Source: Solobacterium sp.
Lineage (GTDB): Bacteria > Bacillota_I > Bacilli_A > Erysipelotrichales > Erysipelotrichaceae
Direction: 5' to 3'
Length of the DNA stretch: 64,000 nt
NCBI GenBank assembly: GCA_022486705.1
Contig: JAKVKC010000011.1
Coordinates: 1-64,000 of the forward strand
Shown here piece by piece: positions 1-64,000 of this stretch; positions within the stretch are counted from its first letter, which is position 1, and each line of letters begins with the position of its first letter. Below the pieces are notes generated by a model, which saw only the letters and a list, made by a program, of their open reading frames with translations, had not been told where the DNA came from and did no database searches. The position numbers and the translations under genes were made by a program.

Positions 1-57
1 CCGGATGCTTCGATCATCAAAGAAGCGAAGATGCTCGGTGTCAGTTTCGGCGAATAG
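1..57 (+). CDS. C-terminal end of an unidentified protein (cut by window start)
   Basis: Only the last 18 codons are present, ending in TAG at 55-57; the visible peptide ends in KMLGVSFGE. The frame is open from base 1 and the next gene starts 14 bases after the stop, so the two probably share a transcript. Too little remains to name a family. It could also be a chance open frame, but the tight spacing to the PPK2 gene argues for a real gene end. Confidence 0.5.
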   Translation, partial: PDASIIKEAKMLGVSFGE

Positions 58-71
58 CCAGGGGGCATTCT

Positions 72-938
72 ATGTATAAGAATTATCGCTATGATGGTTC
101 AGAAAAGCTTGTGCTTGCGCATGAACCGACGGATGATACGCAATACGCCAAGGACCGTGCGTCAGCAGAAAAAAAGATGGCGCACAATCTGGAAAAGATC
201 AATGAGATGCAGATGAAGCTCTATGCCGAGAAAAAAGAAGGCGTGATCTTTGTTTTCCAAGCCATGGATGCGGCTGGGAAAGACGGAACGATCCGTGCTG
301 TACTGAGCTGCCTTTCGCCGCATGGTGTCAATGAACGTCCTTTCAAAGCACCGAGCAGTGATGAACTTGCCCATGATTTCTTATGGCGGGCAGCCAAAGC
401 AGTACCGGCCAAAGGCGACATTGCCATCTTCAACCGTTCGCATTATGAAGATGTCCTGATCGGCAAAGTAAAGCAGCTGTATCTTCATCAGGCCAAAGCA
501 GACCGCATCGATCCAGATGAGATCATCAGCAATCGCTATAAAGATATTGTCAATTTTGAATCCTATCTGTATCACAACAGTGTCCGGATCGTTAAGATCT
601 TTCTGCATCTTTCCAAAGAGGAACAGGCAAGACGTTTCCTGAGCCGGATCGAAGAACCGGATAAGAATTGGAAATTCTCGGCCAGTGATTATGAAGAACG
701 GAAATACTGGAAGGAATATCAGAAAGCATTTGAAGACTGCATCAACCATACGGCTGTAAAAGATGCGCCATGGTATGTCGTGCCGGCAGACCATAAGTGG
801 TATATGCGCTATATTGTCAGTGAGATCATCAAGGAGACCCTGCAGGATATGGATCCAAAGTATCCGGAAGTCACCAAAGAGCGTCGGGCTGAATTTGCCG
901 GATATCAGAAGGATCTGCTGAAAGAGCTCAAAAAGTAA
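72..938 (+). CDS. ppk2: PPK2-family polyphosphate kinase
   Basis: A 288-residue cytosolic protein of the PPK2 family, which moves phosphate between polyphosphate and nucleotides (usually making NDP or NTP from polyphosphate). The P-loop-like motif MDAAGKDG lies at residues 65-72 and the Walker B/lid motif IAIFNRSHYEDVL at 117-129, both diagnostic. Length matches single-domain PPK2 enzymes. The start has a GGGGG ribosome site 7-8 bases upstream. It faces the PPK1 gene tail to tail with a shared terminator, so the cell may both make polymer (PPK1) and draw on it (PPK2). Whether it prefers AMP, ADP or GDP cannot be read with certainty from the sequence. Confidence 0.93.
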   Translation: MYKNYRYDGSEKLVLAHEPTDDTQYAKDRASAEKKMAHNLEKINEMQMKLYAEKKEGVIFVFQAMDAAGKDGTIRAVLSCLSPHGVNERPFKAPSSDELAHDFLWRAAKAVPAKGDIAIFNRSHYEDVLIGKVKQLYLHQAKADRIDPDEIISNRYKDIVNFESYLYHNSVRIVKIFLHLSKEEQARRFLSRIEEPDKNWKFSASDYEERKYWKEYQKAFEDCINHTAVKDAPWYVVPADHKWYMRYIVSEIIKETLQDMDPKYPEVTKERRAEFAGYQKDLLKELKK

Positions 939-948
939 CGATATAAAA

Positions 949-980
949 GGATCTGCCATCATTTCGGCAGATCTTTTTTT
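949..980. terminator. Bidirectional terminator between the ppk2 and ppk1 genes
   Basis: Stem GATCTGCC (950-957) pairs with GGCAGATC (966-973), followed by a T run at 974-980. It sits just after the PPK2 stop and just before the PPK1 stop on the other strand. The T run favours the + strand; the minus strand has only a short A/T stretch after the stem. Confidence 0.8.
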
Positions 981-3120
981 ATGCTTTTTTATTTTTCTTC
1001 TTTGGTGAATAGGTCGTATGGAAGACACCGATGACCTTGGCTTGGCGTCCATCGGATGCCTGCAGGTGCTGATGTGAGCCCTTTGTCTCCTGCATCATCC
1101 AATCCTGACTGTCGATGCTTTGATCAGAAGCAATGCGGTGATACTTTCCATCTTTTCCGACCCGGCGTGCTTTTACCGTATCTTCTAAGCACAGCTGCAG
1201 ATAGCTGTCGATCCTGCGGCGGATCTCTGTATCCATGATCGGGCAGGCGATCTCCACTCTCTTCTCGGTATTCCGGGTCATGAAGTCAGCCGAAGAAATA
1301 TACATCTTCTCACTTCTAGCAGTACCGAACAGATAGATCCTGGAGTGCTCCAGATACCGTCCGACGATACTGCGGATCTCGATATTCTCTGTTTTCCCCT
1401 TGATCTGCGGGATCAGACAGCAGATGCCTCTGACGATCATCTGGATCTGCACCCCGGCCTGACTTGCTTGGGAAAGCTTAGCAATCAGTTCTTCATCAGT
1501 GATGGAATTGATCTTGATCAGGATCCTTCCCTTTTCTTTCTTGGCAATCTCGCGATCGATCATCTGCAGCAGTGAGCTCTTCAATGATACCGGTGCCACT
1601 AAAAGATGACGGTAATGTCCATCCAGCTTGCCGACCATCATATTGCGGAAGAATGCTTCGGCATCTTTGACAATGCCGGAATCAGCTGTGAAGTAGGCAA
1701 GATCGGTATACTGCTTGGCCGTCTTTTCATTGAAGTTCCCCGTTGCGATCTGCGCGACCTGCTGGATCCGGTTCTTGACACTGCGGGTGATGAGCAGGAT
1801 CTTAGAATGCACCTTGTATTCCGAAAAGCCATAGAGCACCGTGCACCCTGCTTCCTCAAGACGCTGAGAATAGTCAATATTGACCTGTTCATCAAAGCGC
1901 GCTTTCAGTTCGATCAGCGTCACGACTTCCTTGCCGTTTTCCGCCGCCCGACAGAGATACTCCACGAGCTTGGCCTGTTTGGCCAGACGATAGATCGTGA
2001 TCTTGATGGATACCACGGATGGATCATCCGCTGCTTCTTTGACCAGAAGCAGAAGAGGTTCCATGCTTTCATACGGATAGCTCAGCAGCACATCATGCCT
2101 GCATATCTGCGGGAACAGTTTCTGATGATAATTCAAGGATGCCGAAAGCTTCGGTGCATACGGCGGGAAAAGATCTTCGTCTGCTTCATCGAACATCTCC
2201 GGCAGTTCAAAGCCAAAGCGGGCATCTAAAGGATAGGATGTCACATACATCTGCTTCGCTTCCAGACCTAGATGCTGGAGAAGATACTTCTTCATCTCCG
2301 AGCTCATATGTGCACTGGCAAATAAGGCAACAGGCGAAAGATGCTGGCGCTGGTTCAGTACTTTGCGCATCTTCTTGCGGTAATCCACAATATCATCAAA
2401 CGCATCGTCATCCGCGTTGACATCTTCATTGCGCATGACCACGATCTTCGCTGTATCCTTGATCTTAAAGCCAGGGAACAGTCTTGGAAAAGCATACTGG
2501 ATCAGATCTTCCATATGCACATAGCGTATCTTCGCTTTGCCATCCGACGGCAGAGCAATAACAGAAGAAAGGGTAGATGGGATCGTCACGACCGCAAATA
2601 CCGTCTGTCCTTTTTTCATGGCCATGCCGGCAACTTCCACTGCCCCATTTCTCAGATTCGGAAAAGGATGATACAGATCTACGATCTGCGGTGACAGCAG
2701 GGGCTTGATCTTAGCATCAAAGTATTTATTCAGATGCTTCAGTTCACGCTTGCTGCAGTCATTCAATGAAAGACAGATGATACCTTTCTTAGCAGCTTCC
2801 TTCAGCACTTTCTGATAAATATGATCCCGTTTCCGGATGCTCGTACCAACTGCTTTATAGATCAGCTTCAGCTGCTCCGCTGCCGTCAGTCCGGATTTAT
2901 TATCGATCTGATCGATCTTGATCTGTTTTACCTGCGTCAGAGAACCAACTCTGATCATAAAAAACTCATTCAGATTGGAGGCATAGATAGAAATGAATTT
3001 CAAACGTTCCAGCAATGGCACTTCCGGTGCATTCGCTTCCTGCAGAACACGGTCGTCAAAACCAAGCCAGGACAGTTCGCGATTCTGTGTATAGCCTTCT
3101 TTATACAGATCCTTGATCAT
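979..3120 (-). CDS. ppk1: Polyphosphate kinase 1 (PPK1)
   Basis: A 713-residue enzyme that polymerises the gamma-phosphate of ATP into polyphosphate, reversibly. It shows the PPK1 order: N-terminal helical domain (start motif RELSWLGFDDRVL), head domain, then two phospholipase-D-like catalytic domains. The catalytic histidine segments EYKVHSKILL and RYLEHSRIYLFG are present, along with the conserved ARFDEQVNI stretch. Length is normal for the family. Start: AAGGGGG lies a few bases upstream of ATG at 3120. The lysine-rich end KKKNKKA is unremarkable. It is transcribed towards ppk2 and separately from the GH3 gene behind it, though only about 90 bases separate them and co-transcription from 5198 is possible. 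Confidence 0.96.
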   Translation of the reverse strand: MIKDLYKEGYTQNRELSWLGFDDRVLQEANAPEVPLLERLKFISIYASNLNEFFMIRVGSLTQVKQIKIDQIDNKSGLTAAEQLKLIYKAVGTSIRKRDHIYQKVLKEAAKKGIICLSLNDCSKRELKHLNKYFDAKIKPLLSPQIVDLYHPFPNLRNGAVEVAGMAMKKGQTVFAVVTIPSTLSSVIALPSDGKAKIRYVHMEDLIQYAFPRLFPGFKIKDTAKIVVMRNEDVNADDDAFDDIVDYRKKMRKVLNQRQHLSPVALFASAHMSSEMKKYLLQHLGLEAKQMYVTSYPLDARFGFELPEMFDEADEDLFPPYAPKLSASLNYHQKLFPQICRHDVLLSYPYESMEPLLLLVKEAADDPSVVSIKITIYRLAKQAKLVEYLCRAAENGKEVVTLIELKARFDEQVNIDYSQRLEEAGCTVLYGFSEYKVHSKILLITRSVKNRIQQVAQIATGNFNEKTAKQYTDLAYFTADSGIVKDAEAFFRNMMVGKLDGHYRHLLVAPVSLKSSLLQMIDREIAKKEKGRILIKINSITDEELIAKLSQASQAGVQIQMIVRGICCLIPQIKGKTENIEIRSIVGRYLEHSRIYLFGTARSEKMYISSADFMTRNTEKRVEIACPIMDTEIRRRIDSYLQLCLEDTVKARRVGKDGKYHRIASDQSIDSQDWMMQETKGSHQHLQASDGRQAKVIGVFHTTYSPKKKNKKA

Positions 3121-3212
3121 ATTGATATCCCCCTTCCTGCATGTTCAAAGATGAGAGCTGAAAGACTGCTGTATTTCTACTATCAATTGTAATCTTTTTT
3201 TCAGAAGAAAAG

Positions 3213-5198
3213 CTACTGTATCGCGTATCCGCGCGGCCATAGGACAGCAGAAGTAAACGAACCATTCTCTATGCTGTAGATATTGACCGGCAGTTTTCCG
3301 GAAGCTTTGACTTTGCCGAAGATCACATCCATCGCACCAGCCAAACTTTCCGAGTATGCCTGGGTCGGTATCCAATTGGCATCGACAAACGGCGCACCGA
3401 TCCAGTTGTAGGTGCAGAGCACCGCATCCGCTTCGGCTAATAATGGTGCATCATATGGCAGACCCGTCGAAACAGCCACGACCGGAATGCCCTGTGCTTT
3501 CGCTCTTTCGATCAATACGCACATGTTATAGACTTCCGATGATACATTGAAATCAATATCAGATCCATTGAACATGATCGAAGTAACGATCACCAAAGAA
3601 GATCCCGCAATGGCATTGCTGGCAGCCTGAAAGTTATTTCCATATTCTTCAGAGATCATCCAGCCGGTCGCATTGGCCGTCACCGCACCTTCTTCAGTCA
3701 GACGGTTGAACGTATAGCCGCAGATCCCTGCCTGCTGACTGTTCGGCGTCAGTACCGTGATCTTGGCACCTTCTGGCACAGTATAAGGAATAATCTGACT
3801 GTCGTTCTGCAGGACTGTGACAGCCTGATCTGAGATCGTGCGATTGACGGCGTAGTTCTCAGCCGTACCGACCTGCGCAGCCGCATTGTTCAGGAGAGAA
3901 GCTGTATAAGCATCTCCATATGCTGTATCCATGATGCCTCTTTTATATTTCAAAGTCAGGATCCTGGTGACTGCTTCATTGATCGTATCGATAGAGATCG
4001 CGCCTGTATTGACCATGTCAGCGATATTCTGAATATACGCATCCAGCTGGGCATAGGCACTGGCATCGCCGATATCGACTGGCATCAGAAGACAGTCCAC
4101 GCCCGCATTGATAGCTAATCTGGCCGCATCTGCAGCACTGAAGTTATCCTTGATCGCATCCATCTGCAGACTGTCAGTCGTGATGACACCGTCAAAGCCA
4201 AGTTCATTGCGCAGAATATCCGTGATCATCACATGGCTCAATGTCGAAGGCAGATAGATCTCACTGCCATCCTTGATAGAAGTATAAGTTCCCGTCTCGA
4301 TCTGCGGATACTGAATATGAGCGCTCATGATCATTTCTGTGCCATCCTGCACAGCCTGCTTAAATGGAACAAGATCGGTGCTTTCCAATTCTGCTTTTGT
4401 CTTATTGACCTGCGGCAGGCCCGTATGCGAATCCGTGGCAGTATCGCCATGTCCTGGGAAATGCTTGCCTGTCGCAATGATATTGTTCTCCATCATGCCC
4501 AGTGTAAACTGATGTGCATATTCTGCTACAGTCGCACTGTCATCGGAATAGGAACGGATGCCGATAACAGGATTGCTTGGATTGGTATTGACATCCATAT
4601 CCGGCGCATAGTCTAAATTAAAGCCAAGTGCTTTCAGCTCCTGGGATGTGATCTGTCCGGTCTTGTATGCATTCTGCGGATCGCCAGTCGCTGCAAGTGC
4701 CATCGAGCTTGGCATCACGGTACCGGACAGCAGACGATATACGTTGCCGGACTCCTGATCCGTGCCGATGAACAGCGGCAGACCGCCGCCCGCTGTCGTA
4801 TTTGCCTGCAGGCTCTGTGTCAATTGGATCGCCTGCACTGAATCATTGGTCATATTCTCCGCAAACAGAATGATCCCGCCGAAGTGATACTGCTGCAGAA
4901 GAACGGCTGTTTCATCATTCATGGATGTAAAATTGCTGCCATTCCATGTCCGGATCGCCGGCACCATCATCTGTTCGATCTTTGTATTCAGATCCATCTT
5001 TGCCAAAGAGGCATTGACCCGTTCAATTACCGTATCTGTTTCTGCAGTTGGTGAAGCCGAAGGCACTGCACTGGGGCTTGTGCTCACCGCTGCATCTGTT
5101 TCCTGCGGCACGGCAGAAGAAGCGGATGGACTGCTGCCGCATCCGCTCAATAATAAAGAAAATATAACTGCGCCAAAAATAGTTTTTGATTGTTTCAT
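3213..5198 (-). CDS. Glycoside hydrolase family 3 lipoprotein (NagZ-like beta-N-acetylhexosaminidase)
   Basis: A 661-residue exported lipoprotein. The signal peptide ends in a lipobox LSGC with the lipidated Cys at 20, followed by a Ser/Ala/Pro-rich spacer to about residue 55. The GH3 catalytic barrel carries the NagZ signature KHFPGHG (245-251) with DSH at 256-258, whose Asp/His pair is the general acid/base in NagZ-type enzymes, and the nucleophile region GVITTDSLQM. A second C-terminal alpha/beta domain follows, as in Bacillus NagZ (YbbD). It likely trims GlcNAc or GlcNAc-MurNAc from cell-wall fragments outside the membrane. GGGGGAAA precedes the start. Substrate is inferred from the motif only. 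Confidence 0.9.
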   Translation of the reverse strand: MKQSKTIFGAVIFSLLLSGCGSSPSASSAVPQETDAAVSTSPSAVPSASPTAETDTVIERVNASLAKMDLNTKIEQMMVPAIRTWNGSNFTSMNDETAVLLQQYHFGGIILFAENMTNDSVQAIQLTQSLQANTTAGGGLPLFIGTDQESGNVYRLLSGTVMPSSMALAATGDPQNAYKTGQITSQELKALGFNLDYAPDMDVNTNPSNPVIGIRSYSDDSATVAEYAHQFTLGMMENNIIATGKHFPGHGDTATDSHTGLPQVNKTKAELESTDLVPFKQAVQDGTEMIMSAHIQYPQIETGTYTSIKDGSEIYLPSTLSHVMITDILRNELGFDGVITTDSLQMDAIKDNFSAADAARLAINAGVDCLLMPVDIGDASAYAQLDAYIQNIADMVNTGAISIDTINEAVTRILTLKYKRGIMDTAYGDAYTASLLNNAAAQVGTAENYAVNRTISDQAVTVLQNDSQIIPYTVPEGAKITVLTPNSQQAGICGYTFNRLTEEGAVTANATGWMISEEYGNNFQAASNAIAGSSLVIVTSIMFNGSDIDFNVSSEVYNMCVLIERAKAQGIPVVAVSTGLPYDAPLLAEADAVLCTYNWIGAPFVDANWIPTQAYSESLAGAMDVIFGKVKASGKLPVNIYSIENGSFTSAVLWPRGYAIQ

Positions 5199-5245
5199 CT
5201 GATTTCCCCCTGCTGGATAATAAAGATCTTATCAATAGGATAGCA

Positions 5246-5269
5246 TGAAAACAGCAGGGGTTCCTGCTG
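5246..5269 (-). terminator. Terminator after the msrAB gene
   Basis: Read on the minus strand, stem CAGCAGG / CCTGCTG (5263-5269 with 5252-5258) with an AACC loop is followed by TTTT. It lies about 20 bases past the MsrAB stop and before the GH3 start, so the two genes are separate units. Confidence 0.7.
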
Positions 5270-5289
5270 AGAATGCACCTGCTGTATGT

Positions 5290-6408
5290 TTATGATTCTC
5301 CCGGCAGAAGGATCAGATACGGTCCATATCCCTGCACTGCCATCTCCTTTTTAGGAATGAAGCGCAGAGAAGCACTGTTGATGCAGTACCTGATGCCATT
5401 CGGCGATTCTGGGTCATCCGTAAAGATATGTCCCAGATGCGCATTGCCGGCATCGCTCCTGACTTCCGTACGATCCATACCATGCGAGCTATCTGCTGCA
5501 TAGCGAAGCACTCCTTCGTAGATCGGTGCCGAGAAGCTCGGCCACCCGCAGCTGCCGGCATACTTATCACTGGAGCGGAATAATGGCTGTCCCGTTGTCA
5601 CATCCACGTAAATACCTGCCTCAAACGTATCATTGTAAGCATTGGCATACGGCTGTTCTGTATCGCCCTTCTGTGTTACATCGTACTGTTCCTTGCTCAG
5701 CATCTCTTTCAGCTTCGCATCGCTTGGTCTTTCATAGCCCTCTTCTGCTTTGATCAAAGCTGCCACTTTTTCAATTTCCACCGCAGGAATATGACAGTAT
5801 CCCTGCGGATTCTTTATCAGATAATCCTGATGATACGCTTCCGCATCATAGAAATTCACCAATGGCTCATGTTCTACGGCAAACACTTTATACTTCTTTG
5901 CCACAGCAGCGATGATCCTTTCCGCAGTCTCTTCGCTTTCTGTATCGTTATAGTAGATCCCTGTCTGATACTGCATACCAACATCATTGCCCTGCCTGCT
6001 TGTCACGGTAGGGTCGATTACCAGAAAATATGCCTGCAGGATCTGGGCCAGTGAAATGATCTTGGGATCATATACTGTTCGTACTGTTTCTTTATAGCCT
6101 GTACCGCCCGTGCATACCAGCTGATAGGTCGGGACTGTTTCACTGGTGCCGTTGGCATAGCCGCTCACTGCGCTCTTCACGCCAGGCAGCGACTGCACAA
6201 GTTTCTCCATGCCCCAGAAACATCCTCCGGCAAGATAGATCACCTCTTCACCATCTTTTTTTATGTATGATCCATCAAATCCTTCTCCCGTCATGATCGA
6301 TGCCTCCTCCGTCTTTTCGGATGTCATTTTCACCTGCGATACATCTGCCGTACATCCTGCCGTCAGTACAGTGAACATCATGGCAGCAGCGAATGTTTTC
6401 TTATTCAT
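5290..6408 (-). CDS. msrAB: MsrA-MsrB fusion methionine sulfoxide reductase, predicted lipoprotein
   Basis: A 372-residue protein joining both methionine-sulfoxide reductases, so one polypeptide repairs both the S and R forms. A lipobox LTAGC with Cys19 predicts anchoring outside the membrane. The MsrA domain has its catalytic Cys63 in GGCFWGME; the MsrB domain has GWPSF, RTEVRSDAGNAHLGHIF and the catalytic Cys in RYCINSASL. The start at 6408 (MNKKTF) is chosen over an upstream in-frame ATG at 6471 because GGGAGA lies 8 bases ahead and a signal peptide begins there. Its partner for electron supply (a CcdA- or thioredoxin-like protein) is not in the window. Confidence 0.93.
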   Translation of the reverse strand: MNKKTFAAAMMFTVLTAGCTADVSQVKMTSEKTEEASIMTGEGFDGSYIKKDGEEVIYLAGGCFWGMEKLVQSLPGVKSAVSGYANGTSETVPTYQLVCTGGTGYKETVRTVYDPKIISLAQILQAYFLVIDPTVTSRQGNDVGMQYQTGIYYNDTESEETAERIIAAVAKKYKVFAVEHEPLVNFYDAEAYHQDYLIKNPQGYCHIPAVEIEKVAALIKAEEGYERPSDAKLKEMLSKEQYDVTQKGDTEQPYANAYNDTFEAGIYVDVTTGQPLFRSSDKYAGSCGWPSFSAPIYEGVLRYAADSSHGMDRTEVRSDAGNAHLGHIFTDDPESPNGIRYCINSASLRFIPKKEMAVQGYGPYLILLPGES

Positions 6409-6487
6409 CAGATGTTCTCCCATGTTTCTGCTTCCTATGCAAAAATTACACCAAGGCATATTGCAGTACAATCAAAATGCTCAGGCA

Positions 6488-6516
6488 CAAAAAAATCACA
6501 GATGCTGTCCTGTGAT
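6488..6516 (-). terminator. Terminator after the LuxR-type regulator gene
   Basis: On the minus strand ATCACAG (6510-6516) pairs with CTGTGAT (6495-6501) and is followed by a run of seven T. It starts one base past the stop codon of the regulator gene. Confidence 0.8.
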
Positions 6517-6517
6517 C

Positions 6518-7873
6518 TCATGATTCCTTTTTAAATTTAGCAATCAGCTCTGTGCGATTCGAGCACTCTGCTTTTTTAAGAATATTCTTAACATGGAACT
6601 TTACGGTACTGTCCGCAATATACAGATCCGAAGCAATCTCCGAATTGGAACGTCCGCTGATGATCAGATGGAATACCTCGATCTCTCGTGCGGATAAATG
6701 ATAGTTTTCTTCAAAGTCATGCAGCAGTGTCTCCATATTCTTTTCCGGCGGCATGGCAGAAGCATATGTACGATTGTAGAAACGGAAGAACAGCAGGATC
6801 GTCATAACAAACAGCAGTGCCGTGATCAGGATCAGACAGACAGAACTATTTCCCAGCAAGACTCCGCCGAAGGCACTGAGCGCATCGCCGATCCGGCCAT
6901 ACATCAGGCCAAAGCCAGCCAGCCACAGCAGACTGTGCTTCTTCTGGGCAAAATCCACAAAAGTGACCACGCGATACACAGAGAAGAAACCAAAGAAGAC
7001 ATATGCCATGATCCACAGGAAGACCTGAATGGAGGCATCCTGCATGAAAGCAAAGGAAACAAAAGGAAAGACCAGCGCACACAGACAGCAGATAGCACCG
7101 TACTTGCGATTGCGATCATTGATATATCCAGCTAAGATCAAACCAAAGGCATAAAATGCTCTGGTGAACAGGGCACTGACCGTCCCGCTGATCTGATCTG
7201 AGACAGGGAAATAGAAACCAAGTCCTTTTGTTAAGGACAGCAGTACTACGACAATGCCAGCCAAAGGCAGAATTGCCTGGCTGAAATGATAAGCATCCGC
7301 CGGTTCATCCTCTTCTAGGATCTCCGGCATTCCTTTCGCATCGATGCCTATGATCAAAGCAGCCATGAGGGCATAAATGACAATGATATAAGGAGATCCT
7401 AAGAAAGATCCCCCGAACAGCAGAGACAGCAGCCAGGATCCAATACTGCCAAAAGCATAGGCAAGACCAAATACCATGCCGCATTTCTGCTGAGGCACAT
7501 ACTGGGCCAAACGAGTCAGATAATAGCCGGCAATCGCACCATGAAGAAGATTCATTGCCATGCCGAACAGGACACAGGAAAAAGCTGAGAAAGCAAACAT
7601 GCCCAAGGATGTAAAAGCCGCATCCAGCAGGAGCAGACCGGCAAAGATCTTCTTGTCCAATGCCTTTTCTGCCTTCATTTTCACAAAGAAAGCAAATAGA
7701 AGAAGACCTGCTACCTGAAAGAGATAGCCCGCTCCTTCCGAAAGAAGATCCACTGCTGTATTGCCAAAGAAATTCGGCAGACCATACAGCCACCAGGAGA
7801 TATATTCCGACCCTGTCAATAGGAAGCACATACCGATCAGAGCACCGACTGCATACGTATTCCTGTTCTTCAT
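6518..7873 (-). CDS. Twelve-TM (MFS-like) membrane protein with C-terminal LuxR DNA-binding domain
   Basis: A 451-residue membrane protein. Residues 1 to about 375 form roughly twelve hydrophobic segments laid out like a major-facilitator permease; residues about 390-451 are a LuxR/GerE helix-turn-helix (LSAREIEVFHLIISGRSNSEIA, TVKFHVKNILKK). The protein therefore looks like a membrane-bound transcription regulator that senses a ligand with a transporter-like domain. Such MFS-LuxR proteins are known in gut Actinobacteria and some Bacillota, mostly uncharacterised. It is divergent from the small protein and anchored repeat protein at 8092-10456, its most obvious possible targets. RBS GGGGAGGGAG precedes the start. 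Confidence 0.88.
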   Translation of the reverse strand: MKNRNTYAVGALIGMCFLLTGSEYISWWLYGLPNFFGNTAVDLLSEGAGYLFQVAGLLLFAFFVKMKAEKALDKKIFAGLLLLDAAFTSLGMFAFSAFSCVLFGMAMNLLHGAIAGYYLTRLAQYVPQQKCGMVFGLAYAFGSIGSWLLSLLFGGSFLGSPYIIVIYALMAALIIGIDAKGMPEILEEDEPADAYHFSQAILPLAGIVVVLLSLTKGLGFYFPVSDQISGTVSALFTRAFYAFGLILAGYINDRNRKYGAICCLCALVFPFVSFAFMQDASIQVFLWIMAYVFFGFFSVYRVVTFVDFAQKKHSLLWLAGFGLMYGRIGDALSAFGGVLLGNSSVCLILITALLFVMTILLFFRFYNRTYASAMPPEKNMETLLHDFEENYHLSAREIEVFHLIISGRSNSEIASDLYIADSTVKFHVKNILKKAECSNRTELIAKFKKES

Positions 7874-7959
7874 GTATCTCCCTCCCCTTGTCTGTATTAT
7901 ATTAAAAAAACGAGCACCTGAGGATTGTTTTTGAAAGAATCAAGGGCAAAACAGTGCAC

Positions 7960-7977
7960 CTATCCCAAAACTATCCC
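7960..7977. promoter_or_regulatory. Direct repeats CTATCCC spaced one helical turn, in the divergent intergenic region
   Basis: CTATCCC occurs at 7960-7966 and again at 7971-7977, exactly 11 bases apart, with a related CTACCC at 8003-8008. They lie between the divergent LuxR-type regulator (6518-7873) and the gene at 8092. Same-face repeats of this kind are typical binding sites for activators; that this regulator binds them is inference. Confidence 0.35.
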
Positions 7978-8091
7978 TTATATAACCTAATAAGTTAGTG
8001 AACTACCCTTACCGAAGAATATGATCTGATCTATGTTAATAAGGAATCAAGAACAAAATAGCCTATATGGTGAGATAGAAAGGAGAATACA

Positions 8092-8403
8092 ATGAACTGC
8101 TCCATACAAAAAGCTATTTTTCCTTATGATCGCAGTACGATCCTGAATGTAATTTATGATGTGGTAGATTCTCTGGGGCTGACCATCCGGCATGTCAACA
8201 GTGAGCGCGGAAATCTCGTCGTTGAGACCGAAGAAGGCACTTCCGTAAGGATCACGGTCGACACTCTGTTCCCGACAAACAGCACCAAAGTCGGTATTGC
8301 CGATGTACAGGAATCTGCCGGCGAATTGGATCTGGTCTTCATGGATGAGATGCGGTCCATCCTCAATGCCAATTATCATAAGAATACACAGGCTGTTTCA
8401 TGA
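8092..8403 (+). CDS. Small conserved-looking cytosolic protein of unknown function
   Basis: A 103-residue protein with no signal peptide or membrane segment. It begins MNCSIQKAIFPYDR and has a mixed alpha/beta pattern (helix about 14-28, strand-rich 33-75, C-terminal helix), recalling small DUF6054-like proteins, but I cannot assign a family with confidence. A strong AAAGGAGAA ribosome site sits before the ATG. It lies 37 bases upstream of the anchored repeat protein on the same strand with no terminator between, so the two probably form one transcript. It is divergent from the membrane LuxR-type regulator. Confidence 0.75.
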   Translation: MNCSIQKAIFPYDRSTILNVIYDVVDSLGLTIRHVNSERGNLVVETEEGTSVRITVDTLFPTNSTKVGIADVQESAGELDLVFMDEMRSILNANYHKNTQAVS

Positions 8404-8440
8404 TCATTAAACATTAAATAAAAAAGGGAGAAAGAACCTC

Positions 8441-10456
8441 ATGAAAAGAAAACTAAAGTATATTTTATTAGCATTATGTGTTTCCTTCGCGCTGCTGCCA
8501 AAAGCAGTATATGCCACAGTATCACCAACGGTTGAATTATCGTTGAGCGATAACAATGGGAATTATGATGAATCCTATCAAGGTCAATATGGAACCATTC
8601 AGTATTTGGCTCTGGATGGTCAGACTTGGAAAGCTCTCAATGACGGAACAGCAATCTCGAACAGCAAGTACCTCATTCCAGCCACAGAAACCAATGGCAT
8701 CAGAACTGTAAAGATCAAAGTCACACAGCCTGCTGGAAAGACCAATACTATTTATCTGCAGCAGAATGGTGAAACCACAGATAATAAACTGACCAGCGGA
8801 ACCGAAACAACACTGACGAACTATGGCAGATTGACGATAAAAGAACTGAAAGATTTTGAATTATCGCTGACAAATAACAACAGTGTATATGATGCTTCAT
8901 ATAAATCTACCTATGGAACAATCGAGTATTCTACCGATAACAAAGCAACATGGAACGACCTAAGTGCAGCCGTATATGACCAGCAAGGTCAAAAATACAA
9001 GATTCCAGCAGAAGAGAATGCCGGGAAATGCACTGTATCTGTCAAAGTGACACAGGCCGCCTCAAATAAGGGCACAATTTCAAATGGCAATACTCCATTG
9101 ACCAGCGGCACTGCATATGATTTTGAAAACTATGCAAGTATCTCTTTCACCACTGGGCAGACGAATATTCCTGTTCCAAGCAATGCAATTTTGCTGAATA
9201 TCAGTGATAACCTGGGAAATTATTTGACCTATGATCAAGCTCATTCTCAGACAGACCCTATGGGAAATCCAGGCATTGGCATGACCCTAGCATATTCTTA
9301 TGACAATGTTAACTGGTTGGATTTTGGAAATTTCGCATCAGATTCTGATATTACAGAAGCCAATCCAGTCAATGATCAGAATATGACGGAATATACATAT
9401 GCCTTCTCCAATCACGATACCGTATACCTCAAAGTAACAAGTATGAATACCGGGAAAATGCAGTCAAAAGCATTAGAAGGAAAAACTTCTGATGACGGTG
9501 TATATTCCTATGCCGGCGATGTTATTCTGAACAAAGTTTATACTTTGAATAAAAAGAATAGTTCTTATGATCTGACTTATACGAACGGAACATTCTCTAT
9601 CATTTGGTCCTACACTAGCAGCGATGCTTCATTAAAAGTTACAAATGGAACTGTTAATGTAGTTTCTATTAACAATGCAGCACAGACAGAAGTAAAGCCT
9701 GATGAAAATGGCGTCTATATGATCCGTGCTAAAGAAGATGATGAGGTCGTCATTCAGATGATACCGAACTATGGCTATCAGTACCTTGGCGGCGGCTTCA
9801 ATGATGATGACAACCTGAAGAGCGATACAGCTGTCAGTACCTTCACCTTCAAGATGCCTTCGCGCAATCTTCACCTGCATGCATTATTCCAGAAGGTAGA
9901 CAATACTGTCACGAATACTTCTAAGAAAGTAGCTTCCGGCGATATTGCAATTGCCGATACAGAGATCACTTCAGGAAATGTCGATCTGTCCGTAGCAGAT
10001 ATCACATTGGATGCGACACAGATCAGCAACTTCGAAACAGCAGCGACCAGCTATGATATTTCTTCCTATCTGAATATCAGTCTGGATCAGGTCATCAACA
10101 AGGGCACGACCGATGCAGCTTGGACAAATCAGCTGAAAGAACTGAAGAATCCTGCTACCGTTACACTGAAGCTTGATGAAGGTGTCAATGGCAATGAGAT
10201 CGTGATCGTTCATGAAAAACATGACGGTACATTCGAGATCATCCCAACGACATATGATGCCGCTGCACAGACGATCTCCTTCACGACAACAAGCTTCTCC
10301 AACTACGCCATTGCTTCAAGAACGGTTGATGATACATACAAAGCTCCGGATACAGCCGTTCGCGATCATACAGGCGCATGGATGTTTGGTTTGCTTGCCT
10401 CTGTCAGTTTCGCTGGATACATGTTCGGTCTTCGCAGAAAGTTCAGCACGAAATAA
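8441..10456 (+). CDS. Cell-surface repeat protein with C-terminal PDT-type anchor
   Basis: A 671-residue exported protein: N-terminal signal peptide (KRKLKYILLALCVSFALL...YA), then repeats of about 105 residues starting near residues 30, 140 and 250, each opening with a motif like LSLSDNNGNYD / LSLTNNNSVYD / LNISDNLGNYL. A later module with GGGFNDDDNLKSDTAV resembles a bacterial repeat (InlB-type) domain. The C-terminus has YKAPDTAV, a hydrophobic span and a charged tail RRKFSTK, the layout of a sortase signal but without LPxTG. The repeats are probably adhesive or structural; ligand unknown. It shares this kind of tail with the 1493-residue protein at 33506-37987. Confidence 0.85.
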   Translation: MKRKLKYILLALCVSFALLPKAVYATVSPTVELSLSDNNGNYDESYQGQYGTIQYLALDGQTWKALNDGTAISNSKYLIPATETNGIRTVKIKVTQPAGKTNTIYLQQNGETTDNKLTSGTETTLTNYGRLTIKELKDFELSLTNNNSVYDASYKSTYGTIEYSTDNKATWNDLSAAVYDQQGQKYKIPAEENAGKCTVSVKVTQAASNKGTISNGNTPLTSGTAYDFENYASISFTTGQTNIPVPSNAILLNISDNLGNYLTYDQAHSQTDPMGNPGIGMTLAYSYDNVNWLDFGNFASDSDITEANPVNDQNMTEYTYAFSNHDTVYLKVTSMNTGKMQSKALEGKTSDDGVYSYAGDVILNKVYTLNKKNSSYDLTYTNGTFSIIWSYTSSDASLKVTNGTVNVVSINNAAQTEVKPDENGVYMIRAKEDDEVVIQMIPNYGYQYLGGGFNDDDNLKSDTAVSTFTFKMPSRNLHLHALFQKVDNTVTNTSKKVASGDIAIADTEITSGNVDLSVADITLDATQISNFETAATSYDISSYLNISLDQVINKGTTDAAWTNQLKELKNPATVTLKLDEGVNGNEIVIVHEKHDGTFEIIPTTYDAAAQTISFTTTSFSNYAIASRTVDDTYKAPDTAVRDHTGAWMFGLLASVSFAGYMFGLRRKFSTK

Positions 10457-10462
10457 ACAAAC

Positions 10463-10505
10463 AAAGCGATGACTTCAGGACTCTTCCTGAGATCACCGCT
10501 TTTCT
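10463..10505. terminator. Bidirectional terminator between convergent genes
   Basis: Interrupted stem AGCG-TGA-TCAGGA (10465-10480) with TCCTGA-TCA-CGCT (10485-10500), followed by TTTT on the + strand and by TTTGTTTG on the minus strand. It separates the surface-protein gene from the converging ABC transporter gene. Confidence 0.75.
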
Positions 10506-12289
10506 TATTGCTTGGCAAACTGACTGTTATATAGGCTGGTATAGAAGCCATTGGCGGCTAAGAGCTGCTCATGGCTGCCGCGTTCTATGATCCTGCCATC
10601 CTTCATGACTAAGATGAGATCCGCATTGCGTATGGTGGACAGACGATGGGCAACAATAAAGCTTGTTCTTCCTTCCATCAATTGATCAAATGCTTTCTGG
10701 ATCATGATCTCTGTTCTTGTATCAATGGAAGAGGTTGCTTCATCTAAGATCAGGATCGATGGCCGGCACAGCATGACCCGCGTGATGCAGAGCAGCTGCT
10801 TTTGGCCCTGGCTGAGACTGTCTTCCTGCAGGACCGTATCCAGCTTCTGCGGCAGTCTGCGGATGAATTCCCAGCTGTGTGCTTCTTTGGCAGCCTGAAT
10901 GATCTCAGCATCTTCTGCTTCTGGCTTGCCGATGCTGATATTGTCACGTACGGTTCCGTTCTTCAGCCAAGTATCCTGCAGTACCATGCCGAAATTCTTT
11001 CTGAGAGCGTGTCTATCCATCTGATAGATACTTGTACCATCCAGCTGAATATCCCCCTGATCCGCGTCATAAAAGCGCATCAGAAGATTGATCAGCGTCG
11101 TCTTGCCGCAGCCAGTCGGGCCGACGATTGCAACATGCATTCCTGGTCTTGCCTGCAGAGAGATATCTTCGATCAGTTTCTGATCTCTGCGATAGCTGAA
11201 GGAAACATGATCAATACGGACACTTTCTTTTGGCAATGCTTCTATGAGCGATGGATCCTGCTGCAGATCGATCGCATCTTTTTCCGGTCTTTCTTCAATC
11301 AGTGCAAAGATCCTGGCGGCACATGCCAAGGCATTCTGCAGTTCCGTAATGACCGAACTGATGTCATTGAAAGGCTTCATATACTGATTGGCATAGCTCA
11401 GCATCGCTGAAAGTCCGCCGACCGTCAGGCCCTGGGCAAAGATCTGGAAAGAACCGATCAATGCAACAAGACCATAGATGACGCTGTTGACAAATCTTGT
11501 CGAAGGATTGGTCAAAGAAGAATAGAAGGTCGCTTTCTGATACGCATCTTTCAGCTGCGTGTTGACCTCACGGAATTGTTCCGATGCTTTCTGTTCATGA
11601 CCAAAGGCTTTTACCACTTTGGCATTGCCGACCATTTCTTCAATCAGAGAGGTCTCGTCCCCTCTGATCTTCGTCTGTCTGCGGAACATGGTATATGAGT
11701 GAGAGGCGATGAATTTTGCGATCCAGAAGCTGAGCGGCGTCGCCAATACAACAAGAAGCGTGATCAGAATATTTTTAGAGAACATAAAAGCAATCGTCGC
11801 AATGATCGTAACAATGCCAGTGAACAGCTGCGTAAAGCCAAGCAGCAGTCCATCGGACAGCTGATCGGTATCCGCGATCATCCGACTGACAATATCACCG
11901 GAAGAATGCCCATCCAAATAGGAAAGAGGCAGGACCTGGATCTGGCGTATGGCCTTGGCACGAATGTCTCTGACCGCCGCATAGGCCATGCGATTGTTGA
12001 TGCGGTTCATCAGATAGACCGCAAGTGAGGAAAGCAGCACTAAGAGAATAATCCTGCTCAATGTATGTATGACCAGATCAAAGTCAACATTTCCCTGGGC
12101 AATGATCGCATCGATCGCATTGCCGAATAAGATCGGCACATAGAGCTGCAGGATCACTGATATTCCTGCTAATACAATCGACAGGATCAGCAGGTATTTA
12201 TAGCTGCCGATGACATGCAGTACTTTTTTCAATGTATCCCAGGAATTTACTTCACCCTGTTTTATATCCTTTATTGTCGGATGCTTCAT
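10505..12289 (-). CDS. ABC exporter half-transporter (ATPase with canonical catalytic Glu)
   Basis: A 594-residue fusion of an N-terminal six-helix membrane domain (about 30-320) and a C-terminal ATPase (about 355-590). Walker A is GPTGCGKTTL, the signature is the degenerate LSQGQKQLL, and Walker B ends ILILDEATSS with the catalytic Glu intact. It overlaps the next gene by four bases, so both are translated together and should form a heterodimeric exporter (TmrAB/BmrCD type). Substrates of such pairs are typically drugs, lipids or peptides; nothing here fixes which. AGGAGGTG precedes the start. Confidence 0.93.
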   Translation of the reverse strand: MKHPTIKDIKQGEVNSWDTLKKVLHVIGSYKYLLILSIVLAGISVILQLYVPILFGNAIDAIIAQGNVDFDLVIHTLSRIILLVLLSSLAVYLMNRINNRMAYAAVRDIRAKAIRQIQVLPLSYLDGHSSGDIVSRMIADTDQLSDGLLLGFTQLFTGIVTIIATIAFMFSKNILITLLVVLATPLSFWIAKFIASHSYTMFRRQTKIRGDETSLIEEMVGNAKVVKAFGHEQKASEQFREVNTQLKDAYQKATFYSSLTNPSTRFVNSVIYGLVALIGSFQIFAQGLTVGGLSAMLSYANQYMKPFNDISSVITELQNALACAARIFALIEERPEKDAIDLQQDPSLIEALPKESVRIDHVSFSYRRDQKLIEDISLQARPGMHVAIVGPTGCGKTTLINLLMRFYDADQGDIQLDGTSIYQMDRHALRKNFGMVLQDTWLKNGTVRDNISIGKPEAEDAEIIQAAKEAHSWEFIRRLPQKLDTVLQEDSLSQGQKQLLCITRVMLCRPSILILDEATSSIDTRTEIMIQKAFDQLMEGRTSFIVAHRLSTIRNADLILVMKDGRIIERGSHEQLLAANGFYTSLYNSQFAKQ

Positions 12290-14025
12290 GCCAGCACCTC
12301 CTGAGAAGAGGTGCTCTTTTCAGGATACTGCGATGCATAGATCTCCTGATAGACCGAACAGTTCTTCAGCAGCTGTTCATGCGTACCGCTGCCCGCTAAG
12401 CATCCATCATTCAATACAAGGACCTTGTCGAGGCCCATCATTGAAGATATCCTCTGCGACACAATAATGATCACAGTATCTTTGGCAATATCACGCAGAG
12501 CCCTGCGCAGTGCAGCATCTGTCGCAAAGTCCAGTGCACTGGCACTGTCGTCCAGGATCAGGATCTCCGGTCTTTTGACCAGAGCCCGCGCAATTGTCAG
12601 TCTCTGCTTCTGCCCGCCGGACAGATTCGCCCCATGCTGCTGAAGAACATAATCCAAACCGCCTTTTCCATCCACGATCTCTTTGGCCTGGGCTGTGATC
12701 AATGCCTGTTCGATCTCTGCATCGCTCGCATCTTCTCTGCCCCATTTCATATTGTCACGGATCGTGCCTTGGAACAGCACTGCTTTCTGCGGCACAATGC
12801 CAATGAGATCCGTCAGCTGATGTGCCCCATAGTCTTTGACATTGATGCCATCCACTTTCACTTCTCCCTGATTGACATCATAGAAACGCGGGATCAGATT
12901 GATCAGCGTTGATTTGCCGCTGCCGGTGCCGCCGATGATGCCGACCGTCTGTCCTGCATGAATGGCAAAGTTCAGATCTGATAGAGCATCTTCCGAAGCA
13001 TCTTTATATCGCATAGAAACATGTTCAAAGGCAATCGTACCGTGCTCAGATGAAGAAACATTCGCAGCCGGATATGACATGCCGGGATCGATCGCCAGGA
13101 TCTGGAAAACACGATTTCCGCAGGCAATGGATTTGTTGATCGTAATGATCAGCGAAGCCAGCTTGATCAATTCAATGATCATCTGTGCCATATAGCTGTA
13201 CAGTGCGACCGTATCCCCCTGCAGCATCTCTCCATAATTGACCTGCAATGCTCCCACATAGATCAGCACAGCCGCCGCAATATTGATCAATGCATAGGTA
13301 AGAGGATTCAGCAGGGCAGATATTTTCCCAACAAATTCATTGATCTTTGTCAGGTCTTCATTCTTCTGATCAAAGTCCTTTACTTCTTCCCGTTCCTTGC
13401 CAAACGCACGAATGACCCGTACGCCATTAAGATTTTCTCTGGTCATATGCATGACCGCATCCAGCTTTGCCTGCACTTTGCGGAACAAAGGAATACTGAC
13501 AAGCATGATGCCAAAAACAGCAGCAGCCAAAATAGGTATGGCCACGGCAAATACCAAAGCCGCTTTGACATTGATCGTAAAGGCCAGGATCATCGAACCA
13601 AAAACGATGAACGGGCTCCGCAGCAAAAGCCGCAGGCCCATATTGATGCCTGTCTGAATCTGATTGATATCGCTGGTCAGCCGTGTGATCAGCGTGCTGC
13701 TTCCCAATGTATCCAATGTACTGAAGGACATCGCTTCAATATGATCAAAGAGATCCTGCCGCAGATCTGTACCGACTTCCGCACTGACTTTGGCCGCATA
13801 ATACTGAGCGATCACACTGAAGAATAAGCCAAGGACAGCCAAAAGCAGAATGAACAGAAAACAATAAAATATATACTGTGTGTCATGATTGGCAATGCCT
13901 TGATTGATCAAGGCAGCGACCGCCAAAGGCACCAGCAGATCCATGCATGCCTCCAGCAGTTTAAATAAAGGAGCCAGGACCGTCTCCTTTTCATGTCCTT
14001 TCAGATACTTCTTCAGTTCTTTCAT
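12286..14025 (-). CDS. ABC exporter half-transporter (ATPase with degenerate catalytic residue)
   Basis: A 579-residue membrane-ATPase fusion, partner of the gene that overlaps its end by four bases. Walker A is GGTGSGKSTL and the signature is the consensus LSGGQKQRL, but the residue after Walker B is Asp (ILILDDSASALD) instead of Glu, the mark of the non-hydrolysing site in heterodimeric exporters. Together the two genes give one canonical and one degenerate ATP site. First gene of the operon, with AGGT ahead of the ATG, and divergent from a LysR regulator 85 bases away, which probably controls it. Confidence 0.93.
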   Translation of the reverse strand: MKELKKYLKGHEKETVLAPLFKLLEACMDLLVPLAVAALINQGIANHDTQYIFYCFLFILLLAVLGLFFSVIAQYYAAKVSAEVGTDLRQDLFDHIEAMSFSTLDTLGSSTLITRLTSDINQIQTGINMGLRLLLRSPFIVFGSMILAFTINVKAALVFAVAIPILAAAVFGIMLVSIPLFRKVQAKLDAVMHMTRENLNGVRVIRAFGKEREEVKDFDQKNEDLTKINEFVGKISALLNPLTYALINIAAAVLIYVGALQVNYGEMLQGDTVALYSYMAQMIIELIKLASLIITINKSIACGNRVFQILAIDPGMSYPAANVSSSEHGTIAFEHVSMRYKDASEDALSDLNFAIHAGQTVGIIGGTGSGKSTLINLIPRFYDVNQGEVKVDGINVKDYGAHQLTDLIGIVPQKAVLFQGTIRDNMKWGREDASDAEIEQALITAQAKEIVDGKGGLDYVLQQHGANLSGGQKQRLTIARALVKRPEILILDDSASALDFATDAALRRALRDIAKDTVIIIVSQRISSMMGLDKVLVLNDGCLAGSGTHEQLLKNCSVYQEIYASQYPEKSTSSQEVLA

Positions 14026-14074
14026 ATTTTTACCTCAGAAGAATCGTATCACGGACTAAGCTATACATAAAATA

Positions 14075-14102
14075 TTGTTTTTATTCCTTTGCTATATATA
14101 AT
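14075..14102 (+). promoter_or_regulatory. Promoter of the LysR gene, placed so that the mRNA would be nearly leaderless
   Basis: TTGTTT (14075-14080), a 16-base spacer and a perfect TATAAT (14097-14102). The start codon follows only 8 bases after the -10 box, so transcription should begin 1-2 bases before ATG. No Shine-Dalgarno sequence can fit. Confidence 0.6.
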
Positions 14103-14110
14103 TTATATAT

Positions 14111-14947
14111 ATGGAACTCAGACAGCTTATTTATTTTACATCGATCGCAGAACACGGCAGTATCAGTGCAGCCGCCCGAGCACTGCATATGTCGCAGCCT
14201 CCTTTAAGCTATGCAATCGATCAATTGGAAGCCGAGATCGGTGTTAAGCTTTTTGAGCGTTCCGTCAAAGGCATTGTGCTGACGTCTGCTGGACAGCTTT
14301 TCTATCAGCGTGCCAATGATATTCTGCTCCGTTCAGACTCTGCCATACGCGAAGTCAGTCACATTGCCGACCGCCGGACCTTCCGCATTGGCCTGACACC
14401 GACCGTTGTTCCAGTTCTTGCCAGCTCCTTATGCCAGCTAGAAAAGAAAGATCATTCCCTGCAGCTGGAGATTCATGAAGGCAATACGTATGCTTTGAAG
14501 AAACAGCTGGATGACGGAACGATCGATGCAGCTGTGATCCGGACACCGGTCAATCTGCAGGGATGCAGATATGTAAAGATCATGGATGAACCAATGGCGG
14601 CAGTCTTTCAGAAGAACAGAAAGAAGAAGACGGTCGCACTGAAAGAGCTCAGCGGGATCCCTTTGATCGTCTACCGCCGCTATGAGCCATTGATCACCGA
14701 GACTTTTCAGAAACATGCATTAGAGCTCAATATCATCTGCGAATGCGATGATGCACGCACAGCTCTGCAGTTTGCTGAAGACGGTCTAGGCACTGCCATT
14801 GTACCTATGACAATTGCCGCAAAAGAAAAAGGCCTATGCATCACCGAGATCCAGGCCAAAGAGCTCCATACTTCTATTCTGCTTGCATGGCATCATACGA
14901 AGCCGATCATTGATGAACTGATCGAGATCGTAAACAAAAACCACTGA
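14111..14947 (+). CDS. LysR-family transcriptional regulator
   Basis: A 278-residue regulator: N-terminal winged helix-turn-helix (MELRQLIYFTSIAEHGSISAAARALHMSQPPLS is the classic LysR opening, described here by position 1-33), linker helix to about 85, and a periplasmic-binding-like effector domain. It is slightly short for the family (about 290-310), mostly at the C-terminus. It is divergent from the ABC exporter pair and probably controls it together with its own expression. The start is secure from homology to the family opening, yet no ribosome binding site precedes it; the mRNA may be leaderless. Confidence 0.92.
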   Translation: MELRQLIYFTSIAEHGSISAAARALHMSQPPLSYAIDQLEAEIGVKLFERSVKGIVLTSAGQLFYQRANDILLRSDSAIREVSHIADRRTFRIGLTPTVVPVLASSLCQLEKKDHSLQLEIHEGNTYALKKQLDDGTIDAAVIRTPVNLQGCRYVKIMDEPMAAVFQKNRKKKTVALKELSGIPLIVYRRYEPLITETFQKHALELNIICECDDARTALQFAEDGLGTAIVPMTIAAKEKGLCITEIQAKELHTSILLAWHHTKPIIDELIEIVNKNH

Positions 14948-14958
14948 ATACTCAGTGG
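14934..14958 (-). terminator. Terminator of the DUF4190-like gene, overlapping the LysR gene end
   Basis: CCACTGA (14941-14947) pairs with TCAGTGG (14952-14958); on the minus strand the stem is followed by TTTTTG. The stem overlaps the LysR stop codon, which is an economical arrangement between convergent genes. There is no T run on the + side. Confidence 0.65.
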
Positions 14959-14972
14959 CTCCCCCAAACTGT

Positions 14973-15572
14973 TTATTGCATGGATACCGTAACGATCTTG
15001 AATGTGGCTGCTTTGACAGCTTCCAGCTGATCCGATGATATATAAGCAAATGCATCGAATTCCTGTTTCTGTCCCGCGCCAAGATCATTGGCATATACAT
15101 AATCATCTTTGATACGGCTGCCATCACTGGCATCTGCTTCCAGCTGAATGGAAAATGACTTTGACTCATTTGTTAGATTTGTAACTGTTACAGGCAGTGA
15201 AGTCTTAGTCATTCCATACTGCTCTTCACTGACCGTAAATGCACCAAGATCAACAGTGACATCTTTTCCTAGGATCTCTTCTGTATTTTTACCAGATGCA
15301 TCAGATAGTTTATTCTGCGCAGTATCCAGTGTTTTTTTATAGGATGCCTGCAAAGCCAAAGTAATGACCATTGCCAGAATACAGAGGATCAGTCCGACAA
15401 TTGTGATCCCTTTTTTATTCTTCTTGATCAAACCTATAATGCCTAAGATCAAGCCGATGATGCCGAGTACAAATGCTGCATTGTTAATGATGGGAATAAA
15501 GGCAAATGCAGTACCGATGATGCCAAGTATCAATGAAGCAATGCCCAGACCCGCTTTCTTTTTCTGATCCAT
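14973..15572 (-). CDS. Membrane protein with DUF4190-like head and DUF4352-like exported domain
   Basis: A 199-residue protein. Residues 7-55 hold two hydrophobic Gly/Ile-rich hairpins typical of DUF4190 (LGIASLILGIIGTAFAFI), and 58-80 a third membrane span. The rest (about 85-199) is a soluble, strand-rich domain with the pattern of DUF4352 immunoglobulin-like domains (VDLGAFTVSEEQYG, VTVTNLTNESKSFSIQ), likely outside the cell. Function unknown. GGGAGAAAG precedes the start. It lies downstream of the Ser/Thr kinase on the same strand but is separated from it by a strong terminator. Confidence 0.78.
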   Translation of the reverse strand: MDQKKKAGLGIASLILGIIGTAFAFIPIINNAAFVLGIIGLILGIIGLIKKNKKGITIVGLILCILAMVITLALQASYKKTLDTAQNKLSDASGKNTEEILGKDVTVDLGAFTVSEEQYGMTKTSLPVTVTNLTNESKSFSIQLEADASDGSRIKDDYVYANDLGAGQKQEFDAFAYISSDQLEAVKAATFKIVTVSMQ

Positions 15573-15611
15573 CTTTTCTTTCTCCCTTATGAAGTACTGC
15601 TATCATAAGGC

Positions 15612-15645
15612 AGAAAAAAAAGAATTGGTGTCCTGCTAGGACACC
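15612..15645 (-). terminator. Terminator after the Ser/Thr kinase gene
   Basis: On the minus strand GGTGTCCT (15638-15645) pairs with AGGACACC (15627-15634), followed after AATTC by eight T. It begins two bases past the kinase stop codon. Confidence 0.8.
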
Positions 15646-15647
15646 GT

Positions 15648-16640
15648 TTATTTTAGTTGGAACATGGATACGATCGTTGTACTGATAATTGCCCACAGGA
15701 ACAGCAGTATGACCATAGCCAGCGCATATCCAAGACAGCGGATCAGATAATTTCGATGATGGAGCAATGGCCATACATCATAGATCCCAGTAAAATGAGA
15801 AAGCAGATCCAGACAGCTGAAGATCATGCATGTCTCACAGACCGCATTGACGATCTCTTTTGAAGAAGAAAAATCGCATCTTTGCGTGATATATGACAGC
15901 CAAGAGATACCAAGGAGGACCGCCAAAAGTTTTCCCATTGAAAATTTAAATCTTTTTCGATGTGCTGAAATCGCATCGCTGACTTCCTGGGCAGACTGAT
16001 ATCTGTCTTCCGGAGAAAAGCGGGAAGCTTTCTCAGCTATCTTCAGCATCTTCTCATTCTGCGGGAACATTTTCTTCATCAGGATGCCTAATGCATAGAT
16101 ATCTGTTCTTTCGTCACTTGGCTTGAAGCCATACTGTTCCGGTGCCGCATTGCCTTCAGTGCCGATCAGCACTGTATCTTTTTCTTCCTGCGGGGAATAG
16201 ATCTTTGCCGCATCATAATCAATGATCTTTACAATGCGATCATTGGTGATCATGATATTCGATGCTTTGAGGTCGCGGTGAATGATCTTTGGTTCTGCCT
16301 GATGCAGAAACGAAAGACCGTCGCAGATCTGTCTGACGATATGTATTTTTTCTTCTCCTGAAAGAAGATCATTTTCCAAAAGATATTCCAAAGTACTGCC
16401 CGAGATCAGCTCTTCTATAACGATCAGTTTTGGACCATCCTGCCAATAGCTTTCAATGCGGGGAATATGCTGTGAAGGGTGATCCTTCAGATAAGCAAAG
16501 ACGGGAATACTGTATATATCCAGTGTTTTCTTCAGAAATATCTGCTGCGATATACTGTCCTTTACAAGGATCTGTCCGTTTTCTTCGGAAGCAATTTCGT
16601 TATATCTGCATTTTTCAAATTCTATCTGATTGGCTGTCAT
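15648..16640 (-). CDS. Hanks-type Ser/Thr protein kinase with C-terminal membrane segments
   Basis: A 330-residue kinase. The catalytic loop HRDLKASN (121-128) and metal-binding DYD (141-143, in place of DFG) are intact, and GTEGNAAPEQYG (160-171) is a good activation segment/APE region. The glycine loop is not recognisable and the N-lobe is short. After about residue 240 come three hydrophobic spans, so the kinase domain is cytosolic and tail-anchored, without PASTA or other extracellular sensor domains. It is divergent from a helix-turn-helix-like gene with 34 bases between the starts. No ribosome site precedes ATG; TATAAT lies 9 bases upstream, suggesting an almost leaderless mRNA. Confidence 0.9.
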   Translation of the reverse strand: MTANQIEFEKCRYNEIASEENGQILVKDSISQQIFLKKTLDIYSIPVFAYLKDHPSQHIPRIESYWQDGPKLIVIEELISGSTLEYLLENDLLSGEEKIHIVRQICDGLSFLHQAEPKIIHRDLKASNIMITNDRIVKIIDYDAAKIYSPQEEKDTVLIGTEGNAAPEQYGFKPSDERTDIYALGILMKKMFPQNEKMLKIAEKASRFSPEDRYQSAQEVSDAISAHRKRFKFSMGKLLAVLLGISWLSYITQRCDFSSSKEIVNAVCETCMIFSCLDLLSHFTGIYDVWPLLHHRNYLIRCLGYALAMVILLFLWAIISTTIVSMFQLK

Positions 16641-16649
16641 AGCTTTATA

Positions 16650-16655
16650 ATTATA
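16650..16655 (-). promoter_or_regulatory. -10 box abutting the kinase start codon
   Basis: On the minus strand a perfect TATAAT lies at 16655-16650, with 9 bases to the kinase ATG at 16640; the predicted leader is about 3 bases. No convincing -35 box is seen at 16-18 bases, so another factor or an extended -10 may be used. Confidence 0.45.
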
Positions 16656-16674
16656 CTATCACGGAAGGAATCGT

Positions 16675-17109
16675 ATGAAAGAAAGCACAACAAAAAAACT
16701 AGAAGAGATCCTCTTGAATATTGATGATGAAAACGAACTTGATCAGTTTCTGAAGAACACACCGCAGAAGCATCCGTTAATGAGCTTTGCGGAATATCTG
16801 CAGTCTTTTCTCCGCGATGATGAACAGGCAAGAAGCAGTCTTCTGCGCAGCAGCGGGATCGAACGCACTTATTTCTACCATCTTCTTTCTGGTGCAAAAC
16901 AGCCGGGCCGAGATAAGATCCTGCGGATCAGCATTGCGATGAAATGGAATGCTGAGGAAACACAGCAGGCCCTGCGCTGCGGGAATCAGGCCATCCTGTA
17001 TGCTAAGAATATGCATGATGCCGTGATCCTGTTTGCCCTGCATCACAAACTGTCAGTGTCTGATGCCAATGACCTGCTGGACAGCTATCATTTAGATATT
17101 CTGGATTAG
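16675..17109 (+). CDS. Helix-turn-helix-like protein paired with the kinase
   Basis: A 144-residue all-helical protein. The stretch from about 55 to 100 (RSSLLRSSGIERTYFYHLL...GRDKILRISIAMKW) has the spacing of an XRE-type helix-turn-helix, and the remaining helices resemble the tail seen in regulators encoded beside small Ser/Thr kinases in Bacillota. A strong GGAAGGA precedes ATG, unlike the divergent kinase gene. The obvious reading is a DNA-binding protein phosphorylated by, or controlling, the kinase across the 34-base shared promoter; that link is inference from position. Confidence 0.75.
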   Translation: MKESTTKKLEEILLNIDDENELDQFLKNTPQKHPLMSFAEYLQSFLRDDEQARSSLLRSSGIERTYFYHLLSGAKQPGRDKILRISIAMKWNAEETQQALRCGNQAILYAKNMHDAVILFALHHKLSVSDANDLLDSYHLDILD

Positions 17110-17196
17110 CATCTGGTCTTATTTTATTTTATCAATCTGGATGTTTTCATAGATTCACTTTTCCATTATCATAATTGACAAAAGAGAGGTCATTCT

Positions 17197-17790
17197 ATGA
17201 ATCAGCATAGTTCTGTATTAAAGCTCTGCACAACAGCGCTCTTCGCTGCCTTAGCATATATTGCGTTTACTTTCTTAAAGATCAGCATTCCTACCCCAGC
17301 TGGCTATACGGCATTTCACTTAGGCAATACTTTCTGCATCCTGGCCGCCCTGCTGCTGGGCGGGGTCCCGGGCGGCATTGCCGGTGCCATCGGCATGGGC
17401 ATTGGCGACATCCTGGATCCTTTCTATATTACCGTTGCACCTAAGACAATCATTCTGAAGCTTGGCATCGGGATCATTACCGGACTGGTGGCCCATAAGT
17501 GCTTCCATATCAATCAGCTGGAAGGGAAGAAACTGACCAAGGCTGTCATCCTTTCCACATCTGCAGGCATGGTCTTCAACTGCATTGCAGAGCCTCTGTT
17601 CGGCTACTTCTATACAGCCTATATTCTCGGTGCACAGCAGAAGGCGGCTGCCGCCCTGGCCGCATGGAATGCTGTCACGACCCTGACAAATGCCATTCTG
17701 GCAGTGATCATCAGCACACTTCTTTATCTCGCTATCCGTCCTCGCCTGAAGAATAACGGCACGCTCCAGAAGCTGAGTCCAAAAGAATAA
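17197..17790 (+). CDS. ECF transporter substrate-binding (S) component
   Basis: A 197-residue membrane protein with about six hydrophobic spans and the S-component pattern: LCTTALFAALAYIAFTF at the N-terminus, FHLGNTFCILAALLLG, GGIAGAIGMGIGDILDPF. This matches the PF07155-type family, which captures vitamins or related small molecules and docks on a shared energy-coupling module (EcfA, EcfA', EcfT) encoded elsewhere. The substrate cannot be told; no riboswitch was recognised in the 87 bases upstream. AAAGAGAGGT precedes the start. Confidence 0.85.
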   Translation: MNQHSSVLKLCTTALFAALAYIAFTFLKISIPTPAGYTAFHLGNTFCILAALLLGGVPGGIAGAIGMGIGDILDPFYITVAPKTIILKLGIGIITGLVAHKCFHINQLEGKKLTKAVILSTSAGMVFNCIAEPLFGYFYTAYILGAQQKAAAALAAWNAVTTLTNAILAVIISTLLYLAIRPRLKNNGTLQKLSPKE

Positions 17791-17806
17791 ATATACAAAT
17801 ACTTAG

Positions 17807-17831
17807 TTGAAATATGCAATATACATTTCAA
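17807..17831. repeat. Inverted repeat TTGAAAT...ATTTCAA upstream of the RHH-like gene
   Basis: TTGAAAT (17807-17813) and ATTTCAA (17825-17831) form a symmetric pair with an 11-base centre, about 60 bases before the start of the gene at 17893 and close to a likely -10 (TTATACT near 17841). It could be an operator for that small protein. Confidence 0.4.
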
Positions 17832-17892
17832 TAAAATAGGTTATACTTTTCTCATATTCATCATGTATGCATGAATGTATAAGGAGAACAGT

Positions 17893-18195
17893 ATGGTCAA
17901 AAAGAAAAATGAAGCAGCTGCTAAGAAAGCAGGAAGAAAGAACACTACCGGAGTGACATTTCCAAACTCAAGCCGTGCATATAAATCATTGAATCACCAG
18001 GAAAAGAAAAAGTTCCTGACCTATCAGAAAGAATATGTCAAGAATCACTACCGTACCTATCTGATCCGGATGAATGCAGAAGAAGATGCAGATATCATTG
18101 CCTGGCTGGAAGGCCATGACAATATGAGCGACTGCATCCGTGAATGCGTAGCAGCCGCAAGGAACCGTGAGCTCAAGAAATCAGCTAAAAAATGA
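17893..18195 (+). CDS. Small basic ribbon-helix-helix-like protein
   Basis: A 100-residue, very basic protein (KKKNEAAAKKAGRKN at the start, KKSAKK at the end). The core YLIRMNAEEDADIIAWLEGHDNMSDCIRECV has the strand-helix-turn-helix pattern of ribbon-helix-helix DNA-binding proteins common in plasmids, phages and conjugative elements. I chose 17893 over an in-frame ATG at 17875 because AAGGAGAA lies at the right distance. The gene stands alone between an ECF S component and a serine hydrolase; it may be a leftover of a mobile element or a standalone regulator. Confidence 0.7.
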   Translation: MVKKKNEAAAKKAGRKNTTGVTFPNSSRAYKSLNHQEKKKFLTYQKEYVKNHYRTYLIRMNAEEDADIIAWLEGHDNMSDCIRECVAAARNRELKKSAKK

Positions 18196-18198
18196 TAC

Positions 18199-18229
18199 TT
18201 TTCGGTTGAGCGGTTTACACTGCCGAAAA
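18199..18229 (+). repeat. Inverted repeat TTTTCGG...CCGAAAA after the RHH-like gene
   Basis: TTTTCGG (18199-18205) and CCGAAAA (18223-18229) flank a 17-base loop just past the stop codon. It lacks a T run and lies before the true terminator, so it may stabilise the transcript end or be a protein-binding site. Confidence 0.35.
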
Positions 18230-18248
18230 CAAAGGATATTTAAAGCAG

Positions 18249-18272
18249 GCCTTTCTTCGGAAAGGCTTTTTT
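18249..18272 (+). terminator. Terminator downstream of the RHH-like gene
   Basis: Perfect stem GCCTTTC (18249-18255) / GAAAGGC (18260-18266) with a stable TTCG tetraloop and six T at 18267-18272. Confidence 0.9.
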
Positions 18273-18321
18273 CACGCAAATATCGTTTGAATTATCATGT
18301 GATTATTGATAGTGTATTCAG

Positions 18322-19365
18322 ATGAAACACATTCGTCTGACAAAGATTGGGAAGATCATTTTTCTCTGCATCGCATTGGGGACTGCGGGTGCATTGGGGT
18401 ATTTTCTTCTGCCGATCCATTCTTCTTCAAAAGAAACAGAGCCTTCCCCTTCTCCATCTGCTTCACCTTCCTATATTCCTTCTCCCACGGTATCTGCTTC
18501 GCCCACGCCGTCAGCTGCTTCCAAGCAGAAGATCACGTCTGATCTGCAGACAAAGATCACAGCCTATCTCAGTGAAAATGATATCGATACAGAAAATGTC
18601 GGGATCTATGTCCATGACTTTACAACAGATGCGGAATATTCACTGAACGCAGATACCTATTTCATTGCGGCCAGTACATATAAGCTTCCCCTGGCTCTGT
18701 ATTATTATGAAAAGATCAATGCCGGAGAATACTCTCTGGATGATACGGTGACCTTTGTTTCCTATGGCAGCAGCGATGAGGAAGAAGAGTCCGGTATCCA
18801 TGCATGGAAAACAGATGCCACTGCTTCGCCAGTACCTTCCGCAGAACCTTCCGCGGAACCTTCTGCTTCTCCTGAACCGAGTGAAGAACCTTCTGACTCG
18901 CCAACTCCTGAGCCTGTTGTCTACAGTGAAACGGTCGGCGACCTGCTTCACTCTATGATCCTGTATTCTGACAATACGGCAGCTGAAGGTCTCTATGAAC
19001 ATATGGGAGGCTGGGAAACATTCAAGATTGAAACATCAAAATACAGTGATGGCACCTATTCGGACGATAATACATTTACCCCATCCTATATGAATGATGT
19101 GCTGCAGTATGTCTATCGCCATAAAGATACATTGAAAACACTGCTGAATGATATGCTTGCCTCACAGCCGGATGATTATCTGAACCAGAATATCGGCGAT
19201 ATCATGGAACAGAAGTACGGCGACTTCGGCGGCGCCCTGAATGCTGTCGGTCTCTCCTCGCAGGGAAGGCCTTACAGCATTGCGGTATACACCTATGGCT
19301 GCGATAACGGCACCCAGATCATCGGCGATATCAATGAGATCTGCTATACCTATCTGAATCAATAA
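18322..19365 (+). CDS. Membrane-anchored serine hydrolase of the class A beta-lactamase fold
   Basis: A 347-residue protein with an N-terminal membrane anchor (about 10-30) and a low-complexity linker of Pro/Ser/Ala. The catalytic SxxK is STYK in IAASTYKLPLAL and the second motif is SDN in LYSDNTAAEGL. The third box reads KYG in QKYGDFGG rather than KTG. A Pro/Ser/Glu-rich insert (SPVPSAEPSAEPSASPEPS) interrupts the domain between the first two motifs, near residues 175-195. Likely a penicillin-binding-like or wall-modifying enzyme; true beta-lactamase activity is doubtful. No clear ribosome site precedes ATG. It overlaps the convergent gene by 7 bases. Confidence 0.82.
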   Translation: MKHIRLTKIGKIIFLCIALGTAGALGYFLLPIHSSSKETEPSPSPSASPSYIPSPTVSASPTPSAASKQKITSDLQTKITAYLSENDIDTENVGIYVHDFTTDAEYSLNADTYFIAASTYKLPLALYYYEKINAGEYSLDDTVTFVSYGSSDEEEESGIHAWKTDATASPVPSAEPSAEPSASPEPSEEPSDSPTPEPVVYSETVGDLLHSMILYSDNTAAEGLYEHMGGWETFKIETSKYSDGTYSDDNTFTPSYMNDVLQYVYRHKDTLKTLLNDMLASQPDDYLNQNIGDIMEQKYGDFGGALNAVGLSSQGRPYSIAVYTYGCDNGTQIIGDINEICYTYLNQ

Positions 19366-19868
19366 TCGTATGTGCCTGTTTCTAACAGTTCGCCATCAGA
19401 ATCATAGATCCAATACGTTTTGTTTCTGATTGCTTTTAAAGACTGCTTTCCTCTGAACAGTGCATTTTCGTATGCATAATAGTCCATGCTAAGATCTAAG
19501 AATGAAGTATCACGGGCAACCATTTTCGTGCCATTTTCAATCACCACATCCTCTGCATGACATGCAAGGGCACTGTACAATACGCCCAGCGCCAAGGATA
19601 GCAGAACGCCAGCACCATAAAGAATGCTCAGAATGATCTTTGCAATATGCAAATACCGATCGTGCTTTGCAGCAATCCAAGAGACAGCTTTACGGATGAT
19701 ATAACCGGCCAGCAGCAGAACAGATACTATAAAGAACCAAAACAGGATGCCGGCAGGGAGATCTCTTAAAACTAGATTCATTGATTTTTCAATGATCATC
19801 AGAACAATCTTGATCAGCAAACAGATACTGATGGGGATCAGGCCCCAGAATTTTTTGATCACTTTCAT
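19359..19868 (-). CDS. Small membrane protein of unknown function
   Basis: A 169-residue protein with three hydrophobic spans (about 5-25, 38-58, 72-98) and a soluble C-terminal part containing VVIENGTKMVARDTSFLDL and IYDSDGELLETGTYDY, probably outside. The start at 19868 (MKVIKKFW) has GGAAGAAG at a fitting distance; an upstream in-frame ATG at 19916 lacks a site. Its start lies inside a 53-codon ORF in another frame (19789-19950) that has a better ribosome site. Family not recognised. Confidence 0.6.
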   Translation of the reverse strand: MKVIKKFWGLIPISICLLIKIVLMIIEKSMNLVLRDLPAGILFWFFIVSVLLLAGYIIRKAVSWIAAKHDRYLHIAKIILSILYGAGVLLSLALGVLYSALACHAEDVVIENGTKMVARDTSFLDLSMDYYAYENALFRGKQSLKAIRNKTYWIYDSDGELLETGTYDY

Positions 19869-19950
19869 TGCCGGCTTCTTCCATGAGCTTATATAAACTA
19901 TCTTGCGGCAGATCAATCTTATACCATATCAACCATGACGATGTTTCCAT
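19789..19950 (-). CDS. Possible 53-residue upstream ORF overlapping the small membrane protein
   Basis: Starts METSSWLIWYKIDLPQDS with GAGAGGAA placed well upstream, and ends in DCSDDH after overlapping the 169-residue gene by 80 bases in a different frame. Either a short leader gene whose translation couples to the next, or the true N-terminus of the membrane protein separated by a frameshift near 19868-19790. No family resemblance seen. Confidence 0.35.
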   Translation of the reverse strand: METSSWLIWYKIDLPQDSLYKLMEEAGNESDQKILGPDPHQYLFADQDCSDDH

Positions 19951-20024
19951 AATAAAATTCCTCTCAGCCGCTCCCGTGTCTTTCACCGGCCGGCTTCAGA
20001 GGAATCCTATCAATCTGCGCATCT

Positions 20025-20687
20025 TTACTTGCTGATCTTTAACAGCTTGTTGATATCTGCACTGTGTCCTAAGACCAGCAGCTTTTCGCTCTCTGCCAAG
20101 GTATAATCCGCACCAGGCGTTGAAGTCATCGCTGTACCATGCTTGATGGCAATGACATTGATATTGTACTTATGACGGACGCCGATCTCGCCGATCGTTT
20201 TTCCGATCCATTCCTTTGGAATCTCCAATTCATAGATAGCAAAGTCATCGCCCAGCTGAATATAGTCGGAGATCGATTCAGAAGAACAGCGGATAGCCGT
20301 CCAGTTGCCGATGATCTTTTCCGGATAGACAACTTCATCTGCACCGTTCCTCAGCAGGAATTTTTCCTGGGTATCTCTGGCTGCTCTGGAAATGACCTTC
20401 TTCGCACCAAGTTCCTTCAGATATGCAGTGACTTCCAAAGAAGCTAAGAAATCATCGCCGATGGCTACGATGCAGTCGTCAAAGTTCGTAACGCCCAGCG
20501 ATCTCAGATACTCTTTATCTGTTGCGTCTCCTACTTCACTGTTCGTGACATAAGGAACGACACTGGCTACTTTATCTTCGTCCTTGTCGACCGCCATGAC
20601 CTGCATGTCCAATTCATTCATTTTTCTGGCAATGTGCCTGCCAAATCTGCCTAAACCAATCAACAGTATTGTTTTCATTTTCCTCAC
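20025..20687 (-). CDS. ktrA: KtrA-type regulatory subunit of a potassium uptake system (RCK)
   Basis: A 220-residue cytosolic protein: an RCK_N Rossmann domain with GLGRFGRHIA near residues 12-21 and acidic end-of-strand Asp (VMAVDKDEDKV), then an RCK_C domain from about 140. It binds ATP/ADP (and often c-di-AMP at the C-domain) and gates the KtrB channel. The start overlaps the ktrB stop by 4 bases, so the two are translated together. A full-length match to Bacillus KtrA/KtrC. No c-di-AMP riboswitch was recognised upstream of the operon. Confidence 0.95.
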   Translation of the reverse strand: MRKMKTILLIGLGRFGRHIARKMNELDMQVMAVDKDEDKVASVVPYVTNSEVGDATDKEYLRSLGVTNFDDCIVAIGDDFLASLEVTAYLKELGAKKVISRAARDTQEKFLLRNGADEVVYPEKIIGNWTAIRCSSESISDYIQLGDDFAIYELEIPKEWIGKTIGEIGVRHKYNINVIAIKHGTAMTSTPGADYTLAESEKLLVLGHSADINKLLKISK

Positions 20688-22015
20688 CCTATCATTACAT
20701 TCTCTTCAATATATCTTCCCTTGCGCTCTGAAGCATGCGGGAATACTGCATAGATCAATGTCAGTCCGCCGACACGTCCTGTATACATCAGGATGATCAG
20801 GACGCGCAGAGAAGCTGCGCTTAGATGCGACGTGATGCCCTGCGTCAGACCGACTGTGCCGATGGCACTGGATGTTTCATAGAAACAGGTCAGCAGGTCA
20901 ATGCCGTCAAAGCAATTCAGCAGACAGCCGCCGACAATGCAAAGTGTAACATACATCATGAATACCGTGCTGGCATTCCGTACTGTCTGACTTGAGATCG
21001 TACGGTTGAAGCACTCTGCTTTATTGGAATGGTGGAAGATGGCAAATGAGCTGACCATCATGACCATAAAGGTTGTGACTTTCATACCGCCGGCAGTAGA
21101 ACCTGGTGCGCCGCCGATCAGCATCAATACGATCTGGATGAACTTCCCGGTATCGCTCAGCTTCGTCAGATCTACGGAGTTGAAGCCAGCCGTTCTTGGT
21201 GAAACAGCCTGGAAGAAGGAAGCTAAGACCCTGGAAAGCATCGGCATATCGCTGAATTCAAAAAAGAAGAAATACAGCGTTGGCAGCAGGATCAGGAACG
21301 CTGTCGCAAACAGGATCATCTTTGACTGCACGGAATACTTGTGGAAATGGAAATGATTTACCGCAATATCATGCCATGTCATGAAGGATAGACCGCCGAC
21401 AATGATCAGCAGCATGATCGTGATCGAAATGATCGGATTGCCGACATACGATGTGACCGATGAGAATGGCTCAACAACGCCCATCAGATCAAAGCCTGCA
21501 TTGCAGAAAGCAGAGATGCTGTGGAAGATGCTGTACCAGATCCCCTGGATCCAGCCAAACTGCGGTATGAAGACAAAGGACATCACGAAGGCACCGATTG
21601 CTTCAATAATGAAGGTCGTGCGGAAGATGAACTTTGCCAGCTTGATAATGCCGCCAAGATGCGGTGCACTGATCGAATCTGCTAAGGTACTCCGCTGCAT
21701 CAGGCCGATCTTTCGGCCAGACAGGATAATGATCGCATTGGCTACCATGACAATGCCTAAGCCGCCGATCTGGATCAGGACGATAATGACGACCTGTCCG
21801 AAGAAGGACCAATAGGTCGCAGTATCCTGAACGACCAAGCCGGTCACACATGTCGCGCTCGTTGCCGTGAACAGTGCCTGCAGGAACGATGTCCTGACAC
21901 CGTCGATGGTCGAGATCGGCAAGGTCAGCAGAACAGCCCCGGTCAGGATCAATAACGCAAAGCCATAAATAATGACCTGCGTAGAAGATATTTTTTTTGT
22001 TGAAAATAATTGCAT
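20684..22015 (-). CDS. ktrB: KtrB/TrkH-family potassium translocating subunit
   Basis: A 443-residue integral membrane protein with four pore-loop repeats; filter-like segments TSATCVTGL, NAGFDLMG, PRTAGFNSVD and SSAIGTVGLTQG are visible. It forms the K+ (Na+-coupled) pore controlled by KtrA. The start at 22015 (MQLFSTKK) is preferred to the in-frame ATG at 22051 because AAGGGGA sits just ahead of it. First gene of ktrB-ktrA. Confidence 0.95.
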   Translation of the reverse strand: MQLFSTKKISSTQVIIYGFALLILTGAVLLTLPISTIDGVRTSFLQALFTATSATCVTGLVVQDTATYWSFFGQVVIIVLIQIGGLGIVMVANAIIILSGRKIGLMQRSTLADSISAPHLGGIIKLAKFIFRTTFIIEAIGAFVMSFVFIPQFGWIQGIWYSIFHSISAFCNAGFDLMGVVEPFSSVTSYVGNPIISITIMLLIIVGGLSFMTWHDIAVNHFHFHKYSVQSKMILFATAFLILLPTLYFFFFEFSDMPMLSRVLASFFQAVSPRTAGFNSVDLTKLSDTGKFIQIVLMLIGGAPGSTAGGMKVTTFMVMMVSSFAIFHHSNKAECFNRTISSQTVRNASTVFMMYVTLCIVGGCLLNCFDGIDLLTCFYETSSAIGTVGLTQGITSHLSAASLRVLIILMYTGRVGGLTLIYAVFPHASERKGRYIEENVMIG

Positions 22016-22107
22016 TTCATTCCCCTTCAGCTCTGGTGAAACTGCCGCCAAGGCATGCTGAGATATGATAGCACCAAATATTGAAAATTGAAAGCCGGAT
22101 AAAAATT

Positions 22108-22138
22108 AAAAAAATCCTTTAAAATAAAGGACTTTTTA
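22108..22138. terminator. Terminator downstream of the Cys-rich small gene
   Basis: TCCTTTA (22115-22121) pairs with TAAAGGA (22126-22132); on the minus strand it is followed by TTTTTTAATTTTT and on the plus strand by a five-T run. It ends the 22178-22405 transcript and isolates ktrBA from it. Confidence 0.75.
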
Positions 22139-22177
22139 TTCTTTCTGTCTGCTGTATCAAAGACCCTTGAAACCGCT

Positions 22178-22405
22178 TTATTTATGCTCTGCCTGCAGCC
22201 ATTTTTCAATTCTTTCAGCCGAAGTCCAAGGGCAATCCACTTCGCCCTTTGCATTGAAATGCGTACAGAATCCTTTTTCATCCGCAAACGGGCATACCCC
22301 GCGGCAGAAAAATTCCGTCTGTACCTTATTCTGAAAGATCCACTGATTCAATAATTCTGCTAAATCCTTTTCTGATAGTTTTGCCAAGTATTCTTTATTT
22401 GTCAT
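22178..22405 (-). CDS. Small Cys-rich protein, putative metal-binding
   Basis: A 75-residue protein with four Cys in the central 30 residues (CRGVCPF, GFCTHF, VDCPW) which could hold a zinc ion or an Fe-S centre. The N-terminus MTNKEYLAKLSEKDLAELL is helical. The start at 22405 has GGGGGA ahead; an earlier ATG at 22438 does not. Similar small proteins occur in gut Bacillota and their phages, function unknown. Confidence 0.65.
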   Translation of the reverse strand: MTNKEYLAKLSEKDLAELLNQWIFQNKVQTEFFCRGVCPFADEKGFCTHFNAKGEVDCPWTSAERIEKWLQAEHK

Positions 22406-22502
22406 CGCGTCCCCCATCTCCAATATTACCGTATTCAATAATATATTCCATTTAAGCTGTACTTATTATATGACAAACCTATCATAAAATGCTACAAATC
22501 AT

Positions 22503-22748
22503 TTATGGTTGTGTTGATTCTATGAACCAGCGGTCTTTTTCAAAGAATAAATACCGGTACTGGCCATGGATCTTTACTTCATAGCGGATCCCGCATCCGC
22601 CGACCTGCGAAGCTCTTTTCTCAGGACGGCCGACCTTATCGATCTCATACTTCCGGCCATCATCCCATACTAAGCGCAGAGGGATCATTGTACGATCCTT
22701 CTGCATCCGCACCTCCACATCCACATAGCGCTTATACAGTTCGCTCAT
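22503..22748 (-). CDS. Small protein translationally coupled to the Y-family polymerase
   Basis: An 81-residue strand-rich protein (DVEVRMQKDRTMIPLRLVWDDG, IRYEVKIHGQYRYLFFEKDRWFIE). Its start overlaps the polymerase stop by four bases, so it is made together with it. The layout recalls DUF6504-type proteins that accompany translesion polymerases in other phyla, but no family is certain. Likely an accessory or regulatory partner in translesion synthesis. Confidence 0.65.
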   Translation of the reverse strand: MSELYKRYVDVEVRMQKDRTMIPLRLVWDDGRKYEIDKVGRPEKRASQVGGCGIRYEVKIHGQYRYLFFEKDRWFIESTQP

Positions 22749-24010
22749 ACCGTCATCTTACGCCCTTGGAAGTAGCCGGTCGGATGGATCGTATGATCTT
22801 CTTTTACATTGAATTCGCTCAGCGGACGATCCACTAAAGTACAGGCTCGCCGTACCGCATAGAACCCATATCTGTCTCTGATCTCATCTATGGCAATATC
22901 TGCCCGGCGTGCTTTTTCTCTTTTATTTTCATCAATGAACAGATCCAGCTGCCGTGCTCTTCCCATTTCATTCAGATGGCTGATGGAAACACCGACAGCC
23001 CGCAATGGCATCTGAAAATCATAGGAAGAAGTGACAAGGTCCATGACTGCCTGAAAGATCTCGGTACTGAGATTGGTCGGCTGCCGCAGTTTCTTTTCAC
23101 ATCCATACCAATCCAAGCCTGCCGAGCGCAGTGAAACACTGACTGTCTGTCCTTCCAATCCCTGCTGGCGCAGACGGGAAGCGACTGCTTCACAGAGCAC
23201 ATAGTATACCGGCCGCAGTTCCTGCAGAGAGGTCGCATCATGGATCATCGTCATGGAATTTCCGACAGATTTCGGCAACGAGACAGCACCTGTTTCCGCC
23301 ACCGGACTTGGATCTTCTCCCCAGGCAAAGGCATGGATCATCGTTCCGGCTGCGCCCATCGCATCCTGCAGATGATGCACTGGATAGTGCGCTAAATCTC
23401 CGATCGTGCGGATCGCCCGCCGATGCAGTTTCTCATACGTAGCCGGCCCGACATACAGCAGATCCTGCACTGGCAGCGGCCATACCGCCGTCTGATAATT
23501 CTCGCGGGTGATCACGCATGGACCATCCTGTTTCTTCTGGTCTGATCCCAGCTTGGCAAAGATCTTGTTCCATGAAACGCCAGCTGATACCTTCAGTCCT
23601 ACCTCTCTCTCAACTCTATTTACAATCTCGCGGCAGACTTTCTCCGGTTCACCGAAAAGTTTCTGTGAAGAAGTATAATCGATCCAAGCTTCATCCAGGC
23701 CAAAAGATTCCACCTGGTCGCTGTATTGGCGATAGATCTCTTTTACTTTCTCCGTATAATACATATATTCTTCATAATGCGGCGGAATGATCAATAGATC
23801 CGGATCTTTTTCATAGGCTTCCCGCAGCGATTCCCCTGTACGGATCCCTTTGGCCTTTGCCAGATCATTCTTCGTCAGAATAATGCCATGCCGTGTCTCC
23901 TCATGCCCGCCTACCGCCATGGAGACCTTTTGCAGAGCAGGATACATCATTTCCTCGATCTGCGCATAGCAGTGATTGATATCAATATGAAAAATGACCC
24001 GATCTTTCAT
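22745..24010 (-). CDS. Y-family DNA polymerase (DinB/UmuC-like)
   Basis: A 421-residue translesion polymerase. The first metal-binding Asp is in HIDINHCYAQIEEM and the catalytic Asp-Glu pair in ESFGLDEAWIDYTSS. Helix-hairpin-helix-like VGPATYEKLHRRAIRTIGDLA and a little-finger domain follow. The active-site wording differs from ordinary Pol IV (DMDAFFASVE, SIDEAYLD), which marks a Bacillota-specific branch. The protein ends in a short sequence after PTGYFQGRKMTV; a beta-clamp peptide is not clear, though QLDLF in ARQLDLFIDE fits the clamp-binding consensus. First gene of a two-gene unit. Confidence 0.92.
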   Translation of the reverse strand: MKDRVIFHIDINHCYAQIEEMMYPALQKVSMAVGGHEETRHGIILTKNDLAKAKGIRTGESLREAYEKDPDLLIIPPHYEEYMYYTEKVKEIYRQYSDQVESFGLDEAWIDYTSSQKLFGEPEKVCREIVNRVEREVGLKVSAGVSWNKIFAKLGSDQKKQDGPCVITRENYQTAVWPLPVQDLLYVGPATYEKLHRRAIRTIGDLAHYPVHHLQDAMGAAGTMIHAFAWGEDPSPVAETGAVSLPKSVGNSMTMIHDATSLQELRPVYYVLCEAVASRLRQQGLEGQTVSVSLRSAGLDWYGCEKKLRQPTNLSTEIFQAVMDLVTSSYDFQMPLRAVGVSISHLNEMGRARQLDLFIDENKREKARRADIAIDEIRDRYGFYAVRRACTLVDRPLSEFNVKEDHTIHPTGYFQGRKMTV

Positions 24011-24076
24011 ACAGCACCTCCTGTCTTCATCCTAGTTCATTTCTTTTCCAGTGCTGTACCCATTCCTGTACTGCGC

Positions 24077-24114
24077 AGAAAAAAACCTATGCATTCTGCG
24101 ACAGAACACATAGG
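24077..24114 (-). terminator. Terminator of the trehalose operon
   Basis: On the minus strand CCTATGTGTTCTG pairs with CAGAATGCATAGG around a TCG loop (24114-24086, two mismatches) and is followed by eight T. It lies about 130 bases past the hydrolase stop; the intervening 24115-24241 holds no other gene I can support. Confidence 0.8.
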
Positions 24115-24241
24115 CGTTGTTACAATTCAGCAGCGTATTCACATATGCCGCGGGATCATAATTCCTTTCCCCAGAAGGATCCTCCCCCGAGATATCTATA
24201 TTATAAAAGGTTATCTGCAGAGTGCTGATATGCATACCATA

Positions 24242-25906
24242 TTACTCAACAGCACCCTTAAAATAGAGAACAATGGACTCATATGGCCGCAGCTGCAGTG
24301 CATCCTCTGCTCTGCTGTCCTTATAATTCGACAGAAGTATCTGATACTGATGCAGATGCGGGATCTCGACCTCCGTCATTTTTCCATAGAAATTATTAAT
24401 GACGATCAATGATTCCTTTCCCAATCTTCTTTCATAAGCAAAGACAGACTGATTTTCTTCCAGCCGCGGAACATAGATGCCATCCTGGATGATCCTCATC
24501 TTTTTCCGCAGCGCGATCAGTTTCTGATAATGTGCAAAAACAGAATCAGGATCTTTCAGCACCTTCTTCGCATTGATCTTTTCATAGTTGTCTGCCAAGG
24601 AAAGCCATGGTGTTCCCGAAGTAAAGCCGCCGTTCTTCTGATCGTTCCAAGGCATTGGCGTTCTGCTGTTATCTCTGCTTCTTGCCTGAAGGATATGCAG
24701 GATCTCTTCTTTGGATCTGCCCTGTGAAAGCAGGATGCGATATATATTTTTGCTTTCCACATCCCGATACTGATCAATACTGCTGAAGTATGCATTGGTC
24801 ATGCCAAGTTCTTCTCCCTGGTATACATATGGCGTTCCCCGCATCATATGGATCAATGTTGCCAGCATCTTTGCGGATTCCTTTGGATACTTCTGATCAT
24901 CGCCAAAGCGCGACAGAGCCCGCGGCTGATCATGATTATTCAGGAACAGTGCATTCCATGCATTCTTTTCCTGCATGCCGATCTGCCATTCATTCATGAT
25001 CCTTTTCAGTTCCATAAAATCAAAGGGCATCAGTTCCCATTTCTTTTGATCCTTATAGTCTACTTTCAGATGATGAAAGCTGAAGACCATATCCAATTCA
25101 TTGCTTGCATGGCCAGCATATTCTGTACAGTTCTCAATCGAAGTACTGCTCATCTCCCCAACGGTAAGATGCTGCGGATCTCTGCCGAAAGATCTCTCAT
25201 TCAATTCACGCAGATATTCATGAACACGCGGTCCATCGGTATAAAACTGCCTGCCGTCAAAATGATGCGGATCATCTTCATAGGATCCTTTCGAGATCAG
25301 ATTTACGACATCAAAGCGAAAACCATGAACGCCCTTCTCTGACCAATAGCGAATGATATCCGCCATTTCTTTTCTGACTTCAGGATTTTCCCAATTCAGA
25401 TCAGCCTGCGTTACATCAAATAGATGCAGATACCATTCATCATACTTTGCCACGTATTCCCATGCCGATCCGCCAAATTTTGACTGCCAGTTATTCGGCG
25501 GCTGATGTCCAGGCTTTCCTTTTTTCCAAATATAATAATTCTTATATTTCGGATCTCCGGCCAATGCCCTTTTGAACCATATATGTTCCGTAGATGTATG
25601 GTTGAACACCATGTCCAGCATGATATCTATGCCTCTGTCTTTCGCTTCTGCACATAGCTGAAGGAAATCATCCATGGTGCCATAGCGCGGATCTATACTG
25701 CGGTAATCCTGAACGTCATATCCATTATCCTTCTGCGGTGAAGGGAAAAAAGCATTCAGCCATATATAGTCAATACCAAGCTCTTTTAAATAATCCAGCT
25801 TAGAAATGATGCCTGGAAGATCGCCCCAGCCATCCCCATTTGTATCGCAGAATGATTTTGGGTAGATCTGATATACTGTTTTCCCTTTAAAATCCATCTT
25901 CTTCAC
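24242..25906 (-). CDS. treA: Trehalose-6-phosphate hydrolase (GH13)
   Basis: A 554-residue alpha-amylase-family enzyme that splits trehalose 6-phosphate to glucose and glucose 6-phosphate. The catalytic nucleophile is in GFRFDVVNLIS, the acid/base Glu in TVGEMSST and the third acid in LNNHDQPR. The start VYQIYPKSFCDTNGDGWGDL is the oligo-1,6-glucosidase/TreA/TreC type. Substrate is assigned by context: it directly follows a trehalose-type EIIBCA gene (6 bases apart) and a GntR repressor. An oligo-1,6-glucosidase or isomaltose-phosphate hydrolase is the main alternative. Confidence 0.9.
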   Translation of the reverse strand: MKKMDFKGKTVYQIYPKSFCDTNGDGWGDLPGIISKLDYLKELGIDYIWLNAFFPSPQKDNGYDVQDYRSIDPRYGTMDDFLQLCAEAKDRGIDIMLDMVFNHTSTEHIWFKRALAGDPKYKNYYIWKKGKPGHQPPNNWQSKFGGSAWEYVAKYDEWYLHLFDVTQADLNWENPEVRKEMADIIRYWSEKGVHGFRFDVVNLISKGSYEDDPHHFDGRQFYTDGPRVHEYLRELNERSFGRDPQHLTVGEMSSTSIENCTEYAGHASNELDMVFSFHHLKVDYKDQKKWELMPFDFMELKRIMNEWQIGMQEKNAWNALFLNNHDQPRALSRFGDDQKYPKESAKMLATLIHMMRGTPYVYQGEELGMTNAYFSSIDQYRDVESKNIYRILLSQGRSKEEILHILQARSRDNSRTPMPWNDQKNGGFTSGTPWLSLADNYEKINAKKVLKDPDSVFAHYQKLIALRKKMRIIQDGIYVPRLEENQSVFAYERRLGKESLIVINNFYGKMTEVEIPHLHQYQILLSNYKDSRAEDALQLRPYESIVLYFKGAVE

Positions 25907-25912
25907 CTCTAT

Positions 25913-27835
25913 TTATAAGACTTCAATCAATCCTGTTTCCTTTGCGGCTGTCTGCTGACCATCCTTCAGCGAACGGATCTGTGTGCCATCTGTAAAGATG
26001 ATCGGGATGATCGTTGATCTGCCTTTGCTTTGGATCAGTTTCAGATCAGCCTCTGCTAATAGATCTCCCTGCTTTACATGATCTCCCTGCTTCACATGCA
26101 TCTGGAAGCCTTCTCCGTTCAGCTCTACTGTATCAATGCCTACATGGATCAGAACTTCTTTGCCGGAAGCTGTGCGTATGCCATAGGCATGCCCCGTAGG
26201 AAAAGCAACGATGATCTCGCCGGTATATGGTGCATAGATCTTTCCATCCGTCGGTTCAATCGCAATGCCATCGCCCATAGATCTGCTGGAAAATGCTTTA
26301 TCGGCAACCTCTGTTATAGGAATGATCTTCCCGCTGACGGGGCTGGCAAATTCTTCCTTTTTTTCAGCTTCTGTATAAGCAATGCTTTTTTCTTTTGTTT
26401 CCGCGGTCTCTGCTTCAAAGACATCGCCTGTAGCAGCATTGATCTTTTTTCTGCCGATGATATAAGTCAAGGCAAAAGGGATGACCATTGCAATCACCAT
26501 GGCCAGAGCAAATATCAGCATATACTGCGGAAAGATGGAAATGATGCCAGGAAGTCCGCCGACACCGATGGATGCGGCCTGAACGCCAAATCCTGTTGAT
26601 ACAATACCAGCCATGCTTGATCCGATCATGGCACAGTAGAATGGGAAATGATACTTCAGGTTGACTCCGAACATGGCCGGCTCTGTTACACCTAAGTAGC
26701 AGGAGATCATAGAAGGAATATTTACTTCCTGCGCCTTTGCATTCTTTTTCTGAAGAACGCTCATAGCCGCAACCGAAGAGCCCTGGGCAATATTGGATAG
26801 CGCGATCATCGGCCACAGCATGGTGCCGCCCGTCGAATTGATCAGCTGCAGATCGATTGCATTCGACATATGGTGCAGACCGGTGATGACCAATGGCGCA
26901 TACAGCAGGCCGAAGACAGCACCGAAGACAACTCTGAGATTTCCGGAAATACCAGCCATCACAAAGGCGGATACCCATTCTCCAAGCTTCCAGCCGATGG
27001 GACCGAGAATGAAGTGGGCCGCAATCACAGCAAGCGTCAAAGAACAGAATGGAACAAGGATCATCTGCAGGACATTCGGTACGATCTTCTTAAAGAACCG
27101 TTCCAGATAGGCAAGTGAGAAAGCCGCCAGGATTGCTGGAATGACCTGTGCCTGATAGCCGATCATCCGGAATGACGCAAAACCAAAGTTCCATACATAT
27201 GTTGGTGCCCATGCATCTGCTGCCATGCTCGCCACACCATATGCATTGACCAGCTGGCCAGATACCAAAGTCAGGCCAAGAACAATGCCAAGCATCTGTG
27301 TGCCGCCCATTTTCTTCTGTACGCTCCAGCAGATGCCGACAGGGATGCCTGTATGGAAGACTGCTTCACCGATCAGCCACAGGAATTTATCCAAGCCGCA
27401 TAGGAATGTACCTTCCTGCAATACGACTGACGCTTCAAGGATATTGCGGAAGCCTAAGATCAAACCGCCGCATACGATAGCTGGGATCAATGGTGCAAAT
27501 ATCTCAGCAATATTTGTCATCGCTCTTTCAAGCCACTTCTGATTGCTTTTTGCGGATTGTTTGGCAGCCTCTTTAGAGACGCCTTCAATCCCTGATACAG
27601 CCGTGAAATCATTGTAAAAAGCATCTACTTCATTGCCAATGATCACCTGGAACTGTCCTGCCTGGGTGAATGTTCCTTTGACACTTGCCAGACCTTCAAT
27701 TTTCTCTATATCTGCTTTCGCTGGATCCACTAACACAAATCTCATTCTGGTAACGCAGTGCGAAACTGCGCTGATGTTCTGTTTACCGCCCACATAGGAC
27801 AATAAGGATGTCGCATCGTCTGTAAACTTTCCCAT
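25913..27835 (-). CDS. treB: Trehalose-type PTS permease, EIIB-EIIC-EIIA fusion
   Basis: A 640-residue permease. EIIB (1 to about 85) has its phospho-Cys in SHCVTRMRFVLVD; EIIC (about 105-460) has ten-odd hydrophobic spans with GLHHMSNAID; EIIA (about 490-640) has the phospho-His in VLIHVGIDTVELNGEGF. Bacillus TreP and E. coli TreB lack the EIIA domain, so this is the self-contained version also seen in beta-glucoside permeases. Trehalose is inferred from the TreA-type hydrolase and TreR neighbour; sucrose or a beta-glucoside would usually come with other hydrolases. Confidence 0.9.
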   Translation of the reverse strand: MGKFTDDATSLLSYVGGKQNISAVSHCVTRMRFVLVDPAKADIEKIEGLASVKGTFTQAGQFQVIIGNEVDAFYNDFTAVSGIEGVSKEAAKQSAKSNQKWLERAMTNIAEIFAPLIPAIVCGGLILGFRNILEASVVLQEGTFLCGLDKFLWLIGEAVFHTGIPVGICWSVQKKMGGTQMLGIVLGLTLVSGQLVNAYGVASMAADAWAPTYVWNFGFASFRMIGYQAQVIPAILAAFSLAYLERFFKKIVPNVLQMILVPFCSLTLAVIAAHFILGPIGWKLGEWVSAFVMAGISGNLRVVFGAVFGLLYAPLVITGLHHMSNAIDLQLINSTGGTMLWPMIALSNIAQGSSVAAMSVLQKKNAKAQEVNIPSMISCYLGVTEPAMFGVNLKYHFPFYCAMIGSSMAGIVSTGFGVQAASIGVGGLPGIISIFPQYMLIFALAMVIAMVIPFALTYIIGRKKINAATGDVFEAETAETKEKSIAYTEAEKKEEFASPVSGKIIPITEVADKAFSSRSMGDGIAIEPTDGKIYAPYTGEIIVAFPTGHAYGIRTASGKEVLIHVGIDTVELNGEGFQMHVKQGDHVKQGDLLAEADLKLIQSKGRSTIIPIIFTDGTQIRSLKDGQQTAAKETGLIEVL

Positions 27836-27850
27836 ATACTCTCTCCCTTA

Positions 27851-27866
27851 ACATGTACGTACATGT
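27851..27866. promoter_or_regulatory. TreR operator 1 (downstream of the treB transcription start)
   Basis: Perfect 16-base palindrome ACATGTACGTACATGT between the treB promoter and its start codon. A bound repressor here would block early elongation. Confidence 0.75.
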
Positions 27867-27877
27867 ATGACAAATGC

Positions 27878-27906
27878 AGTATATCTTGTACGTACATGTT
27901 TGTCAA
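27878..27906 (-). promoter_or_regulatory. treB promoter with TreR operator 2 between -35 and -10
   Basis: On the minus strand TTGACA (27906-27901), a 17-base spacer and TATACT (27883-27878). The second palindrome TGTACGTACA (27887-27896) fills the spacer, so repressor and polymerase must compete. Same core GTACGTAC as operator 1, 35 bases apart centre to centre. Confidence 0.8.
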
Positions 27907-27919
27907 CACCGCTTCCTGC

Positions 27920-27953
27920 AAAATAAAATCCCGCTGAAAACAGCACGGGATTT
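27920..27953 (-). terminator. Terminator of the treR gene
   Basis: On the minus strand AATCCCGTGCTG / CAGCGGGATT stem (27953-27927) with a TTTT loop, then TTTATTTTG. It lies between the treR stop and the treB promoter and isolates the two units. Confidence 0.7.
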
Positions 27954-27957
27954 CTGA

Positions 27958-28674
27958 TCATATACGATGGATTCTTCTGGCAAAGTCTTTAAATATGAAC
28001 TTATCTGGGCGATGCCTGGATGAGGTGAACTGAAAGATACGGGAATCATCTAAATATGTATATGATTCTACATTCACGACCATATCAAAGTTCTTCATAT
28101 CCAGCAGCATGCGATCTTCATTGGTCGCCATGGCACAGGTGATCTCTTTTTCAGCATAGGAGATCGGCAGATGCAGTTCATCTTCCAAATATACATAAAG
28201 AGATTTTTTCATTTCTTTTGCCGGCAGATGAGGAATGATCTGAGCATTGAGGAAATCCGTATCCAAGATCACCGCTTCACCGTCAACCATACGCACCCTC
28301 TGCAGGACCCACATATACTCTTCCGCAGACAGATGAAGATTTTCCTGCATGTGCGGATCTGGATGCATTTTCTCAAGCATGACTACCTGCGTTTTTACAT
28401 TTTTTCCTAAGGACGGAGCCAATTCATGAAAGCTGACGACCCCGCTGAGCGGAAATTCGAACTGATTGATATCCAATACAACAGATCCCTTTCCCTGTGC
28501 TTTCTGAATATAACCATTCTGTGCTAACAGAGACAGTGATTTCCGCACCGTATCTCTGGAAGCATCGTAGACCTGCATCAATTCATGTTCGCCCGGCAGC
28601 ATCTCTCCTGGACGATATGTTCTGTCTTCGATCTGACTGAGCAGTGTATTGTAAATATCCTGATATTTCGCCAT
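27958..28674 (-). CDS. treR: GntR-family repressor of the trehalose operon (TreR-like)
   Basis: A 238-residue regulator: N-terminal winged helix (QDIYNTLLSQIEDRTYRPGEMLPGEHEL...SRDTVRKSLSLLAQNGYI, residues about 4-66) and a C-terminal UTRA effector domain, the Bacillus TreR layout that senses trehalose 6-phosphate. The start at 28674 has AAGGT just upstream; an ATG 21 bases further up is less likely. It is transcribed towards treB on the same strand but from its own promoter, with a similar half-perfect site TTGTATGTACAT at 28684-28695 that suggests autorepression. Confidence 0.9.
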   Translation of the reverse strand: MAKYQDIYNTLLSQIEDRTYRPGEMLPGEHELMQVYDASRDTVRKSLSLLAQNGYIQKAQGKGSVVLDINQFEFPLSGVVSFHELAPSLGKNVKTQVVMLEKMHPDPHMQENLHLSAEEYMWVLQRVRMVDGEAVILDTDFLNAQIIPHLPAKEMKKSLYVYLEDELHLPISYAEKEITCAMATNEDRMLLDMKNFDMVVNVESYTYLDDSRIFQFTSSRHRPDKFIFKDFARRIHRI

Positions 28675-28683
28675 TTTTTTACC

Positions 28684-28695
28684 TTGTATGTACAT
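28684..28695. promoter_or_regulatory. Putative TreR autoregulatory site
   Basis: TTGTATGTACAT resembles the treB operators (TTGTACGTACAT) with one change and lies 10 bases before the treR start codon. Confidence 0.55.
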
Positions 28696-28780
28696 TTTAA
28701 GTCATTTGCATGTGATTGCAATTCTAAAGAACCGTACAGATTTCAATGTAAAAAAAACAATGAAATAGATAAATGGAAAT

Positions 28781-29107
28781 TTACCAGCGTTCCATATTCT
28801 TTTCAAATTTGGTGGTATATGCTTCTTTGAGTTCCTCGTCACTAATTCCATAGCAAAGGAGAACATCATTGTAATACATCAAAACATCTGCCATTTCTTC
28901 AATGAGATGTTTTCGCAAATCACTGTCTTCAAGTGATTTGATGTCTCCATTTTTCTTAATAACATCTATAACTTCGCCTATTTCACCAATCATCCATAGC
29001 AATTTATGTTTACCTGCTTCAGGACGAATTGTTTCCCACTTATCTTTATATTTTTCTTGTAATGCACGTTGCATAACTAGCATTTCACTAATACTAAAGT
29101 CACTCAT
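28781..29107 (-). CDS. MazG-like nucleotide pyrophosphohydrolase
   Basis: A 108-residue all-helical protein with the MazG metal-binding pattern: GEIGEVIDVIKK in helix 2 and HLIEEMADVLMYYNDVL in helix 3 (the EExxD/E acid cluster). These enzymes cut NTPs or dNTPs to NMP and pyrophosphate as house-cleaning. The RBS GGAGGG is strong. The gene is visibly more AT-rich than its neighbours (AAATTTGG, TTTTCTTAATAAC and similar wording), which hints at recent acquisition. Confidence 0.85.
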   Translation of the reverse strand: MSDFSISEMLVMQRALQEKYKDKWETIRPEAGKHKLLWMIGEIGEVIDVIKKNGDIKSLEDSDLRKHLIEEMADVLMYYNDVLLCYGISDEELKEAYTTKFEKNMERW

Positions 29108-29234
29108 AATTCCCTCCGAGAATTCTAATTTGTCAATTTACAAATCCTATTCTATCTTGAAAATATGTAATGTAAACAGATATTTTCTCTGCTCAATTTG
29201 TTTGATATAATGCGGAACGGAAACGAGAGAAAAC

Positions 29235-30788
29235 ATGAGCATATTGACCGTAGAGAACCTGCAGCAGAGCTTTGGCGATCGAGAGATCTTAAAAGATGTC
29301 TCCTTTCGCATGAATAAAGGAGAACATATCGGCCTGGTGGGAGCCAATGGCGAAGGCAAGTCGACTTTCCTGTCGATCGTCACGGGGAAGCTGATTCCAG
29401 ATGAAGGAACCATTGAATGGGCCAAGAGCGTCCGATCAGGATATCTTGACCAGCATGCCGTCCTGACAAAGGGAAGCACGATCAAAGATGTGCTGAACAG
29501 TGCCTATGCGCCTCTGTATGAAGCTGAGAAACATATGAATGAACTGTATGCTGAGATGGCTGAGGCTGATACAGACATGGATGCCCTGATGAATGAAGCC
29601 GGTGTGATCCAGGATCAGCTGAGCGCCCATGATTTCTATATGATCGATGCAAAGGAAGAAGAAGTAGCCAGAGCACTTGGTGTTTATGATCTGGGCATGG
29701 ATCGTGATGTCAGCGAACTGTCCGGCGGGCAGCGGACCAAAGTATTATTGGCCAAGCTCTTATTGGAAAAGCCGGATATCCTTTTATTAGATGAGCCTAC
29801 CAATTACTTAGATCAGGAACATATCTCCTGGCTCCAGCACTATCTGCAGGAATACGAGAATGCCTTTATCCTGATCTCGCACGACATTCCTTTCTTAAGC
29901 AGTGTGGTCAATGTCATCTATCATATGAACCAGGCAGAATTGACAAGATACGCCGGTACTTATGATCATTATCTGGAAGTCTATGCGGTACAGAAAGCGC
30001 AGAAAGAAGCTGCTTATGCAAGACAGCAGAAAGAGATTGCCGGGCTGAAGGATTTTGTGGCCAGAAATAAAGCAAGAGTTGCGACCAGAAATATGGCCAT
30101 GTCCCGACAGAAGAAGCTGGATAAGATGGATATCATTGAACTGGAACAGGAAAGGCCGAAACCGGAATTTCATTTTCTGACTGCCCGTACCCCAGGAAGA
30201 GTCCTCTTCGAAGCAAGCGATCTCGTGATCGGCTATGATGAACCACTCTCCAAGCCAATCCATTTTCTCATGGAAAGAAAACAGCGGATCATTCTGAAAG
30301 GTGCCAACGGCATCGGCAAAACAACGCTCCTCAAGTCCTTATTAGGATTGATCGAGCCTCTGGCTGGCACAGTCGAACGCGATGACTATTTGAACATCGG
30401 CTATTATGAGCAGGAAGTCTCACCGAAGAATGATCATACATGCCTGCAGGAGATCTGGGATGCCTTTCCTTCCTGGAGCCAGTATGAATGCCGCTGTGCT
30501 CTAGCTAAATGCGGTCTGACCTCAAAGCATATTGAAAGCGCCGTCAAAGTATTATCGGGCGGTGAACAGGCAAAGGTACGCTTATGCAAACTGATGAATG
30601 TGCCTTCCAATATCTTAGTCTTAGATGAACCTACCAATCACTTGGATATCGATGCCAAAGAAGAACTAAAAAAAGCACTGTCAGAATATACCGGCAGTAT
30701 CTTAATGGTATGCCATGAGCCAGAGTTCTATGAAGGCTTGGCAGATATCGTCATTGACTGCACAGAATGGACAACTAAGATCATCTGA
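29235..30788 (+). CDS. ABC-F ATPase (ribosome-associated type, YkpA/YbiT-like)
   Basis: A 517-residue soluble protein with two ATPase domains and no membrane segment. Walker A motifs GANGEGKSTF and GANGIGKTTL, signatures LSGGQRTKV and LSGGEQAKV, Walker B followed by DEPTNYLD and DEPTNHLD; both catalytic Glu are intact. The charged linker between domains (about 235-310) is the P-site tRNA-interaction motif of ABC-F proteins. The short linker and sequence style fit housekeeping translation factors rather than antibiotic-resistance members, and no leader peptide/attenuator was seen upstream. A TATAAT lies near 29204. Confidence 0.9.
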   Translation: MSILTVENLQQSFGDREILKDVSFRMNKGEHIGLVGANGEGKSTFLSIVTGKLIPDEGTIEWAKSVRSGYLDQHAVLTKGSTIKDVLNSAYAPLYEAEKHMNELYAEMAEADTDMDALMNEAGVIQDQLSAHDFYMIDAKEEEVARALGVYDLGMDRDVSELSGGQRTKVLLAKLLLEKPDILLLDEPTNYLDQEHISWLQHYLQEYENAFILISHDIPFLSSVVNVIYHMNQAELTRYAGTYDHYLEVYAVQKAQKEAAYARQQKEIAGLKDFVARNKARVATRNMAMSRQKKLDKMDIIELEQERPKPEFHFLTARTPGRVLFEASDLVIGYDEPLSKPIHFLMERKQRIILKGANGIGKTTLLKSLLGLIEPLAGTVERDDYLNIGYYEQEVSPKNDHTCLQEIWDAFPSWSQYECRCALAKCGLTSKHIESAVKVLSGGEQAKVRLCKLMNVPSNILVLDEPTNHLDIDAKEELKKALSEYTGSILMVCHEPEFYEGLADIVIDCTEWTTKII

Positions 30789-30818
30789 AAAGCAAAAGAC
30801 GAAAGCTTTTGTTTTTTA
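30789..30818 (+). terminator. Terminator after the ABC-F gene
   Basis: CAAAAG (30793-30798) pairs with CTTTTG (30806-30811), extended by flanking A/T pairs, followed by six T at 30812-30817. Confidence 0.6.
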
Positions 30819-30833
30819 TATGACCGCTCAGTT

Positions 30834-31199
30834 CTATTGCCAATCCGTATTCTCTATGATCTTCGGTATGCTTTCCAGCTGTTCTCTGCGCACCGGTTTC
30901 TTCCAATAGCCATCCGCGATCAGTTCCGCTGCCTGCTGCTGCATGCCATCATCATCCGCCAGGATCACGACCGGCATCTCTGGTTTTTCTTTCCGTATGA
31001 CCCGCAGCAGATCAATGCCGCTGACCGGCCGCATTCTCTCTTTGGCAAACACAATGTCCACCGGATGATGCCAGATATACTTTGCGGCAAGCATGGGATC
31101 CGTAAAACAGATGAACTCGCATTGACCAAGCACCTGCGAAATACTTTTTGAAAAAAGATTCAGTTCTTCTGTCTGGTTTCCTATCAATACAATTCTCAT
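30834..31199 (-). CDS. Stand-alone receiver-domain protein lacking the phospho-acceptor Asp
   Basis: A 121-residue protein with the CheY-like fold pattern through DIVF...SGIDLLRVIRKEKPEMPVVILADDD and the conserved Lys in YWKKPVR. The phospho-acceptor position in FAKERMRP is Lys53 instead of Asp, and the acidic pair at the N-terminus (normally DDE) reads GNQTEE. It should therefore not be phosphorylated normally and is a pseudo-receiver. It sits downstream of a LytS-type kinase and regulator on the same strand but after a terminator. TATAAT lies 6 bases before ATG with no ribosome site, so transcription should start at or next to the A of ATG. Confidence 0.82.
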   Translation of the reverse strand: MRIVLIGNQTEELNLFSKSISQVLGQCEFICFTDPMLAAKYIWHHPVDIVFAKERMRPVSGIDLLRVIRKEKPEMPVVILADDDGMQQQAAELIADGYWKKPVRREQLESIPKIIENTDWQ

Positions 31200-31205
31200 A
31201 CATGC

Positions 31206-31211
31206 ATTATA
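31206..31211 (-). promoter_or_regulatory. -10 box abutting the pseudo-receiver start codon
   Basis: Perfect TATAAT on the minus strand (31211-31206) with 6 bases to the ATG at 31199; the predicted transcript would begin at the start codon itself. Confidence 0.5.
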
Positions 31212-31233
31212 GGAAGACCATGTTTACAGAAGT

Positions 31234-31265
31234 TAACAAAAAGGCTGAGATCAATCCTCCCAGCC
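31234..31265 (-). terminator. Terminator of the two-component operon
   Basis: On the minus strand GGCTGGGAGGAT pairs with ATCTCAGCC around TG (31265-31243, one mismatch) and is followed by TTTTTG. The stem overlaps the last codons of the response regulator gene. Confidence 0.7.
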
Positions 31266-32075
31266 CGGTCCTTTATAGTATCTCATAGACTGTTCAATGC
31301 CGCCCAATGTCATATCAGCCCATTCAAACTGGCTCATATATTCCCCATGGTACGCATTGACAGCATAGCTCATGCCTTTATTCCAATCATAATAATCACA
31401 GCACACATGATCCGGCACGACCGACAGGACACCTCTGTGCTTTACGATCACGTCTTCATGTCCCAGTTCCTGAAATGTCTGGATCAAATCCGCTGACAGG
31501 TTGGATACATAGGAATTCTTGCGGCTGTCCGCGTCATCTTCCCATAGAACAGCCAGGATCTCGCCCGTCGTACAGGCTGCTCCGCGGCGGTCGATCAGAT
31601 AGGCAAACAGTTCTTTTGTTTTTCCTCTTTTGAACTTCACCGGACGCTCATGATCAAATACTTCAAAGCTGCCGAAGCACTGCACTCTTAATTTGCCCGC
31701 ATCTTTTACTTCTATTGGATGCCTTAGATTCTGCAGTTCCTGCAAAATCTTTTCTTTCGAGACAGGCTTCATGACATAGCCGCTCGGCCGCACCGCATAG
31801 GCTTCCTGTGCATACTGCGAAAAGCCCGTTACAAAGATGATATTTGTAAGCGGTGTTCGCTGCTTGATCTGATAGGCAAGTTCCAGGCCGCCGATATCCG
31901 GAAGCTCAATATCCAAGAAAGCAGCGTCCGGCATGGCATTGCCTTCTTTTAAAGCCTGCAGAAGGTCTTCGCCGCAGGTAAAGCTGTACAGCTGGGCCGT
32001 CGGGTCTGCTTCATGGATCGAACGTTCCAGCAGTCTCAGCTGCAATGGTTCATCGTCTGCTGCATAGAATATCAT
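31251..32075 (-). CDS. Response regulator: receiver plus OmpR/SARP-type DNA-binding domain
   Basis: A 274-residue regulator. The receiver (1 to about 120) has the acidic ADDEP, the phospho-acceptor Asp55 in FLDIELPD and the Lys in VMKPVSK. After it (about 130-270) is a winged-helix Trans_reg_C-like domain (FKRGKTKELFAYLIDRRGAACTTGEIL, WEDDADSRKNSYVSNL), the type found in SARP/BTAD regulators, with only a short tail in place of a full BTAD. Paired with a LytS-type kinase one base upstream; the usual LytTR domain is absent. Possible target: the big surface protein gene upstream, see the direct repeats near 38065. Confidence 0.88.
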   Translation of the reverse strand: MIFYAADDEPLQLRLLERSIHEADPTAQLYSFTCGEDLLQALKEGNAMPDAAFLDIELPDIGGLELAYQIKQRTPLTNIIFVTGFSQYAQEAYAVRPSGYVMKPVSKEKILQELQNLRHPIEVKDAGKLRVQCFGSFEVFDHERPVKFKRGKTKELFAYLIDRRGAACTTGEILAVLWEDDADSRKNSYVSNLSADLIQTFQELGHEDVIVKHRGVLSVVPDHVCCDYYDWNKGMSYAVNAYHGEYMSQFEWADMTLGGIEQSMRYYKGPGWED

Positions 32076-32076
32076 A

Positions 32077-33336
32077 TCAGCGCTCTCCTTTCGGGATGGT
32101 GATCACCGCGACAGTTCCCTTGCCTAACGTGCTCTGGATCTCCAAAGTCCCCTGCGACATCTCCTGCAGTCTCTGTCGGACATTCTGAATGCCAATGTGC
32201 GTACGTCCATCCGCATGCGGTGCCTCAGGATCAAACCCAGCACCATTGTCTTCTACTTTAATGATATATGCATGCGGTCCTTCCTGTGTAGAAATACAGA
32301 TCGTACCGCCCTTCTTTGTCTTGGTAATGCCATATCTGACCGCATTCTCTACAATCGGCTGCAGGGTCAGTGTCGGCAGTCTGAATAAAGAAGTCTCAAT
32401 ATGATATTCCACTTTCAGTTTATCCGGGAAGCGCAGCATTTCCATCGCCAGATAATGCTTTACATGATCCAATTCCTTTTCAAAAGCAATCGGCTTATCC
32501 TGCGATAATGAATCCATATTCCCCCGTAAAAATTCAGAGAATTCTGCAGTCGCTCTTTCAGCAGCTTCAGGATCTTCATGGCACAGTGACTGGATCGTAC
32601 TTAAGGCATTGTATAAGAAATGAGGCTGGATCTGCGACAGCATGATCTTGACTCTGTCCTCCATCATCTCTTTCTCTTTTGCGGCCATCTCCCTGCCCCT
32701 CTCCACATGAATATAGAAGTAAATACAGAGAATGCTCAGGAACGCACCGGTATACGTCAATGACAGTCCATTGGCAAAGAAATCAATTAAGATACCAGCC
32801 AAGGGAAGAAGCGGATACAGAATAAAGACAGCCTGATTCTTTCTCCCTAAAGAACGAGAAGAAATGATAATGATGAATACTATCAGCAGAGACAATGCCG
32901 GATAGATCTGTGAGCCAAGATAGAAGCTCCCCCTTTCATAGAAGCCCATTGCATTGATTGAAAAGAAGTATCCAAAGAAAAGATTCATCAGGACTGCTGC
33001 CGATGAAACATAGAAGCATCCATCAAAGAGCACTGTGATCCTTTTCATCATCTTCTTATCCTGAAGGAACTCACTGATATAGCGCACAAAAAAGTTGACG
33101 ATCACGTAGCCGGAAATATAATTCACCGTATTGGAGAGATAGAGCAAGACGGTATATTCTGCATGTCCATCCAGCCACCAGTCAAAAAGATCGCTCAGCA
33201 AGATAATGAGCAGGGCAATGCACATCCATATAAAATGCCTGTTCTCTTTCATTGCTTCCTGTGAAAGAAGACTGATGAGCAATAAGCATACAATCACAGA
33301 ACATAGGCTATCCAATGTCAGATTTGCAATGATCAT
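32077..33336 (-). CDS. LytS-type sensor histidine kinase
   Basis: A 419-residue membrane kinase. About six to seven hydrophobic spans fill residues 1-215, followed by a short coiled segment, the His_kinase domain with the phospho-His in QIQPHFLYNALSTIQSL, and an ATPase domain with the N box NAVRYGI and G box DNGAGFD. It phosphorylates the response regulator encoded one base downstream. No known ligand domain is seen outside the membrane; the signal is probably membrane-borne. GAGGAAG precedes the start. Confidence 0.92.
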   Translation of the reverse strand: MIIANLTLDSLCSVIVCLLLISLLSQEAMKENRHFIWMCIALLIILLSDLFDWWLDGHAEYTVLLYLSNTVNYISGYVIVNFFVRYISEFLQDKKMMKRITVLFDGCFYVSSAAVLMNLFFGYFFSINAMGFYERGSFYLGSQIYPALSLLIVFIIIISSRSLGRKNQAVFILYPLLPLAGILIDFFANGLSLTYTGAFLSILCIYFYIHVERGREMAAKEKEMMEDRVKIMLSQIQPHFLYNALSTIQSLCHEDPEAAERATAEFSEFLRGNMDSLSQDKPIAFEKELDHVKHYLAMEMLRFPDKLKVEYHIETSLFRLPTLTLQPIVENAVRYGITKTKKGGTICISTQEGPHAYIIKVEDNGAGFDPEAPHADGRTHIGIQNVRQRLQEMSQGTLEIQSTLGKGTVAVITIPKGER

Positions 33337-33444
33337 TTGCTTCCTCTTTATGTCAGTTTAGCACAATGCTGATATCTTCGTCATCTGTCTTTCTGCACTT
33401 TCGATTCTTCTATTTCCAGTACGCATGTATTGCCTGTTCCATTG

Positions 33445-33482
33445 GAAAAAACAGGGCTCTGTCAGTTCATGACAAAGTCCTG
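33445..33482 (-). terminator. Terminator after the 1493-residue surface protein gene
   Basis: On the minus strand CAGGACTTTGTCA pairs imperfectly with TGACAGAGCCCTG (33482-33452), followed by six T. Confidence 0.7.
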
Positions 33483-33505
33483 CATTTTGCTCCATTCTCT
33501 TTAGA

Positions 33506-36500
33506 TCAAGCTTCAAACTGATGCTTTTTGCGCCGTGCAAAGTATGCCCCTGCAATACCGCATGATATAAGCAATGCGAACATTCCCATCATTGCATCAT
33601 TCTTAACAGAGGTATCTGGGCTCTCATATGCATCTTCTGTCTTCTCAGCTTCTGCTTTGTAAGCAATCGCATAGGTAGAGAACTTCTTGAGATACGCTGT
33701 AAGGGTCTTCTTATCCGCGCTGATTTCGATCTTCTCTCCATCCGCATTTGCTGTCTCGGTGATCTTATCTACAGCACCATTGTGATAGCGGAACAGTGCA
33801 TATCCATCTTTGCCCTGAAGCGATGATGGCAGATGCATGACAACCTTGATCGTATCGACCCCATATGTTTCAACGCTCAGTTCAGTTATTTTTTCCGGAT
33901 CATTGTCATTGATCTCTTTCGTAAGATCCAGATCAAGCATCATTCCTTTTGTCATGCCAGCTGGATCTGCAGAGATTGCTTTATTTATTTCATCTGCATT
34001 TACGGAGTTCTCATTCTCTTTAACAAACAGCTGAATATATACCTTATTGTTCTGTTCACCTAGCTTGTCAGAAATGATGTTCAATCCGCCAGCTTCAACG
34101 TTAGGTGTATTATCACCTTCCGTTATAACAAGGCTGCTGTCGCTCTTAGACGGCATCGCAATGTTCTGGATTACATTCTGTCCTTTGATCGTAACAAGGA
34201 TCGTAACCGCAGCAGGCGTCGTACCATCACTCGCAGTCAGTATCATTTCATAATCACCATCCGGCACATTCTCACTGACATAAGTATAAGGACTTGAATC
34301 TCCAACGACCATGATAAATCCTACATAATCATCACGATGTATCATTCCGCTAGGCTTTCCTAATGTACTGGTGATTGTTCCGCTGACAGTATGTTCTGTC
34401 TCTTCCTTAACGACAGAGACCTTAGCTGCTGAACCAGCATTATGGTTCTTATCTTCAGCATATCTGACATACCATGTTCCATCCGTAACCGAAGTACTTC
34501 CATCAGAACATACCTTCCACTGATCTGTACCATTCGGTGAATACTCCATTGCCGAAGTTGTTCCAGAAATCGTTCCATTGATTCCTATAACACTTGAAGG
34601 TGCTGATTGATCTGCCTTTTTAATTGTAAAACCAGTGCTTCCGCTGCCAGCGTTATAGTTGCCAGTTTCTGCTACTGCAGCTTTAACGTAGTAAGTACCA
34701 GCATTTGCAGGTCTCTCACCATCTGATACCGTCTCTTCTGTGCATGCACTGTCAGTGTAATACTTGTAGGAAACCGAGCCCGATCCAGGATTGCTGCCTT
34801 CCGTGATTGATGGATCCTTTGCAGTATCTCCATAAGCCCAACCAGAAATGCTCACGCTCACAGAAATATCAGCTTTCTTAATATTGAACTGCGTTGTTTT
34901 TTCTGCTGGCAGTTTGTAGCTGCTGTTGCTTAATGAATCTGCTGTTGCAGTATAACCCGTTCCTGCATTCGTCTTTCCACCTATGACAGTGATCGTGCAT
35001 TCATCTGTACCAATCAGTCCAGTAGCTGTCGCTGTTGGTTTCTGCTCACTGCCATTGTAAGTTAATCCAGTATTGCTCCATGTGATGCCAATTTCCTTTT
35101 TAGAAATAGTAAATGCCTGCGTGTTAGCAGTCGGGAGTTTGTAATTACTGTTGCTCAGCGAATCTGCCATTGCAGTATAATCTGTTCCTGCATGAGTCTC
35201 TCCACCTGTGACAGTGATTGTGCATTCATCTGTACCAACCAGACCAATAGCTGTCGCTGTTGGTTTCTGCTCAGTTCCATTGTAAGTGAATTCAGTGTTG
35301 TTCCATGTGATACCTATTTCCTTAGGAGCAATTGACGCATGAGTAAATACATAGGTATCTTCTTTAAGCTGATATTTGGCTGCATCATCACCGGCCAGGG
35401 ACAGACTGAGGGTTACAGATTTATTATTCCCTGCGTTAACATCTGCATAATCTCCCGGAGTGACAGTTACAGAGACCTTATCTGTTTCAACTATGCTGCT
35501 TAATGCTAATGAGCCAGTTTTAACAGTTCCTGCTGAAGAGGTGCCATCATAAACCTTGCTTACAGCAAGAGTTCCATCACCTGTAACTTCAATAGTTTTT
35601 TTACCGATGACAAATTCTTTATTCCCTGTTCCTGCTTTATAGTATGTAGTTTCTGCAACATCTGCTTTGACGTAATATGTTCCATGTTTAGTTGGCTTTC
35701 CGCCAGTTGTTAATGCGCCTGAATTAGTTTCTGTAGTCTTGGTGCTTAATGTTTCATCTGTGTAATAAGTATAAACAACATCTGCACCGCCTGGATTGCT
35801 GCCATTTTCTAATGTTGGTGTGTTGGCAGTCTCTCCATAACTCCAGTCATCAAGTTTAACTGTCACGGCAATGGCTGCTTGTTCTACTGTGATCGTTAAT
35901 TCCGGCTTTGTTGGAACATCACCATAATCAAATACTAAAGTCGCTGTTCCAACACTCAGTCCATTCAGATAGGTCCGATTGATTGTCACCTTTTTACCAT
36001 AAACTGAATAATCCGTACCTGCCGTGAGTGTATAATCCCCATTTTTGATAGATCCAAGAGTATGACTGATTTCCGTTGCTATAGTTTGTTTTTTAGCATG
36101 ATCATAGGTTGCTTCTGTTGTTGTAATACTAGCATTAGTATTTGCCACAATATGAATTCCTTGAATTGCATTACGTGTTGCTGATGCATCGGCCTCGATT
36201 GGTTTAATTGTACTGTAATTGTAAATACTGTCAGATACAGGTGCTGATGTAGAAGTATTTGTCTGATATTGATACCAAGTATCATTTGTCTCTCCAAAGC
36301 TTACAGTAGCATTCCCAAAGGCACCAAGATGTTTTTCAGAGTCACTATAATATTGGTCTCCAATTGCATTAATAGTGCCGCCAGTCAGAGTAATATTGCT
36401 TTTTGCAGCCTCAAAGCCACCGCCAATTCCAGCGGCATAATTTCCACCTATTGCAGTCACTGTTCCATTATTGATATTAATGTTTTTACCAGATCCCCCG

Positions 36501-37987
36501 GTGAAACCACCGGTTCCGCTAAACTTGCCGCCGCCGCCAATACCTGCACCGCCGCCCCACGAACCATTGCCACCAGTTGCTGTGACAATTCCACCAGAAA
36601 TGGTGATATTGTTTCCATCATTAGCATGATAATTACCAACAGAATAACCTCCACCAATACCTGCACCGATATTGCCTCCAGTTGCATTCAGTGTACCAGT
36701 CCCGTCAATCACCAACGGGCTAGTTCCGTTTTCAAGTCCTGCATGATAGTTACCTGCAGTCAGCGTATTTGTAGTTCCGTCTGCCAGTGTGACTGTTGTT
36801 GTACCTGTATTGCTGATGATGAATGCTGGATTGCTGTTTGCAGAGTTATTTATGGTTACGCCATTCAAAGTAATTTTGACCTCGCCTGCAGAATCAGGAG
36901 CAACATTAATATAATCATTTGTTGTTGTGATACCTGCATTCATTCCAATTTCATAAGTACCAGCTGCATTGATTTTTAAAACACCGTCTGTATATGTATA
37001 TCCGGTTCCTCCTGTAATTGTAAGATCCGGGTTTTTATTGATGGTATACACGATGGGGCTTGAATAATGCTCACCGCTTGTCACTTTGAAATAGTACGTG
37101 GCAACGACTGCATCGGCTGCAGGTGTCATTGTCAGTGTTGTGCCGCTAACAGTAAGTTCTCCGGCAGGCCATGCCGATCCCACCTCATAAGTACCATTTG
37201 AAGTGCACCAAGCAGCCTTGTATTCCTTGGGTGCAGTGTCTGTACCAGTGTACGCAATGGAAAATGACTGGTCCATTGTATTCCCCTGAAGAGAGGAAAA
37301 AGAGGAGCCATTTTCCGGAGTGATAGTAATTGTGGCATTATCATCATCAAGCAGCACGATTTCATGATCATCTGGTTCAGTGATTCCACTTACCTTGATA
37401 CTTGCTTCTGCTGTTTTGCCTTCTGAAATAATATTCTTGCCTGCTTTGATCAAGTAAGTAACGGTGAAATGATATGTGCCATCTGCTGTGGCTGGATATG
37501 TAAAGCCTGTGAGATCCGTTTCTTTTAAGCAGGCTGCGGTGATATCACCATCGTTTTCTTCTTCAATCTTTGTGATCTCAACAGTATAATCTGCATCAGA
37601 TAAGTTCAGCTTTGCGGTGATCGTATCTGATGTGCTGTCTTCTGACATCCTGCCGTTTAAAGAAAGTACTGCTGGTGCCGTCACTTTGATTGGCTGTACT
37701 GCTGTCTTTCCTTCATAGCTGACCGCAATGCTGGTAACATCTGCTGTCAATGCAGTATTAGGACTGTATGTGTAGTTCTTTACCTCTGCAGGTTTTCCTT
37801 CTGAATAGGAGGCCGTAACGACCATGCCTGCAGGGTCAAAAGAATCTCCTTCTGCATACTCTGTCTTTGTCGGTGCTGTGGCAATGGCAATGCTTTCCAG
37901 CGCCGCCTCCGCATGCACAGGGGAATATACTGGGCTCAGTCCCAGCATCATTCCTACGCATACAATGAAGCTCAGTATTTTTTTCAT
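33506..37987 (-). CDS. Giant cell-surface repeat protein with PDT-type C-terminal anchor
   Basis: A 1493-residue exported protein starting at 37987 (MKKILSF), where GAGGAGGAAG precedes ATG. Order: signal peptide (to about 27); Ig-like domain (about 30-105); Ig-like/sugar-binding-like part; Gly-rich beta-solenoid region (about 330-555) with many GAGIGGG steps; an X2-like domain (about 635-700); MBG-type repeats including two 75-residue tandem units (nucleotides 34872-35321) opening EIGITWNNTEFTYNGTEQKP; further WAYGDTAKDP-type repeats; a TM segment after ESPDTSV and a RRKKHQFEA tail. Adhesin or wall scaffold; ligand unknown. No LPxTG; the tail matches that of the protein at 8441-10456. Confidence 0.88.
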   Translation of the reverse strand: MKKILSFIVCVGMMLGLSPVYSPVHAEAALESIAIATAPTKTEYAEGDSFDPAGMVVTASYSEGKPAEVKNYTYSPNTALTADVTSIAVSYEGKTAVQPIKVTAPAVLSLNGRMSEDSTSDTITAKLNLSDADYTVEITKIEEENDGDITAACLKETDLTGFTYPATADGTYHFTVTYLIKAGKNIISEGKTAEASIKVSGITEPDDHEIVLLDDDNATITITPENGSSFSSLQGNTMDQSFSIAYTGTDTAPKEYKAAWCTSNGTYEVGSAWPAGELTVSGTTLTMTPAADAVVATYYFKVTSGEHYSSPIVYTINKNPDLTITGGTGYTYTDGVLKINAAGTYEIGMNAGITTTNDYINVAPDSAGEVKITLNGVTINNSANSNPAFIISNTGTTTVTLADGTTNTLTAGNYHAGLENGTSPLVIDGTGTLNATGGNIGAGIGGGYSVGNYHANDGNNITISGGIVTATGGNGSWGGGAGIGGGGKFSGTGGFTGGSGKNININNGTVTAIGGNYAAGIGGGFEAAKSNITLTGGTINAIGDQYYSDSEKHLGAFGNATVSFGETNDTWYQYQTNTSTSAPVSDSIYNYSTIKPIEADASATRNAIQGIHIVANTNASITTTEATYDHAKKQTIATEISHTLGSIKNGDYTLTAGTDYSVYGKKVTINRTYLNGLSVGTATLVFDYGDVPTKPELTITVEQAAIAVTVKLDDWSYGETANTPTLENGSNPGGADVVYTYYTDETLSTKTTETNSGALTTGGKPTKHGTYYVKADVAETTYYKAGTGNKEFVIGKKTIEVTGDGTLAVSKVYDGTSSAGTVKTGSLALSSIVETDKVSVTVTPGDYADVNAGNNKSVTLSLSLAGDDAAKYQLKEDTYVFTHASIAPKEIGITWNNTEFTYNGTEQKPTATAIGLVGTDECTITVTGGETHAGTDYTAMADSLSNSNYKLPTANTQAFTISKKEIGITWSNTGLTYNGSEQKPTATATGLIGTDECTITVIGGKTNAGTGYTATADSLSNSSYKLPAEKTTQFNIKKADISVSVSISGWAYGDTAKDPSITEGSNPGSGSVSYKYYTDSACTEETVSDGERPANAGTYYVKAAVAETGNYNAGSGSTGFTIKKADQSAPSSVIGINGTISGTTSAMEYSPNGTDQWKVCSDGSTSVTDGTWYVRYAEDKNHNAGSAAKVSVVKEETEHTVSGTITSTLGKPSGMIHRDDYVGFIMVVGDSSPYTYVSENVPDGDYEMILTASDGTTPAAVTILVTIKGQNVIQNIAMPSKSDSSLVITEGDNTPNVEAGGLNIISDKLGEQNNKVYIQLFVKENENSVNADEINKAISADPAGMTKGMMLDLDLTKEINDNDPEKITELSVETYGVDTIKVVMHLPSSLQGKDGYALFRYHNGAVDKITETANADGEKIEISADKKTLTAYLKKFSTYAIAYKAEAEKTEDAYESPDTSVKNDAMMGMFALLISCGIAGAYFARRKKHQFEA
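34872..35321. repeat. Two tandem 225-base repeats inside the surface protein gene
   Basis: Matching landmarks (TTGCAGTATAA at 34945 and 35170; GCATTCATCTGTACCAA in both) fall 225 bases apart, i.e. 75 codons, keeping the frame. The two units are near-identical in DNA, so copy number may vary between strains. Confidence 0.75.
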
Positions 37988-38064
37988 ACTTACTTCCTCC
38001 TCTGTCGAGACCATTATTTATATACATTAGAATTTATCATGAAAATTGCAGCTGCAGCCATGAT

Positions 38065-38102
38065 TGCCGTGAAACGACCTTTTTCTGCCGTGAAACGGCC
38101 TT
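38065..38102. promoter_or_regulatory. Direct repeats TGCCGTGAAACGRCCTT upstream of the surface protein
   Basis: Two copies, 38065-38081 and 38086-38102, start 21 bases apart (two helical turns); the second contains a perfect small inverted repeat GCCGT/ACGGC. They lie about 80-115 bases before the surface protein ATG and just upstream of its likely promoter (TTCATG...TATAAA region near 38020-38045). This is the spacing of a response-regulator binding site. Confidence 0.5.
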
Positions 38103-38192
38103 ATATACGATTCATCTATTCAAACCATACCACAAACCTGCTCTTCTGCGGCATGAAAAAATCAAAATAATTATTTTTGGATTCTGTAAGGA

Positions 38193-39011
38193 TCAAATGT
38201 TTCCGGGATAGACATACTTTAAGTACTTCTTGGCTGCTGTACACAGGGAAAGTATCGTATGCGGATCTGTTTCCCTGATCTGATATTGATATCTTAGGAA
38301 ATAGCGGGAGAGGTGCAGGACAATGCTTGTGTCTAAGGACGCCAGCCACTTTGCCTCTGTTTCTATGAATGCAATGGAATCATTCTTGCCGGGGATGATC
38401 AGTGTTGTTACTTCAACATGGCATTGATCATAACAATACGCGATCGTATCTTTGACCGTCTGATACTCACCATGCAGTTCATGATAGAATGCGGCATCGC
38501 CTTTCAGATCGATATTCATGGCATCTGTATAAGGCATCAGTTCCTTCAGTACGTTTTTTGTTACACAGCCATTGGTAACAAGAACGACTTTTTTATCGGT
38601 CCCTTTTAAGAGCTTGGCAGTATCACGAATATATTCCCAAGAGATCATGGGTTCATTGTATGTAAAAGCAATGCCTAGATTGTCTCTCTGGGAAAGAATG
38701 ATCTCTGCAAGCTGGTCGGGGGAGATCTCCTGATAGTCTGCGGATTGTTCATCGGCCATAGATATCATGGCATTCTGACAGAAGGGACAGGCAAGATTGC
38801 AGCCATAGCTTCCGGCCGAAAGGATCATGGATCCCGGATAGAAATCAGCGAATGGTTTCTTCTCTATCGGATCCATTGCCAAAGAAGTGATCCTGCCATA
38901 GTTTGCACATGCATTGATGCCATGGCGATTTGTTCTGGCCCTGCACATGCCTGTCTTTCCCTCTTGGATATGGCAATGATGCGGACAGATATCACAGATG
39001 ATCTCAGACAT
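38193..39011 (-). CDS. amrS: AmmeMemoRadiSam system radical SAM enzyme
   Basis: A 272-residue radical SAM protein, relative of PflA. The cluster motif is CNLACPFC (CxxxCxxC) in GSYGCNLACPFCQN. The N-terminus has an extra Cys set (ICDICPHHCHIQEGKTGMCRAR) typical of this branch, probably an auxiliary cluster or zinc site. It partners the MEMO/AMMECR1 fusion gene, which overlaps its start by eight bases. The reaction of this conserved three-part system is not established. GAGGTAG precedes ATG. Confidence 0.93.
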   Translation of the reverse strand: MSEIICDICPHHCHIQEGKTGMCRARTNRHGINACANYGRITSLAMDPIEKKPFADFYPGSMILSAGSYGCNLACPFCQNAMISMADEQSADYQEISPDQLAEIILSQRDNLGIAFTYNEPMISWEYIRDTAKLLKGTDKKVVLVTNGCVTKNVLKELMPYTDAMNIDLKGDAAFYHELHGEYQTVKDTIAYCYDQCHVEVTTLIIPGKNDSIAFIETEAKWLASLDTSIVLHLSRYFLRYQYQIRETDPHTILSLCTAAKKYLKYVYPGNI

Positions 39012-40389
39012 GTCTGACTACCTCAAATCTCTGCAGTTTTATACCTTCTTCTTCCGGATCAATGTCTCCTTTATGACAGGCGATTCTGATCTGTTCTTCC
39101 ACGGTATCAACGCCATCAAGGTTCGGCAGCAGCAATCCTCTTCTTTCTCCTTTGGTACAGATGACGCCATATCTTCTGACATCCAATTCTTCTGCCCGGG
39201 AGATATCCTCGATCTCTCCTAAGACATCTGCACTGATGCTCAAATATGGCAGTTCCTCTTCTTCAATCGGTGTGAACCGAGGATCTCCTGTACTGGCACT
39301 GATCGCATTGGCAATGATCTCTGCGGCAATATTCTTCTGTACTGGTGTAATTGTACCGATGCATCCTCGCAGTTCTCCATTTTCATGGATCGATACGAAT
39401 ACACCTGCTTTCTTCTGCAGCATTTCCTTTGGCAGATCCTCTGGCACAGGCATCTTATGATGTTCCGTAATATAGGTTTCTAAAGATCTTCTGGCCAATT
39501 GGACATAGGAATCTTCTTTCTTCTTCTGTATTTCGATCTTCTCTTCTTCTTTTTCTCTGAACTGATCTAAGTAATTCCTATGCTCATCTTTTCCCTGCAC
39601 GGTATATTCGACAAACCCATAGCCGACACCAAGCGTCGCTTCATGCGAAAGTACTTTTGCCGTTACAGCGGTGCGATCCAATGCACCGGCAAGAATGCAG
39701 AAAGAACGATGTCCGCACTCCATTGCCTTTTCCAGAAAGGCAGGTTCATATGCAAGCAGGTTCATGAATGCGGCATTGCCCATATCTTTCATGATCCTTT
39801 GATCATACTGCGGTCCTTCCGGACGATATCCATAAGGGCCGTCTTCTTTTTCACAATGCGCCAGATCGCCGGAAGCGATCCAGGCAATTCTGCGGCCAAG
39901 CTTTTCAGCAGCTTCTGCCACATGCATGCCTAATTCATAATGCTTTGTCAAAGGAAGCCCAGAAATACCGATCCTGACGATCCTGACATCCGGCATCTCC
40001 TGCAATAGGAAATACAGCGGCACCATCGTGCCTTGATCCAGCATCCTGTCTCGGTCATACTCTGTGCCGCCGGGAAAATTGATTTTCTTAAGATACGTAT
40101 TCAGTTCCTCTGTAAGCTCTTCATCATACGGAACATCAAAGGATACCTGCGGTGCACGATAGTTTGAAAAATCTCCATAAGCTCTCTTCCCGGAAGATAT
40201 CATGAAATAATCCGAATACATTGTGGCATGCGGTGAAGTGATGATGACAGTATCCGGATGGCATGCGGCAATGAACTTCGATGCTTCATGATAGGAAGCC
40301 AATGTCTTTTGGATCTTCTTTTCTTCTCCTCTTCCAATCTCTTTTACAGCTACAGGAGGATGCGGTTCCATTACAGCGCGAACAATCAT
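39004..40389 (-). CDS. MEMO-like / AMMECR1 fusion protein (AmmeMemoRadiSam system)
   Basis: A 461-residue fusion. The N-terminal half (to about 265) is MEMO/LigB-like, a class III dioxygenase fold with SPHATMYSDY and SGDLAHCEKEDGPYGYRPEG, where the expected metal-binding His are present. The C-terminal half (about 290-455) is AMMECR1, with ELRGCIGTITP and DPRFTPIEEEEL. The start at 40389 (MIVRAVME) is preferred because AAGGTG lies 6 bases ahead; an in-frame GTG at 40398 is worse placed. Two-gene unit with the radical SAM enzyme; cellular function unknown. Confidence 0.92.
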   Translation of the reverse strand: MIVRAVMEPHPPVAVKEIGRGEEKKIQKTLASYHEASKFIAACHPDTVIITSPHATMYSDYFMISSGKRAYGDFSNYRAPQVSFDVPYDEELTEELNTYLKKINFPGGTEYDRDRMLDQGTMVPLYFLLQEMPDVRIVRIGISGLPLTKHYELGMHVAEAAEKLGRRIAWIASGDLAHCEKEDGPYGYRPEGPQYDQRIMKDMGNAAFMNLLAYEPAFLEKAMECGHRSFCILAGALDRTAVTAKVLSHEATLGVGYGFVEYTVQGKDEHRNYLDQFREKEEEKIEIQKKKEDSYVQLARRSLETYITEHHKMPVPEDLPKEMLQKKAGVFVSIHENGELRGCIGTITPVQKNIAAEIIANAISASTGDPRFTPIEEEELPYLSISADVLGEIEDISRAEELDVRRYGVICTKGERRGLLLPNLDGVDTVEEQIRIACHKGDIDPEEEGIKLQRFEVVRHV

Positions 40390-40473
40390 CTCCAGCACCT
40401 TCTTTCCTTATTGATCTGATTTGTTTCTCTCTCCTACCATTATATCTTTCTGCGACGAAAAGAATGACATCAT

Positions 40474-40509
40474 GCAAAAAAACAGGACCCTATCAATACC
40501 AGAGCCCTG
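40474..40509 (-). terminator. Terminator of the hyp cluster
   Basis: On the minus strand CAGGGCTC pairs with GGGTCCTG (40509-40483) with two G-U pairs, followed by seven T. It separates hypA from the AmmeMemoRadiSam genes, so the two groups are distinct transcripts. Confidence 0.7.
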
Positions 40510-40537
40510 CATAGATCTTGAGAATGAATTGTATATG

Positions 40538-40897
40538 CTATTGTTCCTGTTCTGTTTCTGCTTCAACTTCTTTAATGACGCATTCATTGCCCGCCACCAG
40601 CCATGTATTTCCGCCATGGCAATAAGGACATTCCTTGCCATACTTGATGGTCGAATAAGTCTTATTGCAGTCGCCGCAGATCGTCACTGCCGGCGTGGAT
40701 TCCAATTTCAATTCACACTCTTTGAGCAGCGGATGTTTCACGCGGAAGTAGTTCCAGCAGTCCACAAAGAGATCTGTAATGATACCGGATACTTCCCCGA
40801 CCTGAAGCGTGACTGAACCATACTTGGAAATATGCTTTTCCACGGCAAGTTCATCCAATGTTTTAGCTAAATGCGTTACAATGCCCATTTCATGCAT
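40538..40897 (-). CDS. hypA: HypA-like nickel chaperone
   Basis: A 119-residue protein. The nickel site MHE (residues 1-3, His2 and Glu3) is present, as is the zinc site CGDC...CPYC in a ribbon near residues 74-93. In hydrogenase maturation HypA passes nickel from HypB to the large subunit. Its start is three bases downstream of the oxidoreductase stop, so the genes form an operon. No hydrogenase or urease gene is in the window. Confidence 0.92.
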   Translation of the reverse strand: MHEMGIVTHLAKTLDELAVEKHISKYGSVTLQVGEVSGIITDLFVDCWNYFRVKHPLLKECELKLESTPAVTICGDCNKTYSTIKYGKECPYCHGGNTWLVAGNECVIKEVEAETEQEQ

Positions 40898-40900
40898 AGG

Positions 40901-43681
40901 CTATTTCTGCTTCCGCTTGAACAGGATCTTCATTTCTCTCTTTGCTGCATATGGCAGCACCAGCTTCATCTTATCTTCAGATCTGAGCATACGGCTGGCA
41001 TCTGGGAGATCTCTCTCCAGATGGATCGCATCAAATTCACATCTTGTTGTGCATAGACCGCAGCCAATGCATCTGTTCAGATCAACCGTTGTTGCTCCGC
41101 AGCTCAGGCATCTCTTTGCCTCCGTGCGTACCTGTTCTTCGGTCAGCGGTACAGAAGGATCCTTAAATGGATCGTCTGTTTTCTTTCTGCCTGGGATCTG
41201 CCGCTTGGCATTGTCATATCCTTCAATATCGAGATTGTCTTTATCCAGTTCACTGAACTGTCTGAGATCTCTGCCGATCGTCAGCGACTGTCCATGATGG
41301 ACAAAGCGATGCATGGATTCAGAGGCCAGCTTGCCTTCGGCAATTGCATCAATGGCGAACTTCGCACCATGATAGATATCACCGCCGGTGAAGATATCAT
41401 CCTGCGATGTCTGGAATGTCGTTGGATCTGCTTTGATATAGCCGTTCTTATAGAGCTCGACATTTTCATCTTTCAGCAGACTGCCCCAGACAGCGGACTG
41501 TCCGATTGCTTCCAGGACATGTGCTCCCTGAATGGTCAGGGTCTCATTTTCGTCATACTGCGGATTGAATCTGCCATCCGCATCTTTGACCTGCGTGCAC
41601 TTTTTAAAGAGGACACCGACAGCTTTGCCATTCTCGGTGAGGATCTCTTTCGGTCCCCAGCCATTCTTTACCACGACACCATCTGCTTCTGCAGCAGCCA
41701 CCTCTGCTTCACTGGCTGGCATCTCATGTTCGCCTTCCAAGCAGAGCATCGTAACTTTGCCTTCGGTCAGACGGGATGCAGTTCTGGCCACATCGACCGC
41801 TACATTGCCGCCGCCGATGACAATGACATCGCCCTGCATGCTTTCATGAACATCCTGACTGCTGCGATTCAGGAAGGATACTGCAGATTCTACGCCTTCA
41901 CTGTCTTCGCCTGGAACATTTGTCTTTCTGCCGCCGCTGAGACCGATGGCCAGATAGAACGCTTTATAGCCATCTTCCCGCAGCTGTCTGATCGTAATAT
42001 CTTTGCCTACTTCTGTACCGCACCTGATCTCTACGCCCATCTGTTTCAGGACATCGATCTCTGCTTCCAGAACATTCTTTTCCAAGACAAAGTTCGGGAT
42101 ACCGTTCATTAACATACCGCCCGGTCTCTTTTCTTTTTCAAAGACCGTAACGTCATAGCCTCTTTCTCTTAAGTAATATGCACAGCTCAGTCCGGCAGGC
42201 CCGGCCCCGATGATCGCCATCTTGTAATCCGGTCCCCACATACCGCCATGATCTGTCTCACAGACGGGAATATATCTCTGATCCGCATCCAGTTCCTGCT
42301 GCGCAATGAAGCGCTTGATATCATCAATGGCGACTGGTGCATCGATCATGCCTCTGGTGCATTCCTGTTCACAGCGCTTGTTGCATACCGCCCCGCATAC
42401 ATATGGGAAAGGATTGTCTTCCTTGATCAGTTTCAGTGCTTCCAAGTACTTGCCTTCACCTGCTAATTTTATATATCCCTGTGAAGCTAAGTGTGCAGGG
42501 CAGCTTGCCTTGCATGGTGCAGTCCCTGTTTCATAGCAGTTGATCTTCGCATCTTCACGATAATGAGGATTCCAATTGTCAGCTGTCCACTTTGTTTCAT
42601 CCGGCAGCAGCGTCATTGGATACTTGATCTCTCCCTGCTTTGTGCAGAGCTTCTGACCAAGCTTGGCTGCCCCAACAGGACATACCTCAACGCACTTTCC
42701 GCAGGCGACGCAGTTCTCTTTATCAACATGTGCGCGGTAAGCAGAGCGAGACATATTCGGCGTATTGTACAGCTGAGAAGTACGGATTGCATTGCATACG
42801 CCAGGCGCACAGTTGCATAAACCAACGATCTTATCTTCCCCATCAATATTGGTCGTCTGATGCACAAAGCCATGGCGCTCCCCACGCTCGCATACTTCAA
42901 GAGCTTCTTCTTTGGTAATGTAATGGCCGCGGCCGGTATTGACGCACCACTCCGCCAAGTCGCCAAGGCCGATGCAGCACTCCTGTTCCACGGATCCATC
43001 GCCTTCTCCACGCATCGTCTGCTGTCTGCGGCAGGTACATACACCGATACTGAGCTTGCCTTCATATTTATCCAGCCAATGCGAAATATGTTCCATCGAT
43101 ACAGAGTCATTGGTCGATTCAATGGCTTTCTCTACCGGAATAACATGCATGCCAACACCAGCTCCGCCTAACGGGATCATCGGGGTAAGTCCTTCCAATG
43201 GCATCTGTGTCATCAGATTGAAGAATGTCGCAATATTCGGATGCTGCTTCATCAGTTCATCATTCATGACCATGAACTCCGCAATGCCCGGCACAAAGAT
43301 CGGTACATCATACTGAATATGAGCATCGGCATTTTCACGGTTCGTTTCCACGCATCCGATCCAGCACAGATGATCCAATACTTTCTGTGCTTCTTCTTCG
43401 GTAAGACCATTGCGCTGTGCAACTTCTGCCAGCTGCAGTGATACTCTGGTCTTCTTGAAGCTGAGCATCATCTTCGCTTCCTGCTTGGTCAGCACTTCAT
43501 CCAGGCACCATACTTCCGGATCTTCCGGTTTGATCGTATGTGTCAGCTTCGCAGCCATACGGTCCGTGATCATACCAGCAAGCTGAATAATGATCTTCTC
43601 CTTTTCAGGATCCGGAGCTACATAATTCGGGTCTAAGCGGAAATCCCAATCATTGGTCATGCGGTTCTTCTGATCTTTCAT
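40901..43681 (-). CDS. Large FAD-dependent, multi-Fe-S oxidoreductase (GltD-like) in the hyp cluster
   Basis: A 926-residue protein. An N-terminal module (1 to about 290) of unfamiliar type ends in Cys-rich VCTCRRQQTM and NCAPGVCNAIR stretches; then a ferredoxin-like CVACGKCVEVCP near 325; a GltD-type Cys region (CKASCPAHL, CGAVCNKRCEQECTR); a FAD-binding IIGAGPAGLSCAYYLRERG near 495; an NAD(P)-binding VIGGGNVAVDVARTA; and a C-terminal ferredoxin CIGCGLCTTRCEFDAIHL. It should move electrons between NAD(P)H and a ferredoxin or another protein. It lies between two HypB GTPase genes and hypA, so it may act with a nickel enzyme. Confidence 0.88.
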   Translation of the reverse strand: MKDQKNRMTNDWDFRLDPNYVAPDPEKEKIIIQLAGMITDRMAAKLTHTIKPEDPEVWCLDEVLTKQEAKMMLSFKKTRVSLQLAEVAQRNGLTEEEAQKVLDHLCWIGCVETNRENADAHIQYDVPIFVPGIAEFMVMNDELMKQHPNIATFFNLMTQMPLEGLTPMIPLGGAGVGMHVIPVEKAIESTNDSVSMEHISHWLDKYEGKLSIGVCTCRRQQTMRGEGDGSVEQECCIGLGDLAEWCVNTGRGHYITKEEALEVCERGERHGFVHQTTNIDGEDKIVGLCNCAPGVCNAIRTSQLYNTPNMSRSAYRAHVDKENCVACGKCVEVCPVGAAKLGQKLCTKQGEIKYPMTLLPDETKWTADNWNPHYREDAKINCYETGTAPCKASCPAHLASQGYIKLAGEGKYLEALKLIKEDNPFPYVCGAVCNKRCEQECTRGMIDAPVAIDDIKRFIAQQELDADQRYIPVCETDHGGMWGPDYKMAIIGAGPAGLSCAYYLRERGYDVTVFEKEKRPGGMLMNGIPNFVLEKNVLEAEIDVLKQMGVEIRCGTEVGKDITIRQLREDGYKAFYLAIGLSGGRKTNVPGEDSEGVESAVSFLNRSSQDVHESMQGDVIVIGGGNVAVDVARTASRLTEGKVTMLCLEGEHEMPASEAEVAAAEADGVVVKNGWGPKEILTENGKAVGVLFKKCTQVKDADGRFNPQYDENETLTIQGAHVLEAIGQSAVWGSLLKDENVELYKNGYIKADPTTFQTSQDDIFTGGDIYHGAKFAIDAIAEGKLASESMHRFVHHGQSLTIGRDLRQFSELDKDNLDIEGYDNAKRQIPGRKKTDDPFKDPSVPLTEEQVRTEAKRCLSCGATTVDLNRCIGCGLCTTRCEFDAIHLERDLPDASRMLRSEDKMKLVLPYAAKREMKILFKRKQK

Positions 43682-43682
43682 C

Positions 43683-44345
43683 TTACTTGTCCTCTTTCCA
43701 TTTTCGTACTTCTTCTTTCAGCCATGCGATCCATGCATCCATGCCATCTCCTGTCTTAGCAGACAATGGATAGATCTCGATCCCCGGATTCAGCATCTTC
43801 GCTCTTTTCCGACAATCCTCCAAAGAGAAATTGAAATATGGCATCGCATCGATCTTTGATATAACCAGCACATCGCTCTTCTGGAACATCAGCGGATACT
43901 TCAGCGGTTTGTCATCCCCTTCGGGGACACTGAGGATCATGACATTCTTTCCTGCCCCGGTATCAAATTCCGCCGGACAGATCAGATTTCCTACATTCTC
44001 CAAAAAGATCAGATCATTGTCCCTCTTCATGGATGCAAGTCCCTGTGCGCTCATGCCGGCATCCATATGGCACATGCCATCGGTATGAACCTGAATGCTT
44101 TCCGCCCCGGCCGCTTCCATTCTTTCGGCATCTACCGAGGAATCAATATCTGCTTCCATGACGCCGATCTTCATTTCATCTTTCAATGCTTTGATCGATG
44201 CCCCAAGCAGAGTTGTCTTGCCAGATCCCGGTGAGCTCATCAGATTGATCAGCAGCGATCCCTGTTCTTTCATTCTTATCCGCATTGCTTGGGCATCCGC
44301 ATCATTGGATGCCGTAACACTTTCATGGAGTTCAATGACTTTCAT
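43683..44345 (-). CDS. hypB: HypB-like nickel-insertion GTPase (second copy)
   Basis: A 220-residue SIMIBI GTPase with P-loop SSPGSGKTTL (37-46), metal-binding Cys-His in GMCHMDAGM, and NLICPAEFD, IDAMPYFN further on. The N-terminal CxxCGC nickel site of some HypB is absent, as in the short form. It follows a close paralogue that it overlaps by 14 bases and precedes the oxidoreductase by one base. GGAGGAAG precedes the start. Gives nickel to HypA or directly to an apo-enzyme, fuelled by GTP. Confidence 0.9.
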   Translation of the reverse strand: MKVIELHESVTASNDADAQAMRIRMKEQGSLLINLMSSPGSGKTTLLGASIKALKDEMKIGVMEADIDSSVDAERMEAAGAESIQVHTDGMCHMDAGMSAQGLASMKRDNDLIFLENVGNLICPAEFDTGAGKNVMILSVPEGDDKPLKYPLMFQKSDVLVISKIDAMPYFNFSLEDCRKRAKMLNPGIEIYPLSAKTGDGMDAWIAWLKEEVRKWKEDK

Positions 44346-45015
44346 TGTGCTTCCTCCATTCTTCTATTTCTTTCTGCAGCCAGCTGATCCATGCATCAAA
44401 GCCATCTCCCGTAAGAGAAGATACACGGAAACACTGGATCGCAGGATTCAGTGCTTTTGCCCGCTGTTCTGCTTTGGCAAAATCATAATCGAACACTTCT
44501 GCCACATCGATCTTATTCTCGATCATGACATCGCTGACACGGAACATCAGCGGATACTTCAATGGTTTATCGTCTCCCTCCGGAACGCTGAGGATCATGA
44601 CCTTCTTATTGGCGCCGACATCGAATTCGGCCGGGCATACAAGGTTCCCAACATTCTCTAAGAAAATGACATCCAGATCTTCCAGGCCCATCTCTTCTAA
44701 GCCTCGCTTGGTCATATCTGCATCCATATGGCAGCTTCCGCCCGTATGGAGCTGTATCGCTCTGGCCCCTGCAGCGGCAATTGTCTTGGCATCTACATCA
44801 GAATCAACATCCGCTTCCATGACTCCGATCCGATACTGTTTCTGCAATGCGTGTATGGTCCGTACCAGACATGTTGTTTTGCCCGCCCCGGGAGAGGACA
44901 TCAGATTGACAAGAAAGATCTTCTTTTCTGCTAAGATCTTTCTCACTTCTGCCGCCTCACGGTCATTGTCTGCTTCTATTCTTTCTTTTGTTTCAAAGAT
45001 CTCAAACTGATCCAT
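44332..45015 (-). CDS. hypB: HypB-like nickel-insertion GTPase (first copy)
   Basis: A 227-residue paralogue of the next gene with P-loop SSPGAGKTTC, metal motif GSCHMDADM and the G-domain sequence LICPAEFD as VCPAEFDVGANKK. The two copies share most positions but differ in the N-terminal helix and in surface residues, so they may form a heterodimer or serve two clients. First gene of the operon hypB-hypB-oxidoreductase-hypA; AGGGAGGT precedes the start. Confidence 0.88.
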   Translation of the reverse strand: MDQFEIFETKERIEADNDREAAEVRKILAEKKIFLVNLMSSPGAGKTTCLVRTIHALQKQYRIGVMEADVDSDVDAKTIAAAGARAIQLHTGGSCHMDADMTKRGLEEMGLEDLDVIFLENVGNLVCPAEFDVGANKKVMILSVPEGDDKPLKYPLMFRVSDVMIENKIDVAEVFDYDFAKAEQRAKALNPAIQCFRVSSLTGDGFDAWISWLQKEIEEWRKHNESH

Positions 45016-45429
45016 GGGACCTCCCTTCTGTATTATTTGTTGTAAGTGCTTTCAGCATCTCTATTTTATAAGATAGTGAATATTTACACAATGCGTATTC
45101 CTTTCCTTCTTTACTACAATTCATGTGCTTTGTTTGAACAAAATTGTATTTCAAAAGACTTTGTATCATTTATTTCGATTATTTCACAAAACAATCTGTT
45201 TTCTATTTTCCAATTCACTGTATTTTGATAGAACAGTACTCCGAATATTTCAGTACGAGCACCCCAAATTTGATGCATATAAGCAGTCCCATTCCTTCAT
45301 TCATTGTAAAATGTGTTGCACTTCTACACTTTTTCGTCGTAAAAAGTGTTATGTTTCTACACTTTTTCATTGCAATTTCTGTATATCTGGGCTATATTAT
45401 GGCTGTAAAGCAATGAGGAGGTGTTTCAA
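45016..45429. other. AT-rich non-coding gap with ACACTTTTT inverted repeats
   Basis: A 414-base gap between divergent hypB and the ATPase gene. It holds ACACTTTTT at 45326-45334, its inverse AAAAAGTGT at 45341-45349 (6-base centre) and a third copy at 45359-45367. A TATTAT-rich -10 lies near 45395-45410. No gene is supported in the rest; the composition is AT-rich compared with the flanking hyp genes, consistent with an inserted segment. Confidence 0.5.
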
Positions 45430-46740
45430 ATGTATCGAACAGCGATTGAAAAACTATATGAATGGAAAAACAGTATAGTACGAAAGCCTCTAATTATCGA
45501 AGGCGCTCGACAGGTTGGTAAGACTTGGTTGATGAAGGAATTTGGTTCCAAGGCTTATAAAAATACGGTATATATCAACTTTGATGCAAATGAAAAAATG
45601 GCAGAACTCTTTTCAACCAATCTAAATACAGACCGAATCATTCTCGGGTTAGAACTTTATAGCGGTCAAAAGATTGAAGCTGATAATACATTGATTATTT
45701 TTGATGAAATTCAAGAAGTACCAAAAGCTCTTTCTTCCCTGAAATATTTCTATGAGAATGCTCCACAGTATCATATTATCTGTGCCGGATCTTTATTAGG
45801 GATTGCTCTCCACGAAGGTACATCTTTTCCTGTAGGAAAAGTCAATTTTCTAAAACTGTATCCTCTTTCCTTTCATGAATTCTTAATTGCAACTGCTAAT
45901 GAGAGATTCAGTGACCTATTGAATGCACAAGAGTATGACTTAATCTCTTCTTTTAAACAAACATACATCGATGAACTTAAACATTATTATTTTGTAGGTG
46001 GAATGCCGGAAGCAGTTGTAAGCTTTGCCGAAAATCATGATTTCAACAAAGTTCGTGATATTCAGAATAATATTTTAGCTGCGTATGAACAAGACTTTTC
46101 TAAGCATGCGCCATATTCGATTGTTCCGAAAATTCGCATGATATGGAACAGTATTCCTTCGCAATTAGCCAAAGAAAACAAGAAATTTATTTATGGGCTT
46201 GTTCGAGAAGGTGCTCGTGCAAAGGATTACGAAGCTGCAATTATGTGGCTCACTGACTGTGGACTAATCTATAAAATCAACCGTGTCAGTACTGCCAATC
46301 TTCCCTTGAAAGCTTATGAAGATCCACGTGCATTCAAACTATATGTCATGGATGTCGGTCTGCTAAGTTGTATGGCTGGTTTACAACAGCGCACATTGTT
46401 AGATGGTAATAACATGTTCACCGAATTCAAAGGGGCATTAACGGAACAATATGTCTGCCAACAGCTCAAGACGATCGATAATCTAAGCATCTATTACTTC
46501 ACCAATGATCGCGGTTCTTGCGAGGTTGATTTCATCATTAGTAATGGTGAAAAGATCATTCCTGTAGAAGTGAAAGCAGAAGTCAATCTCAAAGCAAAAA
46601 GCTTACAAGTTTTCAAAGAGAAATATAAACCAGAAATCTCTGTTCGCACTTCTATGACAAATTACAAGAAAGAAGGCTGGTTACTAAATCTTCCCTTATA
46701 TGCCGTGTCACAAATTACAAAGGAATGCATAGCGAAATAA
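45430..46740 (+). CDS. AAA ATPase with C-terminal DUF4143 nuclease-like domain
   Basis: A 436-residue protein. Walker A is GARQVGKTWL, Walker B LIIFDEIQEVP, and a sensor motif AGSLLGIAL follows. The C-terminal DUF4143 part has EVDFIISNGEKIIPVEVKAE, the PD-(D/E)xK-type core, so it may bind or cut DNA or RNA; the role of the family is not known. The start at 45430 follows GAGGAGGTG; an in-frame GTG lies at 45421. Codons are clearly AT-richer than in neighbours, and the gene stands alone next to an IS110 remnant, so it was probably acquired. Confidence 0.88.
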   Translation: MYRTAIEKLYEWKNSIVRKPLIIEGARQVGKTWLMKEFGSKAYKNTVYINFDANEKMAELFSTNLNTDRIILGLELYSGQKIEADNTLIIFDEIQEVPKALSSLKYFYENAPQYHIICAGSLLGIALHEGTSFPVGKVNFLKLYPLSFHEFLIATANERFSDLLNAQEYDLISSFKQTYIDELKHYYFVGGMPEAVVSFAENHDFNKVRDIQNNILAAYEQDFSKHAPYSIVPKIRMIWNSIPSQLAKENKKFIYGLVREGARAKDYEAAIMWLTDCGLIYKINRVSTANLPLKAYEDPRAFKLYVMDVGLLSCMAGLQQRTLLDGNNMFTEFKGALTEQYVCQQLKTIDNLSIYYFTNDRGSCEVDFIISNGEKIIPVEVKAEVNLKAKSLQVFKEKYKPEISVRTSMTNYKKEGWLLNLPLYAVSQITKECIAK

Positions 46741-46760
46741 CACTATGGCAACGAATCATT

Positions 46761-46888
46761 TCAAACAATCAAAAAATGCTTAACTCCAGCATCTATCAGC
46801 TGCTTGTACAGTGTATAGACCAGGCCTCATAGCCGCATAGCACTGCAGTGTTTGGCCCATGCATTTCTTTGATTTTCTCTGCATACTT
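46761..46888 (-). pseudogene. Decayed fragment of an IS110-family transposase
   Basis: Read on the minus strand, one frame gives KYAEKIKEMHGPNTAVLCGYEA and, after a one-base shift, another gives VYTLYKQLIDAGVKHFLIV. Joined, they match the IS110/DEDD-transposase segment with its conserved YEAG...GYxLYxxL...G. No start, no catalytic end and stops in all frames: a dead relic. The rest of 46741-46994 holds nothing else I can support. Confidence 0.55.
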
Positions 46889-46994
46889 TTACTTAGCCGT
46901 AATTAGTATATTCCAGGTAAATCCTCGAATATTGCAAATCACGGTTGGGTCATTACATATTGTCTAGAATTAAGCTCAATGGAACGAATATATA

Positions 46995-49703
46995 CTAATG
47001 CTGTTTATAGGTAATCTTTTGTCCTGTATATGACTTAAGAAGAATCTCTTGGATATCCTTGACCATTGGTACTCTTGGATTTGCTGGTGAACATTGATCT
47101 TCATATGCGAGATAAGAAATCTTTTCCACCGCATCATTCCATGTTTTCTGATCCACTCCTTGGGCACCAAAATTCATTTCAATACCAACATCTTCACCAA
47201 GCTGTTTCACGGCATCCGCAAATGCTTGGACGCCCTTTTGTGTCGAAGTGAACTTTAAGCCTACCGCTGCTGCCAATTCACAGTATCTTTCATCGGCGTC
47301 ATAGCACTGATACTTCGGCCATACGCCTGGCTTCTCTGGCTTTGTGCCATTGTAGCGAATGACATACGGAAGCAGGATCGCACAGCATCTGCCGTGGACT
47401 AAATGGAATTCTGCACCGATCTTATGGGCCATGGAGTGATCCATGCCAAGATATGCATTGGCAAATGCCATACCGGCCATGGTTGCAGCGTTGTGCATCT
47501 TTTCTTTCGCTTCTTCATCCGCAGCGCCATTGTGCACTGCTCTAGGCAGATATTCAAAGACCATCTTCACTGCCTTCAGGGCCAAGGCATCGGTAAAGTC
47601 AGATGCCATAACAGATACATAGGCTTCGACTGCATGCGTCAATACATCCATGCCGGAATCTGCAGCGACCTTCGGCGGCAGCGACATGACAAGTGCTGGA
47701 TCAATGATAGCCACAGTCGGGGTCAGAGAATAGTCCGTCAATGGATACTTGCGATGCGTTTCTTTATCGGTAATGACCGCAAATGGCGATACTTCAGAAC
47801 CAGTGCCGGATGTTGTCGGAATACAGACAAGATGCGATTTCTTACCAAGCTCTGGATATTGGAAAGCACGCTTGCGGATATCCATGAACTTCTGCTTGAG
47901 ATCATCGAAGTTGACTTCCGGATGTTCATAATACAGCCACATGCCCTTGGCCGCATCCATCACAGAGCCGCCGCCCAAGGCAATGATCGTATCCGGTTTG
48001 AACGCTTCCATCAGCGCCCAGCCCTTTTTCACCGTCTGGATCGATGGATCAGGTTCTACATCGGAGAACAGCTGATAGATGACTTTGTTATTTCTCTTTT
48101 CCAGCTGATCGGTAATACGGCTGAGGTATCCCAGCTGGACCATGGACTGATCCGTAACAATGAAGGCACGTTTGATCTCACGCATATCGCGAAGATAGGT
48201 GATGGAATTCTGTTCGATATAGATCTTGCTTGGGATTTTGAACCATTGCATAGTATTTCTCCTCTTTCCGATCTTCTTGATATTGAGCAGGTTGATCGCA
48301 CTGACATTGCCGGCGACGGAGTTATGACCATAGGATCCGCATCCCAGTGTCAGAGAAGGAATGAAACTGTTATAGATATTGCCGATGCCGCCGAAAGTCG
48401 TTGGTGAGTTCCAGATAAGACGGCATGCTTTCATGCGTTTGCCGTATTCCTTGACCAAGCTTTCATTTCTTGTATGGATCGCCGCCGTATGGCCGATGCC
48501 ATTGAGCATCAATGTCGCTTCTGCTTTATTGAAGCCATCCGCAACATCTTCTGCTTTTTCAAAAGCAAGGACAGGCGACAGCTTTTCTCTGGATAATGGT
48601 TCATTGACGCCCGGTTCCCCAACTTCCGCCATTAAGATTGAAGTATCCGGATCTACCGTGAAGCCTGCCTGGGCTGCGATCCAAGCTGCCGGCTTGCCAG
48701 CTACTGCGCCATTCAGTCTTGCGTTCTTCGCTTCCGGTGTATTGGCATTTGCGCCGAACATATATGTCTCTAATAATTTCTTTTCTTTCGGTGTGCAGAA
48801 GTGGACATTGTAATGCAGGAATTCTTCTTTCACATCATCATAGATCTCTTTATCCACGATCACAGTCTGTTCGGATGCACAGATCATGCCGTTATCAAAA
48901 GCTTTGGACATGGCGATATCATTGACTGCCTGCTTGATATCTGCCGTTGTTTCAATATAGGCAGGCGCATTTCCTGCACCGACGCCTAAGGCCGGCTTGC
49001 CGCAGGAATACGCTGCTTTGACCATAGCATTGCCGCCGGTAGCCAGAATGGTCGATACGCCATCGGCATGCATCAGGGCAGAGGTTGCTTCCATGGAAGG
49101 TTCATCGATCCACTGAATGCAGTTTTCCGGTGCACCGGCTGCCAAAGCTGCGTCATAGACGATCTTTGCGGCGGCTGCAGAGCACTTCTGTGCCAATGGA
49201 TGGAAGGCAAAGATAATTGGATTTCTGGTCTTCAGGCAGATCAGAGATTTAAAGATAGCCGTCGATGTCGGATTGGTCACCGGTGTAATGCCAGCAATAA
49301 CGCCAACTGGTTCTGCCACTTCCTGGATCCCTGTGACCGGATCTTCACTGATGATGCCGACGGTCTTCATCGTACGTATATTGTTGACCATATATTCGCA
49401 GGCAAACAGATTCTTCGTTGCTTTGTCTTCAAAGACTCCGCGGCCTGTTTCTTCAACCGCCATCTTTGCCAAAGCGCCATGCTGGTCCAAAGCAGCGACA
49501 GTGCACTTAGCAACAATGTAATCGATCTTTTCCTGATCGAAGGATGCATAGTCATCCAATGCTTTTAAGGCCTTCGCTACTTTCTCATCTACTTCGGCAA
49601 TTCTAGGTTCTTCATTTTTAACGGGAGATGCATTGATCGGTGCGGCTTTTTTAGGAGCTGCTTTTTTCTTTGGAGCGGCTGTGCTTTTCTTGCGCTGTAC
49701 CAT
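46995..49703 (-). CDS. adhE: Bifunctional aldehyde-alcohol dehydrogenase AdhE with Lys/Ala/Pro-rich N-terminal tail
   Basis: A 902-residue fermentation enzyme turning acetyl-CoA to acetaldehyde and then ethanol with two NADH. The N-terminal ALDH half (about 40-470) has the catalytic Cys in FDNGMICASEQTVIVD; the C-terminal Fe-ADH half has GGGSVMDAAKG, IPTTSGTGSEVSPFAVI and the iron ligands in MDVLTHAVEAYVS and MAHKIGAEFHLVHG. Unusually, it begins with about 30 extra residues rich in Lys, Ala and Pro (KKSTAAPKKKAAPKKAAP), unlike standard AdhE. Two Rex-like sites precede the start. The start itself is supported by AGGAGG. Confidence 0.95.
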   Translation of the reverse strand: MVQRKKSTAAPKKKAAPKKAAPINASPVKNEEPRIAEVDEKVAKALKALDDYASFDQEKIDYIVAKCTVAALDQHGALAKMAVEETGRGVFEDKATKNLFACEYMVNNIRTMKTVGIISEDPVTGIQEVAEPVGVIAGITPVTNPTSTAIFKSLICLKTRNPIIFAFHPLAQKCSAAAAKIVYDAALAAGAPENCIQWIDEPSMEATSALMHADGVSTILATGGNAMVKAAYSCGKPALGVGAGNAPAYIETTADIKQAVNDIAMSKAFDNGMICASEQTVIVDKEIYDDVKEEFLHYNVHFCTPKEKKLLETYMFGANANTPEAKNARLNGAVAGKPAAWIAAQAGFTVDPDTSILMAEVGEPGVNEPLSREKLSPVLAFEKAEDVADGFNKAEATLMLNGIGHTAAIHTRNESLVKEYGKRMKACRLIWNSPTTFGGIGNIYNSFIPSLTLGCGSYGHNSVAGNVSAINLLNIKKIGKRRNTMQWFKIPSKIYIEQNSITYLRDMREIKRAFIVTDQSMVQLGYLSRITDQLEKRNNKVIYQLFSDVEPDPSIQTVKKGWALMEAFKPDTIIALGGGSVMDAAKGMWLYYEHPEVNFDDLKQKFMDIRKRAFQYPELGKKSHLVCIPTTSGTGSEVSPFAVITDKETHRKYPLTDYSLTPTVAIIDPALVMSLPPKVAADSGMDVLTHAVEAYVSVMASDFTDALALKAVKMVFEYLPRAVHNGAADEEAKEKMHNAATMAGMAFANAYLGMDHSMAHKIGAEFHLVHGRCCAILLPYVIRYNGTKPEKPGVWPKYQCYDADERYCELAAAVGLKFTSTQKGVQAFADAVKQLGEDVGIEMNFGAQGVDQKTWNDAVEKISYLAYEDQCSPANPRVPMVKDIQEILLKSYTGQKITYKQH

Positions 49704-49715
49704 GTATTGTCCTCC

Positions 49716-49731
49716 TGTGAATCATTTCACA
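49716..49731. promoter_or_regulatory. Rex-like operator before adhE
   Basis: TGTGAATCATTTCACA is a perfect inverted repeat (TGTGAA/TTCACA) matching the redox-sensing Rex consensus, 12 bases upstream of the adhE start and overlapping the ribosome site. A weaker half-matching site TTGTTAAC...AATCACAA lies at 49773-49790. Confidence 0.65.
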
Positions 49732-49826
49732 TGGTTAGATTAGCATGCCCTTTATCCTCTTGCAAGACATTTTGTTAACGAAATCACAAGTAAACGCTTA
49801 CAACTTGATCTTTCTTCTTTTTATGC

Positions 49827-49852
49827 AGAAAAGGCACACCTTCCGGCATGCC
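49827..49852 (-). terminator. Terminator after the copA gene
   Basis: On the minus strand GGCATGCC (49852-49845), a GGAA tetraloop and GGTGTGCC (49840-49833) pair over eight positions with two G-U pairs, then TTTT. Confidence 0.75.
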
Positions 49853-49875
49853 CTTTCCGCAAATATCACTCTTTT

Positions 49876-52470
49876 TTACTTCTCTATGCCAACGAATTTG
49901 TAGCCGGCATCTTCTACTGCTTTCTTAATCTCAGCTTCCGGAATATCTCTGTCTGCTGTAATGACCGCAGTCCCTGCTTCATGCGATGCTGCGGCAGATG
50001 AGATCCCTTCTACTGCTTCCAATCCTGCCTTGACATGTTTCTCGCACATAGCGCACATCATGCCTTCGATCTTTACTGTTTCCTTCACTTTGTTTTCCTC
50101 TTCTTTCTTATTTTCCAAAGTCACTGCACATTCTGTTTCAAGCGTACAGAACGACCTGCATACATCTTCTATTTTATCTGCATCTGCTTTCTGTTTCATT
50201 GCATGATCTGAAGATGCATCATGGATCTTTGCAAGATTCAGCCGCAGAGCATTCATGCATACAGTAAAGCTGGAAAGCGACATGGCTGCAGCGCCCCACA
50301 TCGGGTTCATCTGGATGCCCGGATACAGACCGGCGGCCATTGGGATAAGAACGATGTTGTACGCAAAGGCCCAGAATAGATTCTCATGGATATTGCGGAT
50401 CGCAGCCCGGCTCAGACGGATCGCCGCCGCAGCATCGCTCAGTTTGGAATTCATCAGTACAGTATCCGCTGCATCAATAGCAACATCTGTACCGGCACCA
50501 ATGGCCATGCCGATATCTGCTCGGCTCAAGGCCGGGGCATCATTGATGCCGTCCCCGATCATGAGCACCTTGCCGTATTTCTGCAGTTCTGCTGCTGCCT
50601 TCTCTTTGCCATCCGGCCGCACACCGGCAATGATATGATCCACCCCTGCCTGAGCCCCGATAGCTTTGGCCGTATGCAGGTTGTCGCCCGTCAGCATCAC
50701 CGTTTCAATCCCCATTGCTTTGATCTCTGCAATGGCCTGAGCAGAATCCTGCTTGATCGCATCCGCAATGCCGATCATACCGAGAAGCTGATCTTCTTTA
50801 GCAAAGAAGACTGGCGTCATACCGCGTTCTGCCAAGTTCTCACTTGCCTGTATATATTTTGCCGGAATATGGATCTTTGTCTGCAGGTAGGCAAGCGACC
50901 CGCCATAGACCTTCTGTCCCTGCAGTTTTCCTTCCAATCCATTGCCTGCATGTACTGCCAGCGCATCGATCTCTTCTGCATGCATGTCTGCCGCGGATGC
51001 ATAGGACATGATTGCTTTAGCCAATGGATGTTCACTGTGTTCTTCCAAGGCTGCTGCCGTTTCCAGCAGAGCTTCCTTTTTGATACCATCCGCAGGTACG
51101 ATCTCTGTTACTTCCGGTCTGCCGGCAGTAATGGTACCTGTTTTATCCAATACAGCGATCTGAGTGCGGCCGGTATTTTCCAATGCTTCGGAAGTCTTGA
51201 ATAAGATCCCATGCTTTGCCCCGACGCCATTGGCCACCATGATCGCCGTAGGCGTAGCCAAGCCCAGCGCACATGGGCAGGATATGACAAGCACAGAGAT
51301 TGCTTTCTCCAAGGCATAGGATACAGACTGTCCCAGCAGGAGCCAGATGATCATCACTGCCAAGGCAATGATCATCACCGCCGGCACAAAGATACCGGAT
51401 ACTTTATCCGCGATCTTTGCAATCGGTGCTTTGGTAGCAGATGCATCGCTTACCATCTGAATGATCTGGGCAAAAGCAGTATCTTCGCCGACCCGCACTG
51501 CTCTTGCCTGAATATAGCCGGATTGATTTATGGTCGCAGCACTGACCTGATCATTGACTGCTTTATCGACCGGCAGGGATTCGCCGCTCAGAGCAGATTC
51601 ATCAACAGCTGAGGATCCGGATATCACAACGCCATCCACCGGTATTGCTTCGCCTGGCTTTACCGCAAAGATATCGCCGATCTTCACTTCTGCAATGCCG
51701 ACTTTGACTTCTTTGCCATCTTTGATCAGAACAGCGCTCTGCGGCGCCATCTTCAGAAGATTCTTCAGAGCATCTGTCGTTCTGCCTTTGGAGACAGCTT
51801 CCAATGTTTTTCCAATGGTGATCAGGCAGGGGATCATGGCAGCCGATTCAAAGTACAGCTGATCATGATACAGTGCCATCAGATCCATATTGGCGGTCCC
51901 ATCTGTGACCAGAACGGTCATCTGGTAAAGCACATATACCGACCATCCGAAGGAAACGCTGCTGCCAAGAGCGACCAAGGTATCCATATTCGGTGCGCCA
52001 TGGAAAAGACTGCGGAAACCGGATACAAAGAATTCTTTATTGATGATCATCACCGCGGCTGCCAATAACATCTGGGTCAGTCCCAGGCCAATATGATTGT
52101 GTGCCAAGAAAGATGGGAGCGGACAAGCCAGCATGTTATGTCCCATCGTAATATACATCAGCACAAGCAGGAAACCAGCTGACCAGATCAGCCTCTTCTT
52201 CAGCTTGGGTGTTTCACGATCCATGAGAGCATCCTTCTGCTCTGCAATCTTATCATTGTCCGTCTGATGCGCATCTTCTCTCACGGCACCATAGCCGGCA
52301 CTTTCGACTGCTTGGATCACTGTCTGATCGCTCACCTCTCCATCGACCATCAGGGTATTGGTCAGAAGGGACACAGAAGCATTCTTCACGCCGTCAATTT
52401 TAGACACTGCTTTTTCAACATGTGCCTGACAGGACGCACACGTCATTCCTGTGATTCTATACTGCTTCAT
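49876..52470 (-). CDS. copA: Copper-exporting P-type ATPase with HMA domains at both ends
   Basis: An 864-residue P1B ATPase. N-terminal HMA with Cu-binding CASC (Cys11, Cys14); eight membrane helices with the copper-transport motif CPC in [12 protein letters not shown]; phosphorylation DKTGT in [16 protein letters not shown] motif in SEHPLAKAI. After the core, a Cys-containing linker (about 760-790) leads to a second HMA (about 795-864, CAMC with Cys806 and Cys809). The C-terminal HMA resembles a fused CopZ chaperone, an arrangement rarer than tandem N-terminal HMA. CsoR is 12 bases upstream in the same transcript. Confidence 0.94.
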
Positions 52471-52482
52471 ATTTGTCCTTTC

Positions 52483-52791
52483 CTATTTCATTACCTTCTG
52501 AAGCACCGTGCACAGCTCATCGATCGCTTCATCATTCCCGCTGCGGATATCTTCTGCAACACAGCTGTGGATATGCGATGACAGCAGCACTTTGTTAAAG
52601 CTGTTGAGGGCATTGGTCACGGCCGATACCTGGATCAGAATGTCTGGACAGTAGCGGTCATCCTCCACCATATTTTCAATGCCCCGGATCTGTCCTTCGA
52701 TCCGCTTCAGTCTCATCAGCATCGTCTTTTTCTCTTCTGCTGTTCTTTTTTTATGTCTCTCGCTGCAATGCGGACATGTATTTTCTTTCAT
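52483..52791 (-). CDS. csoR: CsoR-type copper-sensing repressor
   Basis: A 102-residue all-helical repressor (DUF156). Conserved features: RLKRIEGQIRGIENMVEDDRYCPDIL with the first Cys ligand, then LLSSHIHSCV giving the His and second Cys of the Cu(I) site. N-terminal extra CPHC...H may form a further metal site. The ATG at 52791 is used rather than the GTG just before it because AGAGGTG is well placed. First gene of csoR-copA; operator in front. Confidence 0.92.
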   Translation of the reverse strand: MKENTCPHCSERHKKRTAEEKKTMLMRLKRIEGQIRGIENMVEDDRYCPDILIQVSAVTNALNSFNKVLLSSHIHSCVAEDIRSGNDEAIDELCTVLQKVMK

Positions 52792-52823
52792 CACTGCACC
52801 TCTTTTCTAAGCATCCTTGTTAT

Positions 52824-52840
52824 ATACCCCCATAGGGTAT
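52824..52840. promoter_or_regulatory. CsoR operator
   Basis: ATACCC-N5-GGGTAT (52824-52840), within TATACCCCCATAGGGTAT, matches the CsoR operator. The longer flanks AGCATCCT (52810-52817) and AGGATGCT (52851-52858) form a wider inverted repeat around it. Confidence 0.75.
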
Positions 52841-52860
52841 TATGGCAAGCAGGATGCTCA

Positions 52861-52891
52861 GGAAAGAAAAAAGATCGGGAAATTCCCGATC
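52861..52891 (-). terminator. Terminator of the SDR gene
   Basis: On the minus strand GATCGGGAATTTCCCGATC (52891-52873) is a perfect stem, followed by TTTTTTCTTTCC. It begins one base past the stop codon of the SDR gene and sits close to the CsoR operator. Confidence 0.85.
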
Positions 52892-53911
52892 TCAGTATTT
52901 GGTTGAAATGATCTTCATGAAGGCACGGTAGTCCTTGATCAGACTGTCGCACCATGCATCATAGTCCGGATCTTCGATCTTGCATTCCGGATGCTGTGCC
53001 ATATAGGCAAAGTATTTCTGCACACCCGTCTGCAGGGTGATCTCACAGCGGAAGTCCGGGATCAGCTGAGTCATCTGATACTTAGAATACATATTGGAGA
53101 ACTGCTTGTCTCCCAGCAGTGTTTCAATATGATCATACTTCGATGTACATGCCAAGGTATCTGAAGAAATATGGCAGATCCGCAGTTTCTTGCCCAGCTG
53201 TGAAGCAATCTCCTGATAGATCATATCCCATGTCACAATGGCTGGATTGACGATATTGACGGTCTGGCCATTGGCCTGCGGATTGCCGATCATCTGTATA
53301 AAGTTATAAGCAAAGTCATCCGCATGCATCATGTGCCAGATTGCTTTGCCATCGCCATGCACGATGACAGATTTTCCATTCATGATACGCGATACAACGC
53401 TCCAGCAGTTCTTTCCTTTAACACTCAGCGGGATACGATCCATGCTGTAGGTCTGGGACGGACGAACGATCACTGCTGGGAAACCAGTTGCGATCGCATG
53501 ACGGAAGACATCTTCCGCTGCCTGCTTGTTCTGACCATACCGGCTGAAACGATTCTTCTGTTCTGAGTTCTCATTGAGCCAGACGGTATTTTCATGGTTG
53601 AACGTAACGACCGTCGATATAAAGAAGTACTGCTTGGTGCGTCCATTGAAAATGCGCACACGCTGTGAAGCAGTATTTGCATCATAGACTAAGAAATCCA
53701 CAATGGCATCATACTTATCGCCGGCTGTCTCTCTTTCCAATGCCCCTGGTTCTTTGACATCGCATATGATCTGCTTTACATTTGCCGGCACTTCTTTTGT
53801 GCCGCGGTTCAGTACCGTAACTTCATTGTTAATGTCTTTGCTCAGCAGCTGCATGACTGATGATGAAATTGTGCCTGTGCCGCCAATGAGCAGTATTTTT
53901 TTCGTTTCCAT
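52892..53911 (-). CDS. NAD-dependent epimerase/dehydratase-like SDR protein
   Basis: A 339-residue extended SDR. The nucleotide-binding motif is ILLIGGTGTISSSV near residues 5-18, and the Tyr/Lys pair is in SRYGQNKQAAED. Such proteins act on NDP-sugars, as isoflavone-type reductases or as 3-beta-HSD-like enzymes; the substrate is not readable. AAGGGG precedes the start. Monocistronic between the copper operon (same strand, with a terminator) and a reductase pair. Confidence 0.85.
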   Translation of the reverse strand: METKKILLIGGTGTISSSVMQLLSKDINNEVTVLNRGTKEVPANVKQIICDVKEPGALERETAGDKYDAIVDFLVYDANTASQRVRIFNGRTKQYFFISTVVTFNHENTVWLNENSEQKNRFSRYGQNKQAAEDVFRHAIATGFPAVIVRPSQTYSMDRIPLSVKGKNCWSVVSRIMNGKSVIVHGDGKAIWHMMHADDFAYNFIQMIGNPQANGQTVNIVNPAIVTWDMIYQEIASQLGKKLRICHISSDTLACTSKYDHIETLLGDKQFSNMYSKYQMTQLIPDFRCEITLQTGVQKYFAYMAQHPECKIEDPDYDAWCDSLIKDYRAFMKIISTKY

Positions 53912-54101
53912 ACTTTACCCCTTTTACCTGCTCTATTATATGCCAAAAGTTCTCAGGACTCAAAAACATGAGGGGCAAAGAAGAAAAGCACAGTTTTTCA
54001 CCATACTTTCACATCCAACTTCAAGCTAATATTTATACCTTTTACATCTTGTAATCTTACTGCCTAAGCAATGTATTGCTCATAATACGAAGCACGGCTT
54101 A

Positions 54102-54788
54102 TCAGCCTATCACCTTGTAACGCAATCTAAGGTAAGAATCTTTTAGTACATCTGCCTTTTCTAATTGGAGAATGCCCAGTTTCTCCAATTCATTAGGAGA
54201 GCGGAATGAGGTCCCTCCAATCAACGAAGCAGTTTCGGTTCCACCAATTAACACCGGTGCTACAACAACATCTACAAAATCAAACAATTTATTACGAAGA
54301 AACTCTGCATTTAGCGTAGCGCCTGATTGAATGGTAAGCCGCTCACAACCGTATTTTTCATGGAGATCCTCCAGCATTGTTGTAAAGTTTAAATCTTCAT
54401 AATACAAAACAGAGAGATTATCTTTCTTTATAGAAAAAGCGGGATGGTTCGGGTTGGAGGTCACGAGCACAAACAGGTTAGAAAGCGCACAGAAATATTC
54501 AACCCCATGCGCATTCAGATGATGGTTGTCCAGCAGCACAAAGCTTACGTCCCAGTGATGATCCGGCAGCGGCTTCTCATTTACGCCCATTTTCTGCTGT
54601 ACGCGTCCTGAGTTCAGAGACCAGGGATCTGTTGTTTCTTGAATCTCATAATATTGATAAAGACCTTCCTTCAATCCGGCGAATTTGGGGAAGTCAACAT
54701 CAACATCCAGTTCATCGGTGGCGCCTGTGCTGATTTTCCCATCTAAAGAGGTAAGCATAAATAGTGTTGTAACTGGCCTTTTTCTCAT
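54102..54788 (-). CDS. RibD C-terminal / dihydrofolate-reductase-like protein
   Basis: A 228-residue single-domain reductase of the RibD_C/DHFR fold: TTLFMLTSLDGKISTG at the N-terminus, GRVQQKMG, LTIQSGATLNAEFLR and DVVVAPVLIGGTETASLI. The RibD deaminase half is absent, so it is a stand-alone oxidoreductase of unknown substrate. Paired with a flavodoxin gene 33 bases upstream on the same strand, so electrons may come from NADPH while the flavodoxin serves another step. More AT-rich than the genes around it. Confidence 0.88.
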   Translation of the reverse strand: MRKRPVTTLFMLTSLDGKISTGATDELDVDVDFPKFAGLKEGLYQYYEIQETTDPWSLNSGRVQQKMGVNEKPLPDHHWDVSFVLLDNHHLNAHGVEYFCALSNLFVLVTSNPNHPAFSIKKDNLSVLYYEDLNFTTMLEDLHEKYGCERLTIQSGATLNAEFLRNKLFDFVDVVVAPVLIGGTETASLIGGTSFRSPNELEKLGILQLEKADVLKDSYLRLRYKVIG

Positions 54789-54820
54789 TATTATCTCCTT
54801 TCAAAGCTATGACTGCATTA

Positions 54821-55303
54821 CTAACCTTGTTGGTGAAAGATTTCGGATATCCACCTCTGGATACTCACCTTTAGGTCTAAAGTTTCATCGTCAAAATCCA
54901 GATATAATATTTTATTTCCATCCAGGCTGGGAACGAATTCTTTTATCGTCCTTGAAGAATTCCCCACATTTCCTCCATTTGTAATAAAGGCGAACACCCG
55001 CTTAGCTGAAAGATAATTTTCATTCAGGAAGCTTCGGACTGCTGGGGGAATATCGAACCACCAAACAGGTGTTCCCAGAATAACCGTATCATAATTAGAT
55101 AAATCTTTTGTCAGCTTGTTGATTTCCGGGGTCTCTTTATTTTCTGTTTGATTTTGCGTTATCGCGTTGATTTCTTCATCTGACCCAGAATAGGGTACGA
55201 CCAATTCTATTTCTTCGTGATCACAGGAAAGAAGTGACTCCAGCAGACGGGCTGCTCTCTGAGTATGTCCGGTGAAGGTATAGTAAACAATAATAGCTTT
55301 CAT
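54821..55303 (-). CDS. Flavodoxin-family protein
   Basis: A 160-residue flavodoxin: the FMN phosphate loop YYTFTGHTQRAA (8-19) and the two isoalloxazine loops, TPVWWFDIPPAV and FITNGGNVGNSS. Likely carries electrons or acts as a quinone/flavin reductase. First gene of a two-gene unit with the RibD_C protein, with AAGGAGAAG before the start. Confidence 0.9.
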   Translation of the reverse strand: MKAIIVYYTFTGHTQRAARLLESLLSCDHEEIELVVPYSGSDEEINAITQNQTENKETPEINKLTKDLSNYDTVILGTPVWWFDIPPAVRSFLNENYLSAKRVFAFITNGGNVGNSSRTIKEFVPSLDGNKILYLDFDDETLDLKVSIQRWISEIFHQQG

Positions 55304-55539
55304 CCGTCTTCTCCTTACTGTTCAACCATAGTAATTGCCTGTTTCATTTCATACCTTTGCGAGATTATATAAAAAGCACTAAACTGCTAGCGCAGTGGTT
55401 CTAGACCGCAAGTGCCTGATTTCTTATATTTACTATTTTATCAGTATGAAATCCCTATGTAAACCTTTAAAATAGAACCCTAAACTATTTTAAAGCCAAA
55501 GAAGAAAAGTATTGTATGATGGTCATAACGAGGCAGGCA

Positions 55540-56304
55540 ATGAAAGAATACAGCATCATGACATTGAATCTGATGACCGATCATCTTGTGTTAAATGGAA
55601 ATGCATCTTTTGCCAAAAGAGCAGCCGCGATCACCGCGATGATCAAAGACCTTCATCCTGATCTGATCGGGGTGCAGGAGCTGACACGGACCATGTTTCC
55701 CTATCTGCAGGAAATCTTTGCGGACTATGGGATCTTTGGGGATTCCCGGCATTCTCTCTTCAATGATGAATACTCTTCCATCCTCTATCGAAGGGACCGC
55801 TTTGATCTGATCGGCGGCGATACAAAATGGCTGTCGCATACACCGGATACGCCAGGATCCAAAGTACTGCGTTCTGTCTATCCAAGAATTGTTACTTTTG
55901 CATACCTCAGGGACAATGAGGACCAGGATATCTTTACCTTTGCCAATACGCATTGGGATTTCGCTCTTCCTTCGGCCAGAAATGAACAGGCCGAGATCTT
56001 GGCAAAGATCCTGATCGAGCGGCAGAAAGGAAGCTGTACCTTTGTGACCGGCGATTTCAATACCGTTATTGCTTCGGATGCCCTGCATCTGTTTGGCAAA
56101 GCACATCTGAAAGATACTGTAAATGATGGCCTTGGCTCTACCCTGCGCGGATATTTCGGCAGTCAGAGCCATCAGCAGCATCCCATTGATCATATCTATG
56201 TATCGATCGATGCTTCCGTGCTGAATGTACGAAAGATCACCATGAAATATCATCACGTCTATCCTTCCGATCACTATCCTGTCATTGCCTATATTGCTTT
56301 CTGA
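55540..56304 (+). CDS. Endonuclease/exonuclease/phosphatase-fold protein
   Basis: A 254-residue soluble EEP protein. Motifs in order: NLM...LNGN, VQEL (metal Glu), THWDF, TGDFNT (metal Asp-Asn) and SDHYPVIAYI (catalytic His). Relatives cut phosphodiesters of DNA, lipids or sugars; no secretion signal is seen here, so an internal role is likely. The start at 55540 (MKEYSI) has GAGGCAGG ahead, better than the ATG at 55519 or 55516. A long opposite-strand ORF over the gene is judged a shadow. Confidence 0.88.
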   Translation: MKEYSIMTLNLMTDHLVLNGNASFAKRAAAITAMIKDLHPDLIGVQELTRTMFPYLQEIFADYGIFGDSRHSLFNDEYSSILYRRDRFDLIGGDTKWLSHTPDTPGSKVLRSVYPRIVTFAYLRDNEDQDIFTFANTHWDFALPSARNEQAEILAKILIERQKGSCTFVTGDFNTVIASDALHLFGKAHLKDTVNDGLGSTLRGYFGSQSHQQHPIDHIYVSIDASVLNVRKITMKYHHVYPSDHYPVIAYIAF

Positions 56305-56323
56305 TATCATAGGAATAGATAAC

Positions 56324-56371
56324 CAAAAAGAGCACCTGAGACTGTACAGCAGTTTCAGATGCTCCGTTTTG
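56324..56371. terminator. Bidirectional terminator between convergent genes
   Basis: Stem GAGCACCTGAGACTG / CAGTTTCAGATGCTC (56330-56364, two mismatches) with a five-base loop; AAAAA on the left gives TTTTT for the minus strand and GTTTT follows on the plus strand. It ends both the EEP gene and nrdD. Confidence 0.85.
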
Positions 56372-56374
56372 ATA

Positions 56375-58741
56375 TTATGCTGCTAAATGCTTGTTGACAT
56401 AGGAGATGATATTCGAAGCATTGGCATAGGTCTCTGCTTTTTCACCATTGATACCGACCAATGTCGGTGCCTGCATGATGTCATACTTCTTGGCTAATTC
56501 CGGATGTTCTTCGGCATCGATCAAGGTATAGGCAAAGTTCTTTTCGGCCAGCATCTTCTTGATCATTTTGCAGTTAGGACATGTCTTGGTCGTAAAGAGG
56601 AGGAATTCCTTCGGTGATACGGATACCGGCTTCTTCTCTTCTTCACGGAAATCCGCTACGGGATGAGCTGCACTGACATCGACCTTATACGTCTTGCGAT
56701 CTTTAAACTCCTGCGATTTGCCGGCATTCCAGTTCTTCACCGGACGATAGTATCCTGTGATACGGGAATAGACTTCTGTCTCCCCACCGCACTTTGGGCA
56801 CTTCCATACTTCACCAGCAAGATATCCGTCATTCGGACAGACACTGTAGGTCGGAGAAAGTGTGTAATAAGGAAGCTTATAATTCTCTGCAATCTTTTTG
56901 ACCAGGGTCGCAGCGGACTTCCAATCTGACAGACGTTCGCCAAGGAAGGCATGGAAAACAGTTCCGGAAGTATACAGTGTCTGCAATGGATCCTGTATAT
57001 CGAGTGCTGTGAAGATATCATCCGTATAGCCGACTGGCAGATGCGAGCTGTTGGTATAGTACGGCGTGCCATTCTGATTGGCCGTGATGATATCCGGATA
57101 TTTATCCTTGTCATGTTTTGCCAAACGATAGGTCGTTGATTCGGCTGGGGTTGCTTCAAGGTTGTACAGATCGCCATATTCTTCCTGGTAGTCTGACAGA
57201 CGTGTCCGCATATGCTTCAGTACTTCAGCCGCAAATTCCTGTGTTTCTTTATGTGTCAGATCCTTGCGGAGCCAATTGGCATTCAGGCCGACTTCATTCA
57301 TACCGATCAGACCGATCGTACTGAAGTGGTTGGCAAAGGTGCCAAGATATCTCTTTGTATATGGATACAGACCGCCTTCGAGAAGCTTTGTAATAACTGT
57401 TCTCTTTGTCTTCAGAGAACGGGCACTGATATCCATGATGTGATCAAGGCGCCTGTAGAAATCTTCCGGATTCTTGGCAAGATAAGCGATTCTCGGCAGA
57501 TTGATCGTTACAACACCGACCGATCCAGTAGATTCACCAGAGCCGAAGAAGCCGCCGCTCTTCTTTCTCAATTCACGCAGATCAAGACGCAGTCTGCAGC
57601 ACATAGAACGGACATCGCTTGGTTCCATATCTGAATTGACATAGTTGGAGAAATAAGGTGTGCCATACTTCGCTGTCATTTCAAACAGCAGGCGATTGTT
57701 CTCCGTATCCGACCAGTCAAAGTCTTTCGTAATAGAATATGTTGGAATTGGATACTGGAAGCCTCTGCCGTTATAGTCACCTTCGACCATAGTTTCAATA
57801 AAGGCCTTATTGACCATATCCATTTCTTTCTTGCAGTCTTTATACTTGAAATCCATTTCTTTTCCGCCGACAAGAGCTGGCAGTTCAGCCAGATCATTCG
57901 GTACGGTCCAATCCAAAGTGATATTTGTGAACGGTGCCTGTGTGCCCCATCTGGACGGTGTATTGACACCGTAGATAAAGGACTGTACGCACTGCTTTAC
58001 TTCTTTATAAGACAGATTGTCTTTCTTAACAAAAGGAGCCAGATAAGTATCAAAGGAAGAGAATGCCTGTGCACCTGCCCATTCATTCTGCATAATACCT
58101 AAGAAGTTGACCATCTGATTGCATAATGTGCTCAGATGATTTGCCGGGCCGCTGGTGATCTTGCCTGGTACACCGCCCAGACCTTCCTGAATCAGCTGTT
58201 TTAAGGACCAGCCGGCACAGTAGCCTGTCAGCATGCTCAGATCATGGATGTGGATATCGCCGCTGCGATGTGCTTCTGCGATCTCCTGATCATAGACTTC
58301 GCTCAGCCAATAATTGGCTGTGATCGCACCGGAATTGGAAAGGATCAGACCGCCGACAGAATATGTCACGGTGCTGTTCTCCTTGACTCTCCAGTCCAGA
58401 GCCTTCAGATAGCTGTCGACCAGTTTCTTATAATCCAAAGATGTATTCATGACATTGCGGATATTCTGTCTCTGTTTCCGATACAGGATATATGCCTTGG
58501 CAACATCTGCATATCCCGCTTCTGAAAGCACCTTCTCGGCAGAATCCTGAATATCTTCTACATCAATGACATCGTCCTTGATCTTCTTTTCAAAATCACT
58601 GGTGACGCGCAGCGCAACTAAACTGATGACACTGTCATCATAATTTCTGCCGCATGCCTCAAATGCTTTCTTAATGGCATCCGTGATCTTCTGCAGATCA
58701 AAGGCAGCAATCTTTCCATCTCTCTTTTTCACTTGATACAT
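56375..58741 (-). CDS. nrdD: Class III ribonucleotide reductase NrdD with fused C-terminal redoxin
   Basis: A 788-residue enzyme making dNTPs under anaerobic conditions. An ATP cone (1 to about 90) precedes the barrel; the zinc site is CPNDGY...CPKCGG and the glycyl-radical motif RITGYYRP puts the radical Gly at about 663. After the normal C-terminal region (VKNWNAGK, near 670) it does not stop but continues into a glutaredoxin/thioredoxin-like domain (about 709-788) with an active site CPNC (Cys721, Cys724) and a cis-Pro QAPT. A fused reductant supply is the likely meaning. nrdG lies one base downstream in the transcript order upstream of it. Confidence 0.94.
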   Translation of the reverse strand: MYQVKKRDGKIAAFDLQKITDAIKKAFEACGRNYDDSVISLVALRVTSDFEKKIKDDVIDVEDIQDSAEKVLSEAGYADVAKAYILYRKQRQNIRNVMNTSLDYKKLVDSYLKALDWRVKENSTVTYSVGGLILSNSGAITANYWLSEVYDQEIAEAHRSGDIHIHDLSMLTGYCAGWSLKQLIQEGLGGVPGKITSGPANHLSTLCNQMVNFLGIMQNEWAGAQAFSSFDTYLAPFVKKDNLSYKEVKQCVQSFIYGVNTPSRWGTQAPFTNITLDWTVPNDLAELPALVGGKEMDFKYKDCKKEMDMVNKAFIETMVEGDYNGRGFQYPIPTYSITKDFDWSDTENNRLLFEMTAKYGTPYFSNYVNSDMEPSDVRSMCCRLRLDLRELRKKSGGFFGSGESTGSVGVVTINLPRIAYLAKNPEDFYRRLDHIMDISARSLKTKRTVITKLLEGGLYPYTKRYLGTFANHFSTIGLIGMNEVGLNANWLRKDLTHKETQEFAAEVLKHMRTRLSDYQEEYGDLYNLEATPAESTTYRLAKHDKDKYPDIITANQNGTPYYTNSSHLPVGYTDDIFTALDIQDPLQTLYTSGTVFHAFLGERLSDWKSAATLVKKIAENYKLPYYTLSPTYSVCPNDGYLAGEVWKCPKCGGETEVYSRITGYYRPVKNWNAGKSQEFKDRKTYKVDVSAAHPVADFREEEKKPVSVSPKEFLLFTTKTCPNCKMIKKMLAEKNFAYTLIDAEEHPELAKKYDIMQAPTLVGINGEKAETYANASNIISYVNKHLAA

Positions 58742-58742
58742 A

Positions 58743-59897
58743 TCAATTCTCCTTCAGTCCCCTGCATTCCGCTGCCGGGATCACTTGACGCACCGCGTCT
58801 CTCAGTTCATTCATTTCTTCTGCACTGTACGCAGAATAGCCTTCCTGGATCAGATGTCCGCTGTCAAGAAACTGCTGCAGATAATACTTTTTTGCCGGTT
58901 TGATCCATTCCGCAAGAGCCAGCAGATCTTCTTTGGTATGAAGTTCTTTCACGACTGTTGTACGGAATTCATAATCGACCGTGCCCTTCTTCAGGAAGGC
59001 AACAGACTTCTCAATATTCTCAAGTGAGAAGCTTTCCGCATCCATTCCGACTGTCTCGGCATATTTCTCTTTGCAGTTCTTGATATCCATGGCGACATAA
59101 TCAATACAGCCGCTCTCCACATATTCCTGAAGCTTCTCCGGCATCGAGCCATTCGTATCCAGCTTCACAAGATAGCCCATCTTTTTAATGCGCTTGATCA
59201 GTTCCAAGGTATCCTGCAGCATCGGTTCGCCGCCGCTGATGCAAACCCCATCGAGGAGCCCCTTCCGCTTTTCCAGATACTGCATGATCTCTTCCGGATC
59301 ATAGTATTCATAATCTTCCGGCAGGAAGACCAGATCGCGGTTGTGACAGAACGGGCACTTGAAGTTGCATCCCGCTGTAAAGATCGTACTGGCAACTTTT
59401 CCCGGATAATCCAGCAATGTCATCTTCTGGATGCCGCCGATCCTCAGATTGGAGAAATCGATCGGATTCTCCTGCGGATTCAGCTTCTCACTGCTGTTTT
59501 CAGCAACCTGTGCCATTAAGCTCTCAAAGCTGGCAAAGTCATTTCCTTCCGCCAGGATCGCTCGGCACTGATTCCGGTATTCATAGATATCATTGACGAT
59601 CTTAGAAACCTTATCTGTTGTATACAGGCGCTTCACGCGCTTATCATTTTCATCCTGCTTTGCCTGCACATATCCCTGATCGATCAGTCTGGTCACAGAT
59701 TTGGTCGTCGTTCCCTTATCTACGCGTGTTGCATTCGTAACATCCTGCATTGTCACGCCTTTATGTTCATTGATATAGAGCAGAAAAATCAGCTGTCCTG
59801 ACCCCATATCATACTGTGCCAACACATGATCGTAGTATTTCTGCGTGTTCCGATAAAGGATGGATAAATTCAGCATGAAGCTGCTGTTCTCTGCCAT
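58743..59897 (-). CDS. nrdG: MarR-type DNA-binding domain fused to NrdG (RNR-activating radical SAM enzyme)
   Basis: A 384-residue two-domain protein. Residues about 1-140 form a complete MarR winged helix (GVTMQDVTNATRVDKGTTTKSVTRLIDQGYV, wing ENDKRVKRLYTT). Residues about 150-384 are a NrdG/PflA-like radical SAM protein with CNFKCPFC (177-184), GGEPML and LDTNGSM, which generates the glycyl radical on NrdD. Thus the enzyme that activates the reductase also carries a DNA-binding unit. It is the first gene of nrdG-nrdD. A 22-base palindrome stands 20 bases before its start, the expected site for its own MarR part. Confidence 0.92.
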   Translation of the reverse strand: MAENSSFMLNLSILYRNTQKYYDHVLAQYDMGSGQLIFLLYINEHKGVTMQDVTNATRVDKGTTTKSVTRLIDQGYVQAKQDENDKRVKRLYTTDKVSKIVNDIYEYRNQCRAILAEGNDFASFESLMAQVAENSSEKLNPQENPIDFSNLRIGGIQKMTLLDYPGKVASTIFTAGCNFKCPFCHNRDLVFLPEDYEYYDPEEIMQYLEKRKGLLDGVCISGGEPMLQDTLELIKRIKKMGYLVKLDTNGSMPEKLQEYVESGCIDYVAMDIKNCKEKYAETVGMDAESFSLENIEKSVAFLKKGTVDYEFRTTVVKELHTKEDLLALAEWIKPAKKYYLQQFLDSGHLIQEGYSAYSAEEMNELRDAVRQVIPAAECRGLKEN

Positions 59898-60229
59898 TTA
59901 TCTCTCCTGTTCCTTTAATAGTTGGATTTCCAACTATTGCTAGCTTTATTCTAGCTGAGAGATTATAGAATGCAATCAAAATCATCTGGAATTCTTTAAG
60001 TTTTATCAAAACCGTGAAAAAATTTTTGAAAATATGTTGGGATACCATCCGCGAAAATGTTTCACGAAATGCTTTCGGCATTTCTTCTCAGTTAAAATTA
60101 TGCAATACTAAGTGCAGAAAATTTATTTTCCCGCATCATTAAAAGAAGAACATCACAATCATAAATTACAAGAGTTTCATTTCAAAAGTTCTCTGGTAAG
60201 ATTCAATGTAGTGAGCTGAGGGGGAGACA
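59898..60229. other. 332-base intergenic region between nrdG and the 41-residue ORF
   Basis: Contains the palindrome (59917-59938), a likely nrdG promoter on the minus strand (TTGCAT, 16 bases, TAGAAT near 59952-59980, plus another TATAAT), and GAAATGC-TTTCG-GCATTTC hairpin at 60066-60084. I see no further gene. Confidence 0.5.
59917..59938. promoter_or_regulatory. Perfect 22-base palindrome, likely operator of the MarR-NrdG protein
   Basis: Both arms read AATAGTTGGA and TCCAACTATT around TT. It starts 20 bases before the nrdG ATG and lies just downstream of the likely start of transcription, the usual place for MarR-type autorepression. AGTTGG/CCAACT half-sites resemble known MarR-family operators. 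Confidence 0.75.
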
Positions 60230-60355
60230 ATGAATAACGATAACGAAACAATTACTTTGCCATGGGAAGATAAGAAAGAGGATGATGGTTCTCCTGCATC
60301 TGCACCATTGACGCAGGATGAACTGGAAGAAGTTCTCTTTGAGATACGCTATTAA
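60230..60355 (+). CDS. 41-residue acidic ORF with strong ribosome site
   Basis: Begins MNNDNETITLPWEDKK and ends LEEVLFEIRY before TAA. GAGGGGGAGA sits 4-5 bases ahead of ATG, a strong site. Very acidic (about 13 Asp/Glu in 41), no membrane segment, no recognised family. Stands alone between nrdG (divergent) and the PTS operon. Real small gene or chance ORF cannot be decided by eye, but the ribosome site favours real. Confidence 0.5.
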   Translation: MNNDNETITLPWEDKKEDDGSPASAPLTQDELEEVLFEIRY

Positions 60356-60419
60356 TACTGTTTCTGCATCATGCATGCATACGAAATATTATTTCTCACA
60401 TATTTTTGCGTAAATTCTA

Positions 60420-60447
60420 TTGACGTGCTTATTTCCTGTGCTATATT
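60420..60447 (+). promoter_or_regulatory. Promoter of the PTS operon
   Basis: TTGACG (60420-60425), a 16-base spacer and TATATT (60442-60447). It would start transcripts at about 60454, just upstream of the RAT element. Confidence 0.65.
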
Positions 60448-60458
60448 GGTGTTGAAGA

Positions 60459-60524
60459 GTGTGTTACTGGTTTAATTGCAGGCATTAACTCATTGGAATC
60501 TTTACGTTTCTGATGAGTTTTTTA
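60459..60524 (+). promoter_or_regulatory. RAT antiterminator site overlapping an intrinsic terminator
   Basis: TGTTACTG-N8-GCAGGCA (about 60462-60484) matches the ribonucleic antiterminator consensus of the BglG/LicT family. Its 3' end flows into a terminator, AACTCAT (60487-60493) with ATGAGTT (60513-60519) then a T run at 60518-60523. The two structures are mutually exclusive, and a LicT-type protein is encoded two genes downstream. Confidence 0.85.
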
Positions 60525-60546
60525 TTATGTTTAAAGGAGAGTTGCA

Positions 60547-61002
60547 ATGCTTTTTAAGAAGAAAACAAAGATCTGCAGTCCTTGCAGCGGACAGATCAAA
60601 GAATTATCTCAGGTAGATGATGAAGTATTTTCCAAAGGACTTGCAGGTGATGGGTTTGCAGTTGTGCCAGAGGAAGATCTTGTACTGTCACCAGTCGAGG
60701 GAACGGTCTCTATGATCTTTCCTACAAAGCATGCCATCGGCATTAAAGACAATGATGGAAAAGAGTTCATCGTCCATATCGGTATTGATACCGTCAAGCT
60801 GAAGGGAAAAGGATTCCAGATCCTTGTCAATGAAAATCAAAAGGTCAAGGCGGGTGCACCGCTTGTACAGGTTGACTACAGCATTCTGAAAGAGAATGGT
60901 CTTGGTACAGATATCATCATCCTGCTCGGTGCAGGATTGAAAATGCATTTATCTGCATCTGGTTTCGTTAGATCCGGACAGGGGGTTGGTACATGTGACT
61001 GA
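60547..61002 (+). CDS. Single-domain PTS EIIA of the glucose family
   Basis: A 151-residue cytosolic EIIA (Crr-like). The active-site His is in FIVHIGIDTVKLKG and the partner in TKHAIGIK; start CSPCSGQIKELSQVDDEVFSKGLAGDG is typical. Supplies phosphate to the EIICB encoded two genes on. First gene of the operon behind the RAT/terminator; AAAGGAGAG precedes ATG. The operon order EIIA-antiterminator-EIICB is unusual enough to note. Confidence 0.93.
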   Translation: MLFKKKTKICSPCSGQIKELSQVDDEVFSKGLAGDGFAVVPEEDLVLSPVEGTVSMIFPTKHAIGIKDNDGKEFIVHIGIDTVKLKGKGFQILVNENQKVKAGAPLVQVDYSILKENGLGTDIIILLGAGLKMHLSASGFVRSGQGVGTCD

Positions 61003-61843
61003 TTATCTTATTACATCTGTATTGAATCACAATACAGTAAGATGCCGTCAGGAAAAATCGCAGAATGAAGTGCTTGCCTATGGTACCGGTATTGGTTTCA
61101 ACCATAAAGCAGGTGACCGCATTGATTCAGAAAAATTCACCAAGATGTATGAGATCAAAGATATCAAGATGACCAAGCAGTGTGAAGAACTGCTGCGTTC
61201 TGTGGATCTAGCTGTTCTGGATGTATCAGAAGAGATCATTCAGCAGGCAAGCAGAGAGTTCAACATCAAGCCTGACAATCACCTTCATATCGCTTTGCTG
61301 GATCATATCAACTTCAGTGTCAGAAGATACCGTGAGAACATTGTTGTCTCCAATATCTTCCTGGAAGAAACGGAGTGCATGTATCCCAAGGAATTTCAAT
61401 TTTCTGAACGTATGCTGCATCTGTTAAATGAAAAGCTGCATATTCAGTTGCCTTTGGCAGAAGCAGGCTTCATCTGTATGCATATCCACGCAGCAATGCA
61501 TGGGGAGAAAGCAAGCTACAGTGCCATGATGGTCCATATTGTTAAGGACTGCATGAATCTCATTGAGACAAAATACCACATTCATTTGGATCGCCAGAGC
61601 ATCTTGTATCAGCGTATGGTCATTCATCTGAAATTCGCGATAAAGCGGGCATCAGAGAATGTATCTCTGGACAATTTCTTAGAGAATATCATTCCCGAAA
61701 AATGCCGTGATGCATATGATACAGCAAATGAAATAGCACAGCTGCTTTCTGATGATTACAGTATCACGATCAGTGAAAGCGAAAAATGCTATCTGGCCGT
61801 TCATATCCAGAACATCGTGATGCAGAATTCAAAAGAATCATAA
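60995..61843 (+). CDS. BglG/LicT-family transcriptional antiterminator
   Basis: A 282-residue RNA-binding regulator: N-terminal CAT domain (about 1-60), then PRD1 and PRD2 with phosphorylatable His in LLDHINFSVRRY, GFICMHIHAAM and CYLAVHIQNIV. It binds the RAT upstream of EIIA when the sugar is present and EIIB is not phosphorylating it. The start is a GTG at 60995, with GGGGG nine bases upstream, overlapping the EIIA stop by 8 bases; a TTG at 60986 is the alternative. Confidence 0.92.
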   Translation: MTDYLITSVLNHNTVRCRQEKSQNEVLAYGTGIGFNHKAGDRIDSEKFTKMYEIKDIKMTKQCEELLRSVDLAVLDVSEEIIQQASREFNIKPDNHLHIALLDHINFSVRRYRENIVVSNIFLEETECMYPKEFQFSERMLHLLNEKLHIQLPLAEAGFICMHIHAAMHGEKASYSAMMVHIVKDCMNLIETKYHIHLDRQSILYQRMVIHLKFAIKRASENVSLDNFLENIIPEKCRDAYDTANEIAQLLSDDYSITISESEKCYLAVHIQNIVMQNSKES

Positions 61844-61925
61844 AGGAATCATCCTGATCAATTTCAGGTGATGCATGATGGAATCATGGATAGATGTTTT
61901 CATCATGCCCATAAGGAGGAAAGTT

Positions 61926-63449
61926 ATGTTCAAACAGCTTCAAAAGATTGGCAAAGCCTTCATGCTGCCGATCGCAATTCTGCCAGCTGCCGGCTTGCTT
62001 CTTGGCATTGGAGGAGCATTATCCAATCCAACCACGGTAGCTACGTATCCAATTCTCAACAATCAGGTTCTGCAAGGCATTTTCCAGATCATGAGTGCCG
62101 CCGGCAACGTTGTGTTTGCAAATCTATCCTTGCTGCTCTGCGTCGGTCTGTGCATCGGTCTGGCAAAGCATGATAAGGGAACAGCCGCTTTAGCTGGTGT
62201 TGTTGGCTACCTTGTCATGAATGCTACTATCTCCGCTATGCTTACGATCTTCAATCCAAATGGTGCTGCTATCGATACTGGTGTTGTCGGTGCAATTGTT
62301 GTCGGTCTCGTTGCCGTCAATCTGCATAACAAATATCAGAATATTGAACTTCCGCAGTTCCTTGGCTTCTTCGGCGGATCAAGATTTGTTCCTATCGTCA
62401 CATCCTTCGCTGCTATCTTTATTGGATGTGCCTTCTTCCTGATCTGGCCGCCATTCCAGAATCTGCTTGTTTCCTTAGGCGATGTTATTTCTAAGACAGG
62501 TCCTGTCGGCACCTTCTTCTACGGTTTCTTAATGAGACTGTGCGGTGCTGTCGGTCTGCACCATATGATCTACCCGATGTTCTGGTATACAGAGCTCGGC
62601 GGCGTCGAAATGGTACAGGGCGTCTCTGTTGCCGGTGCACAGAAGATCTTCTTTGCTCAGCTGGCTGATCCTACACATGTTGGCCTCTACACAGAGGGAA
62701 CAAGATTCTTTGCCGGGCGCTTTGCTACAATGATGTTCGGCCTGCCTGCTGCCTGCTTAGCAATGTATCACTGCGTACCAAAGGAAAGAAGACCACGCTA
62801 TAAAGGTCTGTTCATCTCGGTTGCCTTGACTTCCTTTGTTACAGGCATTACAGAACCAATTGAATTCATGTTCTTATTCGTCAATCCGCTGCTTTATGTC
62901 ATTCACGCTTTCTTAGATGGTGTCAGCTTCTTTGTGGCAGATATTCTGAATATCTCCATCGGCAACACCTTCTCCGGCGGTGTCATTGACTTCACTCTGT
63001 TCGGCATTCTTCAGGGAAATGCCAAGACGAACTGGCTGCTGGAAATCCCAGTCGGTGTCTTATGGGCATTCATCTACTACTTCCTGTTCAAGTGGTATAT
63101 CCTCAAGTTCAATGTTCTGACCCCAGGGCGCGGTGAAGAGACAGTCGATACAGATGGCACTCTCACTGCTGAAGAAGCACCGCAGCTTACGACCAAGAGC
63201 ACACTGAAAGAAGACAGTGTAAAGATCATTGATGCTTTAGGAGGCAAAGAGAATATTGAAGATGTAGATGCATGTATCACGCGTCTGCGTGTTTCCGTAA
63301 AAGATGTTTCAAAAGTTGATAAAGATACATTGAAGAGATTAGGTGCTACCGATGTACTTGAAGTAGGCGGCGGCATCCAGGCTGTATATGGAGCCAAAGC
63401 AATTCTGTATAAGAACAATATCGTGGAGATCCTGAACCTTGATGAATGA
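61926..63449 (+). CDS. PTS EIICB of the glucose/N-acetylglucosamine family
   Basis: A 507-residue permease with EIIC first (FKQLQKIGKAFMLPIAILPAAGLLLG; about ten spans with GLHHMIYPMFWY) and EIIB last, whose phospho-Cys is in EDVDACITRLRVSVKD. EIIA comes from the first gene of the operon. NanE downstream suggests that the sugar is N-acetylmannosamine, arriving as ManNAc 6-phosphate; GlcNAc or a disaccharide are alternatives. The start at 61926 has AAGGAGGAAAG; in-frame upstream ATGs lack it. Confidence 0.92.
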   Translation: MFKQLQKIGKAFMLPIAILPAAGLLLGIGGALSNPTTVATYPILNNQVLQGIFQIMSAAGNVVFANLSLLLCVGLCIGLAKHDKGTAALAGVVGYLVMNATISAMLTIFNPNGAAIDTGVVGAIVVGLVAVNLHNKYQNIELPQFLGFFGGSRFVPIVTSFAAIFIGCAFFLIWPPFQNLLVSLGDVISKTGPVGTFFYGFLMRLCGAVGLHHMIYPMFWYTELGGVEMVQGVSVAGAQKIFFAQLADPTHVGLYTEGTRFFAGRFATMMFGLPAACLAMYHCVPKERRPRYKGLFISVALTSFVTGITEPIEFMFLFVNPLLYVIHAFLDGVSFFVADILNISIGNTFSGGVIDFTLFGILQGNAKTNWLLEIPVGVLWAFIYYFLFKWYILKFNVLTPGRGEETVDTDGTLTAEEAPQLTTKSTLKEDSVKIIDALGGKENIEDVDACITRLRVSVKDVSKVDKDTLKRLGATDVLEVGGGIQAVYGAKAILYKNNIVEILNLDE

Positions 63450-64000
63450 TAAAGAAACACTAATAGAATCCCTGCGGGGAAAACTGATCGTATCCTGCCA
63501 AGCCCTTCCGGAAGAACCGCTGTATGATCCGGAAAGAAGCATCATGCCTTTTATGGCAAAAGCTGCTGCACAGGGAGGTGCTTCTGGGATACGCTGCAAT
63601 TCGGTACGTGATGTTAAAGAAATCCAAAAAGCAGTATCTCTGCCGCTGATTGCTATTATTAAAAGAAACTACGATGATTCCCCTATCTATATCACACCAA
63701 CGATGAAAGAAATTGATGAATTGATGGCATGTTCTCCTGATATTATCGCCTTTGATTTCACCAATCGTGTTCATCCTGGAGGCATCAGTTCAGAAGAACT
63801 GTATCGCCAAGCACGGAAAAAATATCCTGATCAGCTGTTCATGGCTGATACATCCTGCTTTGATGAAGCAAAAAAAGCGGCCGAGATCGGCTTTGACTTC
63901 GTCGGCACAACGATGAGCGGATATGTAGAAGGACAGACACCGTCCGATCAGCCAGACTTTGATCTGATCAGCCGGATCTGCCATGAGACCAATGCCAGAT
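63442..64000 (+). CDS. nanE: N-acetylmannosamine-6-phosphate 2-epimerase NanE (cut by window end)
   Basis: The first 186 residues of a TIM-barrel epimerase converting ManNAc 6-phosphate to GlcNAc 6-phosphate. NanE features: LIVSCQALPEEPLYDP, GIRCNSVRDV, PLIAIIKRNYDDSPIYITPT, DIIAFDFTNR, LFMADTSC and GTTMSGYVEGQTP. ATG overlaps the EIICB stop by 8 bases. It links the operon to amino-sugar or sialic-acid use; the rest is outside the window. Confidence 0.93.
   Translation, partial: MNDKETLIESLRGKLIVSCQALPEEPLYDPERSIMPFMAKAAAQGGASGIRCNSVRDVKEIQKAVSLPLIAIIKRNYDDSPIYITPTMKEIDELMACSPDIIAFDFTNRVHPGGISSEELYRQARKKYPDQLFMADTSCFDEAKKAAEIGFDFVGTTMSGYVEGQTPSDQPDFDLISRICHETNAR

Follow-up and report, generated by a model that had tools for sequence, protein, structure and literature searches.

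The likely operator of a MarR-NrdG fusion protein recurs at ribonucleotide reductase genes in Solobacterium sp. and its relatives

An inverted repeat found in front of a fused nrdG gene in Solobacterium sp., and conserved among related anaerobic gut bacteria, is likely the operator of the protein encoded by that gene, in which a MarR-type regulator is joined to a radical-SAM activase, and the reductase genes likely form a dedicated regulon of this protein, which is probably repressed. What computation shows is the site itself, its conservation, its association with the fused gene, and its reappearance at reductase genes, together with the absence of the regulator NrdR. That the fused protein is the binder, and that its effect is repressive, is inferred from sequence alone, and the signal to which it would respond is speculative; there are no binding or expression data. 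The window analyzed here is a stretch of 64,000 nucleotides (contig JAKVKC010000011.1, positions 1 to 64,000), taken from a 2.08-Mb draft assembly of 40 contigs. The features relevant to the argument are the following:

59917..59938, no strand assigned: operator, a 10-2-10 inverted repeat AATAGTTGGA-TT-TCCAACTATT with core TAGTTGGAWWTCCAACTA
59948..59953, minus strand: likely -10 element, TAGAAT, located 9 bases upstream from the operator and kept in the nearest relative (L064)
58743..59897, minus strand: MarR-NrdG2 fusion of 384 aa, with MarR at about aa 6-138, a flexible linker at about 139-152, and a radical-SAM activase with CX3CX2C at 153-384
56375..58741, minus strand: nrdD2, encoding a class III ribonucleotide reductase that carries an ATP cone and, at its C-terminus, a glutaredoxin-like domain (NCBIfam NF006126, 1141 bits)

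The repeat (plus-strand letters) consists of two 10-bp arms that are 100% complementary, separated by a spacer of 2 nt. A first-pass annotation had described it as a perfect 22-base palindrome, which held only in part: the arms are perfect, but the central TT is not self-complementary, so that the element is an inverted repeat rather than a strict palindrome. It is separated by 19 bases from the ATG of the fused gene, which starts at 59897 on the minus strand and is preceded by a Shine-Dalgarno-like stretch, AGGAGAG. A terminator at this position was considered and rejected, as no T-run follows the repeat and none was placed there by a terminator scan.

Taken by itself, the bare repeat is only mildly unusual and statistically weak, since the window contains two perfect inverted repeats (arms of at least 10, spacer of 0-6), where 30 shuffles gave 0.6 on average. 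The full operator occurs as a single copy in the host assembly when up to 3 mismatches are allowed. Comparison with the nearest relative, in which 2 of the 22 operator positions differ from the window and 27 of the 178 positions outside it, involves sequences too close to decide the matter, and provides no strong contrast by itself. Both the number of repeats and this weak contrast would fit a symmetry that arose by chance, or one shared through common ancestry without function. This reading is all but excluded, however, by the recurrence of the site across genera at a similar distance, as well as at unlinked reductase genes, when scored with a fixed matrix. It is this conservation among relatives, not bare symmetry, that makes the case for a real operator strong.

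The only other perfect repeat in the window with an arm of at least 10 (AGATCGGGAATTTCCCGATCT, 52872-52892, minus strand) lies just past a gene end and is followed by a T-run, and by its look we infer it to be an ordinary terminator. A further element, ATACCCCCATAGGGTAT (52822-52842), sits just upstream of a small gene (52483-52794), which is followed by a gene for a copper-type P-ATPase (49876-52470). The product of the small gene resembles a CsoR-type copper sensor, and ATACCCCCATAGGGTAT looks like the operator of a copper regulator.

All 60 relatives matched the fused protein somewhere, and by our reading of the search rows 39 of them carry the full fusion; one genome in which a fused-like gene is cut at a contig end (G026) was left out of the count of fusion genomes. 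Relatives, named genomes, and nine further regions together provided 60 fused loci, of which 51 remained after removal of 9 near-duplicates. A matrix was seeded from the window's own operator, refined on the fused loci, and scored leave-one-out. The operator was found at 45 of the 51 non-redundant loci, 9-47 nt before the start, and each of these sites scored above all 200 shuffles. As the first matrix was seeded with the window's own site, this result is partly circular, which does not apply to the tests with a fixed matrix at nrdD1 and at new loci. The frozen matrix was then applied to 14 new fused loci belonging to other genera (families f1 and f21) and detected the site at 10 of them (0/100 shuffles); the new loci were obtained from a class-wide search that returned 15, one of which (L271) was dropped because its gene lies at a contig edge. 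Across the operator-bearing genera, the proteins are 44-65% identical, and the distance of the site is similar.

Unfused nrdG2 genes, which served as the negative control, did not show this feature. None of 69 unfused loci reached 8 bits (maximum 7.2); 10 of these were same-genus paralogues, and the remaining 59 came from other named genomes, mainly of Clostridia. In a second unfused nrdG2 set, 0 of 7 reached the threshold with the frozen matrix. The first-pass annotation had taken the site for the operator through which the fused protein regulates itself, and had named a lack of conservation in all other genomes of the group as grounds for rejecting this. Such a lack was not observed, given the 45 and 10 loci counted above, and the proposal is supported by conservation; that the fused protein binds there, and that it represses, is an inference.

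The operator was missing at 6 of the 51 fused genes (L027, L028, L029, L031, L144, and L152) and at 4 of the 14 new ones. In G003, the fused gene has no site and is not next to nrdD2 but follows an unrelated-looking gene; the distinct second reductase gene of that genome, nrdD1, keeps one. G036 likewise has no operator at the fused gene, yet carries one at nrdD1. The fused gene of G004 adjoins nrdD2, and neither has a site. Some fused loci (L080, L083, L288, L004, and L270) have two operators, which lie almost side by side or 31-100 bp apart. In the recognition helix, the residue in front of DKG (V or F) varies together with operator positions 9/14; this pattern follows family lines and is not proof.

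The first-pass annotation had also suggested that a scan of the full genome would reveal the regulon, and such a scan indeed uncovered a matching copy ahead of another class III reductase gene, both in the host genome and in relatives. Searching the host genome with the core pattern (up to 2 mismatches) returned 6 places, the window operator included. One of these was a sister site, TAGTTGGAAATCCAACTT, on another contig (C19), about 32 nt before nrdD1, which is followed by a small classical nrdG (nrdG1). The other four (L164, L166, L167, and L168) lie in or beside unrelated genes. Among the relatives, 43 of 44 nrdD1 loci could be tallied, as L202 was dropped for having 10 nt of upstream sequence only; second nrdD1-like copies in G028 and G052 were kept outside the tally. 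At a threshold of 12 bits, the frozen matrix detected the upstream site in 24 of the 26 fusion-bearing genomes and in 1 of the 17 that have no fusion (Fisher p 9e-9, with the caveat that genomes are not independent). Counted by genus, with counts entered by hand, the site was associated with nrdD1 in 6 of 7 genera with the fusion vs 0 of 8 without (p 0.0014). Lowering the threshold to 8 bits gave 26 of the 43 loci; a match of 9.2 bits in G051 counts as absent at the higher threshold and as present at the lower one.

The two fusion genomes in which nrdD1 has no site are G012 and G053. In G012, the fused gene, nrdD2, a thioredoxin-reductase-like gene, and nrdD1 stand in line on one strand, in one apparent operon behind two sites, so that nrdD1 may need no site of its own. 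The missing site in G053 is unexplained.

The site also follows the regulator rather than the ancestry of nrdD1. Within family f2, six fusion-bearing genomes encode an nrdD1 that is 52-54% like that of the host and carry the site, whereas thirteen fusion-less genomes encode one that is 66-71% like that of the host and lack it. The fusion-less G037, G052, and G054, whose nrdD1 is 51% like that of the host, have no site either.

The class I gene nrdA was found in 16 of the 60 relatives and was not found in the host genome. Nine genomes carry both nrdA and the fusion: a strong site lies about 30 nt before nrdA in two of these (G002 and G011), G008 has a weak site at the nrdA start, and the remaining six have none. 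A strict pattern, applied to 14 chosen genomes, returned 14 sites, 10 of which lie at reductase genes (8 at nrdD1 and 2 at nrdA). The others comprise one at a stand-alone MarR gene, two inside genes (one each), and one that is terminator-like; five of the 14 genomes had no strict-pattern match at all. As a separate observation, three fusion-less genomes of one genus (G051, G056, and G049; loci L208, L209, and L210) share a conserved element, ATGGGTTGGACGTCGAATTATT with a AATAATTCGAA repeat close by, some 112-114 nt ahead of nrdD1; it may be the operator of a different regulator.

A referee could object that the site is a true reductase operator that is read by another, stand-alone MarR protein, with the fusion being coincidental or serving only to bring the activase to DNA. 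In favor of this reading, G021 keeps a good site at nrdD1 though the fused gene was not found in its assembly (97% complete), the host encodes several other MarR-like genes, and a similar site, AGTTGA....TCAACT, accompanies the stand-alone MarR gene of G024. This gene (L254, around 1497-1520) has at its start the repeat TTAGTTGATATATCAACTAT, which is closely related to the operator and has AGTTGA half-sites, and recognition of such half-sites is thus not private to the fusion. Against it, the presence of the site follows the fused gene across genera in the nrdD1 tally, and the site stands at the fused gene itself; the gene of the regulator is the usual place for autoregulation by MarR proteins. 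Furthermore, of the nine other places in the host that match MarR_2, six were inspected in 3-kb loci and were without the site, the sole match reaching 6.8 bits. We consider a stand-alone reader unlikely, and retain the fusion as the preferred binder.

The placement of the operator relative to promoter elements bears on the sign of regulation. If TAGAAT is the -10 element, the operator would be inferred to span roughly +3 to +24. This placement rests on comparison, as a simple promoter scan of the window did not call TAGAAT; an alternative, TATAAT (59962-59967), is not kept in the nearest relative. Across the loci, a -10 hexamer with 5 of 6 matching positions was found at most 40 nt upstream of the operator in 37 of 45 cases, vs 13 expected, with a median gap of 12 nt, and we infer from these sequences that the operator tends to cover the transcription start at fused genes. 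In front of the family f2 nrdD1 genes, the operator instead sits immediately upstream of a TATAAT-like box. Repression is inferred because the site overlaps promoter elements: both placements would block the polymerase, and neither is typical of activation.

In another reading, the repeat acts at the RNA level, where the 5' leader of the nrdG-nrdD2 transcript would form a hairpin that affects stability or translation. The leader does fold into a 9-pair hairpin (-10.1 kcal/mol, z -3.0). However, many relatives keep the core letters with just 4-7 of 10 arm pairs, and since the arms are often imperfect while the core letters stay, recognition by a protein is favored over an RNA stem. In addition, the family f2 site at nrdD1, being upstream of the -10 box, is probably outside the transcript, and no Rfam family matches the leader. 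A riboswitch or RNA hairpin was rejected on the grounds of the imperfect arms and the missing Rfam match, and we regard this reading as very unlikely compared to a protein-bound operator.

A MarR-type winged helix-turn-helix is present in the fused protein, as MarR_2 (PF12802) matched aa 31-87 above its cut-off (E 1.2e-11, 45 bits vs a cut-off of 27), and Radical_SAM matched aa 172-301. The activase half was identified as NrdG2 by NCBIfam TIGR02495, at 215 bits vs a cut-off of 131. An AlphaFold2 monomer model built from 15 sequences (mean pLDDT 86.8, pTM 0.63) shows a full MarR fold with its wing and long flanking helices (6-29, 101-116, and 121-138), followed by a low-confidence linker near 140-150 and a radical-SAM barrel domain. 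The monomer model thereby predicts that the MarR dimerization helices are present, not only an HTH. Foldseek matched the model to PFL activase 3c8f and to the MarR proteins 3s2w and 3bpv; the sequence search agrees with these fold families, with MarR matches in the PDB by sequence or fold being 3s2w, 3bpv/3bpx, and 5eri. CX3CX2C and GGE are kept in all 51 fused proteins. Both halves are intact by these criteria, and a dual role in catalysis and regulation is inferred from sequence and model only. The protein is 98% identical to a copy in a metagenome-assembled Erysipelotrichaceae genome.

Downstream, nrdD2 follows the fused gene after 1 nt, and by a simple pattern an nrdD start lies directly 3' of the fused gene in 40 of 51 loci. 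The C-terminal glutaredoxin-like domain of NrdD2 (56375-58741) contains CPNC, so that the enzyme may carry its own reductant.

According to PMC12051234, NrdR acts as a universal repressor of reductase genes in bacteria. It exceeded its cut-off in none of the 60 relatives and in none of the 395 class genomes searched; among 14 control genomes, it did so in 9. Control of these genes by NrdR was rejected on this basis. Without NrdR, the matching of dNTP supply to demand is unexplained in this class, and the MarR-activase fusion offers a testable answer for part of it. The fusion was listed in 23 of the 395 class genomes (a count of listed rows), in families f1, f2, and f21; it therefore cannot be the sole answer to the missing NrdR, but is a candidate answer where it is present.

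In the mechanism we propose, a MarR-type dimer would grip two TAGTTGGA half-sites over the region of the transcription start, just downstream of the -10 element, and the bound fusion would block its own nrdG-nrdD2 operon. Matching sites would bring nrdD1-nrdG1, elsewhere in the genome, under control of the fusion, together with the class I nrdAB operon of a few relatives. The activase would then be a trigger enzyme, in that the polypeptide that installs the glycyl radical also sets the amount of reductase. The signal is speculative; most likely it would be the state of the activase half (NrdD binding, the [4Fe-4S] cluster, or SAM), with free or surplus activase acting as the repressing form.

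A bolder reading is that, where the fusion occurs in this NrdR-less class, the activase-MarR protein governs transcription of the reductases (two of class III and, in some genomes, class I) by relaying its own status (cluster, SAM, or NrdD engagement) to the promoters, coupling the synthesis of reductase to the capacity for its activation. We consider this as likely to be wrong as to be right. If true, a radical-SAM enzyme would double as a transcription factor and might use its oxygen-labile cluster as an intrinsic sensor; this mode of reductase control would be predicted in many gut and rumen Erysipelotrichaceae.

Neither the MarR-NrdG fusion nor its operator was described in the literature searched, which covered titles and the starts of abstracts, with subscription papers mostly outside its scope; the relevant passages of PMC12051234, PMC2795772, PMC3019208, PMC13277315, and PMC13413800 contain no MarR-NrdG fusion. 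A radical-SAM activase acting as a trigger enzyme of this kind was not found in the literature searched either.

Several known systems share part of this arrangement. NrdR resembles the proposed regulator in being dedicated to ribonucleotide reductase operons, with sites that overlap promoters. It differs in having an ATP-cone domain and in requiring a pair of boxes (PMC12051234), whereas a single MarR-type inverted repeat of 18-22 bp is present here. MarR, OhrR, MgrA/SarZ, and SlyA are autoregulators of the MarR family. Like these, the fusion has a complete MarR fold, as modeled, and an inverted-repeat operator that overlaps its own promoter, as judged by sequence in the absence of binding data; unlike these, its carboxyl-terminal half is a full radical-SAM activase, and its regulon appears to consist of reductase genes. 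With the NrdG2 activases (TIGR02495), the fusion shares an activase half that scores above the cut-off, a conserved CX3CX2C, and a position in front of nrdD, but it adds an N-terminal MarR domain, and unfused paralogues from the same genus are without the operator. Finally, PutA, BirA, and NadR are trigger enzymes, in which an enzyme and a DNA-binding regulator reside in one polypeptide that governs its own pathway. By analogy, the MarR-NrdG fusion may be likened to these, as its enzyme and DNA-binding domain also share a single polypeptide.
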